Of a stretch of 64,000 nucleotides of DNA, positions 1-64,000 are shown piece after piece (the stretch's first letter is position 1; each line of letters begins with the position of its first letter). Source of the stretch: Deltaproteobacteria bacterium (GTDB lineage: Bacteria > Desulfobacterota > Desulfobacteria > Desulfobacterales > Desulfosarcinaceae); contig JAKALP010000007.1 of assembly GCA_021824175.1 (NCBI GenBank), positions 62,001-126,000 of the forward strand, read 5' to 3'. The position numbers and the translations under genes were made by a program. The notes under the pieces were generated by a model. That model saw nothing but the letters and a program-made list of their open reading frames with translations. It made no database searches and was not told the origin of the DNA.

Positions 1-764
1 ATGTGTTCTTCGTCGTCATTGACGCCTGGGATAAGCGGGGTCCGGGCGATGAACTTTGCTTCGGGGAATGTCTCGTAGGCCTTTTGGAGGTTGGCGCGGA
101 TGCGGCTGTTGTCCACGCCGGTCCACTTTTTGTGGAGTTGCGGATCGGTCAACTTGATGTCGTGGAGCACGGTGTCCACATGCGGTAGTACTTTGGCCAT
201 GAACTCCCAGGGCACATTGCTGGCCGTCTCGATGGTGGTGTTGATGCCGCGCGCATGCGCCCCTGCCAGCAGGGCCGCGGCAAAGTCCGCCTGAAGCTGG
301 CACTCGCCGCCGCTGAGCGTGATGCCGCCGCCGGATTCGCGGTAGAAACTGGCGTCCTGCTCCACTTCGTCAAGCACCTGGTCCACCGTCAGCGCCTGTC
401 CAAACAGGTAAAGGGCATTGCTGGGGCACACGGGAATGCACTGGCCGCAGTTGGTGCAAAGATCCCAGTTGATGCGCACCTTATCGTCAGGCCGGTCTCC
501 TGCGCCAACGACATGGATGGCCGACTCCGGGCAGACACCCTTGAGGCAGAAACCGCACTGCTTTTCACCAATGCACTTGCCAGGGTTGTACCCAAGTTCC
601 GGCTTGGCATTGATACTCTCGGGATTGGAGCACCATTTGCAGCGCAGGGAGCAGCCCTTGAGGAAGACATTGGTCCGGATGCCGGGTCCATCGTGGGTGC
701 AGAAGTGCTGGATATTCAGGACCACTCCTGTCAGTGCTTTTGTATTTCCTTGCAAATGCGTCAT
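1..764 (-). CDS. Glycyl radical enzyme activating protein (radical SAM), C-terminus beyond window
   Basis: This radical SAM activase would install the glycyl radical on the GRE encoded at 7026-9533. About 254 residues are visible and the 3' end lies outside the window. The SAM-cluster motif CxxxCxxC is at C38/C42/C45 (GCSLRCKWC). It is followed by a two-cluster ferredoxin insert with cysteines at about 64, 70, 73 and 78 and at 103, 106, 109 and 113, as in activases of the hydroxyphenylacetate decarboxylase, glycerol dehydratase and isethionate lyase groups. A later SGGE motif near residue 148 is the usual SAM-contact segment. The ATG at 764 lies 12 nt after the stop of the phosphofructokinase-like gene, so the two are co-transcribed. 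The activase is separated from its presumed GRE by six genes, which is unusual. The substrate class cannot be told from the activase. Confidence 0.9.
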   Translation of the reverse strand, partial: MTHLQGNTKALTGVVLNIQHFCTHDGPGIRTNVFLKGCSLRCKWCSNPESINAKPELGYNPGKCIGEKQCGFCLKGVCPESAIHVVGAGDRPDDKVRINWDLCTNCGQCIPVCPSNALYLFGQALTVDQVLDEVEQDASFYRESGGGITLSGGECQLQADFAAALLAGAHARGINTTIETASNVPWEFMAKVLPHVDTVLHDIKLTDPQLHKKWTGVDNSRIRANLQKAYETFPEAKFIARTPLIPGVNDDEEH

Positions 765-776
765 GGCTTATTTTCC

Positions 777-1934
777 TTAGTCTCCCAGCGCGATGCCCAA
801 TGCGCGGGCAACCTCAACGAATCCGTTGTCGGCGGAAATGATCCGAACATTGTTGATGACCTCGGCCAAAGGCACGAAGTCCAGGTCCGGCGGCTGGAAG
901 ACCACCATGACGCCGCTCTGACCGCCCTGTATGGCGCGCACCGCGCCGGCGCCATAGACCAGCCCCAGTTGGCGATCCACGACCGTGGGCGTGCCCCCTT
1001 TGGCCAACTGGCCCAGGACCAGGGGGTAGGTCTCCTGGCCGGTCAGGCGCTGGATCCCAAGGGCGACTTGCGTGGCCACCCGGCCGGCGCGTTCGATGAT
1101 ATTGACCCCTTCGTTGCCCGTGGCGCCGGGGGAAAGCGCGGCTTTCATGGCGGCATCCGACGGCTTGGGCGGCGCATTCAAGTCAATGGCCGGTTTCGCG
1201 CCCTCGGCCACCACCACCAGCCCGAAGGTTTGGCCGGCCTGGGTCTTTTCCAGCAACCGGGCCGCCACTTTGGGTAGATCATAGGCAATCTCCGGGATAA
1301 GCACGGCATCGGCGCAAACCGCTATGCCCGCTTGCAGCGCCAGCCAGCCCGCGTTCTCGCCCAGGACTTCGACCACACCGATGCGCCGGGCCGACTGAGC
1401 CGCCTGGCGGGCCCGTTCGAGCATCTCGGCCGTGAAGCTCAGGGTGCTGTTGAATCCGAAGGAGAGCATCGTGGCGGCCATGTCGTTTTCCACCGACTTG
1501 GGCACGCACACTGTCTTGAGCCCTTTGCGGCTGAGCTTCCAGAGAATGGCGAGCGCTCGTGGGCCCACCACCGAGATGACTGCTTCGATCTTCTCTTCGC
1601 GGATCTTTGCGAGCAGCGCATCGGAGCGGTCCAGTTCCTCGACACAATTTTCGGCATTGACGGTGCGCACATGAAACGGATCGCTGCGGCCCGCCGTGCC
1701 CAGGATGCAACCGCCGGCCCCGGCCAGGTTATTGGCCATGCTGGGGACAAGCTTCAATAACCCGCCCTCGGGGTAGCGCTCGGGAAACAGCAGCCCGTCA
1801 AAGCCGTCGCGGATGCCCACCACTTCCCATCCCAGTTCATCGGCCGCCCGGAGCGCGCCCGCGATGACGGCGTTGAGCCCCGGAGCATAGCCCCCGCCAA
1901 AATTGACGGCAATACGTTTTTTTTGATTGGTCAT
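777..1934 (-). CDS. Phosphofructokinase-fold protein with divergent catalytic motifs
   Basis: The 385-residue protein has the phosphofructokinase (PfkA/PPi-PFK) fold, but the signature residues are altered. The N-terminal GGGDAPGLN motif reads GGGYAPGLN (Y16). The nucleotide/PPi loop GGDGT reads VGPRA (about 123-127). The catalytic PKTIDND reads PKSVEND, with Glu149 in place of the catalytic Asp. The MGR substrate-binding segment reads LGE before NAGWLAL. A true 6-phosphofructokinase needs these residues, so I infer either a different phospho-substrate or donor, or a non-kinase role. It sits in the GRE/aconitase X cluster, 125 bp downstream of the transporter gene and 12 bp upstream of the activase. 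A GGAGAGGAG sequence lies somewhat far (about 16 nt) from the ATG. Automatic annotation would probably call it 6-phosphofructokinase, which should be treated with caution. Confidence 0.75.
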   Translation of the reverse strand: MTNQKKRIAVNFGGGYAPGLNAVIAGALRAADELGWEVVGIRDGFDGLLFPERYPEGGLLKLVPSMANNLAGAGGCILGTAGRSDPFHVRTVNAENCVEELDRSDALLAKIREEKIEAVISVVGPRALAILWKLSRKGLKTVCVPKSVENDMAATMLSFGFNSTLSFTAEMLERARQAAQSARRIGVVEVLGENAGWLALQAGIAVCADAVLIPEIAYDLPKVAARLLEKTQAGQTFGLVVVAEGAKPAIDLNAPPKPSDAAMKAALSPGATGNEGVNIIERAGRVATQVALGIQRLTGQETYPLVLGQLAKGGTPTVVDRQLGLVYGAGAVRAIQGGQSGVMVVFQPPDLDFVPLAEVINNVRIISADNGFVEVARALGIALGD

Positions 1935-2059
1935 ACGCTTACGTTTTACTCCTCTCCAGGGTTACGCTTTAAGCTGGCGCTGCTTTGATAGAGATCAGAA
2001 ATTCGCCGTTTTCTTTTTCTTCTACCAAAAACGCTTTTAAGTGACGGCTCCCATCGATC

Positions 2060-2914
2060 CTAAGCCGACGCCGGACCCGGTTTGATTTTGAAGAAAGATG
2101 ATGCCGGTATCAGTATCCCCAGCATAAGTATAACCATCGTTGCGATCATCAACATGACATCCGGCAGATCACGAAATATACTATTTGCAACCATTACCGC
2201 AACGCTGGCATTGCGCGCGCCATGCATGAACCCCATGGCAACCATTGTGCCGCGTTGCGGCCATCCAAGCAGGTAACCGATCCCAAAGCCGGCAATAACG
2301 TAGATCACGCCCGCAAGTATTGCGTATGTGCCAAACAAAGCAATGATGTACTTATAATAAAGCCCGATGAGGGTGAATAGCAGTAAAACTACGAAAAGGC
2401 GTGAAATCATGTGCAAGTACTTTTCAGCAGTATGGGCTATCTTCTCGAAGCGTGATCTGACAAAGAGACCGATAAGCAACGGCGCCACTATGGTAAGTAT
2501 TAGCTTCAATAGCAGATGTTTAACGTCGAAATGAACCTCAGGCAGAAGCACTCCCAGCATGAAAGGGATGTAGATGATCGTGATGCCAATCGACATGGCA
2601 AGAATGCCTCCGGAAAGTGAGACATTGGCATTGGATTTGGCTGTAAATATCGGGCCTACCTCCGCTCCTGCCGCCATGGCCAACAACACCAGACCGTATC
2701 TCAATGACGGGTCAAGACCAAAGAGCCTCGCAATTGAGGTAGCAAGAAGAGGAAGGATGATGTAGCTCGCAACAATCGCTGAGATCGTTATACGTCCATT
2801 CTTAAGAGGCTCGATAATTTGTTTGACCGTCTGGCTTAATCCCAATGCCAGCATTCCGCTGATCACATAAATCAGTATCACCGGAGTTAAGGCATGCGAC
2901 AAAAATTCATTCAT
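2060..2914 (-). CDS. BASS-family (bile acid:sodium symporter-like) transporter
   Basis: This 284-residue, very hydrophobic protein has about nine to ten membrane segments. It carries family-like features: an early PLKNGR loop, an AAGAEVGPIFT motif near residues 80-90, and a late GFMHGARN segment. BASS-family carriers move organic anions such as bile acids, 2-oxoacids and pantoate, usually with sodium. Here it would import the substrate (or export a product) of the GRE cluster. The ATG at 2914 follows the upstream stop by 3 nt, with AAGGGAA as ribosome-binding site, so translation is coupled. Its codons look more A/T-rich than those of its neighbours, suggesting a patchwork origin. It is shorter than eukaryotic bile acid carriers and typical for bacterial members. 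The family call is firm; the substrate is unknown. Confidence 0.75.
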   Translation of the reverse strand: MNEFLSHALTPVILIYVISGMLALGLSQTVKQIIEPLKNGRITISAIVASYIILPLLATSIARLFGLDPSLRYGLVLLAMAAGAEVGPIFTAKSNANVSLSGGILAMSIGITIIYIPFMLGVLLPEVHFDVKHLLLKLILTIVAPLLIGLFVRSRFEKIAHTAEKYLHMISRLFVVLLLFTLIGLYYKYIIALFGTYAILAGVIYVIAGFGIGYLLGWPQRGTMVAMGFMHGARNASVAVMVANSIFRDLPDVMLMIATMVILMLGILIPASSFFKIKPGPASA

Positions 2915-2917
2915 TCT

Positions 2918-4219
2918 TTAATTCCCTTCTGGGGCCGGCCGGCCAAAGGCCTCGTCGATGATGGCCTGCAGGCGGCTCATCGTTTCTGAGGTTGGTGGAT
3001 TGAAATCCCGCATTTCGTAGATCCGGCCCAGAAACCCGTATTTGCCCTGGGATGGCAATCGCCACAAGGCCTCCCGGACAGCGATACGAAGAATCGCTTC
3101 AACAGGCAAGGCTCTGAAATAGGTTGCAAAAACATGACTGATGTATTGATGGGCAAGGACCCAATAATCCTTTTGATGCCCCTCTGGAAAGCTCACCTTC
3201 CTCACGAGACATTCAACAAGACGGCTGACCATCCGTTCCACTTCCGGCTTCATGCGAATCGGCCGCCACGATCCCGGGCCGCGGACCGGCATCTGGACTT
3301 CAAGCGTCTTCGTATTGATCCACCTCACGCGCGCTCGCGTTTTCCGGCTTCCCTGCTTTTTGACATGAAGGACTTCGATAAAAGCCGTTTCCACCTCGTC
3401 CACCTGGACAATAACGATATCCCCCTCCTGCATATTCGCCGCAATCCTGTCGAGTTCGCGGGCCTGCTCATCTTGCGGATATTGATTCAGGACATTTCCC
3501 AAGAACAGGACGTTCTGCCTGTTCTTAATCCTTTGAGGAACACCTGTCTTCTGCAAGGTGATTCCGAATTCCGCGAGACCTGCCTCCAGAGGATTTTTTT
3601 CCATCCCGTACCCGTCCCAGGAAGGTCCAGGCCGGCTCGGGTCGCTGTCCCGCTTCCTTTCCAGATCAATCATTGCCTCGATCTTCACCACAGTGGGTGC
3701 CAGCATCTCGTCCAGTTCCGGGTCGGAGAACGCGACCCGCTCACCTGCGTACAGGAACCGCCGGCCCATGAAATACGCCTCCCACACCTCATTCCCATAA
3801 TGATTGTATGAATAGGCCACTGAGGCTACCTTGCCCGTGCGATCAACCACATAATGCCAGTCCGTGACCGCGTACGTGGTCTTCTTGGATGGGCTCATCC
3901 TGGATAAATGCCCACGGATCTTCTCCGCCCCAACGCCCAAGAGAGTGACGTTCGCGTAAGGCACCGCATCGGGGAGTTCCGTGGCCACATAATCCACGTC
4001 TATTTTGAGATCCCTTGCCAAAAGCGTTTTTAGGGCGATCGCTGCCTTGGCACGGGATACACCGACATCGATGAACGCAAACGCTGAGTCCAACAGTGGC
4101 GGTTCGTCCCGGTCAGGATCTTGAGGATTCTGGAGATCCCACAGAAGGCTCCCAAGCCCTGCATTCCTGTCAGGGATGATGTTGGTGTCGACAAGTGGAA
4201 TTGTCGTTTGAGCTTCCAT
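2918..4219 (-). CDS. Unrecognised 433-residue cytoplasmic protein of the GRE/aconitase X cluster
   Basis: I do not recognise a family with confidence. There is no signal peptide or membrane helix. An early segment (FIDVGVSRAK, then VDYVATELPDA) and a later one (NVLFLGNVLNQYP, then MQEGDIVIVQVDEVE) are spaced and patterned like the SAM-binding core of CheR-type methyltransferases. The glycine-rich SAM loop is not clearly present, so this is only a weak resemblance. An in-frame GTG at 4300 would overlap the upstream stop (GTGA). I prefer the ATG at 4219 because AAGGATG lies just upstream at normal spacing. The stop is 3 nt before the transporter start. Its fixed place between SnoaL-like and transporter genes suggests a role in the same pathway. 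Confidence 0.6.
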   Translation of the reverse strand: MEAQTTIPLVDTNIIPDRNAGLGSLLWDLQNPQDPDRDEPPLLDSAFAFIDVGVSRAKAAIALKTLLARDLKIDVDYVATELPDAVPYANVTLLGVGAEKIRGHLSRMSPSKKTTYAVTDWHYVVDRTGKVASVAYSYNHYGNEVWEAYFMGRRFLYAGERVAFSDPELDEMLAPTVVKIEAMIDLERKRDSDPSRPGPSWDGYGMEKNPLEAGLAEFGITLQKTGVPQRIKNRQNVLFLGNVLNQYPQDEQARELDRIAANMQEGDIVIVQVDEVETAFIEVLHVKKQGSRKTRARVRWINTKTLEVQMPVRGPGSWRPIRMKPEVERMVSRLVECLVRKVSFPEGHQKDYWVLAHQYISHVFATYFRALPVEAILRIAVREALWRLPSQGKYGFLGRIYEMRDFNPPTSETMSRLQAIIDEAFGRPAPEGN

Positions 4220-4296
4220 GGTTGGATCATCCTTGGATACTTTAGACTGCTCATACAATGCTGGCCCGGCTTCGCAGTGTGGTGACGATTTCCCAG

Positions 4297-4740
4297 TCAC
4301 TGGGCGGTCCGTGACATACTGCGGTCAGGCCGGAACGTCCGATGGACAAATTGCCATCCCGCCTGGGTCTTGCGCCACTGGTCGTCGTACACCCCGGTGT
4401 GCGACAGCCATGGAACAGCATCGCTGGCCCCTTGGCGTGTGACGAGCACCATCGTGCGGGTACGTGCGGAATCCACACCCAGGGAGTCAAACACAATCCC
4501 CGTTTGATGGTGCCGAGTAGTAACGCCCGCGAGACGTCCCTGAAAGTCCTGCAATGCCATGGTCCGAATGGCGGCGCGTGATTCCATGCGGATCTGCGGC
4601 TGGGTTTCTCCGGCAGCAACGAGTTCCCAAACCCCATCCTCCGTAAAGAGCAGAGCAAATCCATCAGGGTCCTTCGCATCCCATGTGTATGAGTAGCGAG
4701 CGATGACCTCGTGGATGGCGAGCTTATCTTCAAGACTCAT
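4297..4740 (-). CDS. SnoaL-like / NTF2-fold small protein
   Basis: The 147-residue protein reads as a SnoaL-like (NTF2-superfamily) domain. It starts with a helix (DKLAIHEVIARYSYTWD), followed by FALLFTEDGVWEL and the pattern GVYDDQWRKTQAGWQFVHRTF, typical of the C-terminal sheet of this fold. Family members are dehydratases, isomerases, cyclases or simple binding proteins that act on small organic acids, so a role in handling a pathway intermediate is plausible. GGGGGGAAAAT precedes the ATG. It is 158 nt downstream of the aconitase X large-subunit gene, with a strong hairpin between them. The domain call is reasonable; the reaction is unknown. Confidence 0.65.
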   Translation of the reverse strand: MSLEDKLAIHEVIARYSYTWDAKDPDGFALLFTEDGVWELVAAGETQPQIRMESRAAIRTMALQDFQGRLAGVTTRHHQTGIVFDSLGVDSARTRTMVLVTRQGASDAVPWLSHTGVYDDQWRKTQAGWQFVHRTFRPDRSMSRTAQ

Positions 4741-4843
4741 ATTTTCCCCCCCATTGTTTTTCGGGCATCTCCTCGCTCGGATTACGTCTCAACGACTAAC
4801 TTGATTTCCCCCGGACGCCAGGTCCGCGCGACGACTCGGACCG

Positions 4844-4871
4844 GAGCGCCCCCGGCGAACCGGGGGCGCTC
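4844..4871 (-). terminator. Strong GC hairpin between aconitase X and SnoaL-like genes
   Basis: A perfect 12-bp inverted repeat (GAGCGCCCCCGG, tetraloop CGAA, then the complement) lies in the 158-nt gap between two cluster genes. On the transcribed minus strand the loop is UUCG, a very stable tetraloop. No U-tract follows, so it may be a partial terminator or an RNA-stabilising element that lowers expression of the distal genes, not a full stop. Confidence 0.55.
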
Positions 4872-4898
4872 GGCGCTTCTTCAGATAGCAGCTATCTG

Positions 4899-6389
4899 TT
4901 AGTCGACCATCGGTTTCTCCCCTTGATACAACGGGCGTTCCTTTTCGCTGGCCAGACACTTCTCCCGCGGTTTGCTCCAGTAATCCCAGCGCGCAGTCGG
5001 CGTGAACACACCGGTGATCGCCGCATTGACGAGGGCTTCCGGGTTGCCATAGATCCACTTCGGTCCGAAGCCGCCTCCCAGCTTCACGTACTTGAAGCTG
5101 TCCGTGGCGATGACTGTGCCCTTTGGGTAGTGTCGGATCGGAGACATGGCGATGCAGGTCTGGTGGAAGATGTGGCCGCCGGCATCCTCGATTGTCTTGG
5201 TATCGCCGTAGTGCTGAGCCATGAAGTAGGTTGGCGTGTCGGTCTGCACCCACAGATGTACGCCCTTCTTCACCTTCTTGCCTTTCACCAGGCGCGCAAC
5301 CTCGCGGACCTCATCCCAGGTCGCGTGCGGACAACCGAAAAAGACGATGTCCACCGGCTTCGCTTTTTCCGGGCCGGGCGCCGGCTCGATGGCGTTGAGG
5401 TGGTGATACATCTCGACGACGTCGTCCATGGTAACTGTATAGCGTTCAGGATTCTTGGGCATCTTGCCCTTGAAGGCGGCCTCCAGGGTCGGGGATTCCG
5501 GCGTGTAGCCCATCAGGTGCAGCATCGGGTCATTCATGCCCGGTGAGGCGCAGGAGATCAGGTTCTTGGTCGCGCCCGGGCCCATCTTCTTGGGCAGGTT
5601 GAGCACGGCCATGATCCGGTTGCCGGCCTTCTCGGCGATGGCGGCACCCAGGGCGCCCCAATCCGCCATCCCCTTGATGTTGTCGCGAACCTCATCGGTC
5701 AGTTCGATGATGACCTTGGCAGCGCGATACTCATCAAGGTGCGTGCCATACTTGGGCAGGCAGCCGGTGTAGGCGCAGTAGACCGTATTGATTGCTGCTT
5801 CCCGGTTGGTCCGGGCACCCAGGATGGTGTTGATGTAGCACGCGGCGCTGGATTCGGAGCTGGCGGCATACTCTCCCATCTTGGGGATGCGGGTGTTAAA
5901 GTAGGGGTTGCACGACAGCCAGGGAAGCCAGCCATGCTCCATCAGCTTGTCGTAACCCGCCTTGAAGCCCGCGACCATTTCCTCGTCCAACCTAAAGCTG
6001 CCTTTGCCCGGAAGTTCGAAGTTCCAGGGTTTTCCATTCGGCTGCCCCTTGATCTCGCCGGCCTTGTCCAACTGGCACATATACGGATCGTTTCCGCACT
6101 CGGTGCCGGATTCGTCGTGGACATGCGCGTCTTTCATCGCGAAGATCGGATCGTAGAGCGGGCTGTGTCCCAGGTCGTATTCATTGAGCTTCGCCAGTCT
6201 CTTCGGCTCCAGACGATCCTTCACATAGATGGGACAACAGTTGAGGGTGAGGACAAGGTCCACCATTTCCGTGGCCTCGACCGCCTTGCCGAAATCCAAT
6301 AGCTTGTCCATGCAAAACTGCTTGGCTTCACCATGCTTACCATCCAGCATTTCTTGCTGGTAGGTTGTAAGTTTCATTTTTGCTTTCAT
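4899..6389 (-). CDS. Aconitase X catalytic (large) subunit
   Basis: The 496-residue protein is the AcnX catalytic subunit (DUF521). The family opening (MKLTTYQQEMLDGKHGEA) is followed by an ESSAACYINTILGARTNRE block and the GTHLDEYR motif, all diagnostic. Characterised AcnX enzymes are dehydratases: cis-3-hydroxy-L-proline dehydratase in bacteria and mevalonate-5-phosphate dehydratase in archaea. They use an iron-sulfur cluster and a separately encoded swivel subunit. It is longer than the usual 400-430 residues because of an insertion at roughly residues 75-130 that includes acidic and Cys-containing stretches. GGGAGATAAAT precedes the ATG. Its partner is encoded 44 nt upstream. The true substrate is unknown, but the pairing with a GRE points to anaerobic breakdown of a hydroxylated acid. 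Confidence 0.88.
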   Translation of the reverse strand: MKAKMKLTTYQQEMLDGKHGEAKQFCMDKLLDFGKAVEATEMVDLVLTLNCCPIYVKDRLEPKRLAKLNEYDLGHSPLYDPIFAMKDAHVHDESGTECGNDPYMCQLDKAGEIKGQPNGKPWNFELPGKGSFRLDEEMVAGFKAGYDKLMEHGWLPWLSCNPYFNTRIPKMGEYAASSESSAACYINTILGARTNREAAINTVYCAYTGCLPKYGTHLDEYRAAKVIIELTDEVRDNIKGMADWGALGAAIAEKAGNRIMAVLNLPKKMGPGATKNLISCASPGMNDPMLHLMGYTPESPTLEAAFKGKMPKNPERYTVTMDDVVEMYHHLNAIEPAPGPEKAKPVDIVFFGCPHATWDEVREVARLVKGKKVKKGVHLWVQTDTPTYFMAQHYGDTKTIEDAGGHIFHQTCIAMSPIRHYPKGTVIATDSFKYVKLGGGFGPKWIYGNPEALVNAAITGVFTPTARWDYWSKPREKCLASEKERPLYQGEKPMVD

Positions 6390-6433
6390 ATTTATCTCCC
6401 TTAAATTTTTATCTTTTAATTCGTTGGAAAAAA

Positions 6434-6871
6434 TTACCCCTTGCGGGTAATGGTTACAGTCGCCTTCTCACCGACCTCTGGCGCGTCGATTTCCACCCAA
6501 TCGCCCGTCTTGATCGTCGTGATCGGGTCCTGGTCCAATTTATCCACGGCGGGAATTTCACCGGCAATGGCGCCGTTGATATCAATAAAGTGGACCTCCT
6601 GGCAGATGAGGCCCGCGGGTCCGTGGTGGGACACCTTGCACTTGTAGTACAGGCTGAAGGCGCCGCTGGTGGAGCCGGCCGTTGTGGGATAGACGAAGAT
6701 CTTGCCGGTCACGATTTTACCTTTCATATCGGCGCCCGGCGCCATCACCATGCCGTCCTCGTTGCCGACGTGGTTGAACGCCCATCCAATCCGCTGGCGA
6801 TTCACCATCGCTTCGCCGGCCGCCTTGCCTTTCGAGCGGGCAATACCAGTTAATACGATTTTCTTTTCCAT
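6434..6871 (-). CDS. Aconitase X swivel (small) subunit, DUF126
   Basis: The 145-residue protein is the DUF126 swivel domain that pairs with the AcnX catalytic subunit encoded immediately downstream. The pattern is that of the family: an ARSKGKAAGEAMV opening, a PGADMKGKIVTGKIFVYP block with its TAGSTSGAF motif, and an ending GDWVEIDA followed by a strand. In this family the small subunit closes over the active site and contributes substrate contacts. AAAGGAG precedes the ATG at 6871. The gene lies 154 nt downstream of the GRE stop, with a GC hairpin and a short 12-bp tandem duplication (gatgtttagcgc, about 6889-6912) in the gap. Confidence 0.88.
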   Translation of the reverse strand: MEKKIVLTGIARSKGKAAGEAMVNRQRIGWAFNHVGNEDGMVMAPGADMKGKIVTGKIFVYPTTAGSTSGAFSLYYKCKVSHHGPAGLICQEVHFIDINGAIAGEIPAVDKLDQDPITTIKTGDWVEIDAPEVGEKATVTITRKG

Positions 6872-6908
6872 GGTTACTTTCTCCTTTGATGTTTAGCGCT
6901 GATGTTTA

Positions 6909-6937
6909 GCGCCGCTTCCTGGCCAAAAAAGCGGCGC
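6909..6937 (-). terminator. GC hairpin between GRE and aconitase X genes
   Basis: GCGCCGC and GCGGCGC form a 7-bp stem around a 15-nt loop just after the GRE gene. No U-run follows on the minus strand, so it is more likely a partial terminator or mRNA-stabilising hairpin that lets GRE message exceed that of the downstream genes. Confidence 0.45.
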
Positions 6938-7025
6938 GGGTTTTGTTTTCCGGCGACCCATTTGGCGCCGGATGCCCTTCATCCGATCAATCGCTTCGTC
7001 TTGTTAAGTCTTCTCAAGACTCAGC

Positions 7026-9533
7026 TCATTGCTCTTCCGTCCGCGCGATGATCTCCGCCTGCTGCGAGGGCGAAAGGTCGGTAAAGTACGCGCAGTAGCC
7101 GGCAACCCGCACGACGAGATCCCGGTACTTCTCGGGGTTCTTCTGCGCCTCCAGCATGGTTTGTCTATTAAGGATATTGAACTGAATGTGCGCATGCTTC
7201 TGGCTGCTCCAGGCGCGGATCAGCTGCATGAGCCGCCGCGTTCCTTCCTCTCCGGCAACGTTGGCGGGCGACATCTTCATGTTGAGCAGGTCTTCGCGGT
7301 GTTCTTTGTAGATCTGGCAGGTCGCCCGGGCGATGGACTGCAGGGTCACCGTGGGCCCCTTGGTGTCGCAGCCGTGCGAGGGAACGATGCCGTCAGAAAG
7401 ATACTCCCCGGCCTTCCGGCCGTTCGGCGTGGCCATGGTCACCTTACCGGAGGGGTTGTGGAAGGTGATCGGAATGATGCGCATGTTGGCGCTCTGGCCA
7501 TGCGGCCTGGGATGCTTGTGCGCATACTCCATAACGGTGCGCTGGATGTGGTAACCGATGGTGTCCACCCACTCGATGCCGTTGCCGTACTTGGGGGCAT
7601 TAAGGCACATCTGGCGGACGGCTTCCTTGCCTTCCCAGTTGCACTCCAGGGCATCGAGGAGTTGGTCCCAGGTCAGTTTCTTCGTGTCGTAAATGAGATG
7701 TTTGATGGCAGCCAGGGAATCGATGCAGGTCGCGAACCCTCCGAGCCCATCAATACAGGAGGCATCCAGCGCCCCCGGTATGTAATCTGCGTGGGTGTGG
7801 AGGTCCCTACCGTGCTCCATGCACAGGTCATGCAGCGTGGAGGCCAGCGGAGCCGCGATATACTTGGACTTCATCCCGGCCGCGATGTAGTTCTGGATCA
7901 TGATGTGCTTGACGACGTTCTCGAGCTGCATCCTGTAGGCATTCCACACGTCGTTATATGTCTTGAAGTTCCTCGGGTCACCCGTCTTCAGGCCGAACTG
8001 TTCTTCGCCGTATATCTTCATTTTGCCGTCCCGGAGAGCCATCTCCATGACCGCGCCATAATTGATGCCGCCGTTGCCGGTCTTGTGGGTCTCGCGGTTG
8101 GGCAGGCGCGATTCCGAGCACCCCGACATGGCATAATCCAGCGCTTCCTTCTTCACGATCCCGTTGCTCATGAACCACGGCACCTCGAACTCGTCGTTGA
8201 TCAGTTTGGGCGAGCCCTTGCCGTCCTTGATGGTCTCGGCCACGGCATGCAGGAACCGGTCGGGAGTATTGGCGTGGATTCGGACCCCCAGCTCCGGGTA
8301 GCTGCTCCGAAGAGGCCGAGTTGATTCCAGGAGCACGTAAGAAAGCTCGTTCGTGGCGTCGAAACCGTCGGGGGTCTGGCCGCCGATGGTTACGGTTTCG
8401 TGGTGGGAGAATCCCTCGCGGCCCTTGGCCGCGGATGGTGACATCTGGGACTCAATGCTCTGCATGATGTTTAGCCAGAGGCACTGGAACAGCTCCTGCG
8501 CCCCTTCCGGCGTGAGCCGCCCTTCTTCGATGTCCTTCTTGTAGGTGGGATAGAGATACTGGTCCATCCGGCCCTGATTGACTTGCCCTCCCACCATCTC
8601 CTCCAAACGCGAAAAGAGCTGGGTGAACCACTGCGCCTGGAGGGCTTCCCGGAAGGTGCGTGCCGGATTCTCAGGCACCCATGCGCAGATGGCCGCGATC
8701 TCCTCCAGTTCCTTCTTGCGCCGGGCGTCCTTCGTCTTGGTTGCCATCTCGGTGGCCAGTTGCGAGTAGCGCTTCGCCAAGAGGCTCAGTGCGTCGCAGG
8801 TGATGATGGCTGCTTCATAGAAGGGCTTCCTGAAGGCCAGGTCGCGCGGGTCTTCCAGCGCGGCTAACTTTGCCTGGGCTTCCTCGCGCAGACCCTTACA
8901 GCCCCGCGTCAGCATCTTTTCAAAGTCGGGAACCCAGTTCTGGGAATGGCGCATGGTTGAAGTAGAAATGATCACGAACGAAAACTTGGTCCCGACATTC
9001 TCGGGGTCAGAACCCCAAAAGGCGTGTCGGGTTTCAGGAGGCAGGGCCTTGATGAAGTTAGGGGTAAAGTCTTTGCCCTTCCAATAAGGAAAAAGGACCT
9101 CATCAATGATCTTCTTGTCTTCGTCGGTCACGGTAACGGCATCCGGGGCTCCGGCCTCTTTGGCCTCAATGAAAGCCTTTGCGCCCTCTTGGATGATCGT
9201 GCCGTCAAGCTCCGGGTACACCAGCGAGTACCGTCCGAACCAGGTGCAGGGCCGGCCCACGATGAGTTCATCGTCGAAGATGGCGACGGATATGTTTTCA
9301 GCTATGTGTCGCAGGGCTTTGGCCCAGCGCCAGACCAGCGGCTGGCCCTCGGTGCCCTTGAACGACTCCGTGAAATAGACCGCCCGTTCCAGGGCCACGC
9401 GCGGCGGGCCAGAGGTACGGATTCCGTCGAACATCCTGAGAACCCGGTCGGTCGCGGTTCCATGCAATATTTTTTTGCCATCGGCGATGGCCTGTTCTTG
9501 TGCGGAAAGGGCCTGCGCGGTTTTACTCCCCAT
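7026..9533 (-). CDS. Glycyl radical enzyme of unassigned substrate (lyase/decarboxylase/dehydratase type)
   Basis: This is an 835-residue PFL-like glycyl radical enzyme. The radical loop near the C-terminus reads VRVAGYCAYF with the radical glycine at Gly812. The thiyl loop reads SGCSES, giving Cys472 and Glu474, the Cys-x-Glu arrangement of dehydratases, C-S lyases and arylacetate decarboxylases, not of benzylsuccinate synthase. The segment RHSQNWVPDFEK aligns by eye to the position where dehydratases have His before PDY; here it offers Arg195 and Asn199, recalling the Arg/Gln pair described for isethionate lyase. Arg684 occupies a second conserved position. The substrate is therefore unassigned. 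AAGGGAGG precedes the ATG. The gene heads an operon with aconitase X and is preceded by a repeat hairpin and regulators. Confidence 0.9.
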   Translation of the reverse strand: MGSKTAQALSAQEQAIADGKKILHGTATDRVLRMFDGIRTSGPPRVALERAVYFTESFKGTEGQPLVWRWAKALRHIAENISVAIFDDELIVGRPCTWFGRYSLVYPELDGTIIQEGAKAFIEAKEAGAPDAVTVTDEDKKIIDEVLFPYWKGKDFTPNFIKALPPETRHAFWGSDPENVGTKFSFVIISTSTMRHSQNWVPDFEKMLTRGCKGLREEAQAKLAALEDPRDLAFRKPFYEAAIITCDALSLLAKRYSQLATEMATKTKDARRKKELEEIAAICAWVPENPARTFREALQAQWFTQLFSRLEEMVGGQVNQGRMDQYLYPTYKKDIEEGRLTPEGAQELFQCLWLNIMQSIESQMSPSAAKGREGFSHHETVTIGGQTPDGFDATNELSYVLLESTRPLRSSYPELGVRIHANTPDRFLHAVAETIKDGKGSPKLINDEFEVPWFMSNGIVKKEALDYAMSGCSESRLPNRETHKTGNGGINYGAVMEMALRDGKMKIYGEEQFGLKTGDPRNFKTYNDVWNAYRMQLENVVKHIMIQNYIAAGMKSKYIAAPLASTLHDLCMEHGRDLHTHADYIPGALDASCIDGLGGFATCIDSLAAIKHLIYDTKKLTWDQLLDALECNWEGKEAVRQMCLNAPKYGNGIEWVDTIGYHIQRTVMEYAHKHPRPHGQSANMRIIPITFHNPSGKVTMATPNGRKAGEYLSDGIVPSHGCDTKGPTVTLQSIARATCQIYKEHREDLLNMKMSPANVAGEEGTRRLMQLIRAWSSQKHAHIQFNILNRQTMLEAQKNPEKYRDLVVRVAGYCAYFTDLSPSQQAEIIARTEEQ

Positions 9534-9557
9534 AGTACTACCTCCCTTCTTTATTTC

Positions 9558-9759
9558 GAGGTAATTTCAAAACGTCCCCTCCCCGCTAAAGATCAACGGG
9601 ATCTGCGACGGGCTTTCCAATATCGGCGTTGGGGCGAGGTGGCCAATCCTCGAAATACTACATGTATGTCTGCGGTTGGCCGCCTCACCCCGCCTTGATC
9701 TTGAACCCGATTGACGAAGATCCCGAGCTCCTTATCGGGGAACATTTTGAAATCACCTC
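9558..9759 (-). repeat. Dispersed hairpin element, copy A (in the GRE leader)
   Basis: This 202-bp inverted-repeat element is one of three copies; the others are at 20171-20318 and 40411-40549. Its outer ends are GAGGTAATTTCAAAACGT and, inverted, AACATTTTGAAATCACCTC. The inner stem pairs 9636-9646 with 9676-9686 (one G-T pair) around a 29-nt loop at 9647-9675, which on the minus strand begins CCGCAGACATACA and ends TATTTCGAGGA. It lies 24 nt upstream of the GRE start codon and would be transcribed into the leader RNA of that gene. Confidence 0.85.
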
Positions 9760-9779
9760 TATCGTAAAATTGTTCCAAA

Positions 9780-10199
9780 TCAGATGTCCGCTCCCGGCAC
9801 CCCGCTCATATCCGGAGAAATGTATTTGCGGCCCTGGAGTACTTCGCGCAAGGCCGGAATCAAATCGATCACTGTTCTGCGCTTCAACACGAAGCCTTCG
9901 ACGCCTGCCGCCATCGTATCGTCGATGACGGATGGTTCATCATGGAGGCTCAGGATAATGATTTTCATTTCAGGAAAATCTCTCTTCAGCGCCCATGCGA
10001 TGTTTGTTTCTCCCGCGCTTGGAAGCGCCAGATCAACCACCACCACATCGGGATTGAAGTTCTGGAGGGCATCGTAGAGCGAGCCCTCATCGGCCACCAT
10101 CAAAACCGTGTTGACCTCATTTTCAAGCAGACGGCATATCCCCCCCAGCAGGGTTGAATGTTTATCGGCGAGAAGGACACGGCCTTGTTGCATCATCAT
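9780..10199 (-). CDS. Receiver-only response regulator
   Basis: The 139-residue protein is a single CheY-like receiver with no output domain. The phospho-acceptor Asp is in VVVVDLALPS and the conserved Lys in GFVLKRR. The usual acidic pair near the start (ADDH in relatives) reads ADKH, so one metal-binding acid has become Lys and phosphorylation may be impaired or altered. It lies between the full-length regulator gene (255 nt upstream) and the GRE (separated by repeat copy A). It resembles the receiver half of the neighbouring NarL-type regulator, so it may be a duplicated and truncated regulator, perhaps a phosphate sink or a titrating partner. The ribosome-binding site is weak (AAGTGAAAA). 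Confidence 0.8.
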   Translation of the reverse strand: MMMQQGRVLLADKHSTLLGGICRLLENEVNTVLMVADEGSLYDALQNFNPDVVVVDLALPSAGETNIAWALKRDFPEMKIIILSLHDEPSVIDDTMAAGVEGFVLKRRTVIDLIPALREVLQGRKYISPDMSGVPGADI

Positions 10200-10454
10200 T
10201 TTTCACTTTTTTTGGATGCTTTTTCGCAAAGTGCGTCTAAAAGCGCTTCGGGAAATGTTTCAGGGGAGATAATCAACTTTGCCCTGGAGGATCATGGCCG
10301 CCAAGGTCATTGAGAGCTCAACATCGGTGCAAGCCGCGCCAATCGAACTCTCGTGCTTTATAGATCAGGCTATAGAAGGAGGGACCATAATACAACTAGG
10401 AGAATTACTGGTTAGGGTGAGAAAATTTACTGGTCTTGGAGGCAATCTGGAGCA

Positions 10455-11096
10455 TTACACGGAGATAATGCCGTGTTTGATGGCATACTGGATCAATGCG
10501 ATACTGGTTTTAATATTGAGTTGCTCCATCATCTTGTATTTGTGAAATTCAACGGTCTTTGTTGAAATATCCAAAACGGACGCGATTTGCTTGGCGGACT
10601 TGCCTTCGGCCATGAGCTGTAAAACCTCCCGCTGTCGCGGGCTTATCTTTTTCAAAAGCATCTTTTCCGGTGAATCCCCTTGCTGATAGGCGTGGATGAG
10701 GTCTCCGGCAATTAGGGGTGTCACATACGTTTTTCCTTTTACTGCTTCATGGATCGCCGTAACCAGCTCGGATGGGGCCGAGTGTTTCAAGACAAAGCCT
10801 GATGCGCCCGCCTCAAAGGCGCTCGCCGCATAGGTTGCGTCCGGGTGCATGGTCAGGAACACGATCTTGATGTTTGGGTCGACTGTTTTGATCCGCCGGG
10901 CAGCTTCAATACCGCTGAGCTGTGGCATCGAGATATCCGCCACGATTACATCCGGATGCAGTGCAACCGCCTGATTCACGAGCTCCTGTCCATCCTGCGC
11001 ACTGCCGACAATATCAAACTCGTCCTTGAGCAGGCTTTTCAACCCCTCGAGCACGACTTGATGGTCATCCGCCAATAGAACTCGTGTTCTTTTCAT
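10455..11096 (-). CDS. NarL/FixJ-type response regulator (LuxR HTH)
   Basis: The 213-residue protein has a receiver domain (LLADDHQVVL; phospho-Asp in VIVADISMP; Lys in GFVLKHS) and a C-terminal LuxR-type helix-turn-helix. The latter starts at ISPRQREVLQLMAEGKSAKQIA and ends in KTSIALIQYAIKHGI. Its start overlaps the stop of the sensor kinase gene by 4 nt (ATGA), so the two form a classical pair. Since they lie directly upstream of the GRE operon on the same strand, the regulator most likely controls that operon in response to the sensor's periplasmic ligand. Confidence 0.92.
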   Translation of the reverse strand: MKRTRVLLADDHQVVLEGLKSLLKDEFDIVGSAQDGQELVNQAVALHPDVIVADISMPQLSGIEAARRIKTVDPNIKIVFLTMHPDATYAASAFEAGASGFVLKHSAPSELVTAIHEAVKGKTYVTPLIAGDLIHAYQQGDSPEKMLLKKISPRQREVLQLMAEGKSAKQIASVLDISTKTVEFHKYKMMEQLNIKTSIALIQYAIKHGIISV

Positions 11097-13399
11097 TCCC
11101 CCTCCCGCGTAAAAGGCACCCTGAGAGTGATCACTGTTCCTTTATCCGGCTGGGACGCAATGGAAAGATCCCCAGCGATCATTCTTGCTCGTTCGCGCAT
11201 GCTCGATAGTCCCAGACCTGGTTTTTTCCTTACTTGCGCCGGCTCGAACCCAATGCCATCGTCCTCAACCGTCAACAAGAGGTCATGATCGACGCCCTTT
11301 ATGCCAACAGTAATGTGCTCCGCGCAGGCATGTTTGGAAATGTTGCTGAGTCCCTCCTGGACGATTCGGTAAACCGCCAGCGAAATATCCTTAGGTATAG
11401 CCGCCGGGATGTTTTCATGGCTAAAGACGATTTCAATCCCTTCCCGCCTCGAAACGTTCATGCACTCCGCTTCGACCGCCTTGTTCAACCCCAGATCGTC
11501 CAGGATGGAGGGGTGCAACTGGCGTGAGAGGCGATGGATGTCTTGGGAGATTTTAATGATATTGGTTTTCATCTCACGCAACTGCGCCTGAACAGGGGCC
11601 GGCCGGTCCATCAATTGCTTCTCGAGTTCTCCCACATCAATGGCAAAAACCGCCAAGCGTTGCACCAAATCATCATGAAGCTCGCGGGCCAAGCGCCGCC
11701 GTTCTTCTTCCTGATTATGAATCAATCGCCCGGTGAGCGTCCTGAGATCATTTTCATTCTGACGCAGAATCCTCTCATTTTCGCGGGTGGCCTGCTCCCA
11801 CCGCTTGCGTTCGGTGATCTCTTCCACGAATCCCGAATAACGCGGCGTTTTCCCATCCGGGCCGCACACCCTGCGGGCGCTGATCGATGCCCAAATTTTT
11901 GCTCCATCCCGCCGCAACAATTCGCACTCGAAATCAAACACAACATCCTGCTTTTCAATCAAACTCACAAATTCTTCACGATTATCCTGGCCCGCGGGCA
12001 ACAGGCTCCACCAGTCTCTGATATTTGAGATAAACTCGGCGGGCGAAGCATATCCCAAGATCTTCGTCAGAGCGGGGTTAATCGTCAGGGGTTGCCCCAG
12101 CGGCGAGATTTCAAAGATACCCTCTATGGCACCTTCGAAAATGTTTCGGTACTTTTCTTCCGTTTTCCTGAGTGACACCTCAGCCGACTTCTTCCGGCGT
12201 CTCTGGACGAGAAGAAAAATAATCAGAGCGCTTTCCACCAGGCAGAAGGCCATTATCCCGATGATGTGATACTTGAAGTCCCAAAGCGTGAACTCCTTAT
12301 TTTGGATGATGCTCCCCTGGGGCAAAGCGCTTTGGCTCAGGTTCCAACGCTTGAGCTGCCGCCAGTCGAACATCGGCACGGGCGATATCTTCAGGATTTT
12401 GGAGGCATCCCCCGGCGGCTGATTGCCTTTGAGGAAATCCAGGGCGAGTTCCCCCGCCTTTGCGCCGACATGCTCGGGATCGAGGAGCGTGCCTCCCACA
12501 ATCCCGTATCCCATACCGGTGTCGACAATCCCAAAGATTGGCGCCGCGCAGACTTGGCTCAACCTTTGGGCCACGATCGGGATTCTGAAATTTTCCCCGT
12601 TAACATCCCGAACAAGGACCAGGAGAAGAAGAATAGAGTCGGGTGGCACGCTGGAGGCAGTAGCCAATATATCTTCGAAGGGCAAGTTGCTCAGGTAGTG
12701 AAATTCAAGCCGGGTCTCCCATTTTTTTAAATCGCGACGGGCCTGCGCTTCGATCCGTTGGTCAATTTCGTGGACGCCGCTCACGACATAGACGCGTTTT
12801 GCGCCGGGAACCAAGCCCAGCGCAATCTCAAGGGTTCCCGTGATATCGAGGGTGGCGGTATGCTGGACGATGGTGCGGTCCGCATTCGGCAACTCTAGGC
12901 TTTTTTGCAGGTACAGGGCGATGATGGGAACATGGGGAAAGATATCCGCGCAATCTGCCAACACGAACGCCAAGGCTTCCGGGTACATGGTGATGATCAC
13001 ATCGACCTTTCGATGGCCGTACTGCAAGCGCAATTTTTCGACCAGCGCTTGCCTGTACTCGATACCAGGGTTCAAGATGATGTTAAGGGATTCGAAAAAC
13101 TGGTTGAGCTCGGATATCCCGCCGGACTCCAGCGTCGTTGCGAGTCCTTTGTCGGTTTTTAGGAAAAGAGGCGCATTGGCTTCGCCGGAGTGCATCACCA
13201 GGACATTCTTCCCGGTCAGATCAACCTGAGCCTGGGCCTGGGCAAAGGCCGGGCCGGCACCAGGCCCGAAGGCGAGCAGGAGGAAAAAGCATAACGCATA
13301 ATATACCGTGATCCATCCGATTCGGCGGGGTAATGGCACTTCTAATTTCGGCACACGGCTCAAATTATAATCCTCATAGAAATCAGAACCTGAAAACAA
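11093..13399 (-). CDS. Sensor histidine kinase with periplasmic ABC-type binding domain, PAS and HisKA_3
   Basis: This is a 768-residue membrane sensor. An N-terminal membrane segment or signal (about 28-52) is followed by a periplasmic domain of the ABC substrate-binding type (about 62-350, starting NVLVMHSGE). Then come a second membrane helix (IIGIMAFCLVESALIIFLL), a PAS domain (YRNIFEGAIEGIFEI) and a NarL-family dimerisation/phospho-acceptor helix with His in RELHDDLVQRL. The C-terminal ATPase domain has DDGIGFEP and GLGLSSMRERA. Such binding domains sense a small solute directly. A TTG at 13399 preceded by AGGAG at 10-nt spacing is the best start, though GTG codons further in are possible. 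It is coupled to the downstream regulator and probably detects the substrate of the GRE pathway. Confidence 0.9.
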   Translation of the reverse strand: MFSGSDFYEDYNLSRVPKLEVPLPRRIGWITVYYALCFFLLLAFGPGAGPAFAQAQAQVDLTGKNVLVMHSGEANAPLFLKTDKGLATTLESGGISELNQFFESLNIILNPGIEYRQALVEKLRLQYGHRKVDVIITMYPEALAFVLADCADIFPHVPIIALYLQKSLELPNADRTIVQHTATLDITGTLEIALGLVPGAKRVYVVSGVHEIDQRIEAQARRDLKKWETRLEFHYLSNLPFEDILATASSVPPDSILLLLVLVRDVNGENFRIPIVAQRLSQVCAAPIFGIVDTGMGYGIVGGTLLDPEHVGAKAGELALDFLKGNQPPGDASKILKISPVPMFDWRQLKRWNLSQSALPQGSIIQNKEFTLWDFKYHIIGIMAFCLVESALIIFLLVQRRRKKSAEVSLRKTEEKYRNIFEGAIEGIFEISPLGQPLTINPALTKILGYASPAEFISNIRDWWSLLPAGQDNREEFVSLIEKQDVVFDFECELLRRDGAKIWASISARRVCGPDGKTPRYSGFVEEITERKRWEQATRENERILRQNENDLRTLTGRLIHNQEEERRRLARELHDDLVQRLAVFAIDVGELEKQLMDRPAPVQAQLREMKTNIIKISQDIHRLSRQLHPSILDDLGLNKAVEAECMNVSRREGIEIVFSHENIPAAIPKDISLAVYRIVQEGLSNISKHACAEHITVGIKGVDHDLLLTVEDDGIGFEPAQVRKKPGLGLSSMRERARMIAGDLSIASQPDKGTVITLRVPFTREGE

Positions 13400-13833
13400 T
13401 TCCGGAGCGCTCCTCGTATATACCCTATAACCTGCGCCACAGAGTTCTTAGGCGGTACGATTCGAGAATGTGCACCTTTACTCCCGTAAATGTCAAACTC
13501 TTGTGACCCCCCGGCAAAACTGGGGGGTTTGCCCGATTGCGATCAAAAGCGCTGGCGCCACGCTGGATGTCCCTCCGGCGGCCTGCGCGGTTGCTCAATT
13601 CGATCTCTCCAGGACAGGCCCCGGCATGGCGATTTCGATTCAGATTCTTCCGGCATACTTCTAAAAACGATGGCCCCGGCGGACCATGATATTGGTATGG
13701 ACACGCCCCCCCAGGTGTGATTAAAAGATGGCTCGGTTGGCGGCCGGTTATTGAATGCTTGGGGCGCGGGGAAGCGCGCCGTTGAGCCAATTCATATCTT
13801 CAATATATTCAATTCGATAAGAGGAGGAGAAGG
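13400..13833. promoter_or_regulatory. Divergent intergenic region
   Basis: This 434-bp region separates the minus-strand sensor operon from the plus-strand beta-oxidation gene, so it must hold both promoters. I see a 10-bp palindrome GGAGCGCTCC at 13404-13413 overlapping the sensor's ribosome-binding site, and a CCCCCC/GGGGGG hairpin at 13507-13527 followed by TTT. No convincing coding frame or standard promoter boxes could be fixed by eye. Confidence 0.4.
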
Positions 13834-15909
13834 ATGACAGCAATCACTGAAGCCGTATCGTTGGAAAAAGAGGGCGAGATCGGGATGTTGTGGATCGACA
13901 ACCCGCCGGTCAATGCCCTTGGCTACCCGGTGCGCAAAGGCATGCAGGACGGCATTACCATGGCCATGAAGGATAACGGCATCAAGGCCGTCGTGGTGAT
14001 CTGCAAGGGACGCACCTTTTGCGCGGGGGCGGATATCCGCGAATTCGGCAAACCGCCCAAGGAACCCCATCTGCCCGACGTGCTCACCACCTTTGACCAA
14101 TGCACCAAGCCCATCATCGCGGCCGTACATGGCACGGCCTTTGGCGGCGGCCTGGAAACAGCTCTGAGCTCGCACTTCCGCGTGGCCGTGGCCTCGGCCC
14201 AATTCGGCCTGCCCGAAGTCAAACTGGGCCTGCTGCCGGGCGCGGGCGGCACCCAGCGCCTGCCACGCCTCATCGGCCCGGAAAAAGCCCTGCCCATGAT
14301 CGCCACCGGCAATCCCATCGGTGCGGCCCAGGCCCTGAAGGAAGGGGTCATTGACGAGATCATTGACGGCGATCTGGCCAAAGGCGCCGTGGCTTTTGCC
14401 AAAAAAGTGCTGGCCGAGAAGCGCCCCATGCGCAAGGTCAGCGCCCTGACCGACAAGATCAGCGGCGTCAAGCCCGAGATCTTCGCCAATTACCGCAAAG
14501 AACTGAACAAGAGCGCCCGGGGCTTTGAAGCGCCCGAAGCGTGTGTCAAAGCCGTGGAAGCGGCCGTCGGCAAACCCTTTGCCGAAGGGCTCAAATACGA
14601 GCGCGAGCTGTTCACCCAGTTGATGATGGGCTCCCAATCCGCGGCCCAGCGCTATTACTTCTTTGCCGAGCGCGAAGTGGCCAAGATTCCCGATATCCCG
14701 GCCGATGCGCCGCTCATCGACATCAAGAAGGTGGGCATCATCGGCGCCGGCACTATGGGCGGCGGCATCACCATGAACTTTGTCAATGCCGGCATCCCGG
14801 TTACCCTGGTGGAAGTAAAGCAGGAGTTCCTGGATCGCGGCCTGGGCGTGATCAAGAAGAATTACGACATCACGGCCTCCAAGGGCAAAATGACGGCCGA
14901 CGATGTGACCAAGCGCATGGGCCTGATCAAAGGCACCACCCAGATGGAAGATTTGAAGGATGTGGATCTGGTGATCGAAGCAGTCTTCGAAAACATGGAT
15001 CTGAAAAAAGAGATCTTCCGCAAGCTCGATGCCATCTGCAAACCGGGCGCCATTCTGGCCACCAATACTTCTTATCTCAACGTGGATGAAATCGCGGCCC
15101 AGACCAAGCGCCCCGAGTATGTGGTGGGCCTGCACTTCTTCAGCCCGGCCAACGTGATGCGCCTGCTGGAAGTGGTGCGCGGCGCCAAGACCGCCATTCC
15201 GGTGCTGGCCACCGCCATGGCCGTTGCCAAGAAGATCAAGAAGATCGCCGTTATGGTGGGCGTGTGCTTCGGCTTTGCCGGCAACCGCATGTTCGCCCAG
15301 CGCAAGCGCGAGGTGGACAAGCTGATTCTGGAAGGTGCCTCGCCGGCCCAGGTGGACAAAGTGATCTACGACTTCGGCTTCCCCATGGGCCCGGTGGCAT
15401 TGCTGGATTTGATCGGCATTGACCTGGGCTGGAGCAAAGATAACTCCAAGGGCCGCACCATGCAGGAAGTGCTGTGCGAAGCCGGCCGCTTCGGCATCAA
15501 GAACGGCAAGGGCTACTACAACTACGCCGAAGGCAGCCGCGCGCCCAAGCCCGCGCCCGAGGTGGACGCCATGATCAAGGAGTTTGCCGCCAAGAAAGGC
15601 TTCAAGCCCCGGGCGATCTCCGACGAAGAGATCATCCAGCGCTGCATCTACCCCATTATCAATGAAGGCGCCAAAATTCTGGAAGAGAAGATCGCGGTGC
15701 GGCCCAGCGATCTGGATGTGATCTGGGTCAACGGCTACGGCTGGCCGGTCTACCGCGGCGGCCCCATGTTTTACGCCGACCTGGTGGGTCTGGACAAGAT
15801 CCTGGCCGTGATGAAGAAGTTCCAGGCCGACCTGGGCGATGACTTCAAACCAGCGCCGTTGCTGGAAAAGCTGGTCAAGGAAGGCAAGAAGTTTGCTTCG
15901 TTGAATTAG
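13834..15909 (+). CDS. Fused enoyl-CoA hydratase / 3-hydroxyacyl-CoA dehydrogenase
   Basis: This 691-residue bifunctional beta-oxidation enzyme has an N-terminal crotonase domain ([10 protein letters not shown]; oxyanion and catalytic segment [28 protein letters not shown]). An NAD-binding 3-hydroxyacyl-CoA dehydrogenase domain starts near residue 298 ([12 protein letters not shown]), and two C-terminal dehydrogenase repeats follow ([22 protein letters not shown]). It would hydrate enoyl-CoA and oxidise the resulting 3-hydroxyacyl-CoA in the cytoplasm. It is slightly shorter than FadB (729). A very strong ribosome-binding site (AGGAGGAGAAGG) precedes the ATG. The gene stands alone, divergent from the GRE regulatory operon and followed by repeat-rich DNA, so no thiolase partner is visible nearby. 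Confidence 0.93.
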
Positions 15910-16062
15910 GTCGCTAGGCTGAAGACCGATGGCTGAAGGCCCAATGGTGCGCAGAGCGCACCCTACCGAAGGCTGCGGCAAACTGGCCTTCTGAGGGTAG
16001 GGTGCAGTTCATGCACCGAATGATACGCGAAGCGCATCCTACTGATAGTTAAGAGTTATTCG

Positions 16063-16130
16063 CCCATCCGTGCCATCCGTGTAATCCGTGGTAAAAATTG
16101 ACCACGGATTACACGGATGGCACGGATGGG
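16063..16130. repeat. Perfect 30-bp inverted repeat, ATCCGTG family copy 1
   Basis: Two perfect 30-nt arms (beginning CCCATCCGTGCCATCCGTGT) flank an 8-nt loop. Related, less perfect palindromes occur at 19815-19880 and 40328-40395. It lies in a 376-bp gap that holds no gene but several distinct repeats. The DNA just before it (15950-16040) also has short GGGTGC/GCACC-type repeats. Confidence 0.85.
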
Positions 16131-16169
16131 TTCACCTCGTTCCCTCGCTCTGCGTGAGAACGAGGTGAA
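16131..16169. repeat. Inverted repeat of the CTCGTTC...GAACGAG type
   Basis: TTCACCTCGTTC and its exact complement flank a 15-nt spacer (cctcgctctgcgtga). It follows the preceding 30-bp inverted repeat directly. This resembles small intergenic palindromes seen in many Gram-negative genomes. No function is assigned. Confidence 0.7.
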
Positions 16170-16174
16170 AAATA

Positions 16175-16224
16175 TCTCGCACAAAGAAAAAGCAATTAAT
16201 CCATCTTCGTGGCTTTGTGCGAGA
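16175..16224. repeat. Inverted repeat TCTCGCACAAAG
   Basis: Twelve-nucleotide perfect arms at 16175-16186 and 16213-16224 surround 26 nt of A/T-rich sequence. It is the third distinct palindrome in the gap before the membrane spermidine-synthase-like gene and could act as a bidirectional mRNA end. Confidence 0.6.
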
Positions 16225-16285
16225 AATGAGCTCGATTTCTACTCATAACCCCAACCCCTAACCCGCCCCCCCATGACGGAAACCG

Positions 16286-19200
16286 ATGAAAGCAAAAGCC
16301 GCCGCCGCCCGTGCCGTTGCAACTTCTTCTGATCCACATCTGGCCCCCATTGTTCTAATCTGCTTTTTTCTATCGGGCATGACCGCCCTGGTCTATGAGA
16401 TAATCTGGATGCGCATGATCGAGCGTGTCATCGGCGGCGCGCCCTTTGCCGTCAGCATCATTCTGGTGGTGTTCATGGGCGGCATGGGCCTGGGCAGCCA
16501 TCTGGCCGGCAAACGCGCCGATCAGATCCCGGCCGCGCGCCTGATCCGGGCCTATGGGATGCTGGAGCTCTTCATCGGAGCCTATGCCCTGGCCATCCCC
16601 ATTCTGCTGATGATTCTCAAAATGCTTTATGGGGTGCTCTACAATGCGCTCTTTGCCCATCCCGTGTTCTACCATCTCTCTATTTTTATCGGCGCGCTGA
16701 TTTTGCTGGCGCCGCCAGCGGTCTGCATGGGCGCCACCCTGCCCATCTTATGCCGCTTTTACATCAGCCGGCTCAACCATGTGGGCTCCCACGCCGGATT
16801 GCTCTACGGATTGAATACTGTCGGCGCGGCCTTGGGTTCTCTGATTTGCGGTTTTTGGCTGATCGATGCCCTGGGGGTCTGGGGTACCATGCTGCTGGCC
16901 GTGATGTTTAACGGCACCATCGGCATGATCTGTCTGCGCCTGGGAAGCACAGCGGAAGGCTCTTCGCCAAAAGTCCAGTCCAAGGAGAAGAAAAAGCCGA
17001 TCGCTCCGTCGATTGCGGTTGATACGCCAAGCTCGCTCCCTGACCATGCCCACATCATCGCCGGCGCCCTGGTGATCTTCTTTACTTCCGGCTTTTGCGC
17101 CATGGCCTATGAAGTGATCTGGACCAAGCTGCTGGGCCTGCTCGTAGGCCCCACCACCTACTCTTTCACCATCGTGCTGGTGACGTTCATCGCCGGACTG
17201 GCCCTGGGCAACCTGGCCTTTGGCCGCCTGGCCGACCGCAGCGCCAATGCCGCCGTGCTGCTGGTGGCCAGCCAGATCGCCGCTGCCCTGCTGGCCCTGG
17301 CCATCAGCCAGATCCTGGGCAACAGCCAGCTCTTCTTCGCGAAATTGATTTACTCCTTCAAGGAGCACTTCGCCTTCCTCTCCCTGGCCAAGGCGTTGAC
17401 CCTTTTCGGCTTCATGATTTTTCCCACGTTCTTCCTGGGGGCCACCTTCCCGCTGGTCGTCAAAATCTATACCCGCTCGGTGGCGGACGTGGGGCGAGCC
17501 ATTGGCCGGGCCTATGCCGTCAACACCGTGGGCGCGGTCTTGGGCTCCTTTTGCGCGGGCTTTGCGCTGATTCCGCTCCTCGGCAAGGAAAACGGCTTGA
17601 AGCTGGTGATCGCCCTGCAACTGGCCGCCGCGGTAATCGTGGGCGCGGTGGTGCTGGCCCGCCAACGCGCCAAAGTCTCGTACTGGCTCGCTTTGGCCGC
17701 GGCCCTGGCGGCTGGGATCATCTTCTGTGTGGCTTATCCTTCCTGGGATCGCAAATTGCTGGCCACCGGCAAATACCATCGATTCGAGGCGAATACCGAA
17801 GTCGATGAAATGATTCTCAGCACCGGCTGGATGGAGGCCTTGTTCAACGGGCCGCGGATTCTCAACAGCGTGGATCGGGGCAAACTGCTTTACTACGGCG
17901 ACGGCATCGGTGGTTTTACTACGGTTTTGAAATATCCCGGTCCCTTTGGGGTGGATGAAATCTCCATGGCCAACAGCGGCAAAATGGATGCTTCCTCCGT
18001 GGCCGACATGAAGACCCAGACCCTGCTGGCCCACTTCCCCATGCTCTTTGCCAAGAGCCATCAAAAGGTGATGGTCCTGGGACTGGCCAGCGGTATCACG
18101 GCCGGTGAAACCCTGCATTATCCGGTGGGGCGACTCGATGTGGTGGATATCAATGACCAGGTGTTTACGGCCGCCAAATACTTCGAGCCCTGGAACAACC
18201 ACGTGTTGACCAACCCCAAGACCCGCCTCATTCTGCAAGACGGCATGGCCCATCTGGGGTTGACCCGCGAAAACTATGACGTGATCATCTCCGAGCCCTC
18301 CAATCCCTGGATGGCGGGCATGGCCAGCCTCTTCACCCGCGACTTCTTCGATTCGGCCGCCCAACGGCTGACCGCCGACGGAATTTATGTGCAGTGGTTT
18401 CACTGCTATCAGATGGATTGGTCTTCCTTTGCCCTCATCGGCCGCACCTTTGCGGAAGTATTCCCCGCCAGCCTGCTGGTCTCTTGCGAGCCCGGCGGAC
18501 TTTCCCAGGACTTTCTCTTTGTCGGGTTTAAAAACGAAAAAGGATTAAACTGGGACAACGCCCGCAAGAACATCGAATATACGCGCCGCTCCAGCAACAT
18601 CCATCTGGCCTATCCCGAACTCTTCCGGCGTTTGATTGTCTGCGAAGATCTCAAGGCCCTGTTCGGCGCCGGGCCGGTCAATACCTTTAACCGGCCGCTG
18701 CTGGAATACGCGGCTCCCAAACTGATGTACCAGGGTGAAGCCATTCATCAAGATTTGCTGCAAAAGGTGGCGCAACAGGCCTGGCTGAGCCCGGAGAGCA
18801 AATCGGCGGTCGAAAAAATCCGCGCCTCGGTGCCGGAGCAAATCGATTTCACGCGCTACGCCCTGTCGGTTTATGCGCCTTTCCCGAACATGGTGGATCT
18901 TGCCAGCGCCAGTTCCAATCAGAAAGCCGCCTACATCGATCTGCTCAAAACCTATTGCAGTCAACATCCATTGGAATTCAGCTTTATTCAAGATGAAGAA
19001 ATCGTGAAGCAGTTGCGCGCGGCGCAAATTGTCGCCCTGGAGAAGAAATTGCCGGACATTGCGACCAAGGCCCCGGCCTACTTCTTCCTGGCGCGCCTTT
19101 ACTCCGATCAGGGCCTGGACGATGAGGCCATCGCCAGTTATAAAAACGCGGTGCGCGAAGATCCGGACGATGCCGGCAGCCAGAATGATCTGGGGTATAT

Positions 19201-19780
19201 GTTGTCTGAAAAAGGCCAAACCGACGAAGCCATTGGGCATTTCAAGGAGGCCCTGCGCGTGCGGCCCAATTTTCTACTGGCCCTGGGCAACATCGCCTAC
19301 GCCTATCTGCAGCAAAACCGCCTGGATGACGCCCTGCACTATTTCAAGGAGACCTTGCGGGTGCATCCCGGCGTGACGGAATCCCTGATGCAAATCGGTG
19401 AAATCCAATACAGGCGCGGCCAGTTCCGTGAAGCCCTGGACTATCTGGATGCGGCCCTGAGCCAAAATCCGGATTTGACTCAAGCCCTGAATTTGATGGC
19501 CGTGATTCAGGCCACGGCGCCCGATGCATCGGCGCGCAATCCCAAAAACGCCGTCATTTACGCCCAGAAAGCGTGCGCCTTGACCGAAGAAAAGGATCCG
19601 CTGCTGCTGGCCACTCTGGCCGTGGCCTATGCCGCCGACGGCCGCGTTGACACGGCCCGGCAAACCGCTGGCAAGGCCAAAGCCCTGGCCCAGGCCATGG
19701 GCCGCCCGGAGATCGAACGGCAGGTGGATCAGCAGTTGAATTCGTTGTTAAAGCCCAATAGTGACACAGCAAAACCATAG
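16286..19780 (+). CDS. Membrane-embedded spermidine synthase-like protein fused to TPR repeats
   Basis: This 1164-residue protein has three parts. The N-terminal 485 residues hold two homologous membrane bundles; their openings GMTALVYEIIWMRMI and GFCAMAYEVIWTKLL show an internal duplication. A spermidine-synthase-like Rossmann domain follows (about 595-760: VMVLGLASGITAGE; LDVVDIND; IISEPSNPWMAG). The last 250 residues or so are tetratricopeptide repeats (YFFLARLYSDQGLDDEAIAS and similar). Such fused proteins are widespread but functionally obscure; the typical polyamine-binding residues are not preserved well enough for me to call it a real spermidine synthase. It sits in the inner membrane and may act on a lipid or envelope precursor or serve as a scaffold. 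It is monocistronic, with repeats on both sides. Confidence 0.85.
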   Translation: MKAKAAAARAVATSSDPHLAPIVLICFFLSGMTALVYEIIWMRMIERVIGGAPFAVSIILVVFMGGMGLGSHLAGKRADQIPAARLIRAYGMLELFIGAYALAIPILLMILKMLYGVLYNALFAHPVFYHLSIFIGALILLAPPAVCMGATLPILCRFYISRLNHVGSHAGLLYGLNTVGAALGSLICGFWLIDALGVWGTMLLAVMFNGTIGMICLRLGSTAEGSSPKVQSKEKKKPIAPSIAVDTPSSLPDHAHIIAGALVIFFTSGFCAMAYEVIWTKLLGLLVGPTTYSFTIVLVTFIAGLALGNLAFGRLADRSANAAVLLVASQIAAALLALAISQILGNSQLFFAKLIYSFKEHFAFLSLAKALTLFGFMIFPTFFLGATFPLVVKIYTRSVADVGRAIGRAYAVNTVGAVLGSFCAGFALIPLLGKENGLKLVIALQLAAAVIVGAVVLARQRAKVSYWLALAAALAAGIIFCVAYPSWDRKLLATGKYHRFEANTEVDEMILSTGWMEALFNGPRILNSVDRGKLLYYGDGIGGFTTVLKYPGPFGVDEISMANSGKMDASSVADMKTQTLLAHFPMLFAKSHQKVMVLGLASGITAGETLHYPVGRLDVVDINDQVFTAAKYFEPWNNHVLTNPKTRLILQDGMAHLGLTRENYDVIISEPSNPWMAGMASLFTRDFFDSAAQRLTADGIYVQWFHCYQMDWSSFALIGRTFAEVFPASLLVSCEPGGLSQDFLFVGFKNEKGLNWDNARKNIEYTRRSSNIHLAYPELFRRLIVCEDLKALFGAGPVNTFNRPLLEYAAPKLMYQGEAIHQDLLQKVAQQAWLSPESKSAVEKIRASVPEQIDFTRYALSVYAPFPNMVDLASASSNQKAAYIDLLKTYCSQHPLEFSFIQDEEIVKQLRAAQIVALEKKLPDIATKAPAYFFLARLYSDQGLDDEAIASYKNAVREDPDDAGSQNDLGYMLSEKGQTDEAIGHFKEALRVRPNFLLALGNIAYAYLQQNRLDDALHYFKETLRVHPGVTESLMQIGEIQYRRGQFREALDYLDAALSQNPDLTQALNLMAVIQATAPDASARNPKNAVIYAQKACALTEEKDPLLLATLAVAYAADGRVDTARQTAGKAKALAQAMGRPEIERQVDQQLNSLLKPNSDTAKP

Positions 19781-19814
19781 GGTGGTGTGATCACCATCAA
19801 TCCTGCCTTTCGGC

Positions 19815-19880
19815 CATCGGTGCTATCTGTGTAAACCGTGGTCAATTTTTCTACCACGGATTACACTGATCACACGGATG
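19815..19880. repeat. Inverted repeat, ATCCGTG family copy 2
   Basis: Imperfect arms (CATCGGTGCTATCTGTGTAA and, inverted, CATCCGTGTGATCAGTGTAA) flank an A/T-rich loop. It is clearly related to the perfect palindrome at 16063-16130. It lies just after the TPR-fusion gene and could serve as its 3' hairpin. Confidence 0.75.
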
Positions 19881-19933
19881 ATGCTGAATTATGCCCAATT
19901 AAATATGGATTCGACTTTAACAGATTCAATCGA

Positions 19934-20137
19934 CTATCCCGCCCGGCCATCGTCGCACGGCTCGCCCATGTCATCTTCAAAACGCGAATGTTCGGCCGTG
20001 CCTGAAAGGGTGCACTGCTTCAAGGGTTCCGGGGCCTCAACCATGGGCTGCCCGCAGCATTGAGGCGCGGCGGCTTTGGCGCTCACTTCTGTTTGGCCCT
20101 TGCAGTGGGCGCATGTGTAAGTTCTCTTCCTATCCAT
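19934..20137 (-). CDS. Desulforedoxin-like metal-binding mini-protein
   Basis: This 67-residue protein has the cysteine layout of a desulforedoxin domain: YTCAHC followed after 18 residues by QCCGQPM. It matches the N-terminal iron-site domain of the desulfoferrodoxin encoded at 58372-58746 (YKCNLC...VCCGQPM). It would bind one Fe(Cys)4 or zinc. A long acidic tail (EPLKQCTL...FEDDMGEPCDDG) adds two more Cys. An upstream in-frame ATG exists, but I chose 20137 because GGAGGCAAAAA precedes it. A redox carrier role in oxygen defence is an inference; a zinc ribbon is the alternative. Confidence 0.65.
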   Translation of the reverse strand: MDRKRTYTCAHCKGQTEVSAKAAAPQCCGQPMVEAPEPLKQCTLSGTAEHSRFEDDMGEPCDDGRAG

Positions 20138-20170
20138 TTTTTGCCTCCGATCTAGACTTTGGGCTGCTAT

Positions 20171-20318
20171 GTGAGGTGATTTCAAAATGTTCCATCGGGC
20201 TCAAGATCAAGGCGGGGTGAGGTGGCCAACCGCAGACATACACGAAGTATTTCGAGGATTGGCCACCTCGCCCCAACGCCGATATTGAGCCCGAGGGGAC
20301 GTTTTGGAAACACCTCAC
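20171..20318 (+). repeat. Dispersed hairpin element, copy B
   Basis: This 148-bp nested inverted repeat has an outer pair GTGAGGTGATTTC/GGAAACACCTCAC, a middle pair CGGGCTCAA/TTGAGCCCG, and a perfect inner stem (20219-20229 with 20259-20269, GAGGTGGCCAA). The conserved 29-nt loop is at 20230-20258. The stop codon of the cupin gene (20315-20317, minus strand) lies inside its right terminal arm, as if the element had inserted at the end of that gene. Confidence 0.88.
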
Positions 20319-20662
20319 TTGTGCCCCTCTTTGGGCACGATACAGATAAACCGAAACAGACCCGAGCCGGTATTTTTGAATTGATGATGGCTGCCGGCCG
20401 GCACATAGGCATACCCTCCAGCCTTGACCATGTGGATTTTCCCCTCGATCATCAAGGTGCCTTGCCCTTCGATCATGTAATTGATGTGAGGCCAGGGATG
20501 GGCGTGGGCCGGCGAGTACCCGTCCGGACCAAGTTCGATGATCCGCATCACATAGTCGCTCCAGCCTTGCTGGGGGCCGACCAGCACTTTGATGGCGGCG
20601 GCTTTGACTTCCGGGCTGTTCATCACAATGGGGGGCACATTTTGTTCCTGATCGACAATCAT
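20315..20662 (-). CDS. Small cupin-domain protein
   Basis: This 115-residue single-domain cupin has motif 1 around GYSPAHAHPWPHINYMIEG, supplying histidines and Glu for metal binding. Motif 2 is around AGGYAYVPAGSHHQFKN. Such proteins are metal-binding dioxygenases, isomerases or sugar/ligand sensors; the activity cannot be assigned. GAGGAAACGCC precedes the ATG at 20662, and an upstream in-frame ATG at 20767 lacks such a site. The stop codon falls inside repeat copy B. It is transcribed divergently from the lactate racemase gene, with 152 nt between them. Confidence 0.75.
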   Translation of the reverse strand: MIVDQEQNVPPIVMNSPEVKAAAIKVLVGPQQGWSDYVMRIIELGPDGYSPAHAHPWPHINYMIEGQGTLMIEGKIHMVKAGGYAYVPAGSHHQFKNTGSGLFRFICIVPKEGHK

Positions 20663-20814
20663 GGCGTTTCCTCGCTGTTGGATTGATGGATGGTCAGGAC
20701 TATAAGCCCTGGTGGGGGTTGAATCAAGGTTGAAGGTAGGAGGTATCAGGTATAAGGTGAAAACCATTGCACAGGTGGTTTTGGACTCCAGCAGTTCCGT
20801 GAAAGGGTAGCCTC

Positions 20815-22059
20815 ATGCCATTCAGCTTCACCATGGCCTATGGCGGCGGACAGTTGTCTTTTGCTTCGGCCGTGAAACCAATGATGTTGGAGGCGCGCGA
20901 ACCAATATCTCACATCGATCCGCCGCAATTCAGGCAGCGTTTGGATCAGTTTCTGACTCAAACCCGGCTCGATTTAAAACGCCCAGCCCTTGTGGTGGCG
21001 GACAAGACCCGGTTGTGCGGCTATCCCCAATATCTGCCGGTGCTGATCGAGGCCCTGGCCGCCAGGGGCGCCGACCTGGCTCGATTAAAGATCTTCATTG
21101 CCTATGGCACCCACGCCCGCCAGAGCGAGGCGGAATCGCTTGCCGCGTACGGACCCGTTTACAATCAATTTCAGTGGATTCACCACCAGTGCGGCGACGA
21201 TGCTGCTTTTGAGACCCTGGGCCGCACCCGGCGCGGCACACCGGTACGGTTGCGCAAGGATCTCCTGGCGGCCAGTGACCTGATCACCTTCGGCGCCATC
21301 TCCCATCACTACTTTGCCGGGTATGGCGGCGGCCGCAAACTGATCTTTCCGGGGCTGGGGGACAAGGCGGCGATCTACGCCAACCACGGATTATTTCTCG
21401 ACCGGGCCGGGCGCAGGCTGGCAGCGGGTTGCCAACCCGGCGTCATCGAGGGCAATCCCCTGGCCGAGGATCTGGTCGAAATCGAAGCCTTTCGGCCCGC
21501 GGACCTTGCCATCCATGGACTTCTCGACAGCCACGGTCAGGTGCGTGATTTTCTAGTGGGCCAGGGCGCGGCCCATTTTCAAGCGGCCTGCGCCCGACAT
21601 GGGGCCTGCTGTGAGGTGCCTTGTGCGCCCCATGATCTGGTCATGGCCTCCTGCGGAGGTTTTCCCAAGGATATCAACTTTATCCAAAGCCACAAAGCGG
21701 TTCACCATGCCGCGGCCTTTGTGCGCGACGGCGGGCAATTGATCGTGCTGGCCCAGTGTCCGGACGGCATCGGCTCCCAAACCTTTTTACCCTGGTTTGA
21801 AATGGGGGACTGGAACGCGGCCTTTGACCGCCTGGCCGCGAATTACGAGGGCAACGGCGGCACGGCCCTGGCCATGATGGCCAAGACCCGGCGCATCCGC
21901 ATCAGTCTGGTGACCGATCTGACTGCTGGCGTTGCCAATACCATCGGCGTTGAGCGGCTCTCTCCGGATCAAGCCCGCGAACGGGTGGCTGGGCATCGGG
22001 GAACTTTGGCGGTGATTCCTAATGCCAGCTTGGTGGTGCCAAAAGTAGGGAGAAAGTAA
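20815..22059 (+). CDS. larA: LarA-family nickel-dependent lactate racemase
   Basis: The 414-residue protein belongs to the LarA/DUF2088 family. Diagnostic segments are YGTHARQSEAE (ligand His and substrate contacts) and ISHHYFAGYGGGRKLIFPGLG, with NH a little later, which supply the His and Lys that hold the nickel-pincer cofactor. LarA interconverts D- and L-lactate; some homologues act on other 2-hydroxy acids. The D-lactate dehydrogenase gene follows 56 nt downstream, so the pair should allow oxidation of both lactate isomers. No larB, larC or larE genes for the pincer cofactor are visible in the window, so they would have to be elsewhere. AAGGGTAGCCTC precedes the ATG. Confidence 0.85.
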   Translation: MPFSFTMAYGGGQLSFASAVKPMMLEAREPISHIDPPQFRQRLDQFLTQTRLDLKRPALVVADKTRLCGYPQYLPVLIEALAARGADLARLKIFIAYGTHARQSEAESLAAYGPVYNQFQWIHHQCGDDAAFETLGRTRRGTPVRLRKDLLAASDLITFGAISHHYFAGYGGGRKLIFPGLGDKAAIYANHGLFLDRAGRRLAAGCQPGVIEGNPLAEDLVEIEAFRPADLAIHGLLDSHGQVRDFLVGQGAAHFQAACARHGACCEVPCAPHDLVMASCGGFPKDINFIQSHKAVHHAAAFVRDGGQLIVLAQCPDGIGSQTFLPWFEMGDWNAAFDRLAANYEGNGGTALAMMAKTRRIRISLVTDLTAGVANTIGVERLSPDQARERVAGHRGTLAVIPNASLVVPKVGRK

Positions 22060-22115
22060 AAGGCTAAAAGGAAGTACACTGGATTAATCCAGAAGAAGAG
22101 ACTATTGAAGTAAAT

Positions 22116-24974
22116 ATGTTCCGATTCCACAACAAGACCATCGCCGAACCTTTTGATGTGCTGGCCGACCTCCTCCAGGGCGAAGTGCACACCGATATCC
22201 TGCGCCGTTACCAGCTCTCCACCGACGCCAGCATTTTTCAAAAGATGCCAGCGGCCGTCATCTACCCCGCCACCCTGGAAGATGTTCAGGAAACGGTACG
22301 CTTTGCCGTCCGCTACGGGCTCTATCTGCATCCCAGAGGGGCGGGCAGCGGCCTGTGCGGCTCGGCCCTGGGTGACGGCATGGTGTTGGATTTCTCCAAG
22401 TTCATGAACCGCCTGCTTCATCTGGATACTTCCCAGGGCTGGTTTGAGTGCCAGCCCGGCTATCGCTTCGGCGAACTGGAGGCGGCGCTCAAAGGCACGG
22501 GCTGGTTCTTCCCGCCCGATCCCTCCAGCGGCGAGTATGCCACCTTTGGCGGCATGTGCGCCACCAATGCCAGCGGCGCCCATTCGGTCAAATATGGCAA
22601 TGTGGCCGACTATCTGCTCGATGCCCAGGTGGTGCTGGCCGATGGCTCGGCGCGGACCCTTTCCGAGACCGCGGCCACCTCCCTGGATCAACTGCCGGCC
22701 CATTTGCGCCAGCTGGCGCGGCTTTATCAACAACACGCCGCGACCATCGAAGGGGCTTACCCGGCCATTGCCTGCAACGTGGCCGGGTATAATTTGCGCG
22801 GGCTGCTGAAGGAAGAACATTTGCGGCTGCACCGCCTGCTCTGCGGCGCCGAGGGCACGCTGGGCATTTCTACCCGCCTGCGCTTCCGGCTCCGGCCCCG
22901 GCCAGCCGCCGACACCCTGGTGGTGGCCTATTTCGACGACATGCTGCAGGCGGCCCGGGCCGTGCAGTATGCCATGACCTTGTCGCCCTCGGGCATCGAA
23001 GTAATGGACAAATCCTTGCTGCGCGTGGCCTGCGACTCAGATCCATCCCTGCGCCGAAGTATTCCCGAGGGCATTGACAATGTACTGCTCATGGAGTTTG
23101 ACGGCCCCAGCGAAAGGGAGTGCGCCCGGCAGGCGGAGACGCTGCAAGCCTATCTGGCCCAAAACGCCCTGACCCGGCAGGCCTATGTGGCGGTATCAAC
23201 GGAAGAAAAGGAGAAATTCTGGGCCGTGCGCAAGGCGGCTGTTCCCACGCTTTACAAACTCAAGGGCCGCCGCAAGATATTGGCCCTGGTGGAAGACGCG
23301 GCCGTGCCCGTGGACCGGCTGGTGCCCTATTTTGAAGGTATCTATGCGATCTTCAACCGCTTGAAAGTAGAATTTGTGCTGTACGGCCACATCGCCAAAG
23401 GATTGATGCACACCCGGCCTTTGCTGGATTTGAAAGACCCCAAAGATGTGGATCTGCTGCGTCCCATTGCGGATGCGGTCTACGAATTGGTGGACGGCCT
23501 GGGAGGCACGGTGTCGGGCGAACATGGCGATGGCCGCCTGCGCAGCGCCTATGTGCGCCGCAAATACCCCACCCTCTTCGATCTCTTTGTACGTACCAAA
23601 CAGTTGTTCGACCCCCAGGGGCTGCTTAATCCGGAAATCAAACTCCTCGATGACCCGCAGCAAATGGCCCGCCATCTGCGCTACGGCCGCCATTATCACA
23701 GCGCGCCGGTCAAAGGCCTGCGCCTGAAGTGGTGCGATGCCTTCGTGGAAGAAGTAGAAAAGTGCCACGGCTGCTCCAAATGTACTACCGTGACCAGCGC
23801 CACGCGCATGTGCCCGATCTACAAATTCACCCGGGACGAAAACGCATCGCCCAAAGCCAAGGCCAATGTGTTGCGGGCCCTGATCAGCGGCGCGGTGGCC
23901 GATGGGACCCTCTATCAGCGCGCCTTGCAGCAGGTGATGGATCGTTGCGTCAACTGCGGCAGTTGCTCGCTGGAGTGCCCGTCCAACGTCAACATCCCTA
24001 AAATGGCCATGGAGGCCAAGTCCCAGTATGTACGGCGCTTTGGCCTGGGGCTGCCAGACCGTCTGGTCTCCCAGGTGGAAACCGCGGCCCGGCTGACCCA
24101 CAAACTGATGCCGGTGATTGCGCCCCTGACCCGTCCCAAACCCGCGCGTTTGCTGGTATCCTGGCTGACCGGGTTGGCGCCCCAGCGCGGCATCGTGCTT
24201 TTCGACCGCCGCCCGCTTTATGAGCGCCTGCCGCGCCTGACGACTGGCGATGGGCCCCAAGTACTCTTTTTTGCCGGCTGCTATGCGGCCTACATCCGGC
24301 CTGAATTGGGTCAAATCGCCGTTCAGGTGCTTCAACGCCTGGGGCTCGGCGTCCATCTGCCGCCGCAGTATTGTTGCGGTCTGCCCCAGCTTTCCAAGGG
24401 CTTGACCGCTGACGCCCGGCGGGCCGTCCAGCGCAACCTGGCCAGCTGGCGGGCCCTGCTGTCTCAGGTGGATCACGTCGTCGTGACCTGTTCTTCCTGC
24501 GGTTATGCCCTGATGCAGGATTGGGCTTATCTGCTGCCGCAAGAGTCCGTGGCCGCCGTGCGTGCCAAAACCATCCACATCAGCGACCTGGTTCTGCGCC
24601 ATCTGAATGGGACCCGGTTGGCGGTCGCGCCAATGCGCCTGGCCTACCATCAGCCCTGCCATCTGCGGTTGCAAGCCAATGCCGGCAGCTCCATGACATT
24701 GCTCAGCGCTCTGCCGGGAGTCAAAATAGAAGATTTGAAAAGCCACTGCTGCGGCATGGCCGGCAGTTGGGGGCTGCTGCGAAGAAATTATGATTTGAGT
24801 AAAACCATCGCCACGCCCATGATCCAGCGGCTGCAAACCTCGGGCGCTGATTGGGGTGTTACCGATTGCCCCACCTGCCAAATGCAGATGGAACACCTGA
24901 GCGCCAAACCCATTCGCCATCCGGTGGAGGTGCTTTGGGAAGCGCTGCGGGGGGAAGCCGCAACAAAGGAATAA
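22116..24974 (+). CDS. Fused FAD / FeS D-lactate dehydrogenase (2-hydroxyacid dehydrogenase)
   Basis: This 952-residue single-chain enzyme has an N-terminal FAD-binding domain (YLHPRGAGSGLCGSALG near 70-90) and an FAD-linked oxidase C-terminal domain ending at SGEHGDGRLRSAY. Two ferredoxin-type cysteine motifs follow (CHGCSKC...CPIYKF; CVNCGSCSLECP), then two cysteine-rich CCG domains (CCGLPQ; CCGMAGSWG). This is the architecture of GlcDF or Dld-II-type lactate dehydrogenases in sulfate reducers, which pass electrons from D-lactate to menaquinone or another carrier. Together with LarA it forms a lactate-use module. The start ATG at 22116 has only a weak ribosome-binding site, so coupling to larA is likely. 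Confidence 0.9.
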   Translation: MFRFHNKTIAEPFDVLADLLQGEVHTDILRRYQLSTDASIFQKMPAAVIYPATLEDVQETVRFAVRYGLYLHPRGAGSGLCGSALGDGMVLDFSKFMNRLLHLDTSQGWFECQPGYRFGELEAALKGTGWFFPPDPSSGEYATFGGMCATNASGAHSVKYGNVADYLLDAQVVLADGSARTLSETAATSLDQLPAHLRQLARLYQQHAATIEGAYPAIACNVAGYNLRGLLKEEHLRLHRLLCGAEGTLGISTRLRFRLRPRPAADTLVVAYFDDMLQAARAVQYAMTLSPSGIEVMDKSLLRVACDSDPSLRRSIPEGIDNVLLMEFDGPSERECARQAETLQAYLAQNALTRQAYVAVSTEEKEKFWAVRKAAVPTLYKLKGRRKILALVEDAAVPVDRLVPYFEGIYAIFNRLKVEFVLYGHIAKGLMHTRPLLDLKDPKDVDLLRPIADAVYELVDGLGGTVSGEHGDGRLRSAYVRRKYPTLFDLFVRTKQLFDPQGLLNPEIKLLDDPQQMARHLRYGRHYHSAPVKGLRLKWCDAFVEEVEKCHGCSKCTTVTSATRMCPIYKFTRDENASPKAKANVLRALISGAVADGTLYQRALQQVMDRCVNCGSCSLECPSNVNIPKMAMEAKSQYVRRFGLGLPDRLVSQVETAARLTHKLMPVIAPLTRPKPARLLVSWLTGLAPQRGIVLFDRRPLYERLPRLTTGDGPQVLFFAGCYAAYIRPELGQIAVQVLQRLGLGVHLPPQYCCGLPQLSKGLTADARRAVQRNLASWRALLSQVDHVVVTCSSCGYALMQDWAYLLPQESVAAVRAKTIHISDLVLRHLNGTRLAVAPMRLAYHQPCHLRLQANAGSSMTLLSALPGVKIEDLKSHCCGMAGSWGLLRRNYDLSKTIATPMIQRLQTSGADWGVTDCPTCQMQMEHLSAKPIRHPVEVLWEALRGEAATKE

Positions 24975-25233
24975 TTCTCGCACAAGTTTAATCCCCGATT
25001 TTGCCCGGACGGATGAAAGAGATTTTATGACGGGCTCTAAGACCCACGACACGATCCTCTCAACCCCCAAGCCTATGATAAGCGTTGCCGAATAAGGAAA
25101 AGAGTATTTCTCAGCCCCTCAGTCCCTCAGTCCCTTTGTCCCTTTGTCCCTTTCCAGGCCTAATGTTTTCCCGCCATCGGCCGATAATCTAAATATGGTT
25201 CGTTAAATCAACTCGTTGCGGAGGGAGCAGGCC

Positions 25234-25503
25234 ATGCGCCAAAGGGAGAGACGTTTGTTTGCACGCAAGGATTGCTGTATGCCGGTGGACTTCGATGATT
25301 ATCACCACGCTTATGCCGGTCAGATCCGTAATCTGGGCAAGGGCGGCGCTTTTGTGGAAACGGAGTTGGAGGAGCTACCGGAGATCGGCCAGGAGGTTTT
25401 TTTGACAATCCCATACCAGGAGGGAACCAACTTTCTGATTATCAAAGGCCGGGTGGCGTGGATTCATGAAAAGGGTGTGGGGGTTTGCTTTTCAGAGGCT
25501 TAA
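25234..25503 (+). CDS. PilZ-domain protein
   Basis: This 89-residue single PilZ domain would bind cyclic di-GMP. The RxxxR element is RRLFARKD near the start and the (D/N)xSxxG element appears as NLGKGGAFVE, with Lys in place of Ser. GGAGGGAGCAGGCC precedes the ATG at 25234; a TTG at 25216 is also in frame. It stands between the lactate module and the ABC transporter operon, which runs the other way, so its target is unknown. The final strand GVGVCFSEA is normal for the fold. Confidence 0.75.
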   Translation: MRQRERRLFARKDCCMPVDFDDYHHAYAGQIRNLGKGGAFVETELEELPEIGQEVFLTIPYQEGTNFLIIKGRVAWIHEKGVGVCFSEA

Positions 25504-25626
25504 GGCTGGTTTGAGCTGCTATTCTGCCTTATACTTTCCAAAATATTCAAAATTCAGCAGCCAGGAGTCAGAAGCAAAACGGTAAAAAGCCATTCTGAAT
25601 TCTGATTCCTGAATACTTCACCCACC

Positions 25627-26340
25627 TTACACCTCCAAATACTTCTTCCGCGTTTCGGCATCCGCCTCCAGTTCCGCGGCCGTGCCGCTGTAACCGATGT
25701 GGGCCTTGCCCATGAGATAGACGCGGTGAGCGATTGAGATGGCCATTTTGTAGTTGTGCTCCACCAGCAAAATGGCAATGCCGGCTTTGCTGATCTGCTC
25801 AAGCACGTTGCGCACCTCCTTGACCATGATGGGTGACAATCCTTCGGTGGGCTCATCCACCATGAGCAGCCTGGGGTTGCCCATGAGGGTGCGGCCGATG
25901 GTGAGCATCTGCTGCTCGCCGCCGGAGAGATGGCCGCCTTTTTGATGGGTGCGCTCTTTCATGAAGGGGAAGTGTTCGAATATTCTTTCAATGGTCCAGG
26001 CATTGGGATTGGATTTATCGATCTTGCCGCCTTTAATGCCCATCTTCAAGTTATCCAGAACCGTGAGATTGGGGAAGATGCGGCGCTCTTCGGGCACGTA
26101 GCCGATGCCGGCGCGGGCCACCTTGTATGGATTGAGTCCCATGATATCGCGGCCGTTAAAGCGGATTTGGCCGGAATGGGGTTTGAGCAACCCCATGATG
26201 CTTTTCAAGGTAGTACTTTTGCCCATGCCGTTGCGGCCCAGCAGAGCCACCACTTCTCCTTCGTCCACGTGAAAGTTGATGTTCTGCAACGCGCGACTCT
26301 GCCCATAGTAGGTGTTCAGTTCCGATACTTCCAACAACAT
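25627..26340 (-). CDS. livF: Branched-chain-type ABC transporter ATP-binding protein LivF
   Basis: This 237-residue ATPase has Walker A GRNGMGKST, signature LSGGEQQM, and Walker B LLMVDEPTEGLSP. These are typical of LivF, the second ATPase of the hydrophobic amino acid transporter family. It is the last gene of a five-gene set (substrate-binding protein, two permeases, two ATPases). The ATG at 26340 starts 1 nt after the LivG stop. Such systems import branched-chain amino acids, urea, amides or aromatic/organic acids; the nearby lactate genes do not decide which. Confidence 0.92.
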   Translation of the reverse strand: MLLEVSELNTYYGQSRALQNINFHVDEGEVVALLGRNGMGKSTTLKSIMGLLKPHSGQIRFNGRDIMGLNPYKVARAGIGYVPEERRIFPNLTVLDNLKMGIKGGKIDKSNPNAWTIERIFEHFPFMKERTHQKGGHLSGGEQQMLTIGRTLMGNPRLLMVDEPTEGLSPIMVKEVRNVLEQISKAGIAILLVEHNYKMAISIAHRVYLMGKAHIGYSGTAAELEADAETRKKYLEV

Positions 26341-26341
26341 A

Positions 26342-27088
26342 TTACTCCTCCAATCGGCCGAGATACGCCGCCTGAACCTGTTCGTTGGCTTTGATCTCCT
26401 CGGGAGTGCCAGTGGCCAGGATGGTGCCGTGGTGCAGCACGGTGATGCGGTCGGCCAGCTTGAAGACCACGTCCATGTCATGCTCGATGATCACCATGGT
26501 TTTGCCTTCGGTCAGCCGCTGAATTAATTCCACGGCGGTATGGGTCTCTTCGGCCGACATGCCGGCGGCGGGCTCGTCCAGCATCACCAGGTCGGGATTG
26601 GTGGCCAGGGCCATGCCGATTTCAAGGCAGCGGTGTTTGCCGTAGGAGAGCACGCCCGCCGGAAAATGGCGGTCGTCAAAGAGATTGAGGCGCTTGAGGA
26701 TATCAATGGTCTCTAAGGAAACATCGGTCATCTTGTCTACAAAGCGCAGGAAGTTGAAGCGGATTTTTCTATTGGATAATACTGCCAGGCGAATATTTTG
26801 AAATGCATTCAGGCGGTCGAAGGTCGAAGTGATCTGAAACGACCGGCCCATGCCCCGGCGCTGGATGTTGCAGGGCCCCAGGCCGGTGATGTCTTTGTCT
26901 TTGAAGAAGATCTTGCCCTGGCTGGGCGTGTAAGTGCCGGTGATGATGTTGAACAGCGTGGTTTTGCCCGCGCCGTTGGGCCCAATGATGGCGTGCTTTT
27001 CTCCCTGGAGCACATTGAGGTTGACGTCGGTCAGCACGCGCAGGCCGTCGAAATTGTGAGATAGACTTCGGGTCTCGAGGATGTTCAC
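26342..27088 (-). CDS. livG: Branched-chain-type ABC transporter ATP-binding protein LivG
   Basis: This 248-residue ATPase has Walker A GPNGAGKTT, Q-loop and signature VLSYGKHRC, Walker B VMLDEPAAGMS and switch EHDMDVV. The signature is LSYGKHR where many relatives have LSYGQQR. I chose the GTG at 27088 because AAAGGAGCGCAAC stands directly upstream and the reading then begins VNILETRSLS; it overlaps the LivM stop by 4 nt. It pairs with LivF beneath the two permeases. Confidence 0.92.
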   Translation of the reverse strand: MNILETRSLSHNFDGLRVLTDVNLNVLQGEKHAIIGPNGAGKTTLFNIITGTYTPSQGKIFFKDKDITGLGPCNIQRRGMGRSFQITSTFDRLNAFQNIRLAVLSNRKIRFNFLRFVDKMTDVSLETIDILKRLNLFDDRHFPAGVLSYGKHRCLEIGMALATNPDLVMLDEPAAGMSAEETHTAVELIQRLTEGKTMVIIEHDMDVVFKLADRITVLHHGTILATGTPEEIKANEQVQAAYLGRLEE

Positions 27089-28149
27089 GTTGCGCTCCTT
27101 TGCGGCCCGCCGGAAACCCGGCGCATCTGCCAGCGCATGCGCTGGAGGGCGATGAATCCGGCCAGGCCCAGTGGCCAATACAGAGTCACCAGGACCAGAA
27201 TCAACCCCAGGATCATCTCAAACTGGAAAAAATCCGATACTCGCTGGGCCAGGCTGCTCGGCAGTAAAAGTGACAGCAACTTGAGCAGCAGTTGTTGAAA
27301 TTGTCCACTGCCGATCCATTCATCGATCAGGGCGAAAAAAGCCGCCCCGACTATCGGGCCGAAGTAACTGAGCACACCGCCCAACATCACCATCATAATG
27401 GGATAGACCGAAACCACCATGCTGTAGGCATCGTTGGTGGAGATCAGGCTCTGCAGCAATGCATAGATGGCGCCGGCCAGGCCCGCGAACCCGCCGGAAA
27501 CCGCGTAAACCACGGCCTTGGTATAGGTCACCTTGAAGCCGAGGTAGCCGATGCGTTTGCTGTTATCGCGCATGCCCACCATGATCTGACCAAAGGGCGT
27601 TTTAGTGAAAAACCATAAGAAGCTCAGCGCGGCCGCAATCACGATCACGGCGAAGTAAAAGAAGTTCTGATCATTCATCTCGATGCGCAAGAGCCCAAAA
27701 ATATTAAGATCCGGCCGGGGATAGATGCTGATGCCATCTTCGCCGCCGGTAATGCTTCTCAATTTCAAGGCCAGCACATAGAGCAGCTGGGCAAAGGCCA
27801 GGTGCAGCATGGCAAAGGCCGTGCCGCTGACCCGCACCACCAGCGGCGCAATGAGCAAGGCCAGGATCACGGCGGCGATCATACCGATGATGACGGCCGG
27901 CACGATGGAGAGGCCTTTGATGTGATTCAACGCCAGAGCCGCGCCGTAAGCGCCGGTGCCGAAGTACATGGCATGGCCGAAGCTCAGCAGCCCGGTGAAG
28001 CCCAGCAGTAAATTAAGGCTGACGGCGAATAGAGCCCAGACGGCAAAAAGGATTAGGGCGTTGGCGTAGTAAACGCCGAACAGATGGGGGAAGAGCGCCA
28101 CGGCCGCGACGCCCGCGGCCCACAAGGTCCAGATCAGATTCCGCTTCAT
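27085..28149 (-). CDS. livM: Branched-chain-type ABC transporter permease LivM
   Basis: This 354-residue integral membrane protein has about nine to ten helices. Family features are the early SLNLLLGFTGLLSFGHAMYFG block and the FGQIMVGMRDNSKRIGYLG coupling loop that docks the ATPases. It overlaps LivH by 4 nt at its start and LivG by 4 nt at its end, so the operon is tightly coupled. The C-terminal extension after GLAGF is basic and short. Confidence 0.92.
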   Translation of the reverse strand: MKRNLIWTLWAAGVAAVALFPHLFGVYYANALILFAVWALFAVSLNLLLGFTGLLSFGHAMYFGTGAYGAALALNHIKGLSIVPAVIIGMIAAVILALLIAPLVVRVSGTAFAMLHLAFAQLLYVLALKLRSITGGEDGISIYPRPDLNIFGLLRIEMNDQNFFYFAVIVIAAALSFLWFFTKTPFGQIMVGMRDNSKRIGYLGFKVTYTKAVVYAVSGGFAGLAGAIYALLQSLISTNDAYSMVVSVYPIMMVMLGGVLSYFGPIVGAAFFALIDEWIGSGQFQQLLLKLLSLLLPSSLAQRVSDFFQFEMILGLILVLVTLYWPLGLAGFIALQRMRWQMRRVSGGPQRSAT

Positions 28150-29009
28150 GATTCTTTTTCTCCGAAGAGCCCTTCGGGTTTAATGGCCAGAACCACGGCC
28201 ATGAAGACAAACAACAGCACCGAGGCATACTGGGGCAGGAACTGCACGCCAAAGGCGCTGAGCAGACCGCACAGGATGGCGACCAGAAACGCGCCGCCCA
28301 GACTGCCGAAGCCGCCCACGATAATTACGATAAATGCGTCCATGCCCATCTGGGCGGCCAGGCCGGGCGAGACAGTCAGAATGGGCGCGATGGCCACGCC
28401 CGCCACCCCGGCCATCCAGGTGCCGGCGCCAAAGACCGTCATGAAGACCAGCGGCACGTTGATGCCCAGGGCATCCACCATACCGGCATCGGCCACGGCC
28501 GCGCGCACAATCATGCCCAGGCGCGTTTTGTAAAGCACCAGGGCCATGAGCAGCAAAATGGCCACAGCCAAGCCAATGAGAAACAATCGATAGGCCGGAT
28601 ATTGTACTCCGGCGATATTAACGAGTACCGAAAGACTCCCAGGAGGAGATAAGGGTAGATTTTGGGTGCCCCAGACCGCCTTGACGCCGTCGGAGATGAT
28701 GAACGCCACCCCCATGGTGAGGATCAGCTCGGCCATGGGGCCAAAGGCGTGGACTTTTTTGAGCAGAAAGCGCTCCATCAGAATGCCCGCGCCCGCGGTG
28801 AGCAGCGGCGCAATCAGCAGGGCCAGCCAAAAGCTGCCGGTCCAGGCCACCACCTGATAGCCCAAATAAGCCGACAACATGAAGAAATTGACATGGGCCA
28901 TGTTCAACACGCCCATCATGCCCAACACCAGGGTGAGCCCGGACGCCACCAGAAATAACACCATACCGTAGGCCAGTCCGTGCATACCTTGGGCGATATA
29001 TGCCTCCAT
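28146..29009 (-). CDS. livH: Branched-chain-type ABC transporter permease LivH
   Basis: This 287-residue membrane permease has about eight helices, with the family motif LVLGMMGVLNMAHVNFFMLSAYLG near the N-terminus and RAAVADAGMVDALGINV as the coupling loop. An AGGAGCAGCGAGGCG sequence precedes the ATG at 29009; an in-frame start further upstream (29093) would read through the intergenic hairpin and is rejected. It is the first permease of the operon and follows the binding-protein gene after a 163-nt gap. Confidence 0.92.
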   Translation of the reverse strand: MEAYIAQGMHGLAYGMVLFLVASGLTLVLGMMGVLNMAHVNFFMLSAYLGYQVVAWTGSFWLALLIAPLLTAGAGILMERFLLKKVHAFGPMAELILTMGVAFIISDGVKAVWGTQNLPLSPPGSLSVLVNIAGVQYPAYRLFLIGLAVAILLLMALVLYKTRLGMIVRAAVADAGMVDALGINVPLVFMTVFGAGTWMAGVAGVAIAPILTVSPGLAAQMGMDAFIVIIVGGFGSLGGAFLVAILCGLLSAFGVQFLPQYASVLLFVFMAVVLAIKPEGLFGEKES

Positions 29010-29056
29010 CGCCTCGCTGCTCCTATTATCGAAGTCAATTGCAGGTTGCTTGCATA

Positions 29057-29096
29057 CATATGGCCCGCCGTAAAATGTACGCGGGCGGGCCATATG
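29057..29096 (-). terminator. Hairpin between livK and livH
   Basis: A perfect 13-bp stem (CATATGGCCCGCC) with a 14-nt loop lies between the binding-protein gene and the first permease. No U-tract follows. Such hairpins commonly protect the upstream message so that the binding protein is made in excess over the membrane components. Confidence 0.6.
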
Positions 29097-29172
29097 CGGT
29101 ACTCATCCTAAAGTAAACGAACCATCTGATCTAACGCGCATCAATTTCAGCGCTAATAAAATTAGGTGCGCA

Positions 29173-30564
29173 TTAGTTCTTTTTACACAGCTCCGGATCG
29201 GCCTTGGGAATCGCTTTGTCAGACGGGATTTCATATACCGGGCCGGCGCCGGCGCACTTTTCAAACCAGTAGTACGGTTCGATGTTGAAGCATTGCTTCT
29301 GTTGGGCCGGGGGTACGAACTCATAAATATGCAGATCGGTGACCATCTTGTGGTCGCAGGCGCGCATGGTCATCACTTTGCCGCCGAGCGTCTGATAGGA
29401 ATCGCCTTCCCATACCTTGATTACTTTTTCAGGATCGGTGCTGCCGGCGCGTTCCAAGACGCTGGCCAGCCAATAGACCGACGTCATGTAGGTGCCCAAC
29501 GCGCCCATGGGGTACTTGTACGAAAGCGAGTTATACGGTTTGGCCCATTTGTTTTTCCATAAGTTGTCCCAGACTTTAAAATATTTAATGATGCCCTCAT
29601 TCTTGAACACCGGGTTGCCCGTTCCGGACTGGCTGATGGCCATCAACCCGGTTGTGCCCTCGATGCCCACCTCGGTCAGGGTGGTGGGATCGCTGAGAAA
29701 AATGTTGGCAAACGGCAGCATGACGCCCATCTGACGGCTTTGCTTGAGCAAGTTGGCGGCGTCGGGAATCCAATCACCGGTGAAAATGACTTCGGCTCCC
29801 GAGGTTTTAATTTTGGTCAGATAGGGCGCAAAATCGGTGAGAAAAAGTTTGTGATAATCTTCACCCACGATCTGGGCCGTGGGGAAGTACTCCTTGAGCC
29901 CCACCTTGAATCCTTCGGCCAGCGAGTGGCCGAAGAGATAATCCTGGTTGAGGATGTAGAACTTGGTCTCCTTCTTGCGTATCTGGCCATAAAAATAGGC
30001 AAAGGCCCGACCGATCTGCTCCGTGGAAAAACAGGTCATGAAGGCGTATTTGGTGAAGTTATCCTTGTCCATGAGCTCGTCGGACAGGGAGATGGCGTTG
30101 ACTGATATCTTTTTATGTTTGTCGGCCAGTTGATTGATCACCTTTTGCAGATGGCTGCCACTGGTGCCCCACAGGATATCGACCTTTTCCTGCAGGATCA
30201 TGCGCTCGGTCACCTTCAGGGTTACGTCGGGTTTGTTTTGATTGTCGGCGATGATGATTTCAATTTTTTTCTTCTTGCCATCCACCATGATCCCGCCGCG
30301 TTTATTGATGTCGTGGGCGACCCATCCCACGGGCAGCAGATAACTCTGGCCCACCGCGGCCGCCGGACCGGAAAAGGCCGCAATGATGGCGATTTTGATG
30401 GTGTCGCCTTCGGGCTTGACGATGTTGTTAGGGTCATAGTCCGACATATCCGGGAAATGATCAAAATCATACTTGGCGTTGACCGCCATGGCAGCCGGCA
30501 ATAAAAACAAACTGACCCAGCAAAACACTGCAAAAGCCCCCATCCACCGTATTGTTCGTTTCAT
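29173..30564 (-). CDS. livK: Periplasmic substrate-binding protein of the Liv-type ABC transporter
   Basis: The 463-residue protein has a Sec signal peptide (basic MKRTIRW, hydrophobic core to about residue 26, cleavage after PAAMA). A type I periplasmic binding fold follows (TIKIAIIAAFSGPAAAVGQSY; DNQNKPDVTLKVTERMI; FYILNQDYLFGHS). It is longer than LivK/LivJ (about 370), with an extra N-terminal stretch before the first strand and a Cys-containing C-terminal tail. These traits are common in relatives that bind organic acids or aromatics rather than leucine. It is the first gene of the operon, so the promoter lies in the upstream 570-bp gap. Confidence 0.88.
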   Translation of the reverse strand: MKRTIRWMGAFAVFCWVSLFLLPAAMAVNAKYDFDHFPDMSDYDPNNIVKPEGDTIKIAIIAAFSGPAAAVGQSYLLPVGWVAHDINKRGGIMVDGKKKKIEIIIADNQNKPDVTLKVTERMILQEKVDILWGTSGSHLQKVINQLADKHKKISVNAISLSDELMDKDNFTKYAFMTCFSTEQIGRAFAYFYGQIRKKETKFYILNQDYLFGHSLAEGFKVGLKEYFPTAQIVGEDYHKLFLTDFAPYLTKIKTSGAEVIFTGDWIPDAANLLKQSRQMGVMLPFANIFLSDPTTLTEVGIEGTTGLMAISQSGTGNPVFKNEGIIKYFKVWDNLWKNKWAKPYNSLSYKYPMGALGTYMTSVYWLASVLERAGSTDPEKVIKVWEGDSYQTLGGKVMTMRACDHKMVTDLHIYEFVPPAQQKQCFNIEPYYWFEKCAGAGPVYEIPSDKAIPKADPELCKKN

Positions 30565-31133
30565 CCGCCCTCCTTGACTGGTCTGTTTTTATATTTTTTG
30601 CTTAGGCTCTATTATCATACCCAATCTTGTCAGCATATGGTCATTTTTTTAAAATGTCACAATTCAATCTTTTAATACAATTGTTCAAACTATTGGAATC
30701 TGCCGCCAAAGGCCGGCGCGCAATCATAGGTCCAAAGCAGCAGAAAAGATTCAACAGCAACTCTGCTTTTGTTCCAAATACAAAAATAGATTCATTATCT
30801 CAGAGATTTACTTTCAGAAAACGATCCACCCAGCCCTGATGGCCACAGCCGCTTACACGGCTTTACGAAACGGTATAGCGACTTTGGCGGATTGGTGTCA
30901 ACGCAATTGGTGAATTGCATTCATTGCGGAAATATACTTTGCATTTCTTGCTAAGATGGGTTAGGGGTCGGCATTTATAAATACTACCCTGTGATTACAA
31001 TATATTGGTTTCAAAGCGCGACAAATCGATCTTTAGTAACGATATCAATAGCATCGGCACTGGCGCCATAGTCGCTGATCTACAGCTCCATCTCCATTGA
31101 GACACTGTACGGAAATTGCAAGGACTTGAACAA
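30565..31133. promoter_or_regulatory. Long divergent intergenic region between livK and a sensor kinase gene
   Basis: This gap of about 570 bp, notably A/T-rich at 30590-30830, separates the leftward transporter operon from a rightward kinase gene. It must hold both promoters. I see no reliable coding frame, tRNA or repeat in it and could not fix boxes with confidence. Confidence 0.4.
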
Positions 31134-33086
31134 ATGGATAACAATGGAATTAAGGATGGTAACGGATCGGTAAATGGACAAAGCACCCGCCTGCCCGAAC
31201 TGGTTTACCAGAAACGCCTAATTCGCAGAATCATTCTTGCCTTCGCACCAAGCACTCTTTTTTATACTGGACTTCTCTACTATCAGAAATCCTATGTCCA
31301 GGCCCTGCTGATCGGTCTGCTGTTTATCAACGAAATAGTCGGGATGGCCATCGATCCAAAGATCAAAACCCTCGGTGGCATGATTAAACTCCGACGGTAC
31401 TCGACCATTGCCGGCTATATTCTTTTTGCGGCCTGTATATTGTATGGCATGCTCTTCGTCGATCTGCCCGGCAACATGGCGTGGTGTTATTTTTTCCCCA
31501 TGGGGCTCGTGCTATTTCTGGGACGCCGCACCGGCTTTTACTACGCCACGGCATTTTGCATTACCTCGGCCCTGATCATTGTTTTTAGCGAACCGGCACG
31601 CCTTTTCACAGGCAGCGCCTTATTTGTAAAACTCAACTCGGTCATTGTTCTTTTCTCGCTGGTGGGTATGGCCTATATCGCTGAAAAAACACGCGTACGG
31701 GTCCAAAAAGATCTTTTTAAGGCGCGCAACAATTTTCAAATGGCCGAAGAGCGGCAGCGCGCCATCAATACCGAGTTGCAGCACGAAATCCAGCTGCGGA
31801 CCCAATCGGAAAAAGCATTGAGCCAGAGCGAATCGCGTTACCGGGCGTTGTTTGAGGAGTCAGCCGTCTCCCTTTGGGAAGAAGATTGGTCCAAGGTCAA
31901 AAGCTATCTGGATGAATTGCCCCAAGAGGCCGTAGATGATCTGTTTGCATATTTAAAACAAAACCCGCAAGCCCTGGAAAATTGCATTTCCTTAATTCAG
32001 GTGACCGCCGTCAATCGCGCCACATTGAGCCTCTATGGCGCCGACAGCATCAAGACGCTGCTAAAAAATCTATCCACCATCCTGCCGCCCCAATCCGCCA
32101 GCTATATGCTGGAGCGAGTGGTCTCCTTGTATTTGAACCGGCGCTACGATGCCGAACACGGCTCTCAAACATTGGACGGCCGGCATTTGTCCCTGCTCAT
32201 CAGCAGCACTGTGCCGGTGGGATATGAGGATACCTTTGAAAGGGTGTTTACTTCCATTTATGACATCACCGAGCGCGTCGCCATGGATCAGGAGAAAAAG
32301 CGGGTCGAGCAACAACTGCAGCAGGCCCGCCAAATGCAAGCCGTGGCCACACTGGCTGGCGGCATCGCCCACCAATTCAACAATGCCTTGGCCGTGATTT
32401 TCGGCGGTCTGGATCTAATTGAATCCGGCGATGTCAATGATCCAAAGAACAAATCGTTTTTCGATTCCTTGCAGTCATCGGCCACCCGCATGAGCCGGCT
32501 GACAGACCAACTGCTAGCTTATGCCCATGGTGGCAAGTACCAGCCCAAAAACTTCTCCGCTAACGACTTAATCAATGATATTCTCAAGTCAGACCGGATC
32601 AAGCCAGGGCCATCGATCCATATCCACACCGAGCTGGCCGCCGACATCCTTCCGGCTTGCGGCGATGTGACCCAAATCAAAATGGTAATGGAAGCAGTGC
32701 TGGCCAATGCTTTGGAATCCTTTAGCAATGGCGGCGAGATCACAATTTCGACCTATAATCGCTCCATCGCGGAGGATGGCGCGGATGAGGATTCCATTGA
32801 TCTATCTCCCGGTCATTATGCGGTCATGAGCGTCAAGGATACTGGTGTGGGCATGGACCAGGAAACCTGCCGGCGCATCTTCGAACCTTTTTTTACAACC
32901 AAATTCTTTGGACGCGGTTTGGGCATGGCCGCGGCTTATGGCATTGTCACCAACCATGACGGTATGATCACCGTGACGTCCGAGCCCCAAAAAGGCACTT
33001 GTGTCAACATCTATCTGCCGGCCGCGGACTCTCTCCAAAACCAGCCACGCCGCCGCCTGCCATCGCACCATAAGATGGCGTCATGA
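31134..33086 (+). CDS. Orphan sensor histidine kinase with membrane N-terminus and PAS-like domain
   Basis: This 650-residue kinase has about six membrane helices in the first 200 residues (for example SALFVKLNSVIVLFSLVGMAYIA at the end). A coiled-coil linker and a divergent PAS-like domain (SRYRALFEESAVSLWEEDW through SIYDITERV) follow. The phospho-acceptor helix carries His in AGGIAHQFNNALAVI, and the ATPase domain has DTGVGMDQ, the FEPFFTTK lid and GLGMAAAYGIV. AAGGACTTGAAC stands before the ATG at 31134. No receiver gene adjoins it, so the partner is unknown. The PAS-like region is not clearly classifiable and may bind an unusual ligand. Confidence 0.82.
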   Translation: MDNNGIKDGNGSVNGQSTRLPELVYQKRLIRRIILAFAPSTLFYTGLLYYQKSYVQALLIGLLFINEIVGMAIDPKIKTLGGMIKLRRYSTIAGYILFAACILYGMLFVDLPGNMAWCYFFPMGLVLFLGRRTGFYYATAFCITSALIIVFSEPARLFTGSALFVKLNSVIVLFSLVGMAYIAEKTRVRVQKDLFKARNNFQMAEERQRAINTELQHEIQLRTQSEKALSQSESRYRALFEESAVSLWEEDWSKVKSYLDELPQEAVDDLFAYLKQNPQALENCISLIQVTAVNRATLSLYGADSIKTLLKNLSTILPPQSASYMLERVVSLYLNRRYDAEHGSQTLDGRHLSLLISSTVPVGYEDTFERVFTSIYDITERVAMDQEKKRVEQQLQQARQMQAVATLAGGIAHQFNNALAVIFGGLDLIESGDVNDPKNKSFFDSLQSSATRMSRLTDQLLAYAHGGKYQPKNFSANDLINDILKSDRIKPGPSIHIHTELAADILPACGDVTQIKMVMEAVLANALESFSNGGEITISTYNRSIAEDGADEDSIDLSPGHYAVMSVKDTGVGMDQETCRRIFEPFFTTKFFGRGLGMAAAYGIVTNHDGMITVTSEPQKGTCVNIYLPAADSLQNQPRRRLPSHHKMAS

Positions 33087-33142
33087 AGATAGAGAGCGGT
33101 GAGGACTCGAAACCTGAAGATAACTTCCCTAAAAGATATCGC

Positions 33143-33170
33143 TTGCTTTTGCATTAAAGCATGCTATTGT
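33143..33170 (+). promoter_or_regulatory. Candidate sigma-70 promoter for the cold-shock gene
   Basis: TTGCTT (33143-33148) and TATTGT (33165-33170) are spaced by 16 nt. This would give a leader of about 120 nt before the cold-shock coding sequence, in keeping with the long structured leaders of csp messages. The leader includes the hairpin-forming CCCGCCCATGGGCGG near 33188. Matches to consensus are moderate. Confidence 0.35.
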
Positions 33171-33298
33171 TTGCACGTTTAGGAAGGCCCCCGCCCATGG
33201 GCGGAACGATCTTAGCGCGGGAAGCATCAACTCCTTATAAAGCATCCTCCGGCTAAGATTGTGAGATCAACTTAAAGGTACAAAGGTAGGGTGTAAGA

Positions 33299-33499
33299 AT
33301 GGCCAACGGCACAGTAAAATGGTTTAATGACAAAAAAGGTTTTGGGTTCATTCAACAAGAAAACGGTCCTGATGTATTCGTTCACCATTCGGCAATCAAT
33401 GCCAGTGGCTTCAGAAGCCTCAAGGAAGGCGACAAGGTCACATTTGATATCGAGCAGGGTAAAAAAGGCCCTGCGGCCATCAATGTCTCGGTGAAATAA
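33299..33499 (+). CDS. CspA-family cold-shock protein
   Basis: This 66-residue cold-shock domain has the nucleic-acid-binding motifs KGFGFI (RNP1) and DVFVHHSAI (RNP2). It begins [12 protein letters not shown] and is the standard length for the family. It acts as a single-stranded RNA/DNA chaperone in the cytoplasm. A long upstream leader is present. The start follows AAAGGTAGGGTGTAAG. Confidence 0.97.
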
Positions 33500-33511
33500 C
33501 TCTTCAGAATC

Positions 33512-33542
33512 GGGGCATCCCTCACATACCAATGGGTGCCCC
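33512..33542 (+). terminator. Possible terminator hairpin after the cold-shock gene
   Basis: GGGGCATCCC and GGGTGCCCC pair with one bulge across a 12-nt loop, 12 nt after the stop codon. There is no U-tract, so it is only a candidate 3' end. The rest of the gap to 33775 holds no gene I can support. Confidence 0.35.
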
Positions 33543-33775
33543 CCTTCACACACCGGGTTATAAGCGGGTTACCATCGATCACCCTGCCAAGTTCGGGAGC
33601 GCCCAAGGGGTCCCAAAAATGGCGAGGTGGTGGGAGACTTTTTGTTTTTTAACCGCTGCCCGGTGCATCCCCTTAAAAACCCTCTCTTAAGCACACCCCG
33701 AAGGATAAACTGGACTTCTCACCATCGGGTGGTTATAATTTTGAAAATTTTGATTGCTTAAGTGAGGTGCCCCTG

Positions 33776-34411
33776 ATGTGCATCCGCTGCCCTAATACTT
33801 CAATTACAAGCCATATTTGCCGAATCGGGCTGCTTTCATGCTTGATGGCCATCGCACTCGTGGCAAGTCCACTGCGCGCCGACATCTATTGTTGGAAGGA
33901 TGCCGACGGTACTCCCCATTTCACCAATTATGATCCCCCGCCCCAAGCCGAGTTTTGTATGGTTGAGCATTATCCCACAGAGGAAAGGCCCTCCGAGTCT
34001 GTCGATTCCACCGATAAATCCAAACCGGACCCGTTGCGGGCACAGTTGGAGGAGGCCAATCGCCAATTGAAAAAAGCCTTGAATAAAGTGGATGATTTAA
34101 CTGAAAAGGTCGAACAAACCCGCCAGGAAGCACGCAATGCCACCGAAGCCGCCCAACGGGCCGAGGCAGAAGCCAAGGCTGCTGGGGAAACCCGGTCGTC
34201 GGAAACGGTAGTATTCGGTCTGCCCTACCGTCGCCCCCATCCGCCCCACCCCGCTCCATACTATTGGCATCTCGATACCAATAAATATCCTTATTATAAT
34301 GGCCCAGATAAGCCGCATCACACCAACGGCTCGGACCACCATTCACACGTATCTGTCAAAGTGCGCTCAGGCGATGGTTCAAAGAGCGGACAAATTACTA
34401 CCGGCCGATAA
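33776..34411 (+). CDS. Exported DUF4124-like protein with coiled coil
   Basis: This 211-residue protein has a signal peptide (hydrophobic ICRIGLLSCLMAIALVASPLRA). A short DUF4124-type domain follows (DIYCWKDADGTPHFTNYDPP), then a charged coiled coil (about 85-140, QLEEANRQLKKALNKVDDL) and a Pro/His/Tyr-rich tail (RRPHPPHPAPYYW and later HHTNGSDHHSH). DUF4124 proteins are periplasmic and of unknown function; the His-rich tail might bind metal. GAGG at 8-nt spacing supports the ATG at 33776 over the GTG at 33767. No operon partner is apparent. Confidence 0.7.
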   Translation: MCIRCPNTSITSHICRIGLLSCLMAIALVASPLRADIYCWKDADGTPHFTNYDPPPQAEFCMVEHYPTEERPSESVDSTDKSKPDPLRAQLEEANRQLKKALNKVDDLTEKVEQTRQEARNATEAAQRAEAEAKAAGETRSSETVVFGLPYRRPHPPHPAPYYWHLDTNKYPYYNGPDKPHHTNGSDHHSHVSVKVRSGDGSKSGQITTGR

Positions 34412-34504
34412 AAATTGTCGCCAAACATGCAAGCCATTTCAATTGCAATGGAAGCGGGTGTGAAGCATTTCTATCCACCCGTTTTCCTTTGCGAGAGCAT
34501 CTTC

Positions 34505-35494
34505 TCACTCAATGGCGCCTTGGCATGACGAACCTGCGCCCGCGGTGCAGGCATAACAGTGGTTGGCCACTACAATCTGACGAGATTTAAGCTGGTCAAA
34601 TTCAAAGATGTCGATGTGGGACGGCGCGCCGTGATCCACGGGCAGCTCCAGCATCTGGTTAAAATCACAATCGTAGAGCTTGCCATCCCATCCTACCGAA
34701 AGCAGGGTCCGGCACATGACGCCCTGCACGGCGGTCCAGTTGAAGGCCGCCATCAGGGTGCTCATGTACTCCTCATAGTTCTCCGTGCGGATGAGGTACT
34801 CCAAATAGCGGCCCACCGGAAAATTGGTCAAACAGAAGAGTTGATTGAAAACTACACCATGCTCCTGGGACAGCCGCTGCTGGTACTCATGGGCCAGCGC
34901 TGCCTGCGGCCCTGGCAAATAGGCGCCCACCGGATTGAATACCAAGTGAAGTAAAAGATTACTTCCGGGTCGGCCATACCCCTTGGCGTTCAACACTCGC
35001 ATCATGTCAATGACTTTTGCAAAGACACCGCTGCCACGCTGCCGATCGGTCTGCTGGGCATGATAATGGGGCAGCGAAGTAATGATTTCCACCTGATGAT
35101 CGGCATAAAGATCAATAAAGTGGCGAAAGGCTTCTTCATGCAGGATGGCCAAGTTGGATCTGACCATCAGACGCCGCTTCAATTTTGCGGCCTCGGCGAT
35201 AAACCATGGCAGATGGGGATTCATTTCCGGCGCGCCCCCCGTCACGTCAATGGTGCCGATAGCATGGCGTCGCAGGATCTTCAGACAAGTCACAAATACT
35301 TCACGGCCCATCTGTTCCGAGCGGCCGGGGCCGGCCGACACATGACAATGCTTGCAGGCCAGGTTGCAGGCCTTGCCCACATTGAGTTGTAGAATTTGAA
35401 TGTCTTCGGCCAGAAGCGGGCGCTGCAATTTCTGCTCAAAGGATTGGCCACCGGGAATTTGGGATAGATGCCGGCGCTGTTGGGCTGCATCCAT
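34505..35494 (-). CDS. ArsS-type radical SAM protein (arsenosugar biosynthesis family)
   Basis: The 329-residue radical SAM enzyme has CNLACKHC as its cluster motif. The DVTGGAPEMNPH block and an ending with CYACTAGAGSSCQGAIE match the ArsS (DUF3641) family, proposed to make arsenosugars. It starts 3 nt after the upstream gene for an AhpD-like protein, its usual partner. No ArsM methyltransferase gene is nearby, and the window's only arsenic-related neighbour is the reductase fusion at 53788-54759. The family is clear; whether the substrate really contains arsenic is an inference from the family name. Confidence 0.85.
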   Translation of the reverse strand: MDAAQQRRHLSQIPGGQSFEQKLQRPLLAEDIQILQLNVGKACNLACKHCHVSAGPGRSEQMGREVFVTCLKILRRHAIGTIDVTGGAPEMNPHLPWFIAEAAKLKRRLMVRSNLAILHEEAFRHFIDLYADHQVEIITSLPHYHAQQTDRQRGSGVFAKVIDMMRVLNAKGYGRPGSNLLLHLVFNPVGAYLPGPQAALAHEYQQRLSQEHGVVFNQLFCLTNFPVGRYLEYLIRTENYEEYMSTLMAAFNWTAVQGVMCRTLLSVGWDGKLYDCDFNQMLELPVDHGAPSHIDIFEFDQLKSRQIVVANHCYACTAGAGSSCQGAIE

Positions 35495-35497
35495 GAT

Positions 35498-35833
35498 CTA
35501 CATTTCCTTCTTTTTGATAATCTTGCGCACCTGGGTGGCATGGGCCAGCACATCACCGGCGGTCATGGCCGCGCCCACATGAACGGCCTCCATCATCTCA
35601 TCGCTGGAAACGCCTAAAGAAAGACATTTGTTGGTATAGGCATCGATACAATAGGGACAGTGACGCACCGTGGCCACCGCCAGGGCGATCAGTGCCTTTT
35701 CCCTCTCCGTAAGCAGACCGGCCTGGGTGGCCTGGGCATAATACTCAAAAAATTTCTTGCCAGGTTCAGGGGCGTATTCGGTGATGTTGGGAAAATCCTG
35801 AAGATCTTTGGGTTCGTAATACTGCTGGGACAT
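35498..35833 (-). CDS. AhpD-like carboxymuconolactone-decarboxylase-family protein (ArsS partner)
   Basis: The 111-residue protein has the AhpD-type redox motif HCPYCIDAYTNKC (CxxC with following His-like helix) and the family tail VHVGAAMTAGDVLAHA. It matches the small peroxidase-like proteins that accompany ArsS in many genomes. It would act as a disulfide reductase or peroxidase in the cytoplasm. It is the first gene of a two-gene operon with the ArsS-like gene (3-nt gap). Confidence 0.85.
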   Translation of the reverse strand: MSQQYYEPKDLQDFPNITEYAPEPGKKFFEYYAQATQAGLLTEREKALIALAVATVRHCPYCIDAYTNKCLSLGVSSDEMMEAVHVGAAMTAGDVLAHATQVRKIIKKKEM

Positions 35834-35893
35834 GGCGGACTTCCTTATCGCTAAATGTTATGGAATTTACTTTCCTTGAGCACACAAAAAATT

Positions 35894-36376
35894 TTAGATT
35901 GCCTTGCGCTCCCACCGGCCACTTTGGCCGCCGCTTTTCTCAAGCAGAAGAATATCGGAGATGATCATTTCACGGTCATGGGCCTTACACATATCATAAA
36001 TGGTCAGAGCCGCCACGGCCGCCGCTGTCAATGCTTCCATCTCCACACCAGTGGGGGCGGCTATTTTTGCCAAGGCTTCGATGCGGATGGTCCGGCTGTC
36101 TTGCTCCGGGAAGAAATCGATCTGGACATGGGTCAGATTCAACGGGTGGCACATGGGAATCAACGCCGAGGTTTGCTTGGCGGCCATAATACCTGCAATA
36201 CGGGCGGTTTCCAGTACATTGCCTTTGGGCAGGGCGTGCTGATGGATCTTGGAAAAAGTATCCGGCCGCATGGCAATTCTCGCTTGGGCTTTGGCCACCC
36301 GCTCGGTGGCTGGTTTGGCGGTTACATCCACCATGCGCACTCGGCCTTGATCGTCAATGTGGGTAAAGTCAACCAT
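35894..36376 (-). CDS. moaC: Cyclic pyranopterin monophosphate synthase MoaC
   Basis: This 160-residue MoaC is the second enzyme of molybdopterin synthesis, rearranging the MoaA product into cyclic pyranopterin monophosphate. Family blocks are MVDVTAKPATERVA, the active-site ALIPMCHPLNLTHV and GVEMEALTAAAVAALTIYDMCKA, with catalytic Lys in CKAHDREM. The ATG at 36376 starts at MVDFTHID; the in-frame upstream extension to 36427 has no family similarity. No other moa gene is in the window. Confidence 0.95.
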   Translation of the reverse strand: MVDFTHIDDQGRVRMVDVTAKPATERVAKAQARIAMRPDTFSKIHQHALPKGNVLETARIAGIMAAKQTSALIPMCHPLNLTHVQIDFFPEQDSRTIRIEALAKIAAPTGVEMEALTAAAVAALTIYDMCKAHDREMIISDILLLEKSGGQSGRWERKAI

Positions 36377-36416
36377 GGAAGCTCCTATTGATAAGCAGAG
36401 AAAATTCATCCATCGC

Positions 36417-37118
36417 TTACTTATCAAATCCTGGACAGCCTGTCATGAGGGCATGTTTGCGGCTGAGGGGATACTGGCGACAAATTTGAGGCTTGATATC
36501 GTGGATGGTGCAAATCTTTTTATCACTGGAGGAGCCGTTGCCCAGAAAAGGACAGGGGTGGGCGAAACGGTTGGTGCCCGGGATCACCCAGATCCTGTAA
36601 ACATTTTCACCACTGGCGCCCTTTGCCGTGCCGATCCACTTTAAGACATCTTCCCGCCCCATATCCGAGATGCGTTGAACGTCTTGGGAAGTGATCTCAT
36701 CATGGTAATCCAGATGGGTGCAACATCGACCGCATTGCTGGCAATGGAATCCGGTCAGATCGGTTTGAATCCATATGGCGGCCTCACCGTTTTCCGTGCA
36801 AATCTCAGCCCGGCAATGGGTTTGAAACACCAAGCGGCAAAGGGCGGCCAATTGATCCGGCTCCCATGAACGTTGGCACACGGCCGCGCACATAAATTCC
36901 ACCAATTGGGGACCTTCCAGCCACCTAAGGCGGGGTTGTTGGGCATTGGAAACCCACAAGCCGTTTTGCCCCGGACCTCGCTTGTAAGTGACCATATCAC
37001 CGGGCATGGTTCTAAGCACTTCACAAAAGAGCATGGGCTGGGGGTCGTAAGCCTTGAAATCCATACATATGGCTTTCATGGCCTGCGCCATGCTCAGCGA
37101 CAGGCTGGCGCCAATCAT
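36417..37118 (-). CDS. YkgJ-type cysteine-cluster protein
   Basis: The 233-residue protein has the zinc/iron-chelating cysteine cluster of the YkgJ/UPF0153 group: HCQQCGRCCTHLDYH near residue 120, then CPFLG, CTIHDIKPQICRQYP and a final CPGF. Such proteins are thought to bind a metal or FeS cluster; their reactions are unknown. The start at 37118 (MIGASLSL) is preferred over upstream in-frame codons; it is not strongly supported by a ribosome-binding site. It lies 40 nt upstream of moaC on the same strand and is probably co-transcribed with it. Confidence 0.72.
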   Translation of the reverse strand: MIGASLSLSMAQAMKAICMDFKAYDPQPMLFCEVLRTMPGDMVTYKRGPGQNGLWVSNAQQPRLRWLEGPQLVEFMCAAVCQRSWEPDQLAALCRLVFQTHCRAEICTENGEAAIWIQTDLTGFHCQQCGRCCTHLDYHDEITSQDVQRISDMGREDVLKWIGTAKGASGENVYRIWVIPGTNRFAHPCPFLGNGSSSDKKICTIHDIKPQICRQYPLSRKHALMTGCPGFDK

Positions 37119-37525
37119 TGTGCACCTCCACAAACCACTTTGAATCGTTGACTTTTTCTGAAAATATTGTGTACTATGAAGCCACTTGATCAAATTGGGT
37201 AGATCACCGTTGCTGATAGAACGGAATCAGAACAATAACCGAACAAACGTTTCAGTTGCATTAGATCTTTGGCCCATCCGCAATGCTTCAACTCCTTGCG
37301 CCAAGGGTTGGAGATGGGACCATCGAGGGCTCTTTAAGGTACACGTTGTTTCAGCCGTTATTCCAATTTGGCAGTCAAGTGCTGGCGGTGATGGCTGGGT
37401 CGGAAGTTCCTCGAAGGACAAAACCCTTGGAACCGCATCACCGCGCCGGAACACCTTGGTATCCGCTTGAAAGCAGAATGTACTGGATAGTGCTCATGCC
37501 CCTCTAACGCCCGGGAAATGTCGCT
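37119..37525. other. Intergenic region without a supported gene
   Basis: About 400 bp lie between the leftward cysteine-cluster gene and the rightward hybrid kinase gene. Both promoters must be here. Short frames exist in it but have no domain content or ribosome-binding site. No repeat was recognised. Confidence 0.5.
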
Positions 37526-39826
37526 ATGGGTATAAAATCACATTTCGAACCATCATTCAACGCTGTCAAAAGCGGTTGGGGCCAATTCCGAAAAACCATA
37601 GTCATTGGGCCCCAGGAAGATGAAGCCATTTTTAACGAGTTACGAAATCGGGTACTGCAAATTTTTGTGGTTTGCGCCTTATCTCTGGGGATTCTGATTC
37701 TGATCCCCACCTCCATAATCATTATTGAATCCACTCGGGCCTGGGTGGCCGCCTATTATGCGCTTATCTATTGTATATTCGCAATCTTCATGCTGACGCC
37801 CAGCATCTCCTATAAAGTCAAAGCGTATTGCATCCTGACGACGCTGCTGGCCGTGGGCATCCAAATCATGTTGACCATGGGCGTGGTCAGCAGCGGTCCG
37901 GCCTGGCTGTTTGCGTTTGCCATTATGGCCGGCACGCTCCTAGGCATAAAAGCAGCAATCATGGCCATTATTTTTAATGCGGCGGTATTGATTGCCATGG
38001 GCTGGATGCACCACGCCGGCCTGATTGCCAGTCAAGATAGCTTTATTTCCGTTGATAGGGCGGTTTTGGCGGGCGTGGGTTTTATTTTCCTCAATGCCCT
38101 TTCGGCTTTTTCCATCGCCGGCCTTCACATTGGATTTGCATCGGCCATGGCCCAAGCGCAACGCGCCCAAAAAGAGCTGTCCATTGAATCGGAGCTGCGC
38201 CAGCAGACTTCTGGGCATTTAAGAGAAAGTGAAGCCAAGTACCGGCTGCTGGCGGACAACATTTCCGATATCCTCTGGTCCCTGGATATGGATCTCAATA
38301 TCACCTATGCCAACCCCGCCGCCGAAGTATTACTAGGCTGGACCACCGAGGATCTCAAACGGTTGCACTTGGAAGATTTATTAACGGCCGTCTCGCTGGA
38401 GAAGGCCTTGAAGGTCTTTGCCAATAATCTGGCCGTGCTGGAAAACATCGGCGACTTTACGCAGTCAGACACGCTGGTGCTGGACATCCGCTGCAAGGAC
38501 GGCACGACGGTGTCCACCGAGGTCCGAGCGCGTTTTATCAAGGGCGAGGACGGCAAACCCATCGGCATTATGGGCGTAGCCAGGGATATCTCTGAACGGC
38601 TCAAAGCCCAGCGGGAAAAGGAGCTGCTGCAGGAAAAACTGGCCCAATCCAAGCGCATGGAAGCCCTGGGTCTGCTGGCCGGCGGGGTAGCCCACGATTT
38701 AAACAATGTATTGTCCGGCATGGTCAGCTATCCGGACCTGCTCTTGTTTGACATGCCTGAAAGCAATCCCATGCGCAAACCCCTGGAAATGATCCGGCAT
38801 ACGGGCAACAAGGCCGCTGCCATTGTCCAGGATCTGCTGGCCATGACCCGGCGGGGTGTACGGACCCTGGGCGCCGTCAATCTCAATGATGCGGTGGAAG
38901 AATATCTTTCTTCACCGGAGTTTTCGGAATTAAAGAAGCGTCATCCCAACGTGAAGGTCGAAACACAGCTGGCCGGCGATTTAATGACCATCAAAGGCTC
39001 ATCCATGCATTTGCGCAAGACCCTGATGAACCTGGCTCTCAATGCCGCCGAAGCCCAACCCGATGGCGGTCGCATCGCCATCCGCACCCAAAATTGCCAC
39101 CTGGATCAACCCTCCACAACCATTGAGCAGATGCCGCCCGGCGACTATGCGCGCCTAACGATTAGCGATCAAGGCATTGGCATTGCCCAGGAAGACCTGA
39201 AGCACATCTTTGAGCCCTTTTTTACCCGCAAAATCATGGGCCGCAGCGGAACCGGCCTGGGTATGGCCGTGGTCTGGGGAACAGTTCAGGATCATGGCGG
39301 CTTTATTTCGGTTCAAAGTCAGGAGGGGCAAGGCTCTACCTTTGACCTTTACTTCCCCATCGCCAGGGATGCGGTGCCGCCGGCCCAAGACAAGGATACG
39401 GTCGACAATCTGTTGGGAAGCTGGCAGACCATACTGGTGGTGGATGACGTGGCCGAACAGCGTGAAATTGCGGTGCAGATTCTCAAACGGCTCCGATATC
39501 GCCCCCTGACCGCCAACTCCGGCGAAGAGGCCATCCGTATATTCAGCCAGCTTAGCGGCAGTACCATAGATGCAGTGATTTTGGACATGATCATGCCCTT
39601 AGGTTTGGATGGACTGGACACTTACCGCGGCATATTGGAGATCGCGCCCAATACCAAAGCCATTATCACCAGCGGCTATTCGGAAACCGAACGGGTGCGG
39701 GAAGCATTGCATCTGGGGGCCGGCGCCTATCTGAAAAAGCCGTATATGATCCAGGAAATCGGCGTAGCCCTGAAAAAACTGCTGGTCGAACGGAACGCTA
39801 AAGTAGATAAAGTCGCCAATGGATAA
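37526..39826 (+). CDS. Hybrid sensor histidine kinase with C-terminal receiver
   Basis: This 766-residue protein has about six membrane helices in the first 215 residues. A PAS domain (YRLLADNISDILWSLDMDL) follows, then a HisKA phospho-acceptor helix with His in AGGVAHDLNNVLSG and an ATPase domain with ISDQGIGIAQED, FEPFFTRK and GTGLGMAVVWG. A C-terminal receiver has DDVAEQRE and phospho-Asp in VILDMIMPLGLDG. The receiver ends the chain, so the phosphate may pass to an unseen phosphotransfer protein. The ribosome-binding site is weak. The CBS gene follows after 16 nt and may be part of the same transcript. Confidence 0.9.
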   Translation: MGIKSHFEPSFNAVKSGWGQFRKTIVIGPQEDEAIFNELRNRVLQIFVVCALSLGILILIPTSIIIIESTRAWVAAYYALIYCIFAIFMLTPSISYKVKAYCILTTLLAVGIQIMLTMGVVSSGPAWLFAFAIMAGTLLGIKAAIMAIIFNAAVLIAMGWMHHAGLIASQDSFISVDRAVLAGVGFIFLNALSAFSIAGLHIGFASAMAQAQRAQKELSIESELRQQTSGHLRESEAKYRLLADNISDILWSLDMDLNITYANPAAEVLLGWTTEDLKRLHLEDLLTAVSLEKALKVFANNLAVLENIGDFTQSDTLVLDIRCKDGTTVSTEVRARFIKGEDGKPIGIMGVARDISERLKAQREKELLQEKLAQSKRMEALGLLAGGVAHDLNNVLSGMVSYPDLLLFDMPESNPMRKPLEMIRHTGNKAAAIVQDLLAMTRRGVRTLGAVNLNDAVEEYLSSPEFSELKKRHPNVKVETQLAGDLMTIKGSSMHLRKTLMNLALNAAEAQPDGGRIAIRTQNCHLDQPSTTIEQMPPGDYARLTISDQGIGIAQEDLKHIFEPFFTRKIMGRSGTGLGMAVVWGTVQDHGGFISVQSQEGQGSTFDLYFPIARDAVPPAQDKDTVDNLLGSWQTILVVDDVAEQREIAVQILKRLRYRPLTANSGEEAIRIFSQLSGSTIDAVILDMIMPLGLDGLDTYRGILEIAPNTKAIITSGYSETERVREALHLGAGAYLKKPYMIQEIGVALKKLLVERNAKVDKVANG

Positions 39827-39842
39827 GAAATAGGAGGCATCC

Positions 39843-40307
39843 ATGATTACGGCCAAGGATATCATGACTCGCGAGGTCATCACGCTCACCCCGGAAACCG
39901 ATATTGCCAAGGCCGCCAAAATACTGCTCGACAACGGCATCAATGGCGCCCCCGTCGTAGATGATACGGGTCGGGTGCTGGGCATTTTGTGTCAGAGCGA
40001 TTTGGTGGTCCAACAAAAAAGAGTGCCGGTGCCCACCATTTTCACGCTGCTGGATGGCTTTGTCTCCCTCACTTCCTCCAAACAGATCGAAAAACAGGTA
40101 CGAAAGATCGCCGCCCTCACCGTGGCGGAAGCCATGACCGCCGACCCCATCAGCATCGCCCCGGAAACCGAGCTTGAAACCATCGCCTCCCTGATGGTAG
40201 ACAAACGCTTTCACACCCTGCCCGTGATCGACAAGGGCCGGCTGGTCGGCATTGTGGGCAAGGAAGATGTACTTCGGACCCTGCTTTATTCCCCGGCGGG
40301 ACACTGA
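39843..40307 (+). CDS. Two-CBS-domain protein
   Basis: The 154-residue protein has two CBS motifs: TAKDIMTREVITLTPETDI with VVDDTGRVLGILCQSDLV, and VAEAMTADPISIAPET with VIDKGRLVGIVGKEDVL. A pair of CBS domains forms an adenine-nucleotide-sensing module. AGGAGGCATCC precedes the ATG. It is 16 nt downstream of the hybrid kinase and may modulate that pathway, which is an inference from position only. Confidence 0.92.
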   Translation: MITAKDIMTREVITLTPETDIAKAAKILLDNGINGAPVVDDTGRVLGILCQSDLVVQQKRVPVPTIFTLLDGFVSLTSSKQIEKQVRKIAALTVAEAMTADPISIAPETELETIASLMVDKRFHTLPVIDKGRLVGIVGKEDVLRTLLYSPAGH

Positions 40308-40327
40308 TAAGATGATTAACGATTTCG

Positions 40328-40395
40328 CCCCGTGTCATCCGTAGTAAAAGTAGTAAAAAAGGTTGACCACGGATGGCACGGATAGCGCGGATGGG
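40328..40395. repeat. Inverted repeat, ATCCGTG family copy 3
   Basis: Imperfect palindrome: CCCGTGTCATCCGTAGT on the left is matched by an inverted CCCATCCGCGCTATCCGTGC on the right, around an A-rich loop. It is related to 16063-16130 and 19815-19880 and sits directly beside hairpin element copy C. Confidence 0.7.
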
Positions 40396-40410
40396 CAAAG
40401 TGATAGAGAG

Positions 40411-40549
40411 TGCTTGAACGAAAACTCCATATTTTTCCAAGTTCAAGGCGGAGGCAAAATTTTAACCGCAGACATACACGTAGTATTTCGAGGATTAAAA
40501 TTTTGCCCCAACGCGGAAATTGGGAAAATAGGGAGTTTTCGGTCAGGCA
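40411..40549 (+). repeat. Dispersed hairpin element, copy C
   Basis: This 139-bp nested inverted repeat has outer arms TGCTTGAACGAAAACTCC and, inverted, TGCCTGACCGAAAACTCC. The inner stem is a perfect 13 bp (40453-40465 with 40495-40507, GGCAAAATTTTAA). Its 29-nt loop at 40466-40494 differs from the copy B loop at one position, although the two stems share almost no sequence. This is the key evidence that pairing, not arm sequence, is conserved. Confidence 0.88.
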
Positions 40550-40563
40550 CTAAATAGATAGAC

Positions 40564-40713
40564 ATGAAAAAATATACATGCACCGAATACCGACAGGAAA
40601 TGGTCCTGTTGAGCTTAAAACGCCAACTGGCGGAGCCTGGACTGGATAACGCCGAAAAGCAGCGCCTCGAGAAGCAAATCCGTCAATTGGAAAAAGAGAT
40701 GGGCATGCAATAG
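40564..40713 (+). CDS. Small 49-residue charged helical protein
   Basis: The short frame begins MKKYTCTEYRQEMVLLSLKRQ and ends in a Lys/Glu-rich helix (KQIRQLEKEMGMQ). It looks like a small coiled-coil or dimerising protein; similar short proteins seem to occur in other Desulfobacterota, though this is from memory. There is no clear ribosome-binding site, and the start lies 14 nt after repeat copy C. It ends 21 nt before the FAD oxidoreductase gene, which suggests co-transcription. Function unknown. Confidence 0.5.
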   Translation: MKKYTCTEYRQEMVLLSLKRQLAEPGLDNAEKQRLEKQIRQLEKEMGMQ

Positions 40714-40734
40714 CCCTTTGGGAGCAAATATCCA

Positions 40735-42141
40735 TTGATCGCTTCCCCGGATACTTCCGCCGGTGGCACCCAATTTGACGTGATCATCGTGGGCGCCGGC
40801 CCGGCCGGCCTTTTCGCGGCCTACCACTTATGTGAGCATTCCGACCTCAAGGTATTGATGATCGACAAGGGCAAACCGCCCGAACGCCGCAAATGTCCCC
40901 TGGACGAAGAGGGCGGCTGCCGGCGCTGCAAACCGTGCAACATCTTGTGCGGCATTGGCGGGGCTGGACTGTTTTCCGATGGCAAACTCAACTACATCCA
41001 CAAACTTGGCAAAACCGATCTGACTCAATTCATGGCACCGGCCCAAGCCCAGGCCCTGATTGATGAAACCGAGCAGATCTTCAATCGCTTCGGCATGGAC
41101 GGACCGGTCTATCCCACTGATATGACGGCGGCCCAGCACATCCGTAAAACCGCCAAGCAGTACGGCATCGATCTGCTCATCATCAAACAAAAACACCTGG
41201 GCAGTGATCGCCTGCCTGGCCATATCGCCGGCATGGCCGACTATTTGCGGGCCAAAGGAGTAGTAATTCACAGCTCCGAGGATGTGCGCGAACTTTTAGT
41301 GGATCAAGGCAGGATCAATGGCGTGGTGAGCAACCGCAAAACCTACCAGGCGCCCCATGTGATCCTGGCGCCCGGCCGCGCCGGCGCCGACTGGGTGGGA
41401 CGCCTGGCCGCCCAATTCGGCCTGAACGTGCGCCAGCGCGGCATTGAAGTGGGCGTGCGGGTGGAGGTGCACAATGACATCATGCAGGACCTGTGCGCCG
41501 TGATCTACGACCCCACCTTCTTCATCCAGACCGCCAAATACGATGACCAGACCCGCACCTTCTGCACCAACCAGGGCGGATTCGTGACCCTGGAGAGCTA
41601 CAGCAATTTCGTCTGCGTCAACGGCCACGCCTATCACGACAAAAAATCACCCAACACCAACTTTGCTTTTTTATCTAAAGTAGTACTCACCGAACCGGTG
41701 ACCGATAACCAGGCCTATGGCGAATCCATCGGCCAGCTGGCCACCCTCATCGGCGGCGGCAAGCCCATCCTGCAGCGCTTCGGTGATCTCAAGCGCGGCC
41801 GGCGCAGCACCTGGCAGCGCATCAACAAAGGCTACATCCGCCCCACCTTGACCAATGTGGTGTGCGGCGACATTGCCATGGCCCTGCCCGAGCGCATCCT
41901 GGCCAACCTCATGGAGGGCCTGGAGCAGCTCAATCGCGTAGTAGTGGGTGTCTCCAACGACGAGACTTTACTCTATGCTCCGGAAATCAAATTCTTCGCC
42001 ACCCAGGTGGAAACCGATTCGCACCTGGAAACCGCCATTGGCGGGCTCTTCGTGGCCGGCGACGGCCCCGGCGTGGCCGGCAACATCGTCTCCGCCGCCG
42101 CCACGGGCTTGATTCCGGCCAAGGCGATACTCGCCCGATAG
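40735..42141 (+). CDS. FAD-dependent oxidoreductase (COG2509 type)
   Basis: The 468-residue flavoprotein opens with the FAD-binding motif VIIVGAGPAGLFAAYHL. A cysteine-rich segment follows (RKCPLDEEGGCRRCKPCNILCG, about residues 58-80), then GGAGLFSDGKLNY. The second dinucleotide contact GLFVAGDGPGVAGNIVSAAATGL is near the C-terminus. These features place it in a widespread group of uncharacterised FAD dehydrogenases; the Cys cluster could hold FeS or zinc. The start is a TTG at 40735 with GGGAG upstream; no ATG precedes the FAD motif in frame. Confidence 0.82.
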   Translation: MIASPDTSAGGTQFDVIIVGAGPAGLFAAYHLCEHSDLKVLMIDKGKPPERRKCPLDEEGGCRRCKPCNILCGIGGAGLFSDGKLNYIHKLGKTDLTQFMAPAQAQALIDETEQIFNRFGMDGPVYPTDMTAAQHIRKTAKQYGIDLLIIKQKHLGSDRLPGHIAGMADYLRAKGVVIHSSEDVRELLVDQGRINGVVSNRKTYQAPHVILAPGRAGADWVGRLAAQFGLNVRQRGIEVGVRVEVHNDIMQDLCAVIYDPTFFIQTAKYDDQTRTFCTNQGGFVTLESYSNFVCVNGHAYHDKKSPNTNFAFLSKVVLTEPVTDNQAYGESIGQLATLIGGGKPILQRFGDLKRGRRSTWQRINKGYIRPTLTNVVCGDIAMALPERILANLMEGLEQLNRVVVGVSNDETLLYAPEIKFFATQVETDSHLETAIGGLFVAGDGPGVAGNIVSAAATGLIPAKAILAR

Positions 42142-42419
42142 CAGCCCATCGGATTCAGCAACCGCCTAACATTCACACCTATTTTGAACGGTGATCTTTT
42201 CGTCTGGGCGTCGATGGTGATGTCTGGATAGTCGAAGGTCTAGATTTGGGTATCGCGGTCGATTACCGCGCGGCTGATGGTCTGATGGCCGTGGATGTTG
42301 GTTGCTACTCACCACTCATTAAGTAGGGTGTCCGCGGAATTGGGAATCGTAAGCTAAACGGCTGCTTGTCTTTCCGCTCCTCGTGGTGGGGGGCTATTTA
42401 AACAGAGGGTGCGGTCTTG

Positions 42420-42761
42420 TCATGTAGCAATTCCAGACGCTCCTGAGTTTATACTTTGCTGGACTGGACGAGCGGCCTGCCCGACGCTGGGTGCTGCCTC
42501 TATCAGAGCCCCACGCGCTTTCCTTAAATACTCATAAAGCGTCGTTTTAGATATGTCCATTACTTTGCAAATCTCTTTTATCGTAAACTGTCCACAGTCA
42601 TACAGTTGCACCAAAGCTTGCACCTGATCGGGGCTCAGCTTCGGTTTACGGCCGATGTTGTTGCCCCCGACGGCAGCAAGTGCGGCTTGGTTGCGCTCGA
42701 ATTCGTACAAGGCATCGTAAAATAGAAAAATCAACACAGATAAGATTGTCGTGTTAAACAT
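42420..42761 (-). pseudogene. Truncated serine recombinase / resolvase (C-terminal part)
   Basis: The segment DALYEFERN is the end of a serine-resolvase catalytic domain, and GRKPKLSPDQVQALVQLY with ISKTTLYEYLRKAR is the Hin-type DNA-binding domain. The catalytic N-terminal half with its serine is missing, and the usual RERT linker is degraded. It is therefore a remnant. It stands at the left edge of the A/T-rich island, which it may mark. The preceding 280 bp (42142-42419) hold no gene I can support. Confidence 0.6.
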
Positions 42762-42853
42762 TATCAGCTTCCCCGTCTTTGTTTACATCACTTTTTGGCT
42801 CTGCCCACAATGCGACGATGTTGGCCAGAGTTAATTTTCTGAAATCATATTAA

Positions 42854-43282
42854 TTATTTGGGCCTACTGAGGATTACGTTTGTGGCACCCTTGTTGGTAG
42901 GCCCCACTTCGATGGATGAGAAGACGCCGCTGCTCAGCAGGCTTGCGGACCATCTCTCGAGATGGTCGCGGTCCATGCCCAGCTCGTAGGTACGGCTGTG
43001 ACCACCAAATATTACATTCCAAATTTTTCGTTTACTGCTTTCACCTATTGTGACGGTGCAACAACCCATCCCAACAACTCGATACTTGCTATCCATCAAA
43101 GGAGGCGCTGCGCCATGTCTGTACTCAAATCCGTACAAAGCAATCATTTCTTGCAATAGAAAGGCGTGCGACTGATTTATGTCGCCCCAATAAATTTGAT
43201 AAATGTCACCGGTGAGAATGATTTGAATGCATTTATATCTGCCAAGATGAAGGTTTTGAGAGCCGAGTATCATACCATTCAC
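42854..43282 (-). CDS. Unrecognised 142-residue protein
   Basis: I do not recognise this protein. It is soluble, without signal peptide or membrane helix, and has a central CCTVTIGE and a basic middle. Base use is A/T-richer than the flanking chromosome, in line with the island. The frame could be a remnant, as no strong ribosome-binding site precedes the start. Nearby non-coding DNA (43283-43520) is A/T-rich and shows nothing definite. Confidence 0.35.
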   Translation of the reverse strand: MNGMILGSQNLHLGRYKCIQIILTGDIYQIYWGDINQSHAFLLQEMIALYGFEYRHGAAPPLMDSKYRVVGMGCCTVTIGESSKRKIWNVIFGGHSRTYELGMDRDHLERWSASLLSSGVFSSIEVGPTNKGATNVILSRPK

Positions 43283-43520
43283 GGAACCAAAGCGTTTTTT
43301 CGGTTGTTTAATTGTGCGGGAGCTTTGAGTTTAGTTCCCGGCTTGATTCCCGAGGGCATCTTTTTAGGCGCGGATATGCTCGGGGTAGATAGCTCAGCGC
43401 AATCGAACTACCGGCAAATATAAACAAATTTATTTTTTAAAATAGTAAATATACATTTTATGATAGATTTTAAATACTAATTCTTTGGTGGGTAAGTCAA
43501 TAATAAAATTTGTGGGGAAG

Positions 43521-44123
43521 CTATGAAATTATCTTTTCAATATCTTTCAGGGCGGCGCTGGTTTTGAATTGATTTGAATCGAAGTTATTCTTTATCCAAT
43601 CGATTATCTTTTCGGCGTTTTCTTTATTTACCGTTAGTTCAAAAGATTTGTATAAAACGTCATTTAACATGCGCATTAACGTTAGAATCGGTAACACGGT
43701 TGCTTTTTCATTTTTGGCCTCATCTTCTTTCAGAAAGGGTACGATCATACAGAGCTGTTGCTGTTTTAATAACAGCTCAAGGTTTTTTACCTTCTCCCGC
43801 AACTCGATCAGCTCATTCTCGGCCACTTGTATCTTTAGGTGGGTATCGCGATTCCTGCTGACGGATATGTCTTGATTATCCATATCCTTAATGTATTTTG
43901 GGCCTGAATTGAAAAACAGCCAGGAAGGTGACACCCCTTTTATTTTCAAGATTTTCATAAGGGTTTCAACTCTAGGCATCTTTCCGGCGGTCCACGAGCT
44001 GCTGATAACCGCTTGCGAGACGCCCAATTTCTCCGACCACCAAGGCTGTGAGTGCTCCTTTATGAGCTCCAGAAATTTTTTCTTCACATCCTTGTCCATG
44101 GTATCTTTGCCTTTATTGTCCAT
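43521..44123 (-). CDS. CI-repressor-like helix-turn-helix regulator
   Basis: The 200-residue protein has an N-terminal helix-turn-helix of the phage CI type (WWSEKLGVSQAVISSSWTAGKMPRVETLMKI, shown in part: WSEKLGVSQAVIS). It continues VSPSWLFFNSGPKY, typical of Bacteriophage_CI_repr domains. A coiled coil follows (VAENELIELREKVKNLELLL), then a C-terminal helical part instead of a peptidase, so it would not be cleaved like LexA. GAAGGTTGAA precedes the ATG. It is transcribed divergently from the response regulator/kinase/radical SAM operon, with 128 nt between, and probably controls it. Confidence 0.75.
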   Translation of the reverse strand: MDNKGKDTMDKDVKKKFLELIKEHSQPWWSEKLGVSQAVISSSWTAGKMPRVETLMKILKIKGVSPSWLFFNSGPKYIKDMDNQDISVSRNRDTHLKIQVAENELIELREKVKNLELLLKQQQLCMIVPFLKEDEAKNEKATVLPILTLMRMLNDVLYKSFELTVNKENAEKIIDWIKNNFDSNQFKTSAALKDIEKIIS

Positions 44124-44251
44124 TTCAACCTTCTTTAAATGACCTATTTTAATGGATTATCTCGCTCTTATTTGATAATAGTTGTCCTTTAGCTCTAAAA
44201 TTTCAATATATATTTTTAAAATTATTAATATCTTGATATTTTGGGGGAATC

Positions 44252-44638
44252 ATGCATACCGGCAAAACTATTTTAATCGCCGAAGACGAAAGACCTATCG
44301 CCGCCTTCCTGGAAAAAGCGTTGAATCGGTTGGGGTTCATCACCATTGCGGCTTACAATGGAGAGGAGGCGCTCAAAGAATCGCTTAAACATAAACCAGA
44401 CGCCATAATATTAGATATTCTTATGCCAAAATTGAACGGCATCGAAGTTCTTAAAAAATTAAGAGAAGAGAATTCTGTGTGCTCCAAAACCCCCGTTATT
44501 GTATTAAGCGCTTTAGATAAGCTTTACCAGATTCGCGAGGCCATGGAGGCTGGCGCGACAAAGTATCTCACAAAGCCGATGTTTACTGAAGATATTATTA
44601 GAGAGGTTTTGGAGTGTTTGAAAACGCGGACGCTATAG
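44252..44638 (+). CDS. Receiver-only response regulator of the island operon
   Basis: This 128-residue CheY-like receiver has the acidic pair in IAEDERPIA, phospho-Asp in AIILDILMPKLNG, Thr/Ser in VIVLSALDK and Lys in YLTKPMF; all switch residues are intact. GGGGGAATC precedes the ATG. Its last 25 nt overlap the start of the kinase gene, so the two are translationally coupled. With no output domain it must act by protein contact, possibly on the downstream radical SAM protein or the CI-like regulator (inference). Confidence 0.92.
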   Translation: MHTGKTILIAEDERPIAAFLEKALNRLGFITIAAYNGEEALKESLKHKPDAIILDILMPKLNGIEVLKKLREENSVCSKTPVIVLSALDKLYQIREAMEAGATKYLTKPMFTEDIIREVLECLKTRTL

Positions 44639-46626
44639 GCACGGATAAGTTTTATAACAGCCGGATTCTCTCATACTACATTAAACTATTTCGGGACAAA
44701 TACCCGCATGTCGATATTTCCGATCTTTTAAGCTTTGCCCAAATCGAACAAACCGCTATTGATGATCCTTTTGAATGGTTCACCCAGGAGCAGATCGATA
44801 AATTTTTCGAACGTCTTTTTAAGTATTTTGAAAACCCCTATGATATCGCTCGCGAGGCTGGCAGGTATATATATAGCGACAAGGGCTTAGGCCTTTGGAA
44901 GAAATTCACCTTGAAGCTTTTCGGTGTTGGCAATGCTTATAAAAATATTGGTTGGTATGCGCGCGCCATCACTCGATCATGTACATTTTCCTCGCGGGAA
45001 TTGGCCTCAAACAAATATGAGGTCAAGGTAACATTTAAAGTTAAGGAATCGCCTCATCAGGCCTTCACAAGGTTGGGCATATTAGAGGCCGCCCCGCGTA
45101 TGTATTCGGATAAAATGGCAAGGGTGGAATCAAGCACCCAAGGGGATACAACCACGTATATAATAGCTTGGGATGCGGCCAAGTCCGAACTTGTGGAGAA
45201 GTTCATGCTAAGATTTTCATTGGCGGCCCCGATTAGCATCTTGGCCATGCTATTAGCAGTTAACTCAACCGCGGCTATTTATTCTACAATCCTTTTTGTT
45301 TTCATTTTCTTGTCTTTAATGGCGATACAGCTAAAGCTTCGATGTTTGGAGCTTACCCACTTGTATGAAAATTACGAACAGAGCGCTGAAACTATTATCC
45401 AAAGCTACATCGAAGATTATGAGCAAGTAAATATTTTAAACCGCATAGGAAGAATAGTACTCCGATCCAACTCCGCGGAAAGTTTCCTACCTGCCGTCAG
45501 TGATACGCTCAGAAGTATGAACTATACTAAAGTTTCATTTTTTGTATCTGCTTATGACGACGAATGTATTGTGCAAAAATTTAATGACGGGTACACTCAG
45601 CAATTGAGTGGGTTCAGGATTACTGTTGAAGCGGTTGCAAAACTCAAACCGCTCCTTGCCCCCCCTACTGTCATCGCGGATTTTGCGGATTTAGAAAAAA
45701 ATCTTCCTATTGGCTTGTCAAGTGGCTTTACAACCGCTGATTTTCCTTTAGTGTTTGTTCCGATTGTCTCCGATGCGGCTTCACTTGGTTTCTTTTTCGT
45801 AACGCCTGAAAAAAGTCTACTCCCCTTCGTTAAGAAAAAACTTGATTTTTTAGTAGGTGTTGCATCCCATATCGCCCTGGGGCTTCACAAACAGCAAGCA
45901 TTCCATGATATAGCAGAAAGCGACCGCGTGAAGTCAAATTTCATTTCGACCGCTTCGCACGAACTTAAGACTCCCATCCAAGTGATGATGATGGGGCTGA
46001 GTGAGATTGAACAAGGTGGGGATATAGCGGAAAATATTCTTTCCTTGAAAGCGGTCGTGTCCAAGATGAAAGAATATGTAGATAACCTTCTCAGCCTTCA
46101 GCGTATTGAAAACAAGGCTTACAGCCTGGATTTACACCCGTTTACTCCAAATGAAGTTTTTGAAAAACTTAAAGACGAAATGCATAATACAGCCAAGGCT
46201 TTTTCCCATCAGGTTCGGTTTGTGGGATTTTCATCAAATCGTCCCACAATATTGGGGGACCTTACAAGGCTCTCTGTAGTGCTAATGAATCTTTTCGGTA
46301 ATAGTTGTAAATTTACTCCAAAAGCGGGGATGATCGTAGTCGCGTACGATCACGATGCTACCGAGCACCGTATAACGGTTCTTGACAATGGCATCGGTAT
46401 TTCAAAGACCGATATTGACAAAGTATTTATCAAATTTTATCAGGCAGCGGGCGCGATTGATGGTTTTAGCGGCTTTGGCCTGGGCCTGTCGATCTCGAAG
46501 GAAATTGTAGCTCTTCATAATGGTTATATATCCGTGATAAGTCCCCTATTGATCAATAAGCATGGTCTTGAACTTGACCATATCCGCATAGGGACCTCGA
46601 TGACCGTTCATCTACCGCGAAAATAG
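44614..46626 (+). CDS. Histidine kinase with unusual N-terminal sensory domain, two membrane helices and GAF-like domain
   Basis: This 670-residue kinase has four parts. The N-terminal 180 or so residues (DDPFEWFTQEQIDKFFERL through TTTYIIAWD) resemble ligand-binding regions seen in some deltaproteobacterial kinases and AraC-type N-domains, but I cannot name the family firmly. A membrane hairpin at about 200-245 and a coiled coil follow, then a GAF-like domain (about 280-430). The core has His in FISTASHELKTPIQ and an ATPase domain with VLDNGIGISKTD and GFGLGLSISKEI. Translation starts at a GTG inside the receiver gene. Its codon use is A/T-rich. The radical SAM gene follows after 8 nt. Confidence 0.85.
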   Translation: MFENADAIGTDKFYNSRILSYYIKLFRDKYPHVDISDLLSFAQIEQTAIDDPFEWFTQEQIDKFFERLFKYFENPYDIAREAGRYIYSDKGLGLWKKFTLKLFGVGNAYKNIGWYARAITRSCTFSSRELASNKYEVKVTFKVKESPHQAFTRLGILEAAPRMYSDKMARVESSTQGDTTTYIIAWDAAKSELVEKFMLRFSLAAPISILAMLLAVNSTAAIYSTILFVFIFLSLMAIQLKLRCLELTHLYENYEQSAETIIQSYIEDYEQVNILNRIGRIVLRSNSAESFLPAVSDTLRSMNYTKVSFFVSAYDDECIVQKFNDGYTQQLSGFRITVEAVAKLKPLLAPPTVIADFADLEKNLPIGLSSGFTTADFPLVFVPIVSDAASLGFFFVTPEKSLLPFVKKKLDFLVGVASHIALGLHKQQAFHDIAESDRVKSNFISTASHELKTPIQVMMMGLSEIEQGGDIAENILSLKAVVSKMKEYVDNLLSLQRIENKAYSLDLHPFTPNEVFEKLKDEMHNTAKAFSHQVRFVGFSSNRPTILGDLTRLSVVLMNLFGNSCKFTPKAGMIVVAYDHDATEHRITVLDNGIGISKTDIDKVFIKFYQAAGAIDGFSGFGLGLSISKEIVALHNGYISVISPLLINKHGLELDHIRIGTSMTVHLPRK

Positions 46627-46634
46627 GATGTTTT

Positions 46635-48011
46635 ATGTTTAAATTGCTTTTAATTAATCCGTCTGAATCCCGTAAAAAAAAATCAGGGCTCGGGGCGTTT
46701 AAATCTTCGTCTATTGCTCCGCTGTCGCTGGCCTATGTTGCTTCGTTGACGCCTGAAACTTATTCGATACGGATCGTTGATGAAAACATAGAGATATTGG
46801 ATTTCCCGGATGCCGATCTTGTAGGCATTACTTCTTTTACGCCTCAGATCAGACGGGCTTACGAAATTGCGACCCACTACCGTGAAAAAAGCACTCCTGT
46901 GGTTATGGGCGGAATTCACGTTTCCATGGTTCCCGATGAGGCCCTGAAGTATTGCGACACTATTGTGATCGGCGAAGCAGAGCCAGTCTGGAATGAGGTT
47001 TTAAGGGATTTCGAACGGGGTTCGCTTCGACGAACTTACAAAGGCGAACCGGTTAGTTTAGATCGGTTGCCGGTTCCGGACCGCTCTCTATTTAAGGGCG
47101 GATACTTGTGGGACTCCATTCTTACGTCAAAGGGCTGTCCAATGGATTGCAATTTTTGCTCGGTCACTCGTTTTAACGGCCGCAAATTCCGTCGACGCCC
47201 AACTGCTGATGTCATAAACGAATTATCTACCATTAAATCCAAATTCTGCTGGGTTTTAGATGATAACTTCCTCGGCTACGGCGATAAGGAATGGTTGACT
47301 GAATTTTTTAACAAAATTATTGAATTAAAAATCAAGAAATACTTCTTTATCCAAGCTTCCATGAAATTAGGTGAGGATAAAATATTATTGCGGTTGGCCT
47401 ACCGTGCAGGTGTTCGGGTTGCACTTATAGGTATTGAGTCGACTGATAAAGAAAGTCTAAAACAGTATAATAAAAAACTGAATACTTCTTACGCTGATCA
47501 AGGTGTATATTTATCGCTGATTAGAAATATCAGGAAAGCCGGTATTGCGGTGTTAGGGTGTTTTATTTTGGGGGGCGACTCCGACAAAATAGAAAGTTTT
47601 CATCAGACGCTATCCTTCATCAACCGCGCGCATATTGATGTTTTGCAACTTTCAAAGCCAACTCCTTTGCCTGGGACGGCATTTTTTCAACAGCTTAATG
47701 ACGCTTCCCGAATCATGGATACTAATTTTCCTGACGCTTGGCGGAAGTACACATTTACGCGAATTCTGTATGAACCTAAAAATCTTAAAATTGATGATGT
47801 TTATGAGGGCTTCCATTACTTAAGAAGCAATTATTACAGTACCCCGCAGAGGCTTCGTAGATTGTTATTCACCCTTATGGATACAAAAAGTCTTTCCTCT
47901 ACTCTTGTGTCGATCTTGCTAGATAAAACCTATAGGAAATCTTGGAAGAATTCTGAACTTTTCAAGGACTATGGCGCTCACTATTTAAAGCACAAATTTT
48001 TTATTCCTTAG
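46635..48011 (+). CDS. B12-binding-domain radical SAM protein
   Basis: The 458-residue protein has an N-terminal cobalamin-binding-type Rossmann domain (LLINPSES; GGIHVSMVPDEALKYCD; VIGEAEPVW), although the DxHxxG histidine motif is not obvious. A radical SAM domain follows with CPMDCNFCSVTRFNG (Cys at about 168, 172 and 175). It belongs to the large family that includes HpnJ/HpnP-like lipid enzymes, methylthiotransferase relatives and tetrapyrrole enzymes. The last 100 residues are basic and helical. It is translationally linked to the sensor kinase gene (8-nt gap, AGGATG site). A product modified under two-component control is a reasonable inference; the substrate is unknown. Confidence 0.88.
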   Translation: MFKLLLINPSESRKKKSGLGAFKSSSIAPLSLAYVASLTPETYSIRIVDENIEILDFPDADLVGITSFTPQIRRAYEIATHYREKSTPVVMGGIHVSMVPDEALKYCDTIVIGEAEPVWNEVLRDFERGSLRRTYKGEPVSLDRLPVPDRSLFKGGYLWDSILTSKGCPMDCNFCSVTRFNGRKFRRRPTADVINELSTIKSKFCWVLDDNFLGYGDKEWLTEFFNKIIELKIKKYFFIQASMKLGEDKILLRLAYRAGVRVALIGIESTDKESLKQYNKKLNTSYADQGVYLSLIRNIRKAGIAVLGCFILGGDSDKIESFHQTLSFINRAHIDVLQLSKPTPLPGTAFFQQLNDASRIMDTNFPDAWRKYTFTRILYEPKNLKIDDVYEGFHYLRSNYYSTPQRLRRLLFTLMDTKSLSSTLVSILLDKTYRKSWKNSELFKDYGAHYLKHKFFIP

Positions 48012-48036
48012 CGAATAAAGCTATGGATTGAATTGC

Positions 48037-48108
48037 GGAATTCCAGGGACGAATTCCGGGGTCGCGAATTCCGGGGACGGGACCGAATTCCGGGAATTCC
48101 GGGGACGC
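48037..48108. repeat. REP-like cluster of GAATTCCGGGGACG units
   Basis: Five degenerate copies of a unit close to GAATTCCGGGGACG occur within 72 bp, some as inverted GGAATTCC palindromes. They lie directly downstream of the radical SAM gene and next to a REP-associated transposase fragment, the enzyme class that moves such units. Confidence 0.8.
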
Positions 48109-48120
48109 TTTACTTATCTT

Positions 48121-48318
48121 TTATCTTTGGTCCAGGTTTTTTAACTTGAGTTCTCGATTTAGAAGCGTCTCCAGTTTAGCAATGAATCCGTCATCTCCCA
48201 TTGGTCGACCGGTTCGCTCGTGCCTTCTGAACAACTCCATTTCAGAGTCTTGGTCATCAACGGATAAAAACTTTTTCCACGGCGATTTTACCATTTCCAG
48301 CAGTGGCTTGGTTTTCAA
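48121..48318 (-). pseudogene. C-terminal fragment of a REP-associated tyrosine (Y1) transposase
   Basis: The frame reads ...DSEMELFRRHERTGRPMGDDGFIAKLE, which is the characteristic C-terminal segment of REP-associated transposases (RAYTs). The catalytic HUH motif and Tyr are absent, so only the tail remains. Together with the GAATTCCGGGG repeats beside it this marks the right edge of the island. Confidence 0.7.
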
Positions 48319-48517
48319 TTAGGATGTCATCTTGGCCCTTAACCTGCACTTGGGCGCTGTTCCAACGCCAGCCCCCTCGGCCTTTTTTACCAATCCTGCT
48401 CGAACTGGATTTAATTCCACATATCTCGTAATGGAAAAAACCTTCCCTGCCATAGATGACCGCGCCATCTTTCACGAAAATTAATCCGCCTTGTGTCGCG
48501 CCAGTGCGCTTCGCCAA
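48257..48517 (-). other. Unrecognised 86-residue frame, probably remnant DNA
   Basis: A frame starting at a TTG (AKRTGATQGGLIFVKDG) overlaps the transposase fragment in another frame. I recognise no domain and no ribosome-binding site. It may be debris of another inserted gene; an expressed small protein is possible but unsupported. Confidence 0.2.
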
Positions 48518-48564
48518 TCGAGTGAAGTTACTATCTCAAAATCCTCCATCCGTTAATCGGTATT

Positions 48565-50031
48565 TTACCCCTCATAACCTGGCGGAATTCTAAAACCACC
48601 CACAATCTTGGACAACCCGCGCGCAAAGTCGATGGTGGTCCGGTCTTCGTCGCGGGCGCCGATAATTTGAATGCCGATAGGCAGTCCTTGGGGGGTTAAC
48701 CCAACCGGCGCAACCGTTGCCGGCAGTTCGGCCGCGACAGCGATGCAAGGCCAGGTGGCATAGTTCAGCGCTCTTTTCTCCTTGCCATTGACGGTGATGT
48801 TGCGGTGGTACATATCTCCGGTATGATCGTGGGCCAAGGCTGCCGTGGCCGTGACCGGCGCGAGCAGCACATCATACTTTTGGAAAAAGGCCGCCATCGC
48901 GGCCTTCAGCTTCTCTTGCTCTTCAACCAGTTCTTTGGGAAACACTGTTTTGCGCGCAACCAGTAAGCCGGTCATTTTATAATAAAGTCCGCCGGCGATC
49001 TTTTCGAAATTGATATCCGGCCGCGCCTCCAAATCCACAGCCAGGCCCGCGGATTTCAATTTCTGCGCGGTTTGCAAAAGAACCTCCATCATGTCCTTAT
49101 CGATCTCGGCATACGAATATGGATCAGACAACCACACGGCCACCCGGTAGTCTGAAATTTTTTTGTGGCGCACCGGAAGAAGGCGATGGGATTCCTCCGG
49201 ATCCACTAATACTTCAAACGCCAGTTCAAGATCCTCGGCGCTGCGCGCCATGGGACCCGCGGTCATCAAGGGAATTCTTTTCGCCATTGCGCGGGGCAGA
49301 CCCGGGGGCATGGGCGGTATGTGGCCTTGCAGGGAAACAAGCCCCCAGGTAGGCTTATGGCCGAAGGTGCCGCAGAAATGAGAAGGGGTGCGGATCGACC
49401 CGCCAAGATCGCTGCCCAACTCCAGCGGCGTAAACCCGGCGGCCAAAGCCGCGGCCGAACCGCCGGAAGATCCGCCGGGGGTTCGTTTCAGATCCCAGGG
49501 ATTATTGGTAGTGCCGTACACCTCGTTAAAACTCTGGAAGTCCAGCCCGTGGAAGGGCAAATTGGTTTTACCCAAAATGATCGCACCCGCATCCACCAGC
49601 CGCTGTACCGCGTCGGCGTTCTGGGGCGGCATATAATCTTTAAGCTTTGGATCTCCTGAAGTGGCCGGCATGCCGACCGCTGCAAAGATATCTTTCACCG
49701 TCATGGGCAGTCCGTGGAGCGGCCCCCAAATCTCGCCCCTGGCCAGGGCCTTATCGGCCTCCATGGCCCTGGCGCGGGCTCCTTGAATATCCATGGCCAC
49801 CACTGCATTGATAGGGCCGTTATAGCGCTGGATGCGATCGATATAAATGTTCAGCAATTCCAGAGAAGTGACCTTCTTTTCCTGAATGGCCTGGGTCAAT
49901 TCCACAGCCGTCTGATAGTACAGCGGTGTGGTCTCCTGGGGGGCTTTGACGGCGTCCTTACCGCAAGCGGTGAACGAACCAACCACCAGAAGCAATCCAA
50001 GAAATCCGGCTACTCTTTTCAATGAAGTCAT
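48565..50031 (-). CDS. Amidase-signature lipoprotein
   Basis: The 488-residue protein has a lipoprotein signal (LLLVVGSFTACGK, lipidated Cys at about residue 22). The amidase-signature catalytic triad follows: Lys in LPMTVKDIF, Ser in TPGGSSGGSAAALAAG, and the nucleophile Ser in GSDLGGSIRTPSH. It is a serine hydrolase acting on C-N amide bonds, probably in the periplasm or outer-membrane face because of the lipid anchor; most amidases of this family are cytoplasmic. An upstream in-frame extension to 50148 is rejected because the signal begins at the ATG 50031, which has GGAGGGGAGAAA upstream. Substrate unknown. Confidence 0.88.
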   Translation of the reverse strand: MTSLKRVAGFLGLLLVVGSFTACGKDAVKAPQETTPLYYQTAVELTQAIQEKKVTSLELLNIYIDRIQRYNGPINAVVAMDIQGARARAMEADKALARGEIWGPLHGLPMTVKDIFAAVGMPATSGDPKLKDYMPPQNADAVQRLVDAGAIILGKTNLPFHGLDFQSFNEVYGTTNNPWDLKRTPGGSSGGSAAALAAGFTPLELGSDLGGSIRTPSHFCGTFGHKPTWGLVSLQGHIPPMPPGLPRAMAKRIPLMTAGPMARSAEDLELAFEVLVDPEESHRLLPVRHKKISDYRVAVWLSDPYSYAEIDKDMMEVLLQTAQKLKSAGLAVDLEARPDINFEKIAGGLYYKMTGLLVARKTVFPKELVEEQEKLKAAMAAFFQKYDVLLAPVTATAALAHDHTGDMYHRNITVNGKEKRALNYATWPCIAVAAELPATVAPVGLTPQGLPIGIQIIGARDEDRTTIDFARGLSKIVGGFRIPPGYEG

Positions 50032-50519
50032 TCTTTTCTCCCCTCCTTTGTATGCTCTTTGTGGATTATGGTGATTGCGTTTTTGGAGATGCGCACTTAA
50101 TGGGTGCGGTCGAATATCTATTGTTTGGCTTACCCGGATATAATACATACCATTGCCGTGAGAAATAGATCAGCCTGGCGGATTATTGCCCCAACAATGG
50201 ATAGCGCAATGAATTTCAATCTCATCATCGACGAATCTGGAAGATGATCTATTAACGTTTGAGGAGTGGAAAATGTGTAAGAGAAAGTGAATTGCTTTCA
50301 TAGGATTTTTCGTGGCATTGATCCAATGTTGTACATGGCAACCTTTTCATCAGTTGTATTTTCGCTATCAATTCACTAAAATTATAATCAAACACTGTCT
50401 GATCGTCTGGAGAGTATCCCGGAGGACTTGCCCATTGGCATGGTTCGCAATTTCTTTTCGAGTCGTAATCCTGACGATGGGCCGATGCCACTTTAACCCG
50501 ATTCACAAGGAGCAATCAC
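50032..50519. other. Intergenic region without a supported gene
   Basis: Nearly 490 bp, moderately A/T-rich, lie between the divergent amidase and DsrE-like genes. Short frames are present but lack ribosome-binding sites and domains. Promoters for both genes are expected here but I could not place them. Confidence 0.5.
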
Positions 50520-50963
50520 ATGAGCCAAACCAATGAATCCGCTGCCTTTATCACGTCCAAGGACACCCTGGACGGGGCCTACCCCGGATTGATCCTGGGG
50601 ATCAACGCTTGCCGCCTGGGCATGAAAGCGACAGTGTTTTACACCTTCATGGGCATCAACGTCATTCGCAAGGGTTGGGTGGAAAAGGCCAAATTTCAGC
50701 CGCCGGGCTTCATGGGCGCCATTCCGGGCATGTCGGCCGTGGCCACCTGGATGATGAAGGAGAAAATGGAGAAGGCCAACATCCCCAGCCTGACCGACCT
50801 GCAGGAAATGGCGGCGCTGGAAGGAGTTCAGTTCGTTGCATGTAAAATGACGGTGGATATGATGAACTTTACCCAGAAGGATTTCATCGACGGCGTGATC
50901 ATCCAGGCCGCGGAAGAATTTCTCAAGTATGCCAAGGATTGTAAGATATTACTTTATACGTAG
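50520..50963 (+). CDS. DsrE-like (DsrE/DsrF-family) protein
   Basis: The 147-residue protein resembles DsrE2-type sulfur-carrier relatives: a Rossmann-like alpha/beta fold with FITSKDTLDGAYPGLILGINACRLG, the VFYTFMGINVIRKG strand, and VQFVACKMTVDMM, where Cys is at the position of the persulfide-carrying Cys. It probably takes part in sulfur trafficking in the cytoplasm. AAGGAGCAATCAC precedes the ATG. No dsr operon is adjacent, so its partner is not known. Confidence 0.75.
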   Translation: MSQTNESAAFITSKDTLDGAYPGLILGINACRLGMKATVFYTFMGINVIRKGWVEKAKFQPPGFMGAIPGMSAVATWMMKEKMEKANIPSLTDLQEMAALEGVQFVACKMTVDMMNFTQKDFIDGVIIQAAEEFLKYAKDCKILLYT

Positions 50964-50992
50964 AGGCAGAAGGTGAAAGGTAGAAGATCAAA

Positions 50993-51051
50993 ACCACAGA
51001 GGGCCCAGAGAACGCAGAGAATTTCTCTGTGCTCTCTGTGCTCTCAGTGGT
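50993..51051. repeat. Inverted repeat ACCACAGAG...CTCTGTGGT type
   Basis: Arms of about 28 nt (ACCACAGAGGGCCCAGAGAA and an inverted ACCACTGAGAGCACAGAGAG) face each other with a 5-nt loop. This is another dispersed-palindrome family of the kind common in this lineage. The remaining 170 bp to the aminotransferase gene hold nothing definite. Confidence 0.7.
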
Positions 51052-51228
51052 GAATATTTATAGACGGATACGCGATGATTTTCGATGTTATTTAGAATGA
51101 AAGTCGAACGCCAAATCTTTAGGAGGATGGCCGTAGTAACTGACAATAAAGTCGAATGAAAAACAAAGCCATCATATTCATCCTCGCACGCTATTCTTCC
51201 TATCAGACCGCCAGCACACCCTCGACCT

Positions 51229-52086
51229 TCAGCCTTCAGCCTTTTCTCCCCCCGTTCCGAAACTTCCATCCACATACTTCTCCAACGCCGCCATGATGAG
51301 ACGGGTTTGAGGTCCGGGCCGGCCGTCGGCAATGACGGCATCATCGATCTGGATCACCGGCACTACCCCTTTGCTGGTGCCGGTGATGAATACTTCCTGG
51401 GCGGCGAGCAGTTCGTCGCGGGGCAGATCGCGAAGATCAATCGGAAGGATATTCTTCGAGATATCAATGACCACTTGGCGCGTGATGCCGGCGAGAATGC
51501 CGCTGCCCGGCGTCACCAGCCGGCCGTTGATCACGGCAAAAAGATTGCAGGTGGTGCCTTCCAGGGCGCGCCCTTCGCGGTCCACGTAGATTGCTTCAAC
51601 CGCCCCCTGGACGTGGGCCTGGCGCAGGGCCATGGCGGCCGGAATGTAGTCAATGCTTTTGGCGCCGGGCAGACGCCGCTCCACATGGATCGTGATCACC
51701 TTGATGCCTTGGTCATACCACCATTGGGGCAATTTGGGCAGCGGCGCCACCAGCACCAGCAACCGTGGTTTGCCCTGAGGATTCATGAAGTCAGAACTGG
51801 AACCGCCCGTGACAATAATGCGGATATTGGCCTCTTCCATCTGATTATGAGCCAAGGTCTTCCGCGCCACCTGACAAATATGTTCATGGGACCAGGGTAG
51901 ATCCAGATTGATTTGACGGGCCGAAGCCATCAGCCGATCCACATGCTCTTTCAAAAACAGGGGTTTGCCATGGTGCGTCCGGAGTAAATCAAATACGCCG
52001 ATGCCCCGGATCACGGCCAGATCATCCACGGGGATCATGGCTTTCTCAGCCGGCACAAATTCTCCATTCACGTAGTAGATCGGCAT
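51229..52086 (-). CDS. Class IV PLP aminotransferase (branched-chain or D-amino acid type)
   Basis: The 285-residue fold-type IV enzyme has GIGVFDLLRTHHGKPL near the start and the catalytic Lys in PGAKSIDYIPA. The cofactor segments YVDREGRALEGTTCN and ITRQVVIDI follow, with EVFITGTSKGVVPV at the phosphate end. Members act as branched-chain, D-alanine or aminodeoxychorismate enzymes; I cannot choose, though the length favours a D-amino acid or 4-amino-4-deoxychorismate type as much as IlvE. The ATG at 52086 is 2 nt after the ferredoxin stop, so it is co-transcribed with redox genes. Confidence 0.85.
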   Translation of the reverse strand: MPIYYVNGEFVPAEKAMIPVDDLAVIRGIGVFDLLRTHHGKPLFLKEHVDRLMASARQINLDLPWSHEHICQVARKTLAHNQMEEANIRIIVTGGSSSDFMNPQGKPRLLVLVAPLPKLPQWWYDQGIKVITIHVERRLPGAKSIDYIPAAMALRQAHVQGAVEAIYVDREGRALEGTTCNLFAVINGRLVTPGSGILAGITRQVVIDISKNILPIDLRDLPRDELLAAQEVFITGTSKGVVPVIQIDDAVIADGRPGPQTRLIMAALEKYVDGSFGTGGEKAEG

Positions 52087-52088
52087 AG

Positions 52089-52280
52089 CTACTCTTCTTC
52101 CCAACTGATGGCGTCTACCGGGCAGTATTTGATGGCTTCCTCCACCAGTTTTTCCGGGTAGACCTTGAGATCAGCCACGGCAATATAGCCGGCATCATTT
52201 TCACTGAATACTTCCGGGCACAACTCAATGCAGCCCATGCAAAGCGTGCAAACCGCCATATCCACCACCGGTCTTCTCAT
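52089..52280 (-). CDS. Single-cluster [4Fe-4S] ferredoxin, D. gigas type
   Basis: The 63-residue ferredoxin has CTLCMGCIELCPEVF and a final YCPVDAISWEEE, the layout of the sulfate-reducer ferredoxins with one 4Fe-4S cluster and an additional Cys pair. It is a low-potential electron carrier. It starts 4 nt inside the end of the FprA gene and ends 2 nt before the aminotransferase gene. Confidence 0.93.
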   Translation of the reverse strand: MRRPVVDMAVCTLCMGCIELCPEVFSENDAGYIAVADLKVYPEKLVEEAIKYCPVDAISWEEE

Positions 52281-53470
52281 GCCGGCACCTGTTCGCGGAT
52301 CAGCCGCCCGATGGCCCGGCCGAATTCATAACTCTCTTCCCGGCTTTGGGCATTGGGCACATATTGATGCCGGGTGGGCGCGATCACCTCAAAGCCCATG
52401 CCCTCCATCTCCTGGGTGATGAGCTTGGCCGCTTCGCCGCTCCAGCCGTAGGAGCCAAAGGCCGCGCCGATCTTGTTCAGAGGCTTGAGCCCCTTCATGT
52501 AGGTCAAAAAATCGCTGACCGTGGGGAAAAGGCCGTTGTTGAGCGTCGGCGAGCCGACCACCACGGCCTTGGCATCCAAGACCTCGGTCATGATGTCGCT
52601 GCGATGCCACTTGCGCAGGTACATGGGGCGCACCTTGATGCCTTCGGCGTTCAGGCCTGCGGCAATAGCATCGGCCATCTGCTCGGTGCTGTGCCACATG
52701 GTGTCATACACCAGGACCGCCTTGCGTTTGGGAGTTTGATTGCTCCACTGGGCATAGGCGTTGATGATTTTGAGCGGGTCCTGGCGCCAGATCACGCCGT
52801 GATCCGGGCAGATCATCTTGATGCCGATGCCCATCTCGGAGACTTTATTCACCAGTTTGAGGATCAGCGGCGCGTAGAGTAGCAAAATATTGGCGAAGTA
52901 TTTCTTCGCGTGGGGCATGATGGTGTGCCCGACCACGTCGTCAAACTTTTCAAAGCCCGCGTAGTGCTGGCCGAAACCGTCACTGGAAAAGAGGATTTGA
53001 TCTTCTTTCAGATAGGTGAACATGCTGTCGGGCCAGTGCACCATGCGGGTTTCCAAAAATGTCAAAGTATGCCGCCCCAGCGACAACTTCTCTCCTTCCT
53101 TTACGGCTTGATAATTAAGTTTGGAGGAAAAGTGCATGGGCAGGTTTTTAGCGCCCATCTTGGAGCAGTAGACAGGTTTATCTTCACCGATGCGGTGCAT
53201 GACCCGGGCCAGACCGCCGGAATGATCCATCTCAGTATGGTTGCTGATGACATAATCGATTTTGCGCGGATCGATGATCTGCTCGATATTGGCCAGTAGT
53301 TGATCGGCGAACTCTTTTTTGACGGTATCAATCAGGGCTACTTTGTCATCTACAATCAGATACGCGTTGTAGCTGGTCCCCAAGGGCGTGGAGTAGCCGT
53401 GAAAATCTTCGATGTTCCAGTCGTTGACTCCCACATCGTAGATGTTTTTTGCGATTTCGATGGGTTTCAT
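52277..53470 (-). CDS. FprA-type A-type flavoprotein (flavodiiron oxygen/NO reductase)
   Basis: The 397-residue protein has a metallo-beta-lactamase-like diiron domain with the metal motif ISNHTEMDHSGG followed by further His ligands, and a C-terminal flavodoxin domain (VLVYDTMWHSTEQMADAI). It reduces oxygen or nitric oxide to harmless products using electrons from rubredoxin, whose gene lies 88 nt upstream on the same strand. ATG at 53470. The length is normal for the family. Confidence 0.94.
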   Translation of the reverse strand: MKPIEIAKNIYDVGVNDWNIEDFHGYSTPLGTSYNAYLIVDDKVALIDTVKKEFADQLLANIEQIIDPRKIDYVISNHTEMDHSGGLARVMHRIGEDKPVYCSKMGAKNLPMHFSSKLNYQAVKEGEKLSLGRHTLTFLETRMVHWPDSMFTYLKEDQILFSSDGFGQHYAGFEKFDDVVGHTIMPHAKKYFANILLLYAPLILKLVNKVSEMGIGIKMICPDHGVIWRQDPLKIINAYAQWSNQTPKRKAVLVYDTMWHSTEQMADAIAAGLNAEGIKVRPMYLRKWHRSDIMTEVLDAKAVVVGSPTLNNGLFPTVSDFLTYMKGLKPLNKIGAAFGSYGWSGEAAKLITQEMEGMGFEVIAPTRHQYVPNAQSREESYEFGRAIGRLIREQVPA

Positions 53471-53558
53471 TTTTCTTCCTCACGATAAAATAAATGCAAG
53501 GTGCCCTTTGCGCACCAATCGCACTAAGGGCACCCGTTTAAAATCTTTTAGTGATCGA

Positions 53559-53717
53559 TTACTCTTTTTCAAAGTCAGCTTTGGACGCGCCGCAGACCGG
53601 GCATTCCCAATCATCGGGCAGATCTTTGAATTTGGTGCCGGGTTTCACCCCATTGTCCGGATCGCCCTGCTCAGGATCATAGACATACCCGCAAATCGTG
53701 CACACATAACGGTCCAT
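53559..53717 (-). CDS. Rubredoxin
   Basis: This 52-residue rubredoxin has [14 protein letters not shown] and [12 protein letters not shown], the two CxxC knuckles for one iron. GGAGG at 9-nt spacing favours the ATG at 53717 over the one two codons earlier. It is the electron donor expected for FprA and is encoded just upstream of it. Confidence 0.97.
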
Positions 53718-53787
53718 GGTCATTCTCCTCCTTGTTGTGGGTTTAAAAAAATCTATTTTTCGGTCGGGCATTTGGAGTGCGCCCGCG

Positions 53788-54759
53788 TTACTTCAATGTA
53801 TCAATAAACGCGTCCACCTTGCTTTCGATCTCATCGCGCACCGCGCGCATCACTTCAATGGATTGCCCGGCCGGGTCGCTCAAATCCCAGTCCAGCCGCC
53901 GGGCGCCGGACACGTAGGGGCACTGTTCCCCACACCCCATGGTCACAATGGTCTGGGGCGGCCGGCCGGCAAGGGCCTGATCCAAGGAACGGGGGCTTAA
54001 GAACCCCATATCAATCCCCTTCTCCTGCATTACTTCCACCATCAAGGGATTGATCTGGCCTGCGGGCTGGCTGCCCGCGCTGACCACATCCAAGCGATCG
54101 CCGGATTTGATCCGGGCAAAGGCGGCCGCCATCTGGCTGCGGCAGGCGTTCTCCCGGCAGGCAAAGAGGATTTTGGGCCGCTGGGTCAGCCCCTCGGCCA
54201 GTTGGGCGGCGGCCTGAGCCACATCCGCTTGCAAGGAAGGATGGGACTTGATCTGCCCACGGCTTTCCATACGGCGATAGGTCAGACTGCCTTTGAAATC
54301 GGCGGCCACGGCATCAAAGAAGTATTTGGCGGTCAAGTTCAGTCCGTCAAAAAGCTGCTTGCCCGCAGTGGCCGCCACGGAGAGCAAGAAGCCCCGCCGT
54401 ATCCGATGGCCGGGATCATTGAGCTTAAGCATGTATTTGCGCGCCCAAAGGGCCTGACAACGGTCGATCAAGGCTTTGAGCTGGGCCGTGACATTGTAGA
54501 AGAACACGGGTGAGGCCGCGATGATGAGATCCGCCTGGCGGAGCAATCCATAAATATCGCTCTCCATATCGTCGTGAATGGGGCAGATGCCTTTTTTTTC
54601 ACACACGGTGAGCTCTTTGCACGGTTCGATGTTCCGGCGGCAGACCTCAACCACATGGGTGTCAAAACCCTGCCCGGCCAGCTCGCTCATGAACAGGTCG
54701 AGCAAGATCTCCGTGTTTCCTTTTTTACGCGGGCTGCCTTGGAGGCCCAGGGCTAACAT
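53788..54759 (-). CDS. NADPH-dependent FMN reductase-like / arsenate reductase fusion
   Basis: This 323-residue two-domain protein has two parts. The N-terminal 200 or so residues form an iron-sulfur-flavoprotein-like FMN reductase domain ([45 protein letters not shown]). The C-terminal domain is a thioredoxin-type ArsC of the low-molecular-weight phosphatase fold ([17 protein letters not shown] with catalytic Cys; [21 protein letters not shown] with resolving Cys). The fusion would couple a flavin redox centre to arsenate or disulfide reduction, which is rarely seen. I chose the ATG at 54759; an upstream in-frame start would overlap the cytochrome gene. Confidence 0.85.
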
Positions 54760-54766
54760 CGGTGGT

Positions 54767-55117
54767 TTACTCCTTTTTGTGGCATTTGGCGCAGATGACG
54801 GGTCCGGCTTTTTTGCCCGCATCTCTTAGGTCTCGGTGGCATTGAATACATAAGGTATTCATCACCTGTTTTTTCTCCAGCTTGCCCTCGGCCTGGGCCT
54901 TGGCAATGCTGCCCTTGGTTTGGGGGAACAGCTTGTGGCATACCATGCAATCGCCCAAAGCATTCTGGTGGCGATAATGGGGAAAGGTGACCACGCCTTG
55001 GGTGCCTCCGGCCAGGGGTATCTGTTCGGCACCTTTATTCTTTGGAATTTCCGCGGCGAAAGCACCCACCACCAAACCTGCTAACACCCCCAATACCGCA
55101 ATCCAACGAGTCATCAT
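54767..55117 (-). CDS. Exported triheme cytochrome c (c7/c3-like)
   Basis: The 116-residue protein has a signal peptide (TRWIAVLGVLAGLVVGAFAAE). Three CxxCH haem sites follow (CMVCH, CIQCH, CAKCH), with additional His ligands in FPHYRHQ. It is a periplasmic electron carrier of the class III type. Two adjacent ATG codons follow GAGAGGT; I take the first. It is 7 nt before the FMN reductase-ArsC fusion gene and 83 nt downstream of cydB in the same direction. Confidence 0.88.
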   Translation of the reverse strand: MMTRWIAVLGVLAGLVVGAFAAEIPKNKGAEQIPLAGGTQGVVTFPHYRHQNALGDCMVCHKLFPQTKGSIAKAQAEGKLEKKQVMNTLCIQCHRDLRDAGKKAGPVICAKCHKKE

Positions 55118-55200
55118 ACCTCTCACCCAAGCCACGGAACTGTTTTTTAATATCAACTGCTTATATCATCGATTAATTTGGTGATCAACCACGCAGCCAG

Positions 55201-56229
55201 CTAATAAGCCTCCTCCAATGCCAGATCCTCTTCGGTGACCTTGGTGCGGAACATATGATATGCCCAAATCTGATAGGCCAGGACCACGGGGATGAAGAGC
55301 AAAACGACGATTAACATGATCTTCAAGGTCAGCGGGCTGGAAGAGGCATTGTGGGCCGTCAAGCTGTACTCGGCATTGATGTTGGAAGGCAACATATTGG
55401 GAAAGAGCCCCACAATGCCGAAAAAAGTGGCACCGACGATGGCCAGAGCCGAGGCGAACCAGGCTTTGAAGTACTGCTGCTTGACCAGGAAGTGTTTGAT
55501 ACCCAGCAGGCCGGCCACGGCCAGCAGGATAATCACGAACAAATAGGGATGAGCCAGGAAGTTGGCGTAAAGGTTAGTGGCCACGGCACTGTATGCCAGA
55601 AACGCCACCGCAATCAGCAGCAGCACAAACCATAGCGGTCCGGCCACTGCAACGGCCCGGTCGTGCAGTGCCCCCTGGCTGCGGATCGCCAACCAAAGGG
55701 CTCCATGTACCAGGAAGAACAACACAAAAAGAACGCCGCCCAGCAATCCGTAAGGGTTGAGCAGCGTAAATAGATTGCCCTGAAACAGATGCTCATTATT
55801 CAAAGGCAGTCCTTGGAAGATATTGGCGAATGCCACGCCGAACAGAAGGGCCGGCGCGAAACTGCCGATAAAAATGCAAGTATCCCAAAGCTTGCGCCAG
55901 GCCGGGTGATCCACTTTGCCGCGAAACTCAAAGGAGACACCGCGCAGGATCAGGGCAAAAAGGATCAGCATCAAAGCCGTATACAACGAAGAAAACATGA
56001 CTGCATAGACCAGGGGGAAGGCAGCGAATGTCACGCCGCCGGCGGTGATCAGCCACACTTCATTGCCGTCCCACAACGGCCCCATGGCATGGATCATCAC
56101 CCGTTTGTCGTGATCACTTTTCCCCAAAAAGGGATAAAGGGTGCCGATGCCCAGATCGAAGCCGTCGGTGATGAAGAAGATGGCCCACAGCAGGCCCCAG
56201 AGAAAAAACCAGATGGATTGCAATATCAT
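55201..56229 (-). CDS. cydB: Cytochrome bd-type quinol oxidase subunit II
   Basis: The 342-residue membrane protein has about eight helices with typical CydB features: FLWGLLWAIFFITDGFDLGIGTLYPFLG at the start, MGPLWDGNEVWLITAGG, and FEFRGKVDHPAWR. With CydA it reduces oxygen to water using menaquinol, which lets an anaerobe clear oxygen. It is 47 nt downstream of cydA. Confidence 0.96.
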   Translation of the reverse strand: MILQSIWFFLWGLLWAIFFITDGFDLGIGTLYPFLGKSDHDKRVMIHAMGPLWDGNEVWLITAGGVTFAAFPLVYAVMFSSLYTALMLILFALILRGVSFEFRGKVDHPAWRKLWDTCIFIGSFAPALLFGVAFANIFQGLPLNNEHLFQGNLFTLLNPYGLLGGVLFVLFFLVHGALWLAIRSQGALHDRAVAVAGPLWFVLLLIAVAFLAYSAVATNLYANFLAHPYLFVIILLAVAGLLGIKHFLVKQQYFKAWFASALAIVGATFFGIVGLFPNMLPSNINAEYSLTAHNASSSPLTLKIMLIVVLLFIPVVLAYQIWAYHMFRTKVTEEDLALEEAY

Positions 56230-56276
56230 AGTATCTCCTAGTGGTTAGGCAGAAGAGGGTCTTCAGCCTTCATATG

Positions 56277-57605
56277 TTATCTTCGCCGGGGCAGTGTTTC
56301 CACGACCGGTTCCGGTCCCTTGAGGGCGAATTTGGCGATCAAAAAGAAACCCATTAATCCGAGAAGGCCATACACCAAAATAAAAGCGATCAAGGTGGAA
56401 ATGACCTGGCTGCCGGCCACGGGTGATGCCGCATCAGCGGTACGCATCAGACCATATACAATCCAGGGCTGGCGTCCCACTTCCGCCAGAACCCATCCGG
56501 CTTCCATGGCAATATAGGGCAAGGGGATGGCCGCCACCATGATCATCAGATACCAGCGGTTTTGCACCAATTGGTTACGCAGAAATAGGCCAATGAGGGT
56601 CAATAACGGGAATAATGTTCCCAGCGCCACCATGGTGCGGAAGGAGAGAAACGTCAGCAGCACCGGGGGGCGATCCTTGGGCGGGAAATCCTTCAGTCCT
56701 TTTACTTCAGCATTAAAGTCGTGGTAGCCCAGAAAGCTCAGCAGGCCGGGCAGTTTGCCGATTTCAATGGCATTGCGCTCATTCTTCTCATCGGGAACCG
56801 CGAAGAGGATTATCGGCGCGGCTTTGGAGGTCTCCCAGTGGGATTCCATGGCCGCCAGTTTGGCGGGTTGGACTTTGGTCACATGTACGGCATGCTGGTC
56901 ACCCTCCACGGCCACCCAAATGGAAGAAACGAGGCCCAACACCAAAGCGATACGGAACGAACGAGTGAAGAACTCGACCTGCTGCTTTTTCAGCAGATGA
57001 TAGGCACTGATGCCCATGACGAAGAAACTGCCAAGAATAAAAGCGGCAGGCACGGTATGGAGAAATTCAAGGATGGCGAATTGGTTAAAGACTACGGCCG
57101 CGAAATCGCCCAATTCGGCGCGACCGTTGCGCATCACATAACCGACCGGATGCTGCATCCAGCCATTGGCAATGAGAATCCACAAGGCGGAAACATTGCT
57201 GGCGCCGGCCACCAGCCACATCACGGCCGCATGGGCTTTGGCCGAAAGCTTTTTCCAGCCGAAAATCCAAACGCCGATCAGAGTGGATTCGAGGAAAAAG
57301 GCCACCGTGGCTTCCACGGCCAGCAAGGAGCCGAAGATATCACCTACAAAGGCCGAATAGCGTGACCAGTTGGTGCCGAACTGAAACTCCAGGGTGATAC
57401 CGGTCACCACGCCCAGAGCGAAATTGATGAGAAACATTTTGCCCCAGAATTTGGTCATGCGCATGTAGGTTTCATCGCCGGTGCGCGCATAGCGGGTCTC
57501 CATGTAAGCCACAAGCACCGAGAGCCCAAGCGTCAGCGGCACGAAAAGAAAATGAAACATGGTGGCGGCCGCAAACTGCAAGCGGGAAAGAAAAACAGGA
57601 TCCAT
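56277..57605 (-). CDS. cydA: Cytochrome bd-type quinol oxidase subunit I
   Basis: This 442-residue CydA has MDPVFLSRLQFAAATMFHFL at its start, haem-ligand helices, and a short Q-loop (VQPAKLAAMESHWET with no long insertion). The GWVLAEVGRQPWIVYGLMRT block is diagnostic. The short Q-loop resembles the cyanide-insensitive-type group rather than E. coli CydA. The ATG at 57605 was chosen; earlier frame codons are outside the conserved protein. First gene of the cyd/cytochrome/reductase run. Confidence 0.96.
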   Translation of the reverse strand: MDPVFLSRLQFAAATMFHFLFVPLTLGLSVLVAYMETRYARTGDETYMRMTKFWGKMFLINFALGVVTGITLEFQFGTNWSRYSAFVGDIFGSLLAVEATVAFFLESTLIGVWIFGWKKLSAKAHAAVMWLVAGASNVSALWILIANGWMQHPVGYVMRNGRAELGDFAAVVFNQFAILEFLHTVPAAFILGSFFVMGISAYHLLKKQQVEFFTRSFRIALVLGLVSSIWVAVEGDQHAVHVTKVQPAKLAAMESHWETSKAAPIILFAVPDEKNERNAIEIGKLPGLLSFLGYHDFNAEVKGLKDFPPKDRPPVLLTFLSFRTMVALGTLFPLLTLIGLFLRNQLVQNRWYLMIMVAAIPLPYIAMEAGWVLAEVGRQPWIVYGLMRTADAASPVAGSQVISTLIAFILVYGLLGLMGFFLIAKFALKGPEPVVETLPRRR

Positions 57606-57763
57606 CAGGCTCCTCCTAGTACGGTATTTGTCGATTGGTTGATACGAAAACAAGTCTCAAGGTTAGGCCGCGCAGTGTAGTCCGAACCGCTCGCCACAGG
57701 TCTCCCCTCCGACTGCTGCTGCTCGGCGCAAATAGAATTGTAGATATCCACGGTCAAGAAATA

Positions 57764-57949
57764 TTAGACCGCGCCTTCCAGACGACATTGCTTAAAATCG
57801 ATGGGCTTGCCGCATGCCGCGCATTTGTGCTGCTTTTGAAATTCGTCTGAGAAAATTTCTTTCTCGGCACCGCACTTCGGGCATTTGCAGACAAATGACT
57901 TTAAATGCCGGAAGCTTTCAAAGCCTGGACAATGTTGGGGTGTGGTCAT
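57764..57949 (-). CDS. Zinc-ribbon-type mini-protein
   Basis: The 61-residue protein has two CxxC knuckles (VCKCPKCGAEKEIFSDE and HKCAACGKPID) typical of a rubredoxin-like or zinc-ribbon fold. GGAGGGAGCT precedes the ATG at 57949; the long in-frame extension upstream is not coding. It lies amid redox-defence genes, so an iron rather than zinc site is possible. Function unknown. Confidence 0.7.
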   Translation of the reverse strand: MTTPQHCPGFESFRHLKSFVCKCPKCGAEKEIFSDEFQKQHKCAACGKPIDFKQCRLEGAV

Positions 57950-58095
57950 AGCTCCCTCCATATTTTTGCTTTTAGAGGAATAGGAAAAAAAGCTTTCGCC
58001 AAATCCCGCCTCGGGGATAGAGATTTCAAGCCCTGGTTTTACTGCCCTACGATGGATTCCACTTTGACGCCCAACGAGATGCCGCGGCATAGGCA

Positions 58096-58251
58096 TCATT
58101 TGATTCGCGGATCTTTGCCGCCCCCCTGGCAATCGGGTGTGTAGCATGTATTGTCCAAGAATTCGCACTTCTCTTTGCAGGAGGGGCAGCGCTCGGGCGG
58201 GCGCTGTGCTTCCAACTCATAGCCGCATTTACCGCATTTCCAACTGGTCAT
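58096..58251 (-). CDS. Rubredoxin-like mini-protein
   Basis: This 51-residue frame has CGKCGYELEAQRPPERCPSCKE, like the rubredoxin end of rubrerythrin or the RCKP-type redox domain, and extra cysteines (CEFLDNTCYTPDC). The ATG at 58251 lies after GAGGTGACCCC. It would bind one iron or zinc. It sits between two other small metal-binding proteins of the oxygen-defence block. Confidence 0.75.
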   Translation of the reverse strand: MTSWKCGKCGYELEAQRPPERCPSCKEKCEFLDNTCYTPDCQGGGKDPRIK

Positions 58252-58371
58252 GGGGTCACCTCTTTATGCTTGAAACCGGATGTTCTTCACCGAAGAGGCG
58301 CCCGGCGCCCCTTCGGTGCCATGGGATCAAGACGGGTTGGGTTCAAGGGAATTGGAACAAGAGAATCAAAG

Positions 58372-58746
58372 TTATGCTTTCCAATGGCCATGTAAATTGC
58401 AAAACTCCCGGGCGGTAACGGAAGCGGCATCGATCATGAAAGTCGCTTCGGGCGCCTGGCCTGGTTTTAAAAATTGGCGATAGGAGGTACCGTCGGCCAC
58501 GATTTCGATCCACTCGATGTAGTGCTTTTCTTCCATGGGATGAGCCACGCTGCCGACCTTGACTTTGAAGCCGCCCTTGATTTTTTCTACGACCGGCACA
58601 TGTTTTTCCTTAGCCGCATCCACGGTGTTTTCCTTGAGGCAAACCATGGGCTGACCGCAGCAAACCAGTTCACCAGGACCGCCGTGCAGCACTTGGGTAA
58701 TGTTGCCACAGAGATTGCACTTATATACTTCCATCCGCTGAGTCAT
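58372..58746 (-). CDS. dfx: Desulfoferrodoxin (superoxide reductase, two-iron class)
   Basis: This 124-residue protein has an N-terminal desulforedoxin domain (YKCNLCGN...LVCCGQPM) for the first iron. The superoxide-reductase domain has the iron ligands in [24 protein letters not shown] and FCNLHGHW. It reduces superoxide to peroxide without making oxygen. AGGAGGAAGTAAAG precedes the ATG. Its neighbours are rubrerythrin and rubredoxin-like genes, which form the usual detoxifying chain. Confidence 0.96.
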
Positions 58747-58801
58747 CTTTACTTCCTCCTTTTAGATTTGAAATCGCAAAGTTAAATTTTGAGATCTTGG
58801 C

Positions 58802-59377
58802 TTACCAGTTTTCACCAAGCAGCTCGAAATGGGCCTGGGGATGGGCGCAGGCCGGGCACATCTGGGGCGCTTCCACGCCCTGGTGCAGGTAACCGCAGTT
58901 GCGGCAGCGCCAAACAACCGGCTGGGCGCGACGGAACACTCGGCCGGCCTGGATGTTGGCCGCCAGATCGCGATAGCGTTTTTCGTGCTGCTTTTCGGCC
59001 ACGGAGATCGCTTCCCACACCATGGCGGGGGCGGCGAAGCCTTCCTGACGGGCGATCTTGGCAAATCCGGGGTACATTTCGGTATGCTCGTAGTGCTCGC
59101 CGGCGGCGGCGGCGTTGAGGTTTTCAAGGGTGGTGCCGATCACGCCAGCCGGAAAGGCGGCCACGATCTCAACTTCCCCGCCTTCCAGAAACTGGAAGAA
59201 GCGTTTGGCGTGTTCTTTCTCCTGATTGGCGGTCTCTTCGAAAATGTCCGCGATCTGGATCAAGCCGTCTTTGCGGGCCTGCCCGGCAAAATAGGTATAG
59301 CGGTTGCGGGCTTGGGATTCTCCTGCGAATGAAGCCAGTAAATTCTTTTCGGTTTTACTTCCTTTTAAAGATGCCAC
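58802..59377 (-). CDS. Rubrerythrin
   Basis: The 191-residue protein has a ferritin-like diiron domain with the Glu-rich segments LLASFAGESQARNRYTYFAG and FEETANQEKEHAKRFFQFL, and a C-terminal rubredoxin domain (CRNCGYLHQG...CPACAHPQAHFELL). It acts as a hydrogen peroxide reductase in anaerobes, supplied by rubredoxin. AAAGGAGGATAATC precedes the ATG. Confidence 0.96.
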   Translation of the reverse strand: MASLKGSKTEKNLLASFAGESQARNRYTYFAGQARKDGLIQIADIFEETANQEKEHAKRFFQFLEGGEVEIVAAFPAGVIGTTLENLNAAAAGEHYEHTEMYPGFAKIARQEGFAAPAMVWEAISVAEKQHEKRYRDLAANIQAGRVFRRAQPVVWRCRNCGYLHQGVEAPQMCPACAHPQAHFELLGENW

Positions 59378-59414
59378 GATTATCCTCCTTTATGTTTGTT
59401 TGTGTGATAGGGAA

Positions 59415-59657
59415 TTATTTACCGGAAGGGTCCGGCAATGAGGGATCAGGGCAGTGGTCCGGCCACCACCCTTTTTCCTGATGTCGCTGTTTTTCTTCTT
59501 CCGCCATACGCCAAAGCTTGTAGGCCGAGTCGCGCAGCATGCCGTAAAGAATGCCGCAGCCGGTGTCTTCCCGGTCGGCATCGCCTTGATCCGCCAACCG
59601 GATCATATCTTGGGTCAGTTCGATGGTACGCTGGATATTTCGATCGCAGGGTTTCAC
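59415..59657 (-). CDS. Small conserved-looking helical protein
   Basis: The 80-residue protein begins at a GTG (59657) after GGAGAGAG. It reads TIELTQDMIRLADQGDADRED then GCGILYGMLRDSAYKLWRMAEEEK and ends in GWWPDHCPD. It is soluble and helical, with three Cys. I believe similar proteins occur in other sulfate reducers next to rubrerythrin, but this is from memory. Function unknown. Confidence 0.6.
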   Translation of the reverse strand: MKPCDRNIQRTIELTQDMIRLADQGDADREDTGCGILYGMLRDSAYKLWRMAEEEKQRHQEKGWWPDHCPDPSLPDPSGK

Positions 59658-60191
59658 CTGACAACTCTCTCCGGGTGGATGTTGCGGCTTGCCATTGGTA
59701 CGTCTTTACCTGCATTAATCAAAACCTGTGCCAAGGATCACTGCATTTCCCGGGCAGCTCACGAAGACCGCGAATTCCACGCCCATGGCGGCTTTTTCGC
59801 AAGCCGGGCTGCTGGCCGGGGCTGTTCAATTCTCGCTTCGGCGATACATCAACCTTCGCGAGCACCCTTTCTGGTTTCCCCTTGCGGAATTAAGATATCG
59901 AAATATAAACATAAAATATGTCTCGTGGATAATTCCGGCGACATGATACAGATCTGTCTCACCGCAAAGGTCGATGGTCCACTCTGTCCAGGATCGGTTC
60001 AGAACAGCATGCAAACTCAATCAAATCAAAAGAATTCTTCAGATCAAATTTTCAGGCAGGTACCAGAGCCGGCATTAGACGTAATAAAATAGGCGTACCA
60101 CAATGGTTGGGGTGAAGCAAGTCAACTTGCCCTGTTTGATGGCCCATGCTAAATTCCGCGCCTTAACGCCAATGCAAACGGAAGGGAGCCG
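59658..60191. other. Intergenic region without a supported gene
   Basis: About 530 bp separate the leftward redox-defence block from the rightward rhodanese gene. Frames on both strands exist but have no ribosome-binding site or domain. A/T content rises near 59880-60070, where promoters would be expected. Confidence 0.5.
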
Positions 60192-60671
60192 ATGGTGAAA
60201 CGAATTTTAATTGAAGGGATGGCGGTGTTTTTCATCGCTTTGCTTTTGGCGGCCGGCAGCTTCGCTTTGCGGCCGGCTGCACTGCCGCTGAAGTCAGTGG
60301 CTGAACAGAAGCAAGCCCCAGTAAAAGAAGAACCCTTCAAGCTGATTGCCATAGAGCAGGCCCAAGAACTGTTCGAGGAAGGTCATGCGCTTTTTGCCGA
60401 TGCACGGCCCGCCATCGCCTATGAGGCCGGACACATACAAGGGGCCCTCAATTTGGAACCCGATGACTTCGAAGCGTGGGCTTCTCACCTCTTGGATAAT
60501 TACCCCTTGGACAAAACCATCATCACCTATTGTGAGGGACCCCGCTGCAACTTGTCCCATGAGTTGGCCGAACGGTTGGTGTGGCTGGGATTTGAAAATG
60601 TGTACTACCTCATTGACGGCTGGGGGCAATGGAAGGCCCACGGATTGCCGGTGGAACCATTGAATCATTAA
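60192..60671 (+). CDS. Membrane-anchored rhodanese-domain protein
   Basis: The 159-residue protein has an N-terminal membrane anchor (GMAVFFIALLLAAGSFAL). A rhodanese domain follows (IAIEQAQELFEEGHALFADARPAIAYEAGHIQGALNL, shown in part: FADARPAIAYEAGHI). Catalytic Cys is in YCEGPRCNLS and the WLGFENVYYLIDGWGQW ending is typical. It probably transfers sulfane sulfur on the periplasmic face. AAGGGAGCCG precedes the ATG. Confidence 0.85.
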   Translation: MVKRILIEGMAVFFIALLLAAGSFALRPAALPLKSVAEQKQAPVKEEPFKLIAIEQAQELFEEGHALFADARPAIAYEAGHIQGALNLEPDDFEAWASHLLDNYPLDKTIITYCEGPRCNLSHELAERLVWLGFENVYYLIDGWGQWKAHGLPVEPLNH

Positions 60672-60751
60672 TCGATTGGATAGTGCATTCGTTGGATTTA
60701 AAACAGTACCCCAAAATCCATCACGAACCAACGAATGGACCAATCAACCAA

Positions 60752-61363
60752 TCAACGCGCCAAAGCCATGAGCCGATAGACCGGCAGACTCGCCAGCCAG
60801 GCCGCATCTTCGGGCGAAAGATACTCTCCAACGGACGCATCAAATAAAATATTGGCTTCGGGCGCGAACTCATCGTCGCCCTCCCAAAGAATGATCTGAA
60901 TGGGCGCATACGGCAGGATATCCAGGCGAAAACCAGCGTTGCCCGTATCGATGGGGGCAGCGCTGAGCTTGGCGGCCGCCTGTTTCAACAGAGCCGCGTT
61001 TTTGCCAAATACCTTTTTCAAGGGGTCTATGGCCCGTTTGACAAAGGCTCCGAAGTAAAAGCCAGCCCCTGGAATCTCCCGGTAAGCCACCCAACGGCCT
61101 TTGAGCTCCGGCTGGCATTTCTGCAGGTAGTGCAGGATCAGCACCTGCTCCTGCAACGGTACTGCTGCCGTGGCATCACCGTCATCGCTAAACAAAAAGT
61201 CCGGAAAGCTGATGCGATAAATGCGTCCCAAAAAAGAAACGCGCAAGCTTTTTTCCGCCACCACCTCGAATCCGGCGCGCCGGGCAAGATCATGAATGTT
61301 TTGCGAAGCCAATTCTTGGGCGGCCAGATCACGGGCCTGTTGGAAATCATCGATGCGAGCCAT
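60752..61363 (-). CDS. DUF3786 protein
   Basis: The 203-residue soluble protein fits the DUF3786 family common in Desulfobacterota and other strict anaerobes. Matching features are the early AGFEVVAEKSLRVSFLGRIYRISFPD, then LILHYLQK...GRWVAYREIPGAGFYFG and an ending ILPYAPIQIILWEGDDEF followed by NILFDASVGEYL. Its role is unknown; relatives often neighbour corrinoid or CO-dehydrogenase genes. ATG at 61363 follows CAGGAGATACC. Confidence 0.82.
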   Translation of the reverse strand: MARIDDFQQARDLAAQELASQNIHDLARRAGFEVVAEKSLRVSFLGRIYRISFPDFLFSDDGDATAAVPLQEQVLILHYLQKCQPELKGRWVAYREIPGAGFYFGAFVKRAIDPLKKVFGKNAALLKQAAAKLSAAPIDTGNAGFRLDILPYAPIQIILWEGDDEFAPEANILFDASVGEYLSPEDAAWLASLPVYRLMALAR

Positions 61364-61517
61364 GGTATCTCCTGAGCATTAATAACAGTGGGGACACCAT
61401 AGCGGGTTGGGGGGTGTTTTACAATATCCCGTTGGCAAACGGGCAAACCGGCAAGGTTTACATTATCTTCCACATCCGCTAAAAGGGCTCCGAACACAAC
61501 CTCAATTAGGAGCCCCC

Positions 61518-62390
61518 ATGACCCCACCACGATCCATTGGCACCAGCACCAAGCTTTGTGCGGTGATTGGCAACCCCATAGCCCATAGTCTTTCCCCAGC
61601 CATACACAATGCGGCTTACCAGGCTCTTGGTTTGGACTTTGTCTATGTGGCGTTCCGAGTGGAAGATGTGAAGGGGGCCATCGCCGGCATGCGTGCGCTG
61701 GAAAACTTCCGCGGCCTGAGTGTCACCATTCCTCATAAAATCGAAGTCATGCGCCACGTGGATCAGATCGATGCCGTGGACCGTTCCATAGGCGCCATCA
61801 ATACGGTGGTGCGCGAAGGCGACCGGCTCATTGGATTTGGAACCGATGGTCCCGGTGCCCTCAAAGCCCTGACCGATGCCGGGGTGGCCCTGGCCGGCAA
61901 ACAGATCCTGATGCTGGGGGCCGGCGGCGCGGCCCGTTCCATCGCCTTTCCGCTAATCCATCACCATGCGGCCCCCGCGGCATTGACATTGCTCGATATC
62001 AATGAACCATTGCTCAATGGCCTAAGTGCGGATTTGGCCTCCGGCGGTAAAATCGCCATCCAGGCGGCCATGCTCACCGCGCCTTCCCTGGCCGCGGCCA
62101 TGGAGACAGCGGATGTCATCATCCATTGTACGTCAGTAGGCATGCACCCCAGGCAGGAGGGTTCTCTGGTTCCGGCCCACCTTTTCCGCAGCGGCCAAGT
62201 GGTATTTGACATCGTTTACACCCCATTGGAAACCAGGCTGCTGGCCGATGCCCGTCACCGGGGCCTTCAAACCATTTCCGGGGCGGAGATGTTCATCAAT
62301 CAGGCCGTGCTGCAATTCGAGCGGTTTACCGGAGCCCAGGCACCAGTGGAAGTCATGCGGCAAGTGGTGATGGAGAAACTAAAGAAATGA
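61518..62390 (+). CDS. aroE: Shikimate dehydrogenase AroE
   Basis: The 290-residue AroE reduces 3-dehydroshikimate with NADPH. Features are CAVIGNPIAHSLSPAIHNAAY (substrate Ser pair), SVTIPHKIEVMRH with catalytic Lys, GAINTVVREGDRLIGFGTDG and the NADP loop MLGAGGAARSIAFP. TTAGGAGC precedes the ATG at 61518; the in-frame extension upstream is not similar to the family. It overlaps aroK by 4 nt. Confidence 0.95.
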   Translation: MTPPRSIGTSTKLCAVIGNPIAHSLSPAIHNAAYQALGLDFVYVAFRVEDVKGAIAGMRALENFRGLSVTIPHKIEVMRHVDQIDAVDRSIGAINTVVREGDRLIGFGTDGPGALKALTDAGVALAGKQILMLGAGGAARSIAFPLIHHHAAPAALTLLDINEPLLNGLSADLASGGKIAIQAAMLTAPSLAAAMETADVIIHCTSVGMHPRQEGSLVPAHLFRSGQVVFDIVYTPLETRLLADARHRGLQTISGAEMFINQAVLQFERFTGAQAPVEVMRQVVMEKLKK

Positions 62391-62893
62391 ATATTGTGCT
62401 GATCGGATACCGCGGCACCGGCAAAAGCGCCGTGGGCAAAATCGTGGCCGAGCGCCTTAAAATGAAATATATCTCCATGGATGCCCGCATTGTGGAAAAG
62501 GCCGGCATGGCCATCCCCGACATTGTGACCAAGGTCGGCTGGCCGGGTTTTCGCGACCTGGAAAGCGCCGTGGCGCGGGAATTTGCGGGCCAGGACAATC
62601 TGGTCATCGATACCGGCGGCGGCGTCATTGAACGGCCGGAAAACATCCCCGCTCTTAAGCCCAACGGATTCATCATCTGGCTCAAAGCCTCGCCTGAAGT
62701 AATTGTCAGTCGCATCAAGGACGGCACTCAACGACCGGCCCTGACCCAGGGCAAAACCTTTACCGAAGAGGTTATCGAAGTTCTTTCCCAAAGGACCCCC
62801 AAGTACCAAGACGCGGCAGAATTCGAGATCGACACCGATACACTCACCCCGGAACAGGTAGCCTATGGCGTGATCGAAGCCTGCCGCCCCTAA
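62387..62893 (+). CDS. aroK: Shikimate kinase AroK
   Basis: The 168-residue kinase has the Walker A loop GYRGTGKSAVG, shikimate-binding segments SMDARIVEKAGM and PGFRDLESAVAREF, and TGGGVIERPEN. It phosphorylates shikimate after AroE, in the chorismate pathway. Its start overlaps the aroE stop (ATGA), so the two are translationally coupled. Confidence 0.94.
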   Translation: MNIVLIGYRGTGKSAVGKIVAERLKMKYISMDARIVEKAGMAIPDIVTKVGWPGFRDLESAVAREFAGQDNLVIDTGGGVIERPENIPALKPNGFIIWLKASPEVIVSRIKDGTQRPALTQGKTFTEEVIEVLSQRTPKYQDAAEFEIDTDTLTPEQVAYGVIEACRP

Positions 62894-63265
62894 AAAGCTT
62901 AAATTCCAATTAGCGTTTTTTGCCATTACTACCCCCGTATTTAACCCCTATTGCCTTTTGATTTGCATGCCATATAAATGAACTTTACTCGTTGAACTAA
63001 GCGGATGCTTCCTACTGCTTAACCGTTCAATTTCGTTAGGCTTCTAAAACCAACGCCATCTGTGACCAGCAGCTCGGACCCCAGCACGACACCAACGCTT
63101 CCGAAGGTGCAGGTTATTTATTCTTCTGTGTCCCGCCAAAAAGTTGATCATCAATTGTCCCGTGATGGAGCAGGCAAGCGGCGTGTTCCATAACGAGATG
63201 AGGAAAAACCATCATCTCAGTCTGATATCCGGCTCGGATATGGACGCAACAGAAAGGGGATTGCC
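62894..63265. other. Intergenic region without a supported gene
   Basis: About 370 bp between aroK and the PilZ gene. It is A/T-rich at 62930-63030. No gene, strong hairpin or repeat was recognised. Confidence 0.5.
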
Positions 63266-63784
63266 ATGCTACAACAAGCCAGCCAGCGAGCCTATCCAAG
63301 AATAATTTTCAAAGCTCCTATCCAGTGCGGGGTGGTCAATGGTGAAAGCAACTCTCAATTCCACAACGCCCGCACCCTTAATTACAGCGCCGGCGGTTTC
63401 TGCTACGAAACCGACCAACAGCTCATGCCTGAAGCCGAGGTGTGCATTGTCATGGACAACTACACTCCCGGACAAACCGGCCCAGAATGCTACCGCTCCT
63501 ATTTGACCCGCGTGTGTTGGATTCAACCATTATCTTCCCGCCGCAAGGAGCGGTTCGCGGCCGGTGCGCAAATTATTGCCCGCAGCCATGAAGTTCTCGA
63601 TGTGCAGTCACAAAAAGCGCGGCACAATTGCGATCTTTGCAGCGCGCTGACTTCTACCGTCTTACTTCATTCTACCGAAGCCAATGCACTGCTTTGCGAA
63701 CAGTGCTTTAAGCATTTTCAATCCCTGCCCAAGGGCAAGATCAGAGAATGCCTTGAACGCTTTTTGATGGGCAATGTGGTTTAG
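63266..63784 (+). CDS. PilZ-domain protein with C-terminal cysteine knuckles
   Basis: This 172-residue protein has a PilZ-like domain (RAYPRIIFKAPIQCGVVNG; TLNYSAGGFCYET in place of the D/NxSxxG motif; RVCWIQPL). A short tail carries two CxxC motifs (CDLCSALTST and CEQCFKHF) that could bind zinc. AAAGGGGATTGCC precedes the ATG. It probably senses cyclic di-GMP; the metal site is unusual for the family. It is 41 nt upstream of the KAS III-like gene. Confidence 0.72.
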   Translation: MLQQASQRAYPRIIFKAPIQCGVVNGESNSQFHNARTLNYSAGGFCYETDQQLMPEAEVCIVMDNYTPGQTGPECYRSYLTRVCWIQPLSSRRKERFAAGAQIIARSHEVLDVQSQKARHNCDLCSALTSTVLLHSTEANALLCEQCFKHFQSLPKGKIRECLERFLMGNVV

Positions 63785-63825
63785 AAAAGTGATCACAGTC
63801 TTCCTTAACCATCGCGAGGCAGAAC

Positions 63826-64000
63826 ATGCCCAACGCCGTTATCCATTCTACTGGCAGTTTTCTTCCCGATCACACCATCCACAATGAGGATCTGAACCAA
63901 TATCCCGCCACATCCAAGCTACTCATAAGTCAAAAAACAGGCGTGTTTTGCCGGCATCATGCAGATCAAGACCAATGTACTTCGGACTTAGCTTTTCAAG
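63826..64000 (+). CDS. 3-oxoacyl-ACP synthase III-like protein, C-terminus beyond window
   Basis: The first 58 residues read MPNAVIHSTGSFLPDHTIHN, then SQKTGVFCRHHADQDQCTSDLA, which matches the opening of FabH/KAS III-type condensing enzymes. GCGAGGCAGAAC precedes the ATG. The catalytic Cys lies outside the window, so the exact type (fatty acid, polyketide or hydrocarbon-related) cannot be judged. Confidence 0.75.
   Translation, partial: MPNAVIHSTGSFLPDHTIHNEDLNQYPATSKLLISQKTGVFCRHHADQDQCTSDLAFQ

Follow-up and report, generated by a model that had tools for sequence, protein, structure and literature searches.

A glycyl radical enzyme and aconitase X gene cluster shared by distantly related bacteria, possibly a catabolic cassette for an organosulfonate-like anion

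Gene content of the cluster

The window, a 64,000-nucleotide stretch of deltaproteobacterial DNA, begins with a set of genes (Table 1). Its open reading frames, together with family profile matches, located all genes named by an initial annotation on the minus strand, each in an open reading frame. They follow one another in the order sensor kinase, two response regulators, glycyl radical enzyme (GRE), small and large subunits of aconitase X (AcnX), SnoaL protein, unrecognised protein, BASS carrier, PFK-like protein and GRE activase, with intergenic gaps of -4 to 255 bases. The one-strand gene set claimed earlier is thus present, with two adjustments: the cluster has a pair of response regulators instead of one, and the activase gene is cut, ending 207 bases past the window edge. 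A SulP gene comes after the activase at this locus.

Table 1. Features of the cluster, with positions in the window
Feature	Position	Strand	Remarks
GRE activase (radical SAM)	1..764	-	Cut by window edge; whole gene 323 aa, L004:14793-15764
PFK-fold protein	777..1934	-	PF00365, 220.4 bits; GGDGS motif replaced, catalytic Asp to Glu
BASS/SBF-family organic anion carrier	2060..2914	-	PF01758, 63.8 bits; homologues in other loci
Unrecognised protein	2918..4300	-	Weak similarity to SAM methyltransferase family, under cut-off
SnoaL_4 protein	4297..4740	-	SnoaL_4, 83.7 bits
AcnX large subunit	4899..6389	-	AcnX, 298.3 bits; putative uncharacterised subclass
AcnX small (swivel) subunit	6434..6871	-	AcnX_swivel_put, 63.1 bits; catalytic Ser motif GSTSG
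Glycyl radical enzyme (GRE)	7026..9533	-	PFL-like 577.7 bits, Gly_radical 91.8
Receiver-only response regulator	9780..10199	-	Response_reg; 71% identical in G042
LuxR-type response regulator	10455..11096	-	Response_reg/GerE; 80% identical in G042
Sensor histidine kinase	11093..13399	-	PAS, HisKA_3, HATPase_c

The sensor kinase has an N-terminal hydrophobic segment, a large and presumably periplasmic domain, and a second hydrophobic segment near residue 380. Its residues 17-550 are 69% identical in genome G042, the only one among the loci read in which the sensor system is closely kept. The carrier combines an SBF domain with several hydrophobic segments, as its family does. The last ~40 residues of the unrecognised protein derive from a duplicated activase tail, and among the loci read this protein occurs only here and in Verrucomicrobia. 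The SnoaL_4 protein had no match in the 17 other loci of the module set and, among the loci read, is confined to this copy.

The core of the cluster recurs across phyla

The GRE adjoins both AcnX subunit genes in all nine loci that hold a GRE of this clade, although seven of the nine were located through AcnX alone, so that clade GREs without AcnX outside the order could be missed. These loci lie in deltaproteobacteria, Verrucomicrobia, one cyanobacterial contig, Roseomonas and Pseudomonas, and their gene orders differ. PFK-like and activase genes accompany the pair in eight of the nine; the remaining locus (L059) is cut by a contig end. The core consists of the GRE, both AcnX subunits, the PFK-like protein, the activase and some carrier. 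Co-occurrence of GRE and AcnX in related neighbourhoods, the check proposed with the initial annotation, was thus borne out. Its exact gene set was so only in part: the core recurs, but the SnoaL protein, the unrecognised protein and a close sensor system vary between loci.

The cluster is nevertheless rare. Among 194 genomes of the order, two encode a GRE of at least 80% identity (next best 50%), and the same two encode an AcnX of at least 50% (next best 38%), with the genes adjacent in both. Across the phylum, 4 of 395 genomes have an AcnX match at E 1e-80 or better. GRE identity reaches 91.9% between hosts whose RpoB proteins are only 52.5% identical, and the GRE therefore moves horizontally. 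Judging by these identities, very similar copies have been passed among bacteria that are only distantly related, which points to a widely met compound.

Only six of the nine GRE copies are in one open frame. These include the copies in the Roseomonas and Pseudomonas strains; the one on the cyanobacterial contig is split into two frames. The anaerobic character ascribed to the pathway is not exclusive, since the set also occurs in these three. In Roseomonas rosulenta OP-27 and Pseudomonas sp. N040 the cluster GRE is the sole GRE found in the genome, which makes both strains, with their open-frame genes, directly testable hosts.

The GRE appears to form a clade of its own

PFL-like and Gly_radical domains, the thiyl Cys, the radical Gly motif and an activase in the cluster place the protein among the GREs. 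In a FastTree tree of 32 sequences it fell in a clade of seven GREs, with support 1.000, that lies apart from the one formed by IslA, 6LON, L041-L048 and L050-L052. It is 45% identical to IslA and 46% to 6LON, which we take to be the HpsG structure; these two are 61% identical to each other. The GRE thus appears to belong to a new clade, with isethionate lyase and the DHPS (2,3-dihydroxypropanesulfonate) enzyme as its neighbours.

We aligned the seven clade members, leaving out the broken copies of L059 and L060. All seven conserve Cys468, Glu470, Gly805, Arg189 and Arg678 (IslA numbering), and Trp374, Gln193 and Ser684 are replaced in each of them. Compared with IslA, the pocket of the GRE studied here has Asn for Gln193, Gln for Ile192, His for Trp374, Ile for Phe682 and Phe for Ser684. 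Passages of PMC8473560 describe Arg189, Gln193 and Arg678 as the sulfonate-binding residues of IslA, and the variants R189E and R678E, their double variant and Q193A as inactive. For IseG, the equivalent three residues are described, in passages of PMC6453916, as missing in CutC and other GREs. Both Arg are kept here, and Gln193 is Asn in 7/7 aligned sequences. The Arg pair would narrow the substrates first listed for GREs (diols, hydroxyproline, sulfonates or arylacetates) towards sulfonates, but it might instead hold a carboxylate or a sulfate ester.

AcnX keeps its catalytic core and lacks a shared Tyr

The small subunit carries the catalytic Ser of type II AcnX, and the large subunit its Glu, Ser, Lys and three Fe-S Cys. 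With the catalytic and Fe-S residues of TkAcnX as reference (passages of PMC8184944), these six large-subunit residues are invariant in 10/10 aligned rows. All 11 members have Leu or Ile, and this one Leu, in place of a Tyr common to both known enzymes (Tk Tyr365/At Tyr534). The match to archaeal mevalonate-5-phosphate dehydratase was limited to residues 158-435 (118.6 bits); the N-terminal region, which holds the phosphate contacts in Tk and the substrate-specific phosphate or pyrrolidine contacts generally, did not align with the solved chains. On this basis AcnX probably represents an uncharacterised subclass, outside the characterised subfamilies. In the trees, neither GRE nor AcnX fell into a characterised subfamily, and the literature searched gave no description of a GRE and AcnX pathway of this kind, in agreement with the initial annotation, which knew of no pathway with this set.

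The PFK-like protein is tied to the activase

The PFK-like gene immediately precedes the activase gene in all 11 loci read, this one included, and the activase homologues that follow it match at 60% or more. None of ten PFK-like sequences has GGDGS, which we take to be the nucleotide/Mg motif, although a GGQG stretch is retained in L082 and L083; at the position that we assume to be the catalytic Asp, all ten have Glu. With the Asp of this motif missing, normal kinase activity is unlikely, and the same replacements speak against this protein as the agent of the activation step that the initial annotation had listed as possible. It may instead be an accessory of the GRE/activase pair, possibly of a kind new to radical enzymes, or an altered sugar-phosphate-binding protein. 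A sister module (GRE2-PFK-activase) shares the PFK-like protein, the activase and the carrier type, but GRE2 lacks both Arg and also the Glu. The kit is therefore not tied to sulfonates.

Neighbouring genes for sulfur compounds and hydroxy acids

TauD-family genes lie at L065 and L063; the L065 protein keeps His70 and Arg270, to which we ascribe the roles they have in TauD. Aryl- and alkyl-sulfatase genes are found in L066, a sulfatase in two frames with SulP in L084, and a DszB-like gene, a rhodanese and SulP in L083, a locus of the sister module. Sulfatase and SulP queries had no match at L060, L061, L064, L065 and G042. These sulfur genes are neighbours only, and the TauD and SulP families are broad.

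L063 also holds the closest AcnX without a GRE (79%). There and in L079, AcnX is accompanied by a dehydrogenase and BKACE, and neither genome has a Gly_radical match. Queries with two BKACE proteins recognised none beside the GRE copies read. dsrA scored over cut-off in G000, G042 and G197 and in none of the Verrucomicrobia, Roseomonas, Pseudomonas, Hyphomicrobiales and cyanobacterial genomes; sulfite respiration is therefore not the general purpose.

Proposed pathway and alternatives

We propose that the cluster serves the catabolism of an organosulfonate-like anion and spreads horizontally as a cassette, a reading to which we give slightly less than even odds (about 0.48). An anion carrier (BASS here) would import the substrate, and the sensor kinase and regulators would control expression at this locus. 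AcnX would dehydrate or hydrate across C2-C3 of a 3-hydroxy acid. The GRE, once its radical SAM partner has activated it, would abstract a hydrogen next to a hydroxyl and eliminate the neighbouring group bound to the Arg pair; this group would most likely be a sulfonate that departs as sulfite, by C-S cleavage, with a keto or aldehyde compound as the product. AcnX would probably supply, or remove, the hydroxyl that the GRE needs, and SDR dehydrogenases, found in three sister clusters, could perform the hydroxy/keto steps. Hosts with Dsr could respire the sulfite; others might gain carbon or sulfur. The gene context favours the order first suggested, GRE and then AcnX, no more than one with AcnX upstream. 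Two residues count against a sulfonate: Gln193 is Asn, whereas Q193A abolished IslA, and Trp374 is His. Overall, the earlier reading of the cluster is partly supported.

It is somewhat unlikely that sulfur plays no part, with the GRE acting as dehydratase or C-N lyase on a polyhydroxy or dicarboxylic acid whose carboxylate sits on the Arg pair, and AcnX dehydrating the same or the next acid. Like AcnX, the diol GRE eliminases are hydro-lyases; I192Q and W374H make the pocket more polar, with Asn at 193; the AcnX relatives in L063 and L079 lie beside BKACE and dehydrogenases, as is typical of ordinary keto-acid degradation; and GRE2 shares the kit without the Arg pair. Against this, sulfur-gene neighbours are repeated, and sulfonates are the substrates of the nearest characterised GREs that have both Arg, according to passages of PMC8473560, PMC6453916 and PMC12890257.

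We give a small chance to a hydratase-first version, in which AcnX would add water to X-CH2-CH=CH-COO-, for example 4-sulfocrotonate, forming X-CH2-CH(OH)-CH2-COO-. The GRE would then expel X (sulfite) and leave a 3-keto acid such as acetoacetate, hosts without the GRE would oxidise the same hydroxy acid for cleavage by BKACE, and the PFK-fold protein, its kinase motifs replaced, would be a new accessory of the GRE/activase pair that also serves a second, unrelated GRE type. If true, this would mean a new pathway logic and new roles for AcnX and the PFK fold.

It is distinctly improbable that the GRE is an ordinary HpsG/HpfG-type DHPS sulfolyase or dehydratase whose neighbours are unrelated genes. 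The GRE scores 1004.5 against NF048011 (cut-off 1000) and shares with the 6LON sequence, besides the Arg pair, an Ile at position 682. However, that model is not specific: an IslA-like GRE (L046, 76% to IslA) scores 1545.8, and four of six scanned clade members fall under the cut-off, so that the curated model would name some clade members sulfopropanediol dehydratase and others not. The distance to 6LON, the placement outside the IslA and 6LON clade, the loss of Trp374, Gln193 and Ser684 and the constant AcnX partner also oppose it.

That separate operons (GRE and activase; AcnX; transporters) merely happen to adjoin is very improbable: carriers, SDR, sensor and SnoaL do vary between copies, and L063 and L079 have the clade AcnX without a GRE, but the 9/9 and 8/9 associations, over several phyla and varied gene orders, indicate more than chance proximity. 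A hydroxyproline or mevalonate-phosphate pathway with the corresponding AcnX dehydratase and a HypD-like GRE is scarcely credible, for although HypD is a GRE and cis-3-hydroxy-L-proline and mevalonate-5-phosphate dehydratase are the two characterised AcnX activities in passages of PMC8184944, the key Tyr is replaced throughout, the Tk phosphate-site region does not align, AcnX scores 147.4 against NF051439 (C3LHyp equivalog, cut-off 700), the GRE scores 483 for HypD (cut-off 1100), and none of the cluster's own genes was recognised as one of proline metabolism.

Comparison with known systems

GREs catalyse some of the hardest anaerobic reactions. Here, a seemingly uncharacterised GRE clade is paired with an AcnX outside the characterised subfamilies, and each enzyme restricts the possibilities of the other. 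With IslA/IseG the GRE shares its fold, Cys, Glu, Gly, both sulfonate Arg and a dedicated activase; it differs in overall identity, in five pocket residues and in its AcnX and PFK-like partners. HpsG, to which HpfG is a related dehydratase, lies on the same GRE branch and has the Arg pair, but its pocket signature is another; passages of PMC12890257 on DHPS name no AcnX. Archaeal mevalonate-5-phosphate dehydratase (AcnX type IIb) likewise has two subunits, the Fe-S Cys, Glu129, Ser130, Lys361 and the small-subunit Ser-Thr, in contrast to its Tyr365 and phosphate-binding region. The AcnX enzyme with At Tyr534 shares fold and core residues, but not this Tyr, and occupies a separate tree branch.

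Carnitine-like degradation proceeds by a dehydrogenase and BKACE. L063 and L079 encode a set that suggests a similar route from 3-hydroxy to 3-keto acid and on to cleavage by BKACE, unlike the GRE copies read, beside which BKACE was not recognised. PfkA shares the PF00365 fold family with the PFK-like protein, which differs in its replaced motifs and its fixed place before the activase. The pathway, of which we found no description in the literature searched, is probably one for the breakdown of a sulfur-containing organic acid.

Gene content of the cluster and its host

The first 13.4 kb of the window carries, on the minus strand, genes for a sensor kinase, a LuxR regulator, a receiver-only regulator, a glycyl radical enzyme (GRE), the small and large subunits of AcnX, a SnoaL-like protein, an unrecognised protein, a BASS carrier, a PFK-fold protein and the GRE activase, which extends 207 bases past the window edge. 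Intergenic gaps range from -4 to 255 bases. Two more GREs are encoded elsewhere in the genome (6.07 Mb, 61 contigs), and its dsrA scores above the cut-off, which suggests that the host reduces sulfate or sulfite.

At its end the unrecognised ORF repeats the activase tail (89% at the DNA level), and a remnant of the BASS tail (82-84%) lies just past the activase; both are scars left by a tandem duplication. Homologues of the unrecognised protein from Verrucomicrobia differ from it at the C-terminus, and its AlphaFold model reached a mean pLDDT of 39.6. The SnoaL-like protein, the unrecognised protein and the sensor were rejected as core parts, since most of the other clusters examined lack them or have diverged versions.

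The gene set recurs in several phyla

The initial annotation had taken this gene set for a candidate undescribed anaerobic pathway. When 84,980 species genomes were scanned with two short peptide patterns of the AcnX large subunit, 13 loci were found, a lower bound: eight at 47-93% identity (L059-L066) and five at 26-30% (L067-L071). A GRE of the same clade adjoins AcnX in seven of the eight closer loci (L059, L060 and L061 from Verrucomicrobia, L062 from a Deltaproteobacterium, L064 from Roseomonas, L065 from Pseudomonas and L066 on a cyanobacterial contig). No GRE adjoins AcnX in the Hyphomicrobiales locus L063 (AcnX 79%), and the five distant loci gave no GRE match. Counting the window and G042, a second genome of the window's order, GRE and AcnX stand together in nine loci from several phyla, so that the association first seen on a single contig holds in other genomes. 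The PFK-like and activase genes accompany them in eight of the nine; L059 ends at a contig end, and the pair belonging to L066 sits in L081. The GRE is a single open frame in six (window, G042, L061, L062, L064, L065); the other three copies, from L059, L060 and L066, are broken or split, which may reflect MAG sequencing error or decay.

Closer relatives rarely share the set. Of 194 genomes from the order, just two, the window's own (G000) and G042, have AcnX of this clade (best hit elsewhere 38%); the same two have the GRE clade (the G042 copy at 84%, the best hit elsewhere at 50%). In the phylum, 395 genomes were searched with AcnX at a limit of E 1e-80, and four matched: G000; G467, whose contig number and positions agree with L062, a locus from a genome of the same phylum; G545, with no Gly_radical match in the genome; and G408, with no GRE match seen at its AcnX locus. 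Of the 42 genomes in the order of the L066 genome, that genome alone matched AcnX. The PFK-like protein was found at E 1e-100 or better in 3 of the 395 genomes and in 1 of 240 from the phylum of the L061 genome, there in two copies. From these recurrence counts and the few matches within phylum and order, the gene set is real but rare. A description of an AcnX and GRE pathway was not found in the literature searched, a body outside which most subscription papers lie.

The G042 cluster (L037/L038) runs consecutively through sensor, both regulators, a second AcnX pair, GRE, AcnX pair, DUF1254/1214, ThrE-like exporter, SDR, PFK-like protein and activase. One GRE thus lies between two AcnX pairs, whose large subunits match that of the window at 78% and 50% identity; the two types may serve different steps or isomers.

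Horizontal transfer

Identity to the window's genome (per cent)
Genome	GRE	RpoB
Verrucomicrobium G196	91.9	52.5
Cyanobacterium	88.6	56.7 (1051 aligned columns)
Deltaproteobacterium G197	85.5	66.9
G042	83.7	78.2
Roseomonas	80.0	57.0
Pseudomonas	60.9	56.6

Compared with RpoB (that of G198 was left out), the GREs of G196, the cyanobacterium and Roseomonas are far more similar to that of the window than vertical descent would predict, whereas the Pseudomonas figures alone give no sign of transfer. Mis-binning was considered as the origin of the cyanobacterial copy, but contamination is unlikely: an orange carotenoid protein gene, with Carot_N and NTF2 domains, sits on the same contig at a distance of about 1.8 kb from the activase. 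GC content was not accepted as evidence of transfer: the values for GRE (59.3%) and AcnX (58.4%) exceed that of the rpoB locus (49.6%), yet the surrounding window is equally GC-rich (0.56-0.61 at 14-30 kb), so that GC is uninformative. Plasmid carriage was dismissed since a search of 72,556 plasmid records gave nothing at 60% identity or above; AcnX matched 7 records (E limit 1e-20) and the GRE 22 (E limit 1e-100). The cluster GRE is the sole Gly_radical match in G197 and in the genomes of Roseomonas and Pseudomonas. The cyanobacterial copy also contains a SAM synthetase gene, which perhaps supplies the activase.

Coordinates of individual features
Feature	Locus	Position
Tandem-duplication scar	window	2938-3045; 2074-2198
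Tandem-duplication scar	L004	14677-14920
Second-type GRE	L082	14318-16753
Second-type GRE	L083	6544-8994
Second-type GRE	L090	5394-8015
DszB-like gene	L083	4630-5871
TauD-family gene	L065	1835-2677
TauD-family remnant	L065	18696-18932
SAM synthetase gene	L066	12102-13277
Porin-like gene	L037	5286-6113

The GRE lies outside the characterised subfamilies

The GRE is 46% identical to 6LON, which we take to be the 2,3-dihydroxypropanesulfonate sulfolyase HpsG, and 45% to the isethionate sulfite-lyase IslA (7KQ3); these two share 61%. In a FastTree phylogeny of 32 GREs, seven members form one clade with a support of 1.000, outside the clade of IslA and 6LON, and thus enter no characterised subfamily (the broken or incomplete GREs of L059 and L060 were left out of alignments and tree).

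All seven keep Cys468, Glu470, Gly805, Arg189 and Arg678 (IslA numbering), and all seven carry I192Q, Q193N, W374H, F682I and S684F. Arg189 and Arg678 occur together in 21 of the 32 tree rows, namely the seven, IslA, 6LON and L041-L052. The IslA variants R189E and R678E, their double variant and Q193A are reported to be without activity (PMC8473560), and CutC and other GREs are reported to lack the equivalent three residues of IseG (PMC6453916). Given the kept arginine pair and these mutants, the GRE probably holds an anion, likely a sulfonate, as IslA does, but in a re-shaped, more polar pocket.

An assignment as HpsG could be read from NCBIfam model NF048011 (sulfopropanediol dehydratase), on which the window GRE, at 1004.5 bits, just passes the cut-off of 1000. 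It was rejected, as an IslA-like control GRE reaches 1545.8 on the same model; five other clade members score 962.0-1000.1, four of them under the cut-off. L049 represents a third lineage apart from IslA and 6LON, with both sulfonate arginines and Gln193, Phe at Trp374 and an NF048011 score of 1116.7.

AcnX forms a separate clade

In the large subunit, the Fe-S ligands Cys160, Cys353 and Cys412 (TkAcnX Cys110, 283 and 342) as well as Glu179, Ser180 and Lys433 (TkAcnX Glu129, Ser130 and Lys361) are invariant in all ten rows, following the TkAcnX assignments in PMC8184944. Ser67 of the small subunit is kept in 8/8 rows. In a tree of 42 rows that included characterised members, AcnX falls into a separate clade (11 rows with L079, support 0.991; 0.999 with L080 added). 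At the Tyr365/Tyr534 site, where both known enzymes use a Tyr, the 11 and L080 have Leu or Ile; the other 30 rows have Tyr in 26, Ser or Asn in two, and are uncovered in two. Both trees are in keeping with the undescribed pathway that the initial annotation had proposed.

A PFK-like protein paired with the activase

We assume the usual roles for the GGDGS motif and the catalytic Asp of PFKs. All ten homologues have Glu149 in place of that Asp, and none has GGDGS: eight show GPRA, GARA, GPQA, GSRG or GGQG, while L064 and L065 have GGSAVTG and six further residues. An ordinary sugar or substrate kinase was therefore rejected, since the alignments show the motif replaced. So was a six-residue deletion, because comparison with solved PFKs shows a replacement and L064 and L065 are the longer by six residues. 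As GGQG keeps the glycines, L082 and L083 may still bind nucleotides. The AlphaFold model has a mean pLDDT of 67.7.

In all 11 loci read that have an activase of 60% or more, the PFK-like gene either ends 8-12 bases ahead of the activase gene or runs into it; in L090 the overlap is long through an early choice of start codon. In L082, L083 and L090 the pair occurs with another GRE (29-31% identical to that of the window) that lacks Arg189, Glu470 and Arg678. The pair is therefore tied to no single substrate, which suggests that it acts with GRE and activase rather than in one pathway step. In this second GRE type, which has BASS carriers and sulfur genes nearby, Gly replaces the Glu of the diol-type enzymes; the best NCBIfam match of the L083 copy is HypD (500.8 bits, cut-off 1100), and the type is unclassified.

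Sulfur and hydroxy-acid genes in the neighbourhood

TauD-family genes occur at L065 and L063. Assuming the roles of the E. coli TauD residues, the L065 protein keeps His70, His99, Asp101, His255, Arg266 and Arg270 but not Tyr73 and Asn95. A 78-residue remnant of a second such gene (83% to the first over 64 residues) follows the Pseudomonas cluster. L066 carries an arylsulfatase and an alkylsulfatase, L084 a sulfatase in two frames and SulP, and in the window's genome SulP comes next after the activase. Against such a context, L060, L061, L064, L065 and G042 had no match to the sulfatase and SulP queries. The modules with the second GRE type have a DszB-like gene, a rhodanese, a disulfide reductase with a rhodanese domain, and SulP. 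The DszB-like (aryl sulfinate desulfinase) gene of L083 adjoins the GRE and keeps the YxNCP and RFGG stretches of DszB (E 9.6e-9 to 2DE2). The window and 17 further loci with the module or AcnX were compared with seven control loci, and the controls gave no match to the context set, an unfair background as the set was drawn from module loci; with so few controls and such a query set, the sulfur context is suggestive only.

L063 and L079, with AcnX and no GRE, carry a BKACE and a dehydrogenase. The AcnX enzymes characterised so far act on 3-hydroxy acids, so these gene sets suggest that a 3-hydroxy acid may be either oxidised and cleaved by BKACE or passed to the GRE. BKACE was rejected as a general part, being present in only 5 of 11 genomes, with no match in G042, G194-G197 and G201. 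A porin-like protein is encoded near five copies of the GRE kit (L037, L066, L060, L082, L083); the L082 copy has no Pfam match.

Proposed scheme and known AcnX types

From the genes, residues, clades, synteny and transfer observed, we infer substrate, bond, step order and the role of the PFK-like protein. An anion would be taken up, AcnX would (de)hydrate it, the GRE would eliminate, with sulfite as the likely leaving group, and the keto or aldehyde product would enter central metabolism. Candidate compounds, proposed on chemical grounds only, are 3-hydroxy-4-sulfobutyrate and 4-sulfocrotonate. As for the AcnX itself, types IIc-IIf are described in PMC8184944 as uncharacterised and as lacking the landmark residues of either known activity, and by its sequence the present clade appears to fit that description.
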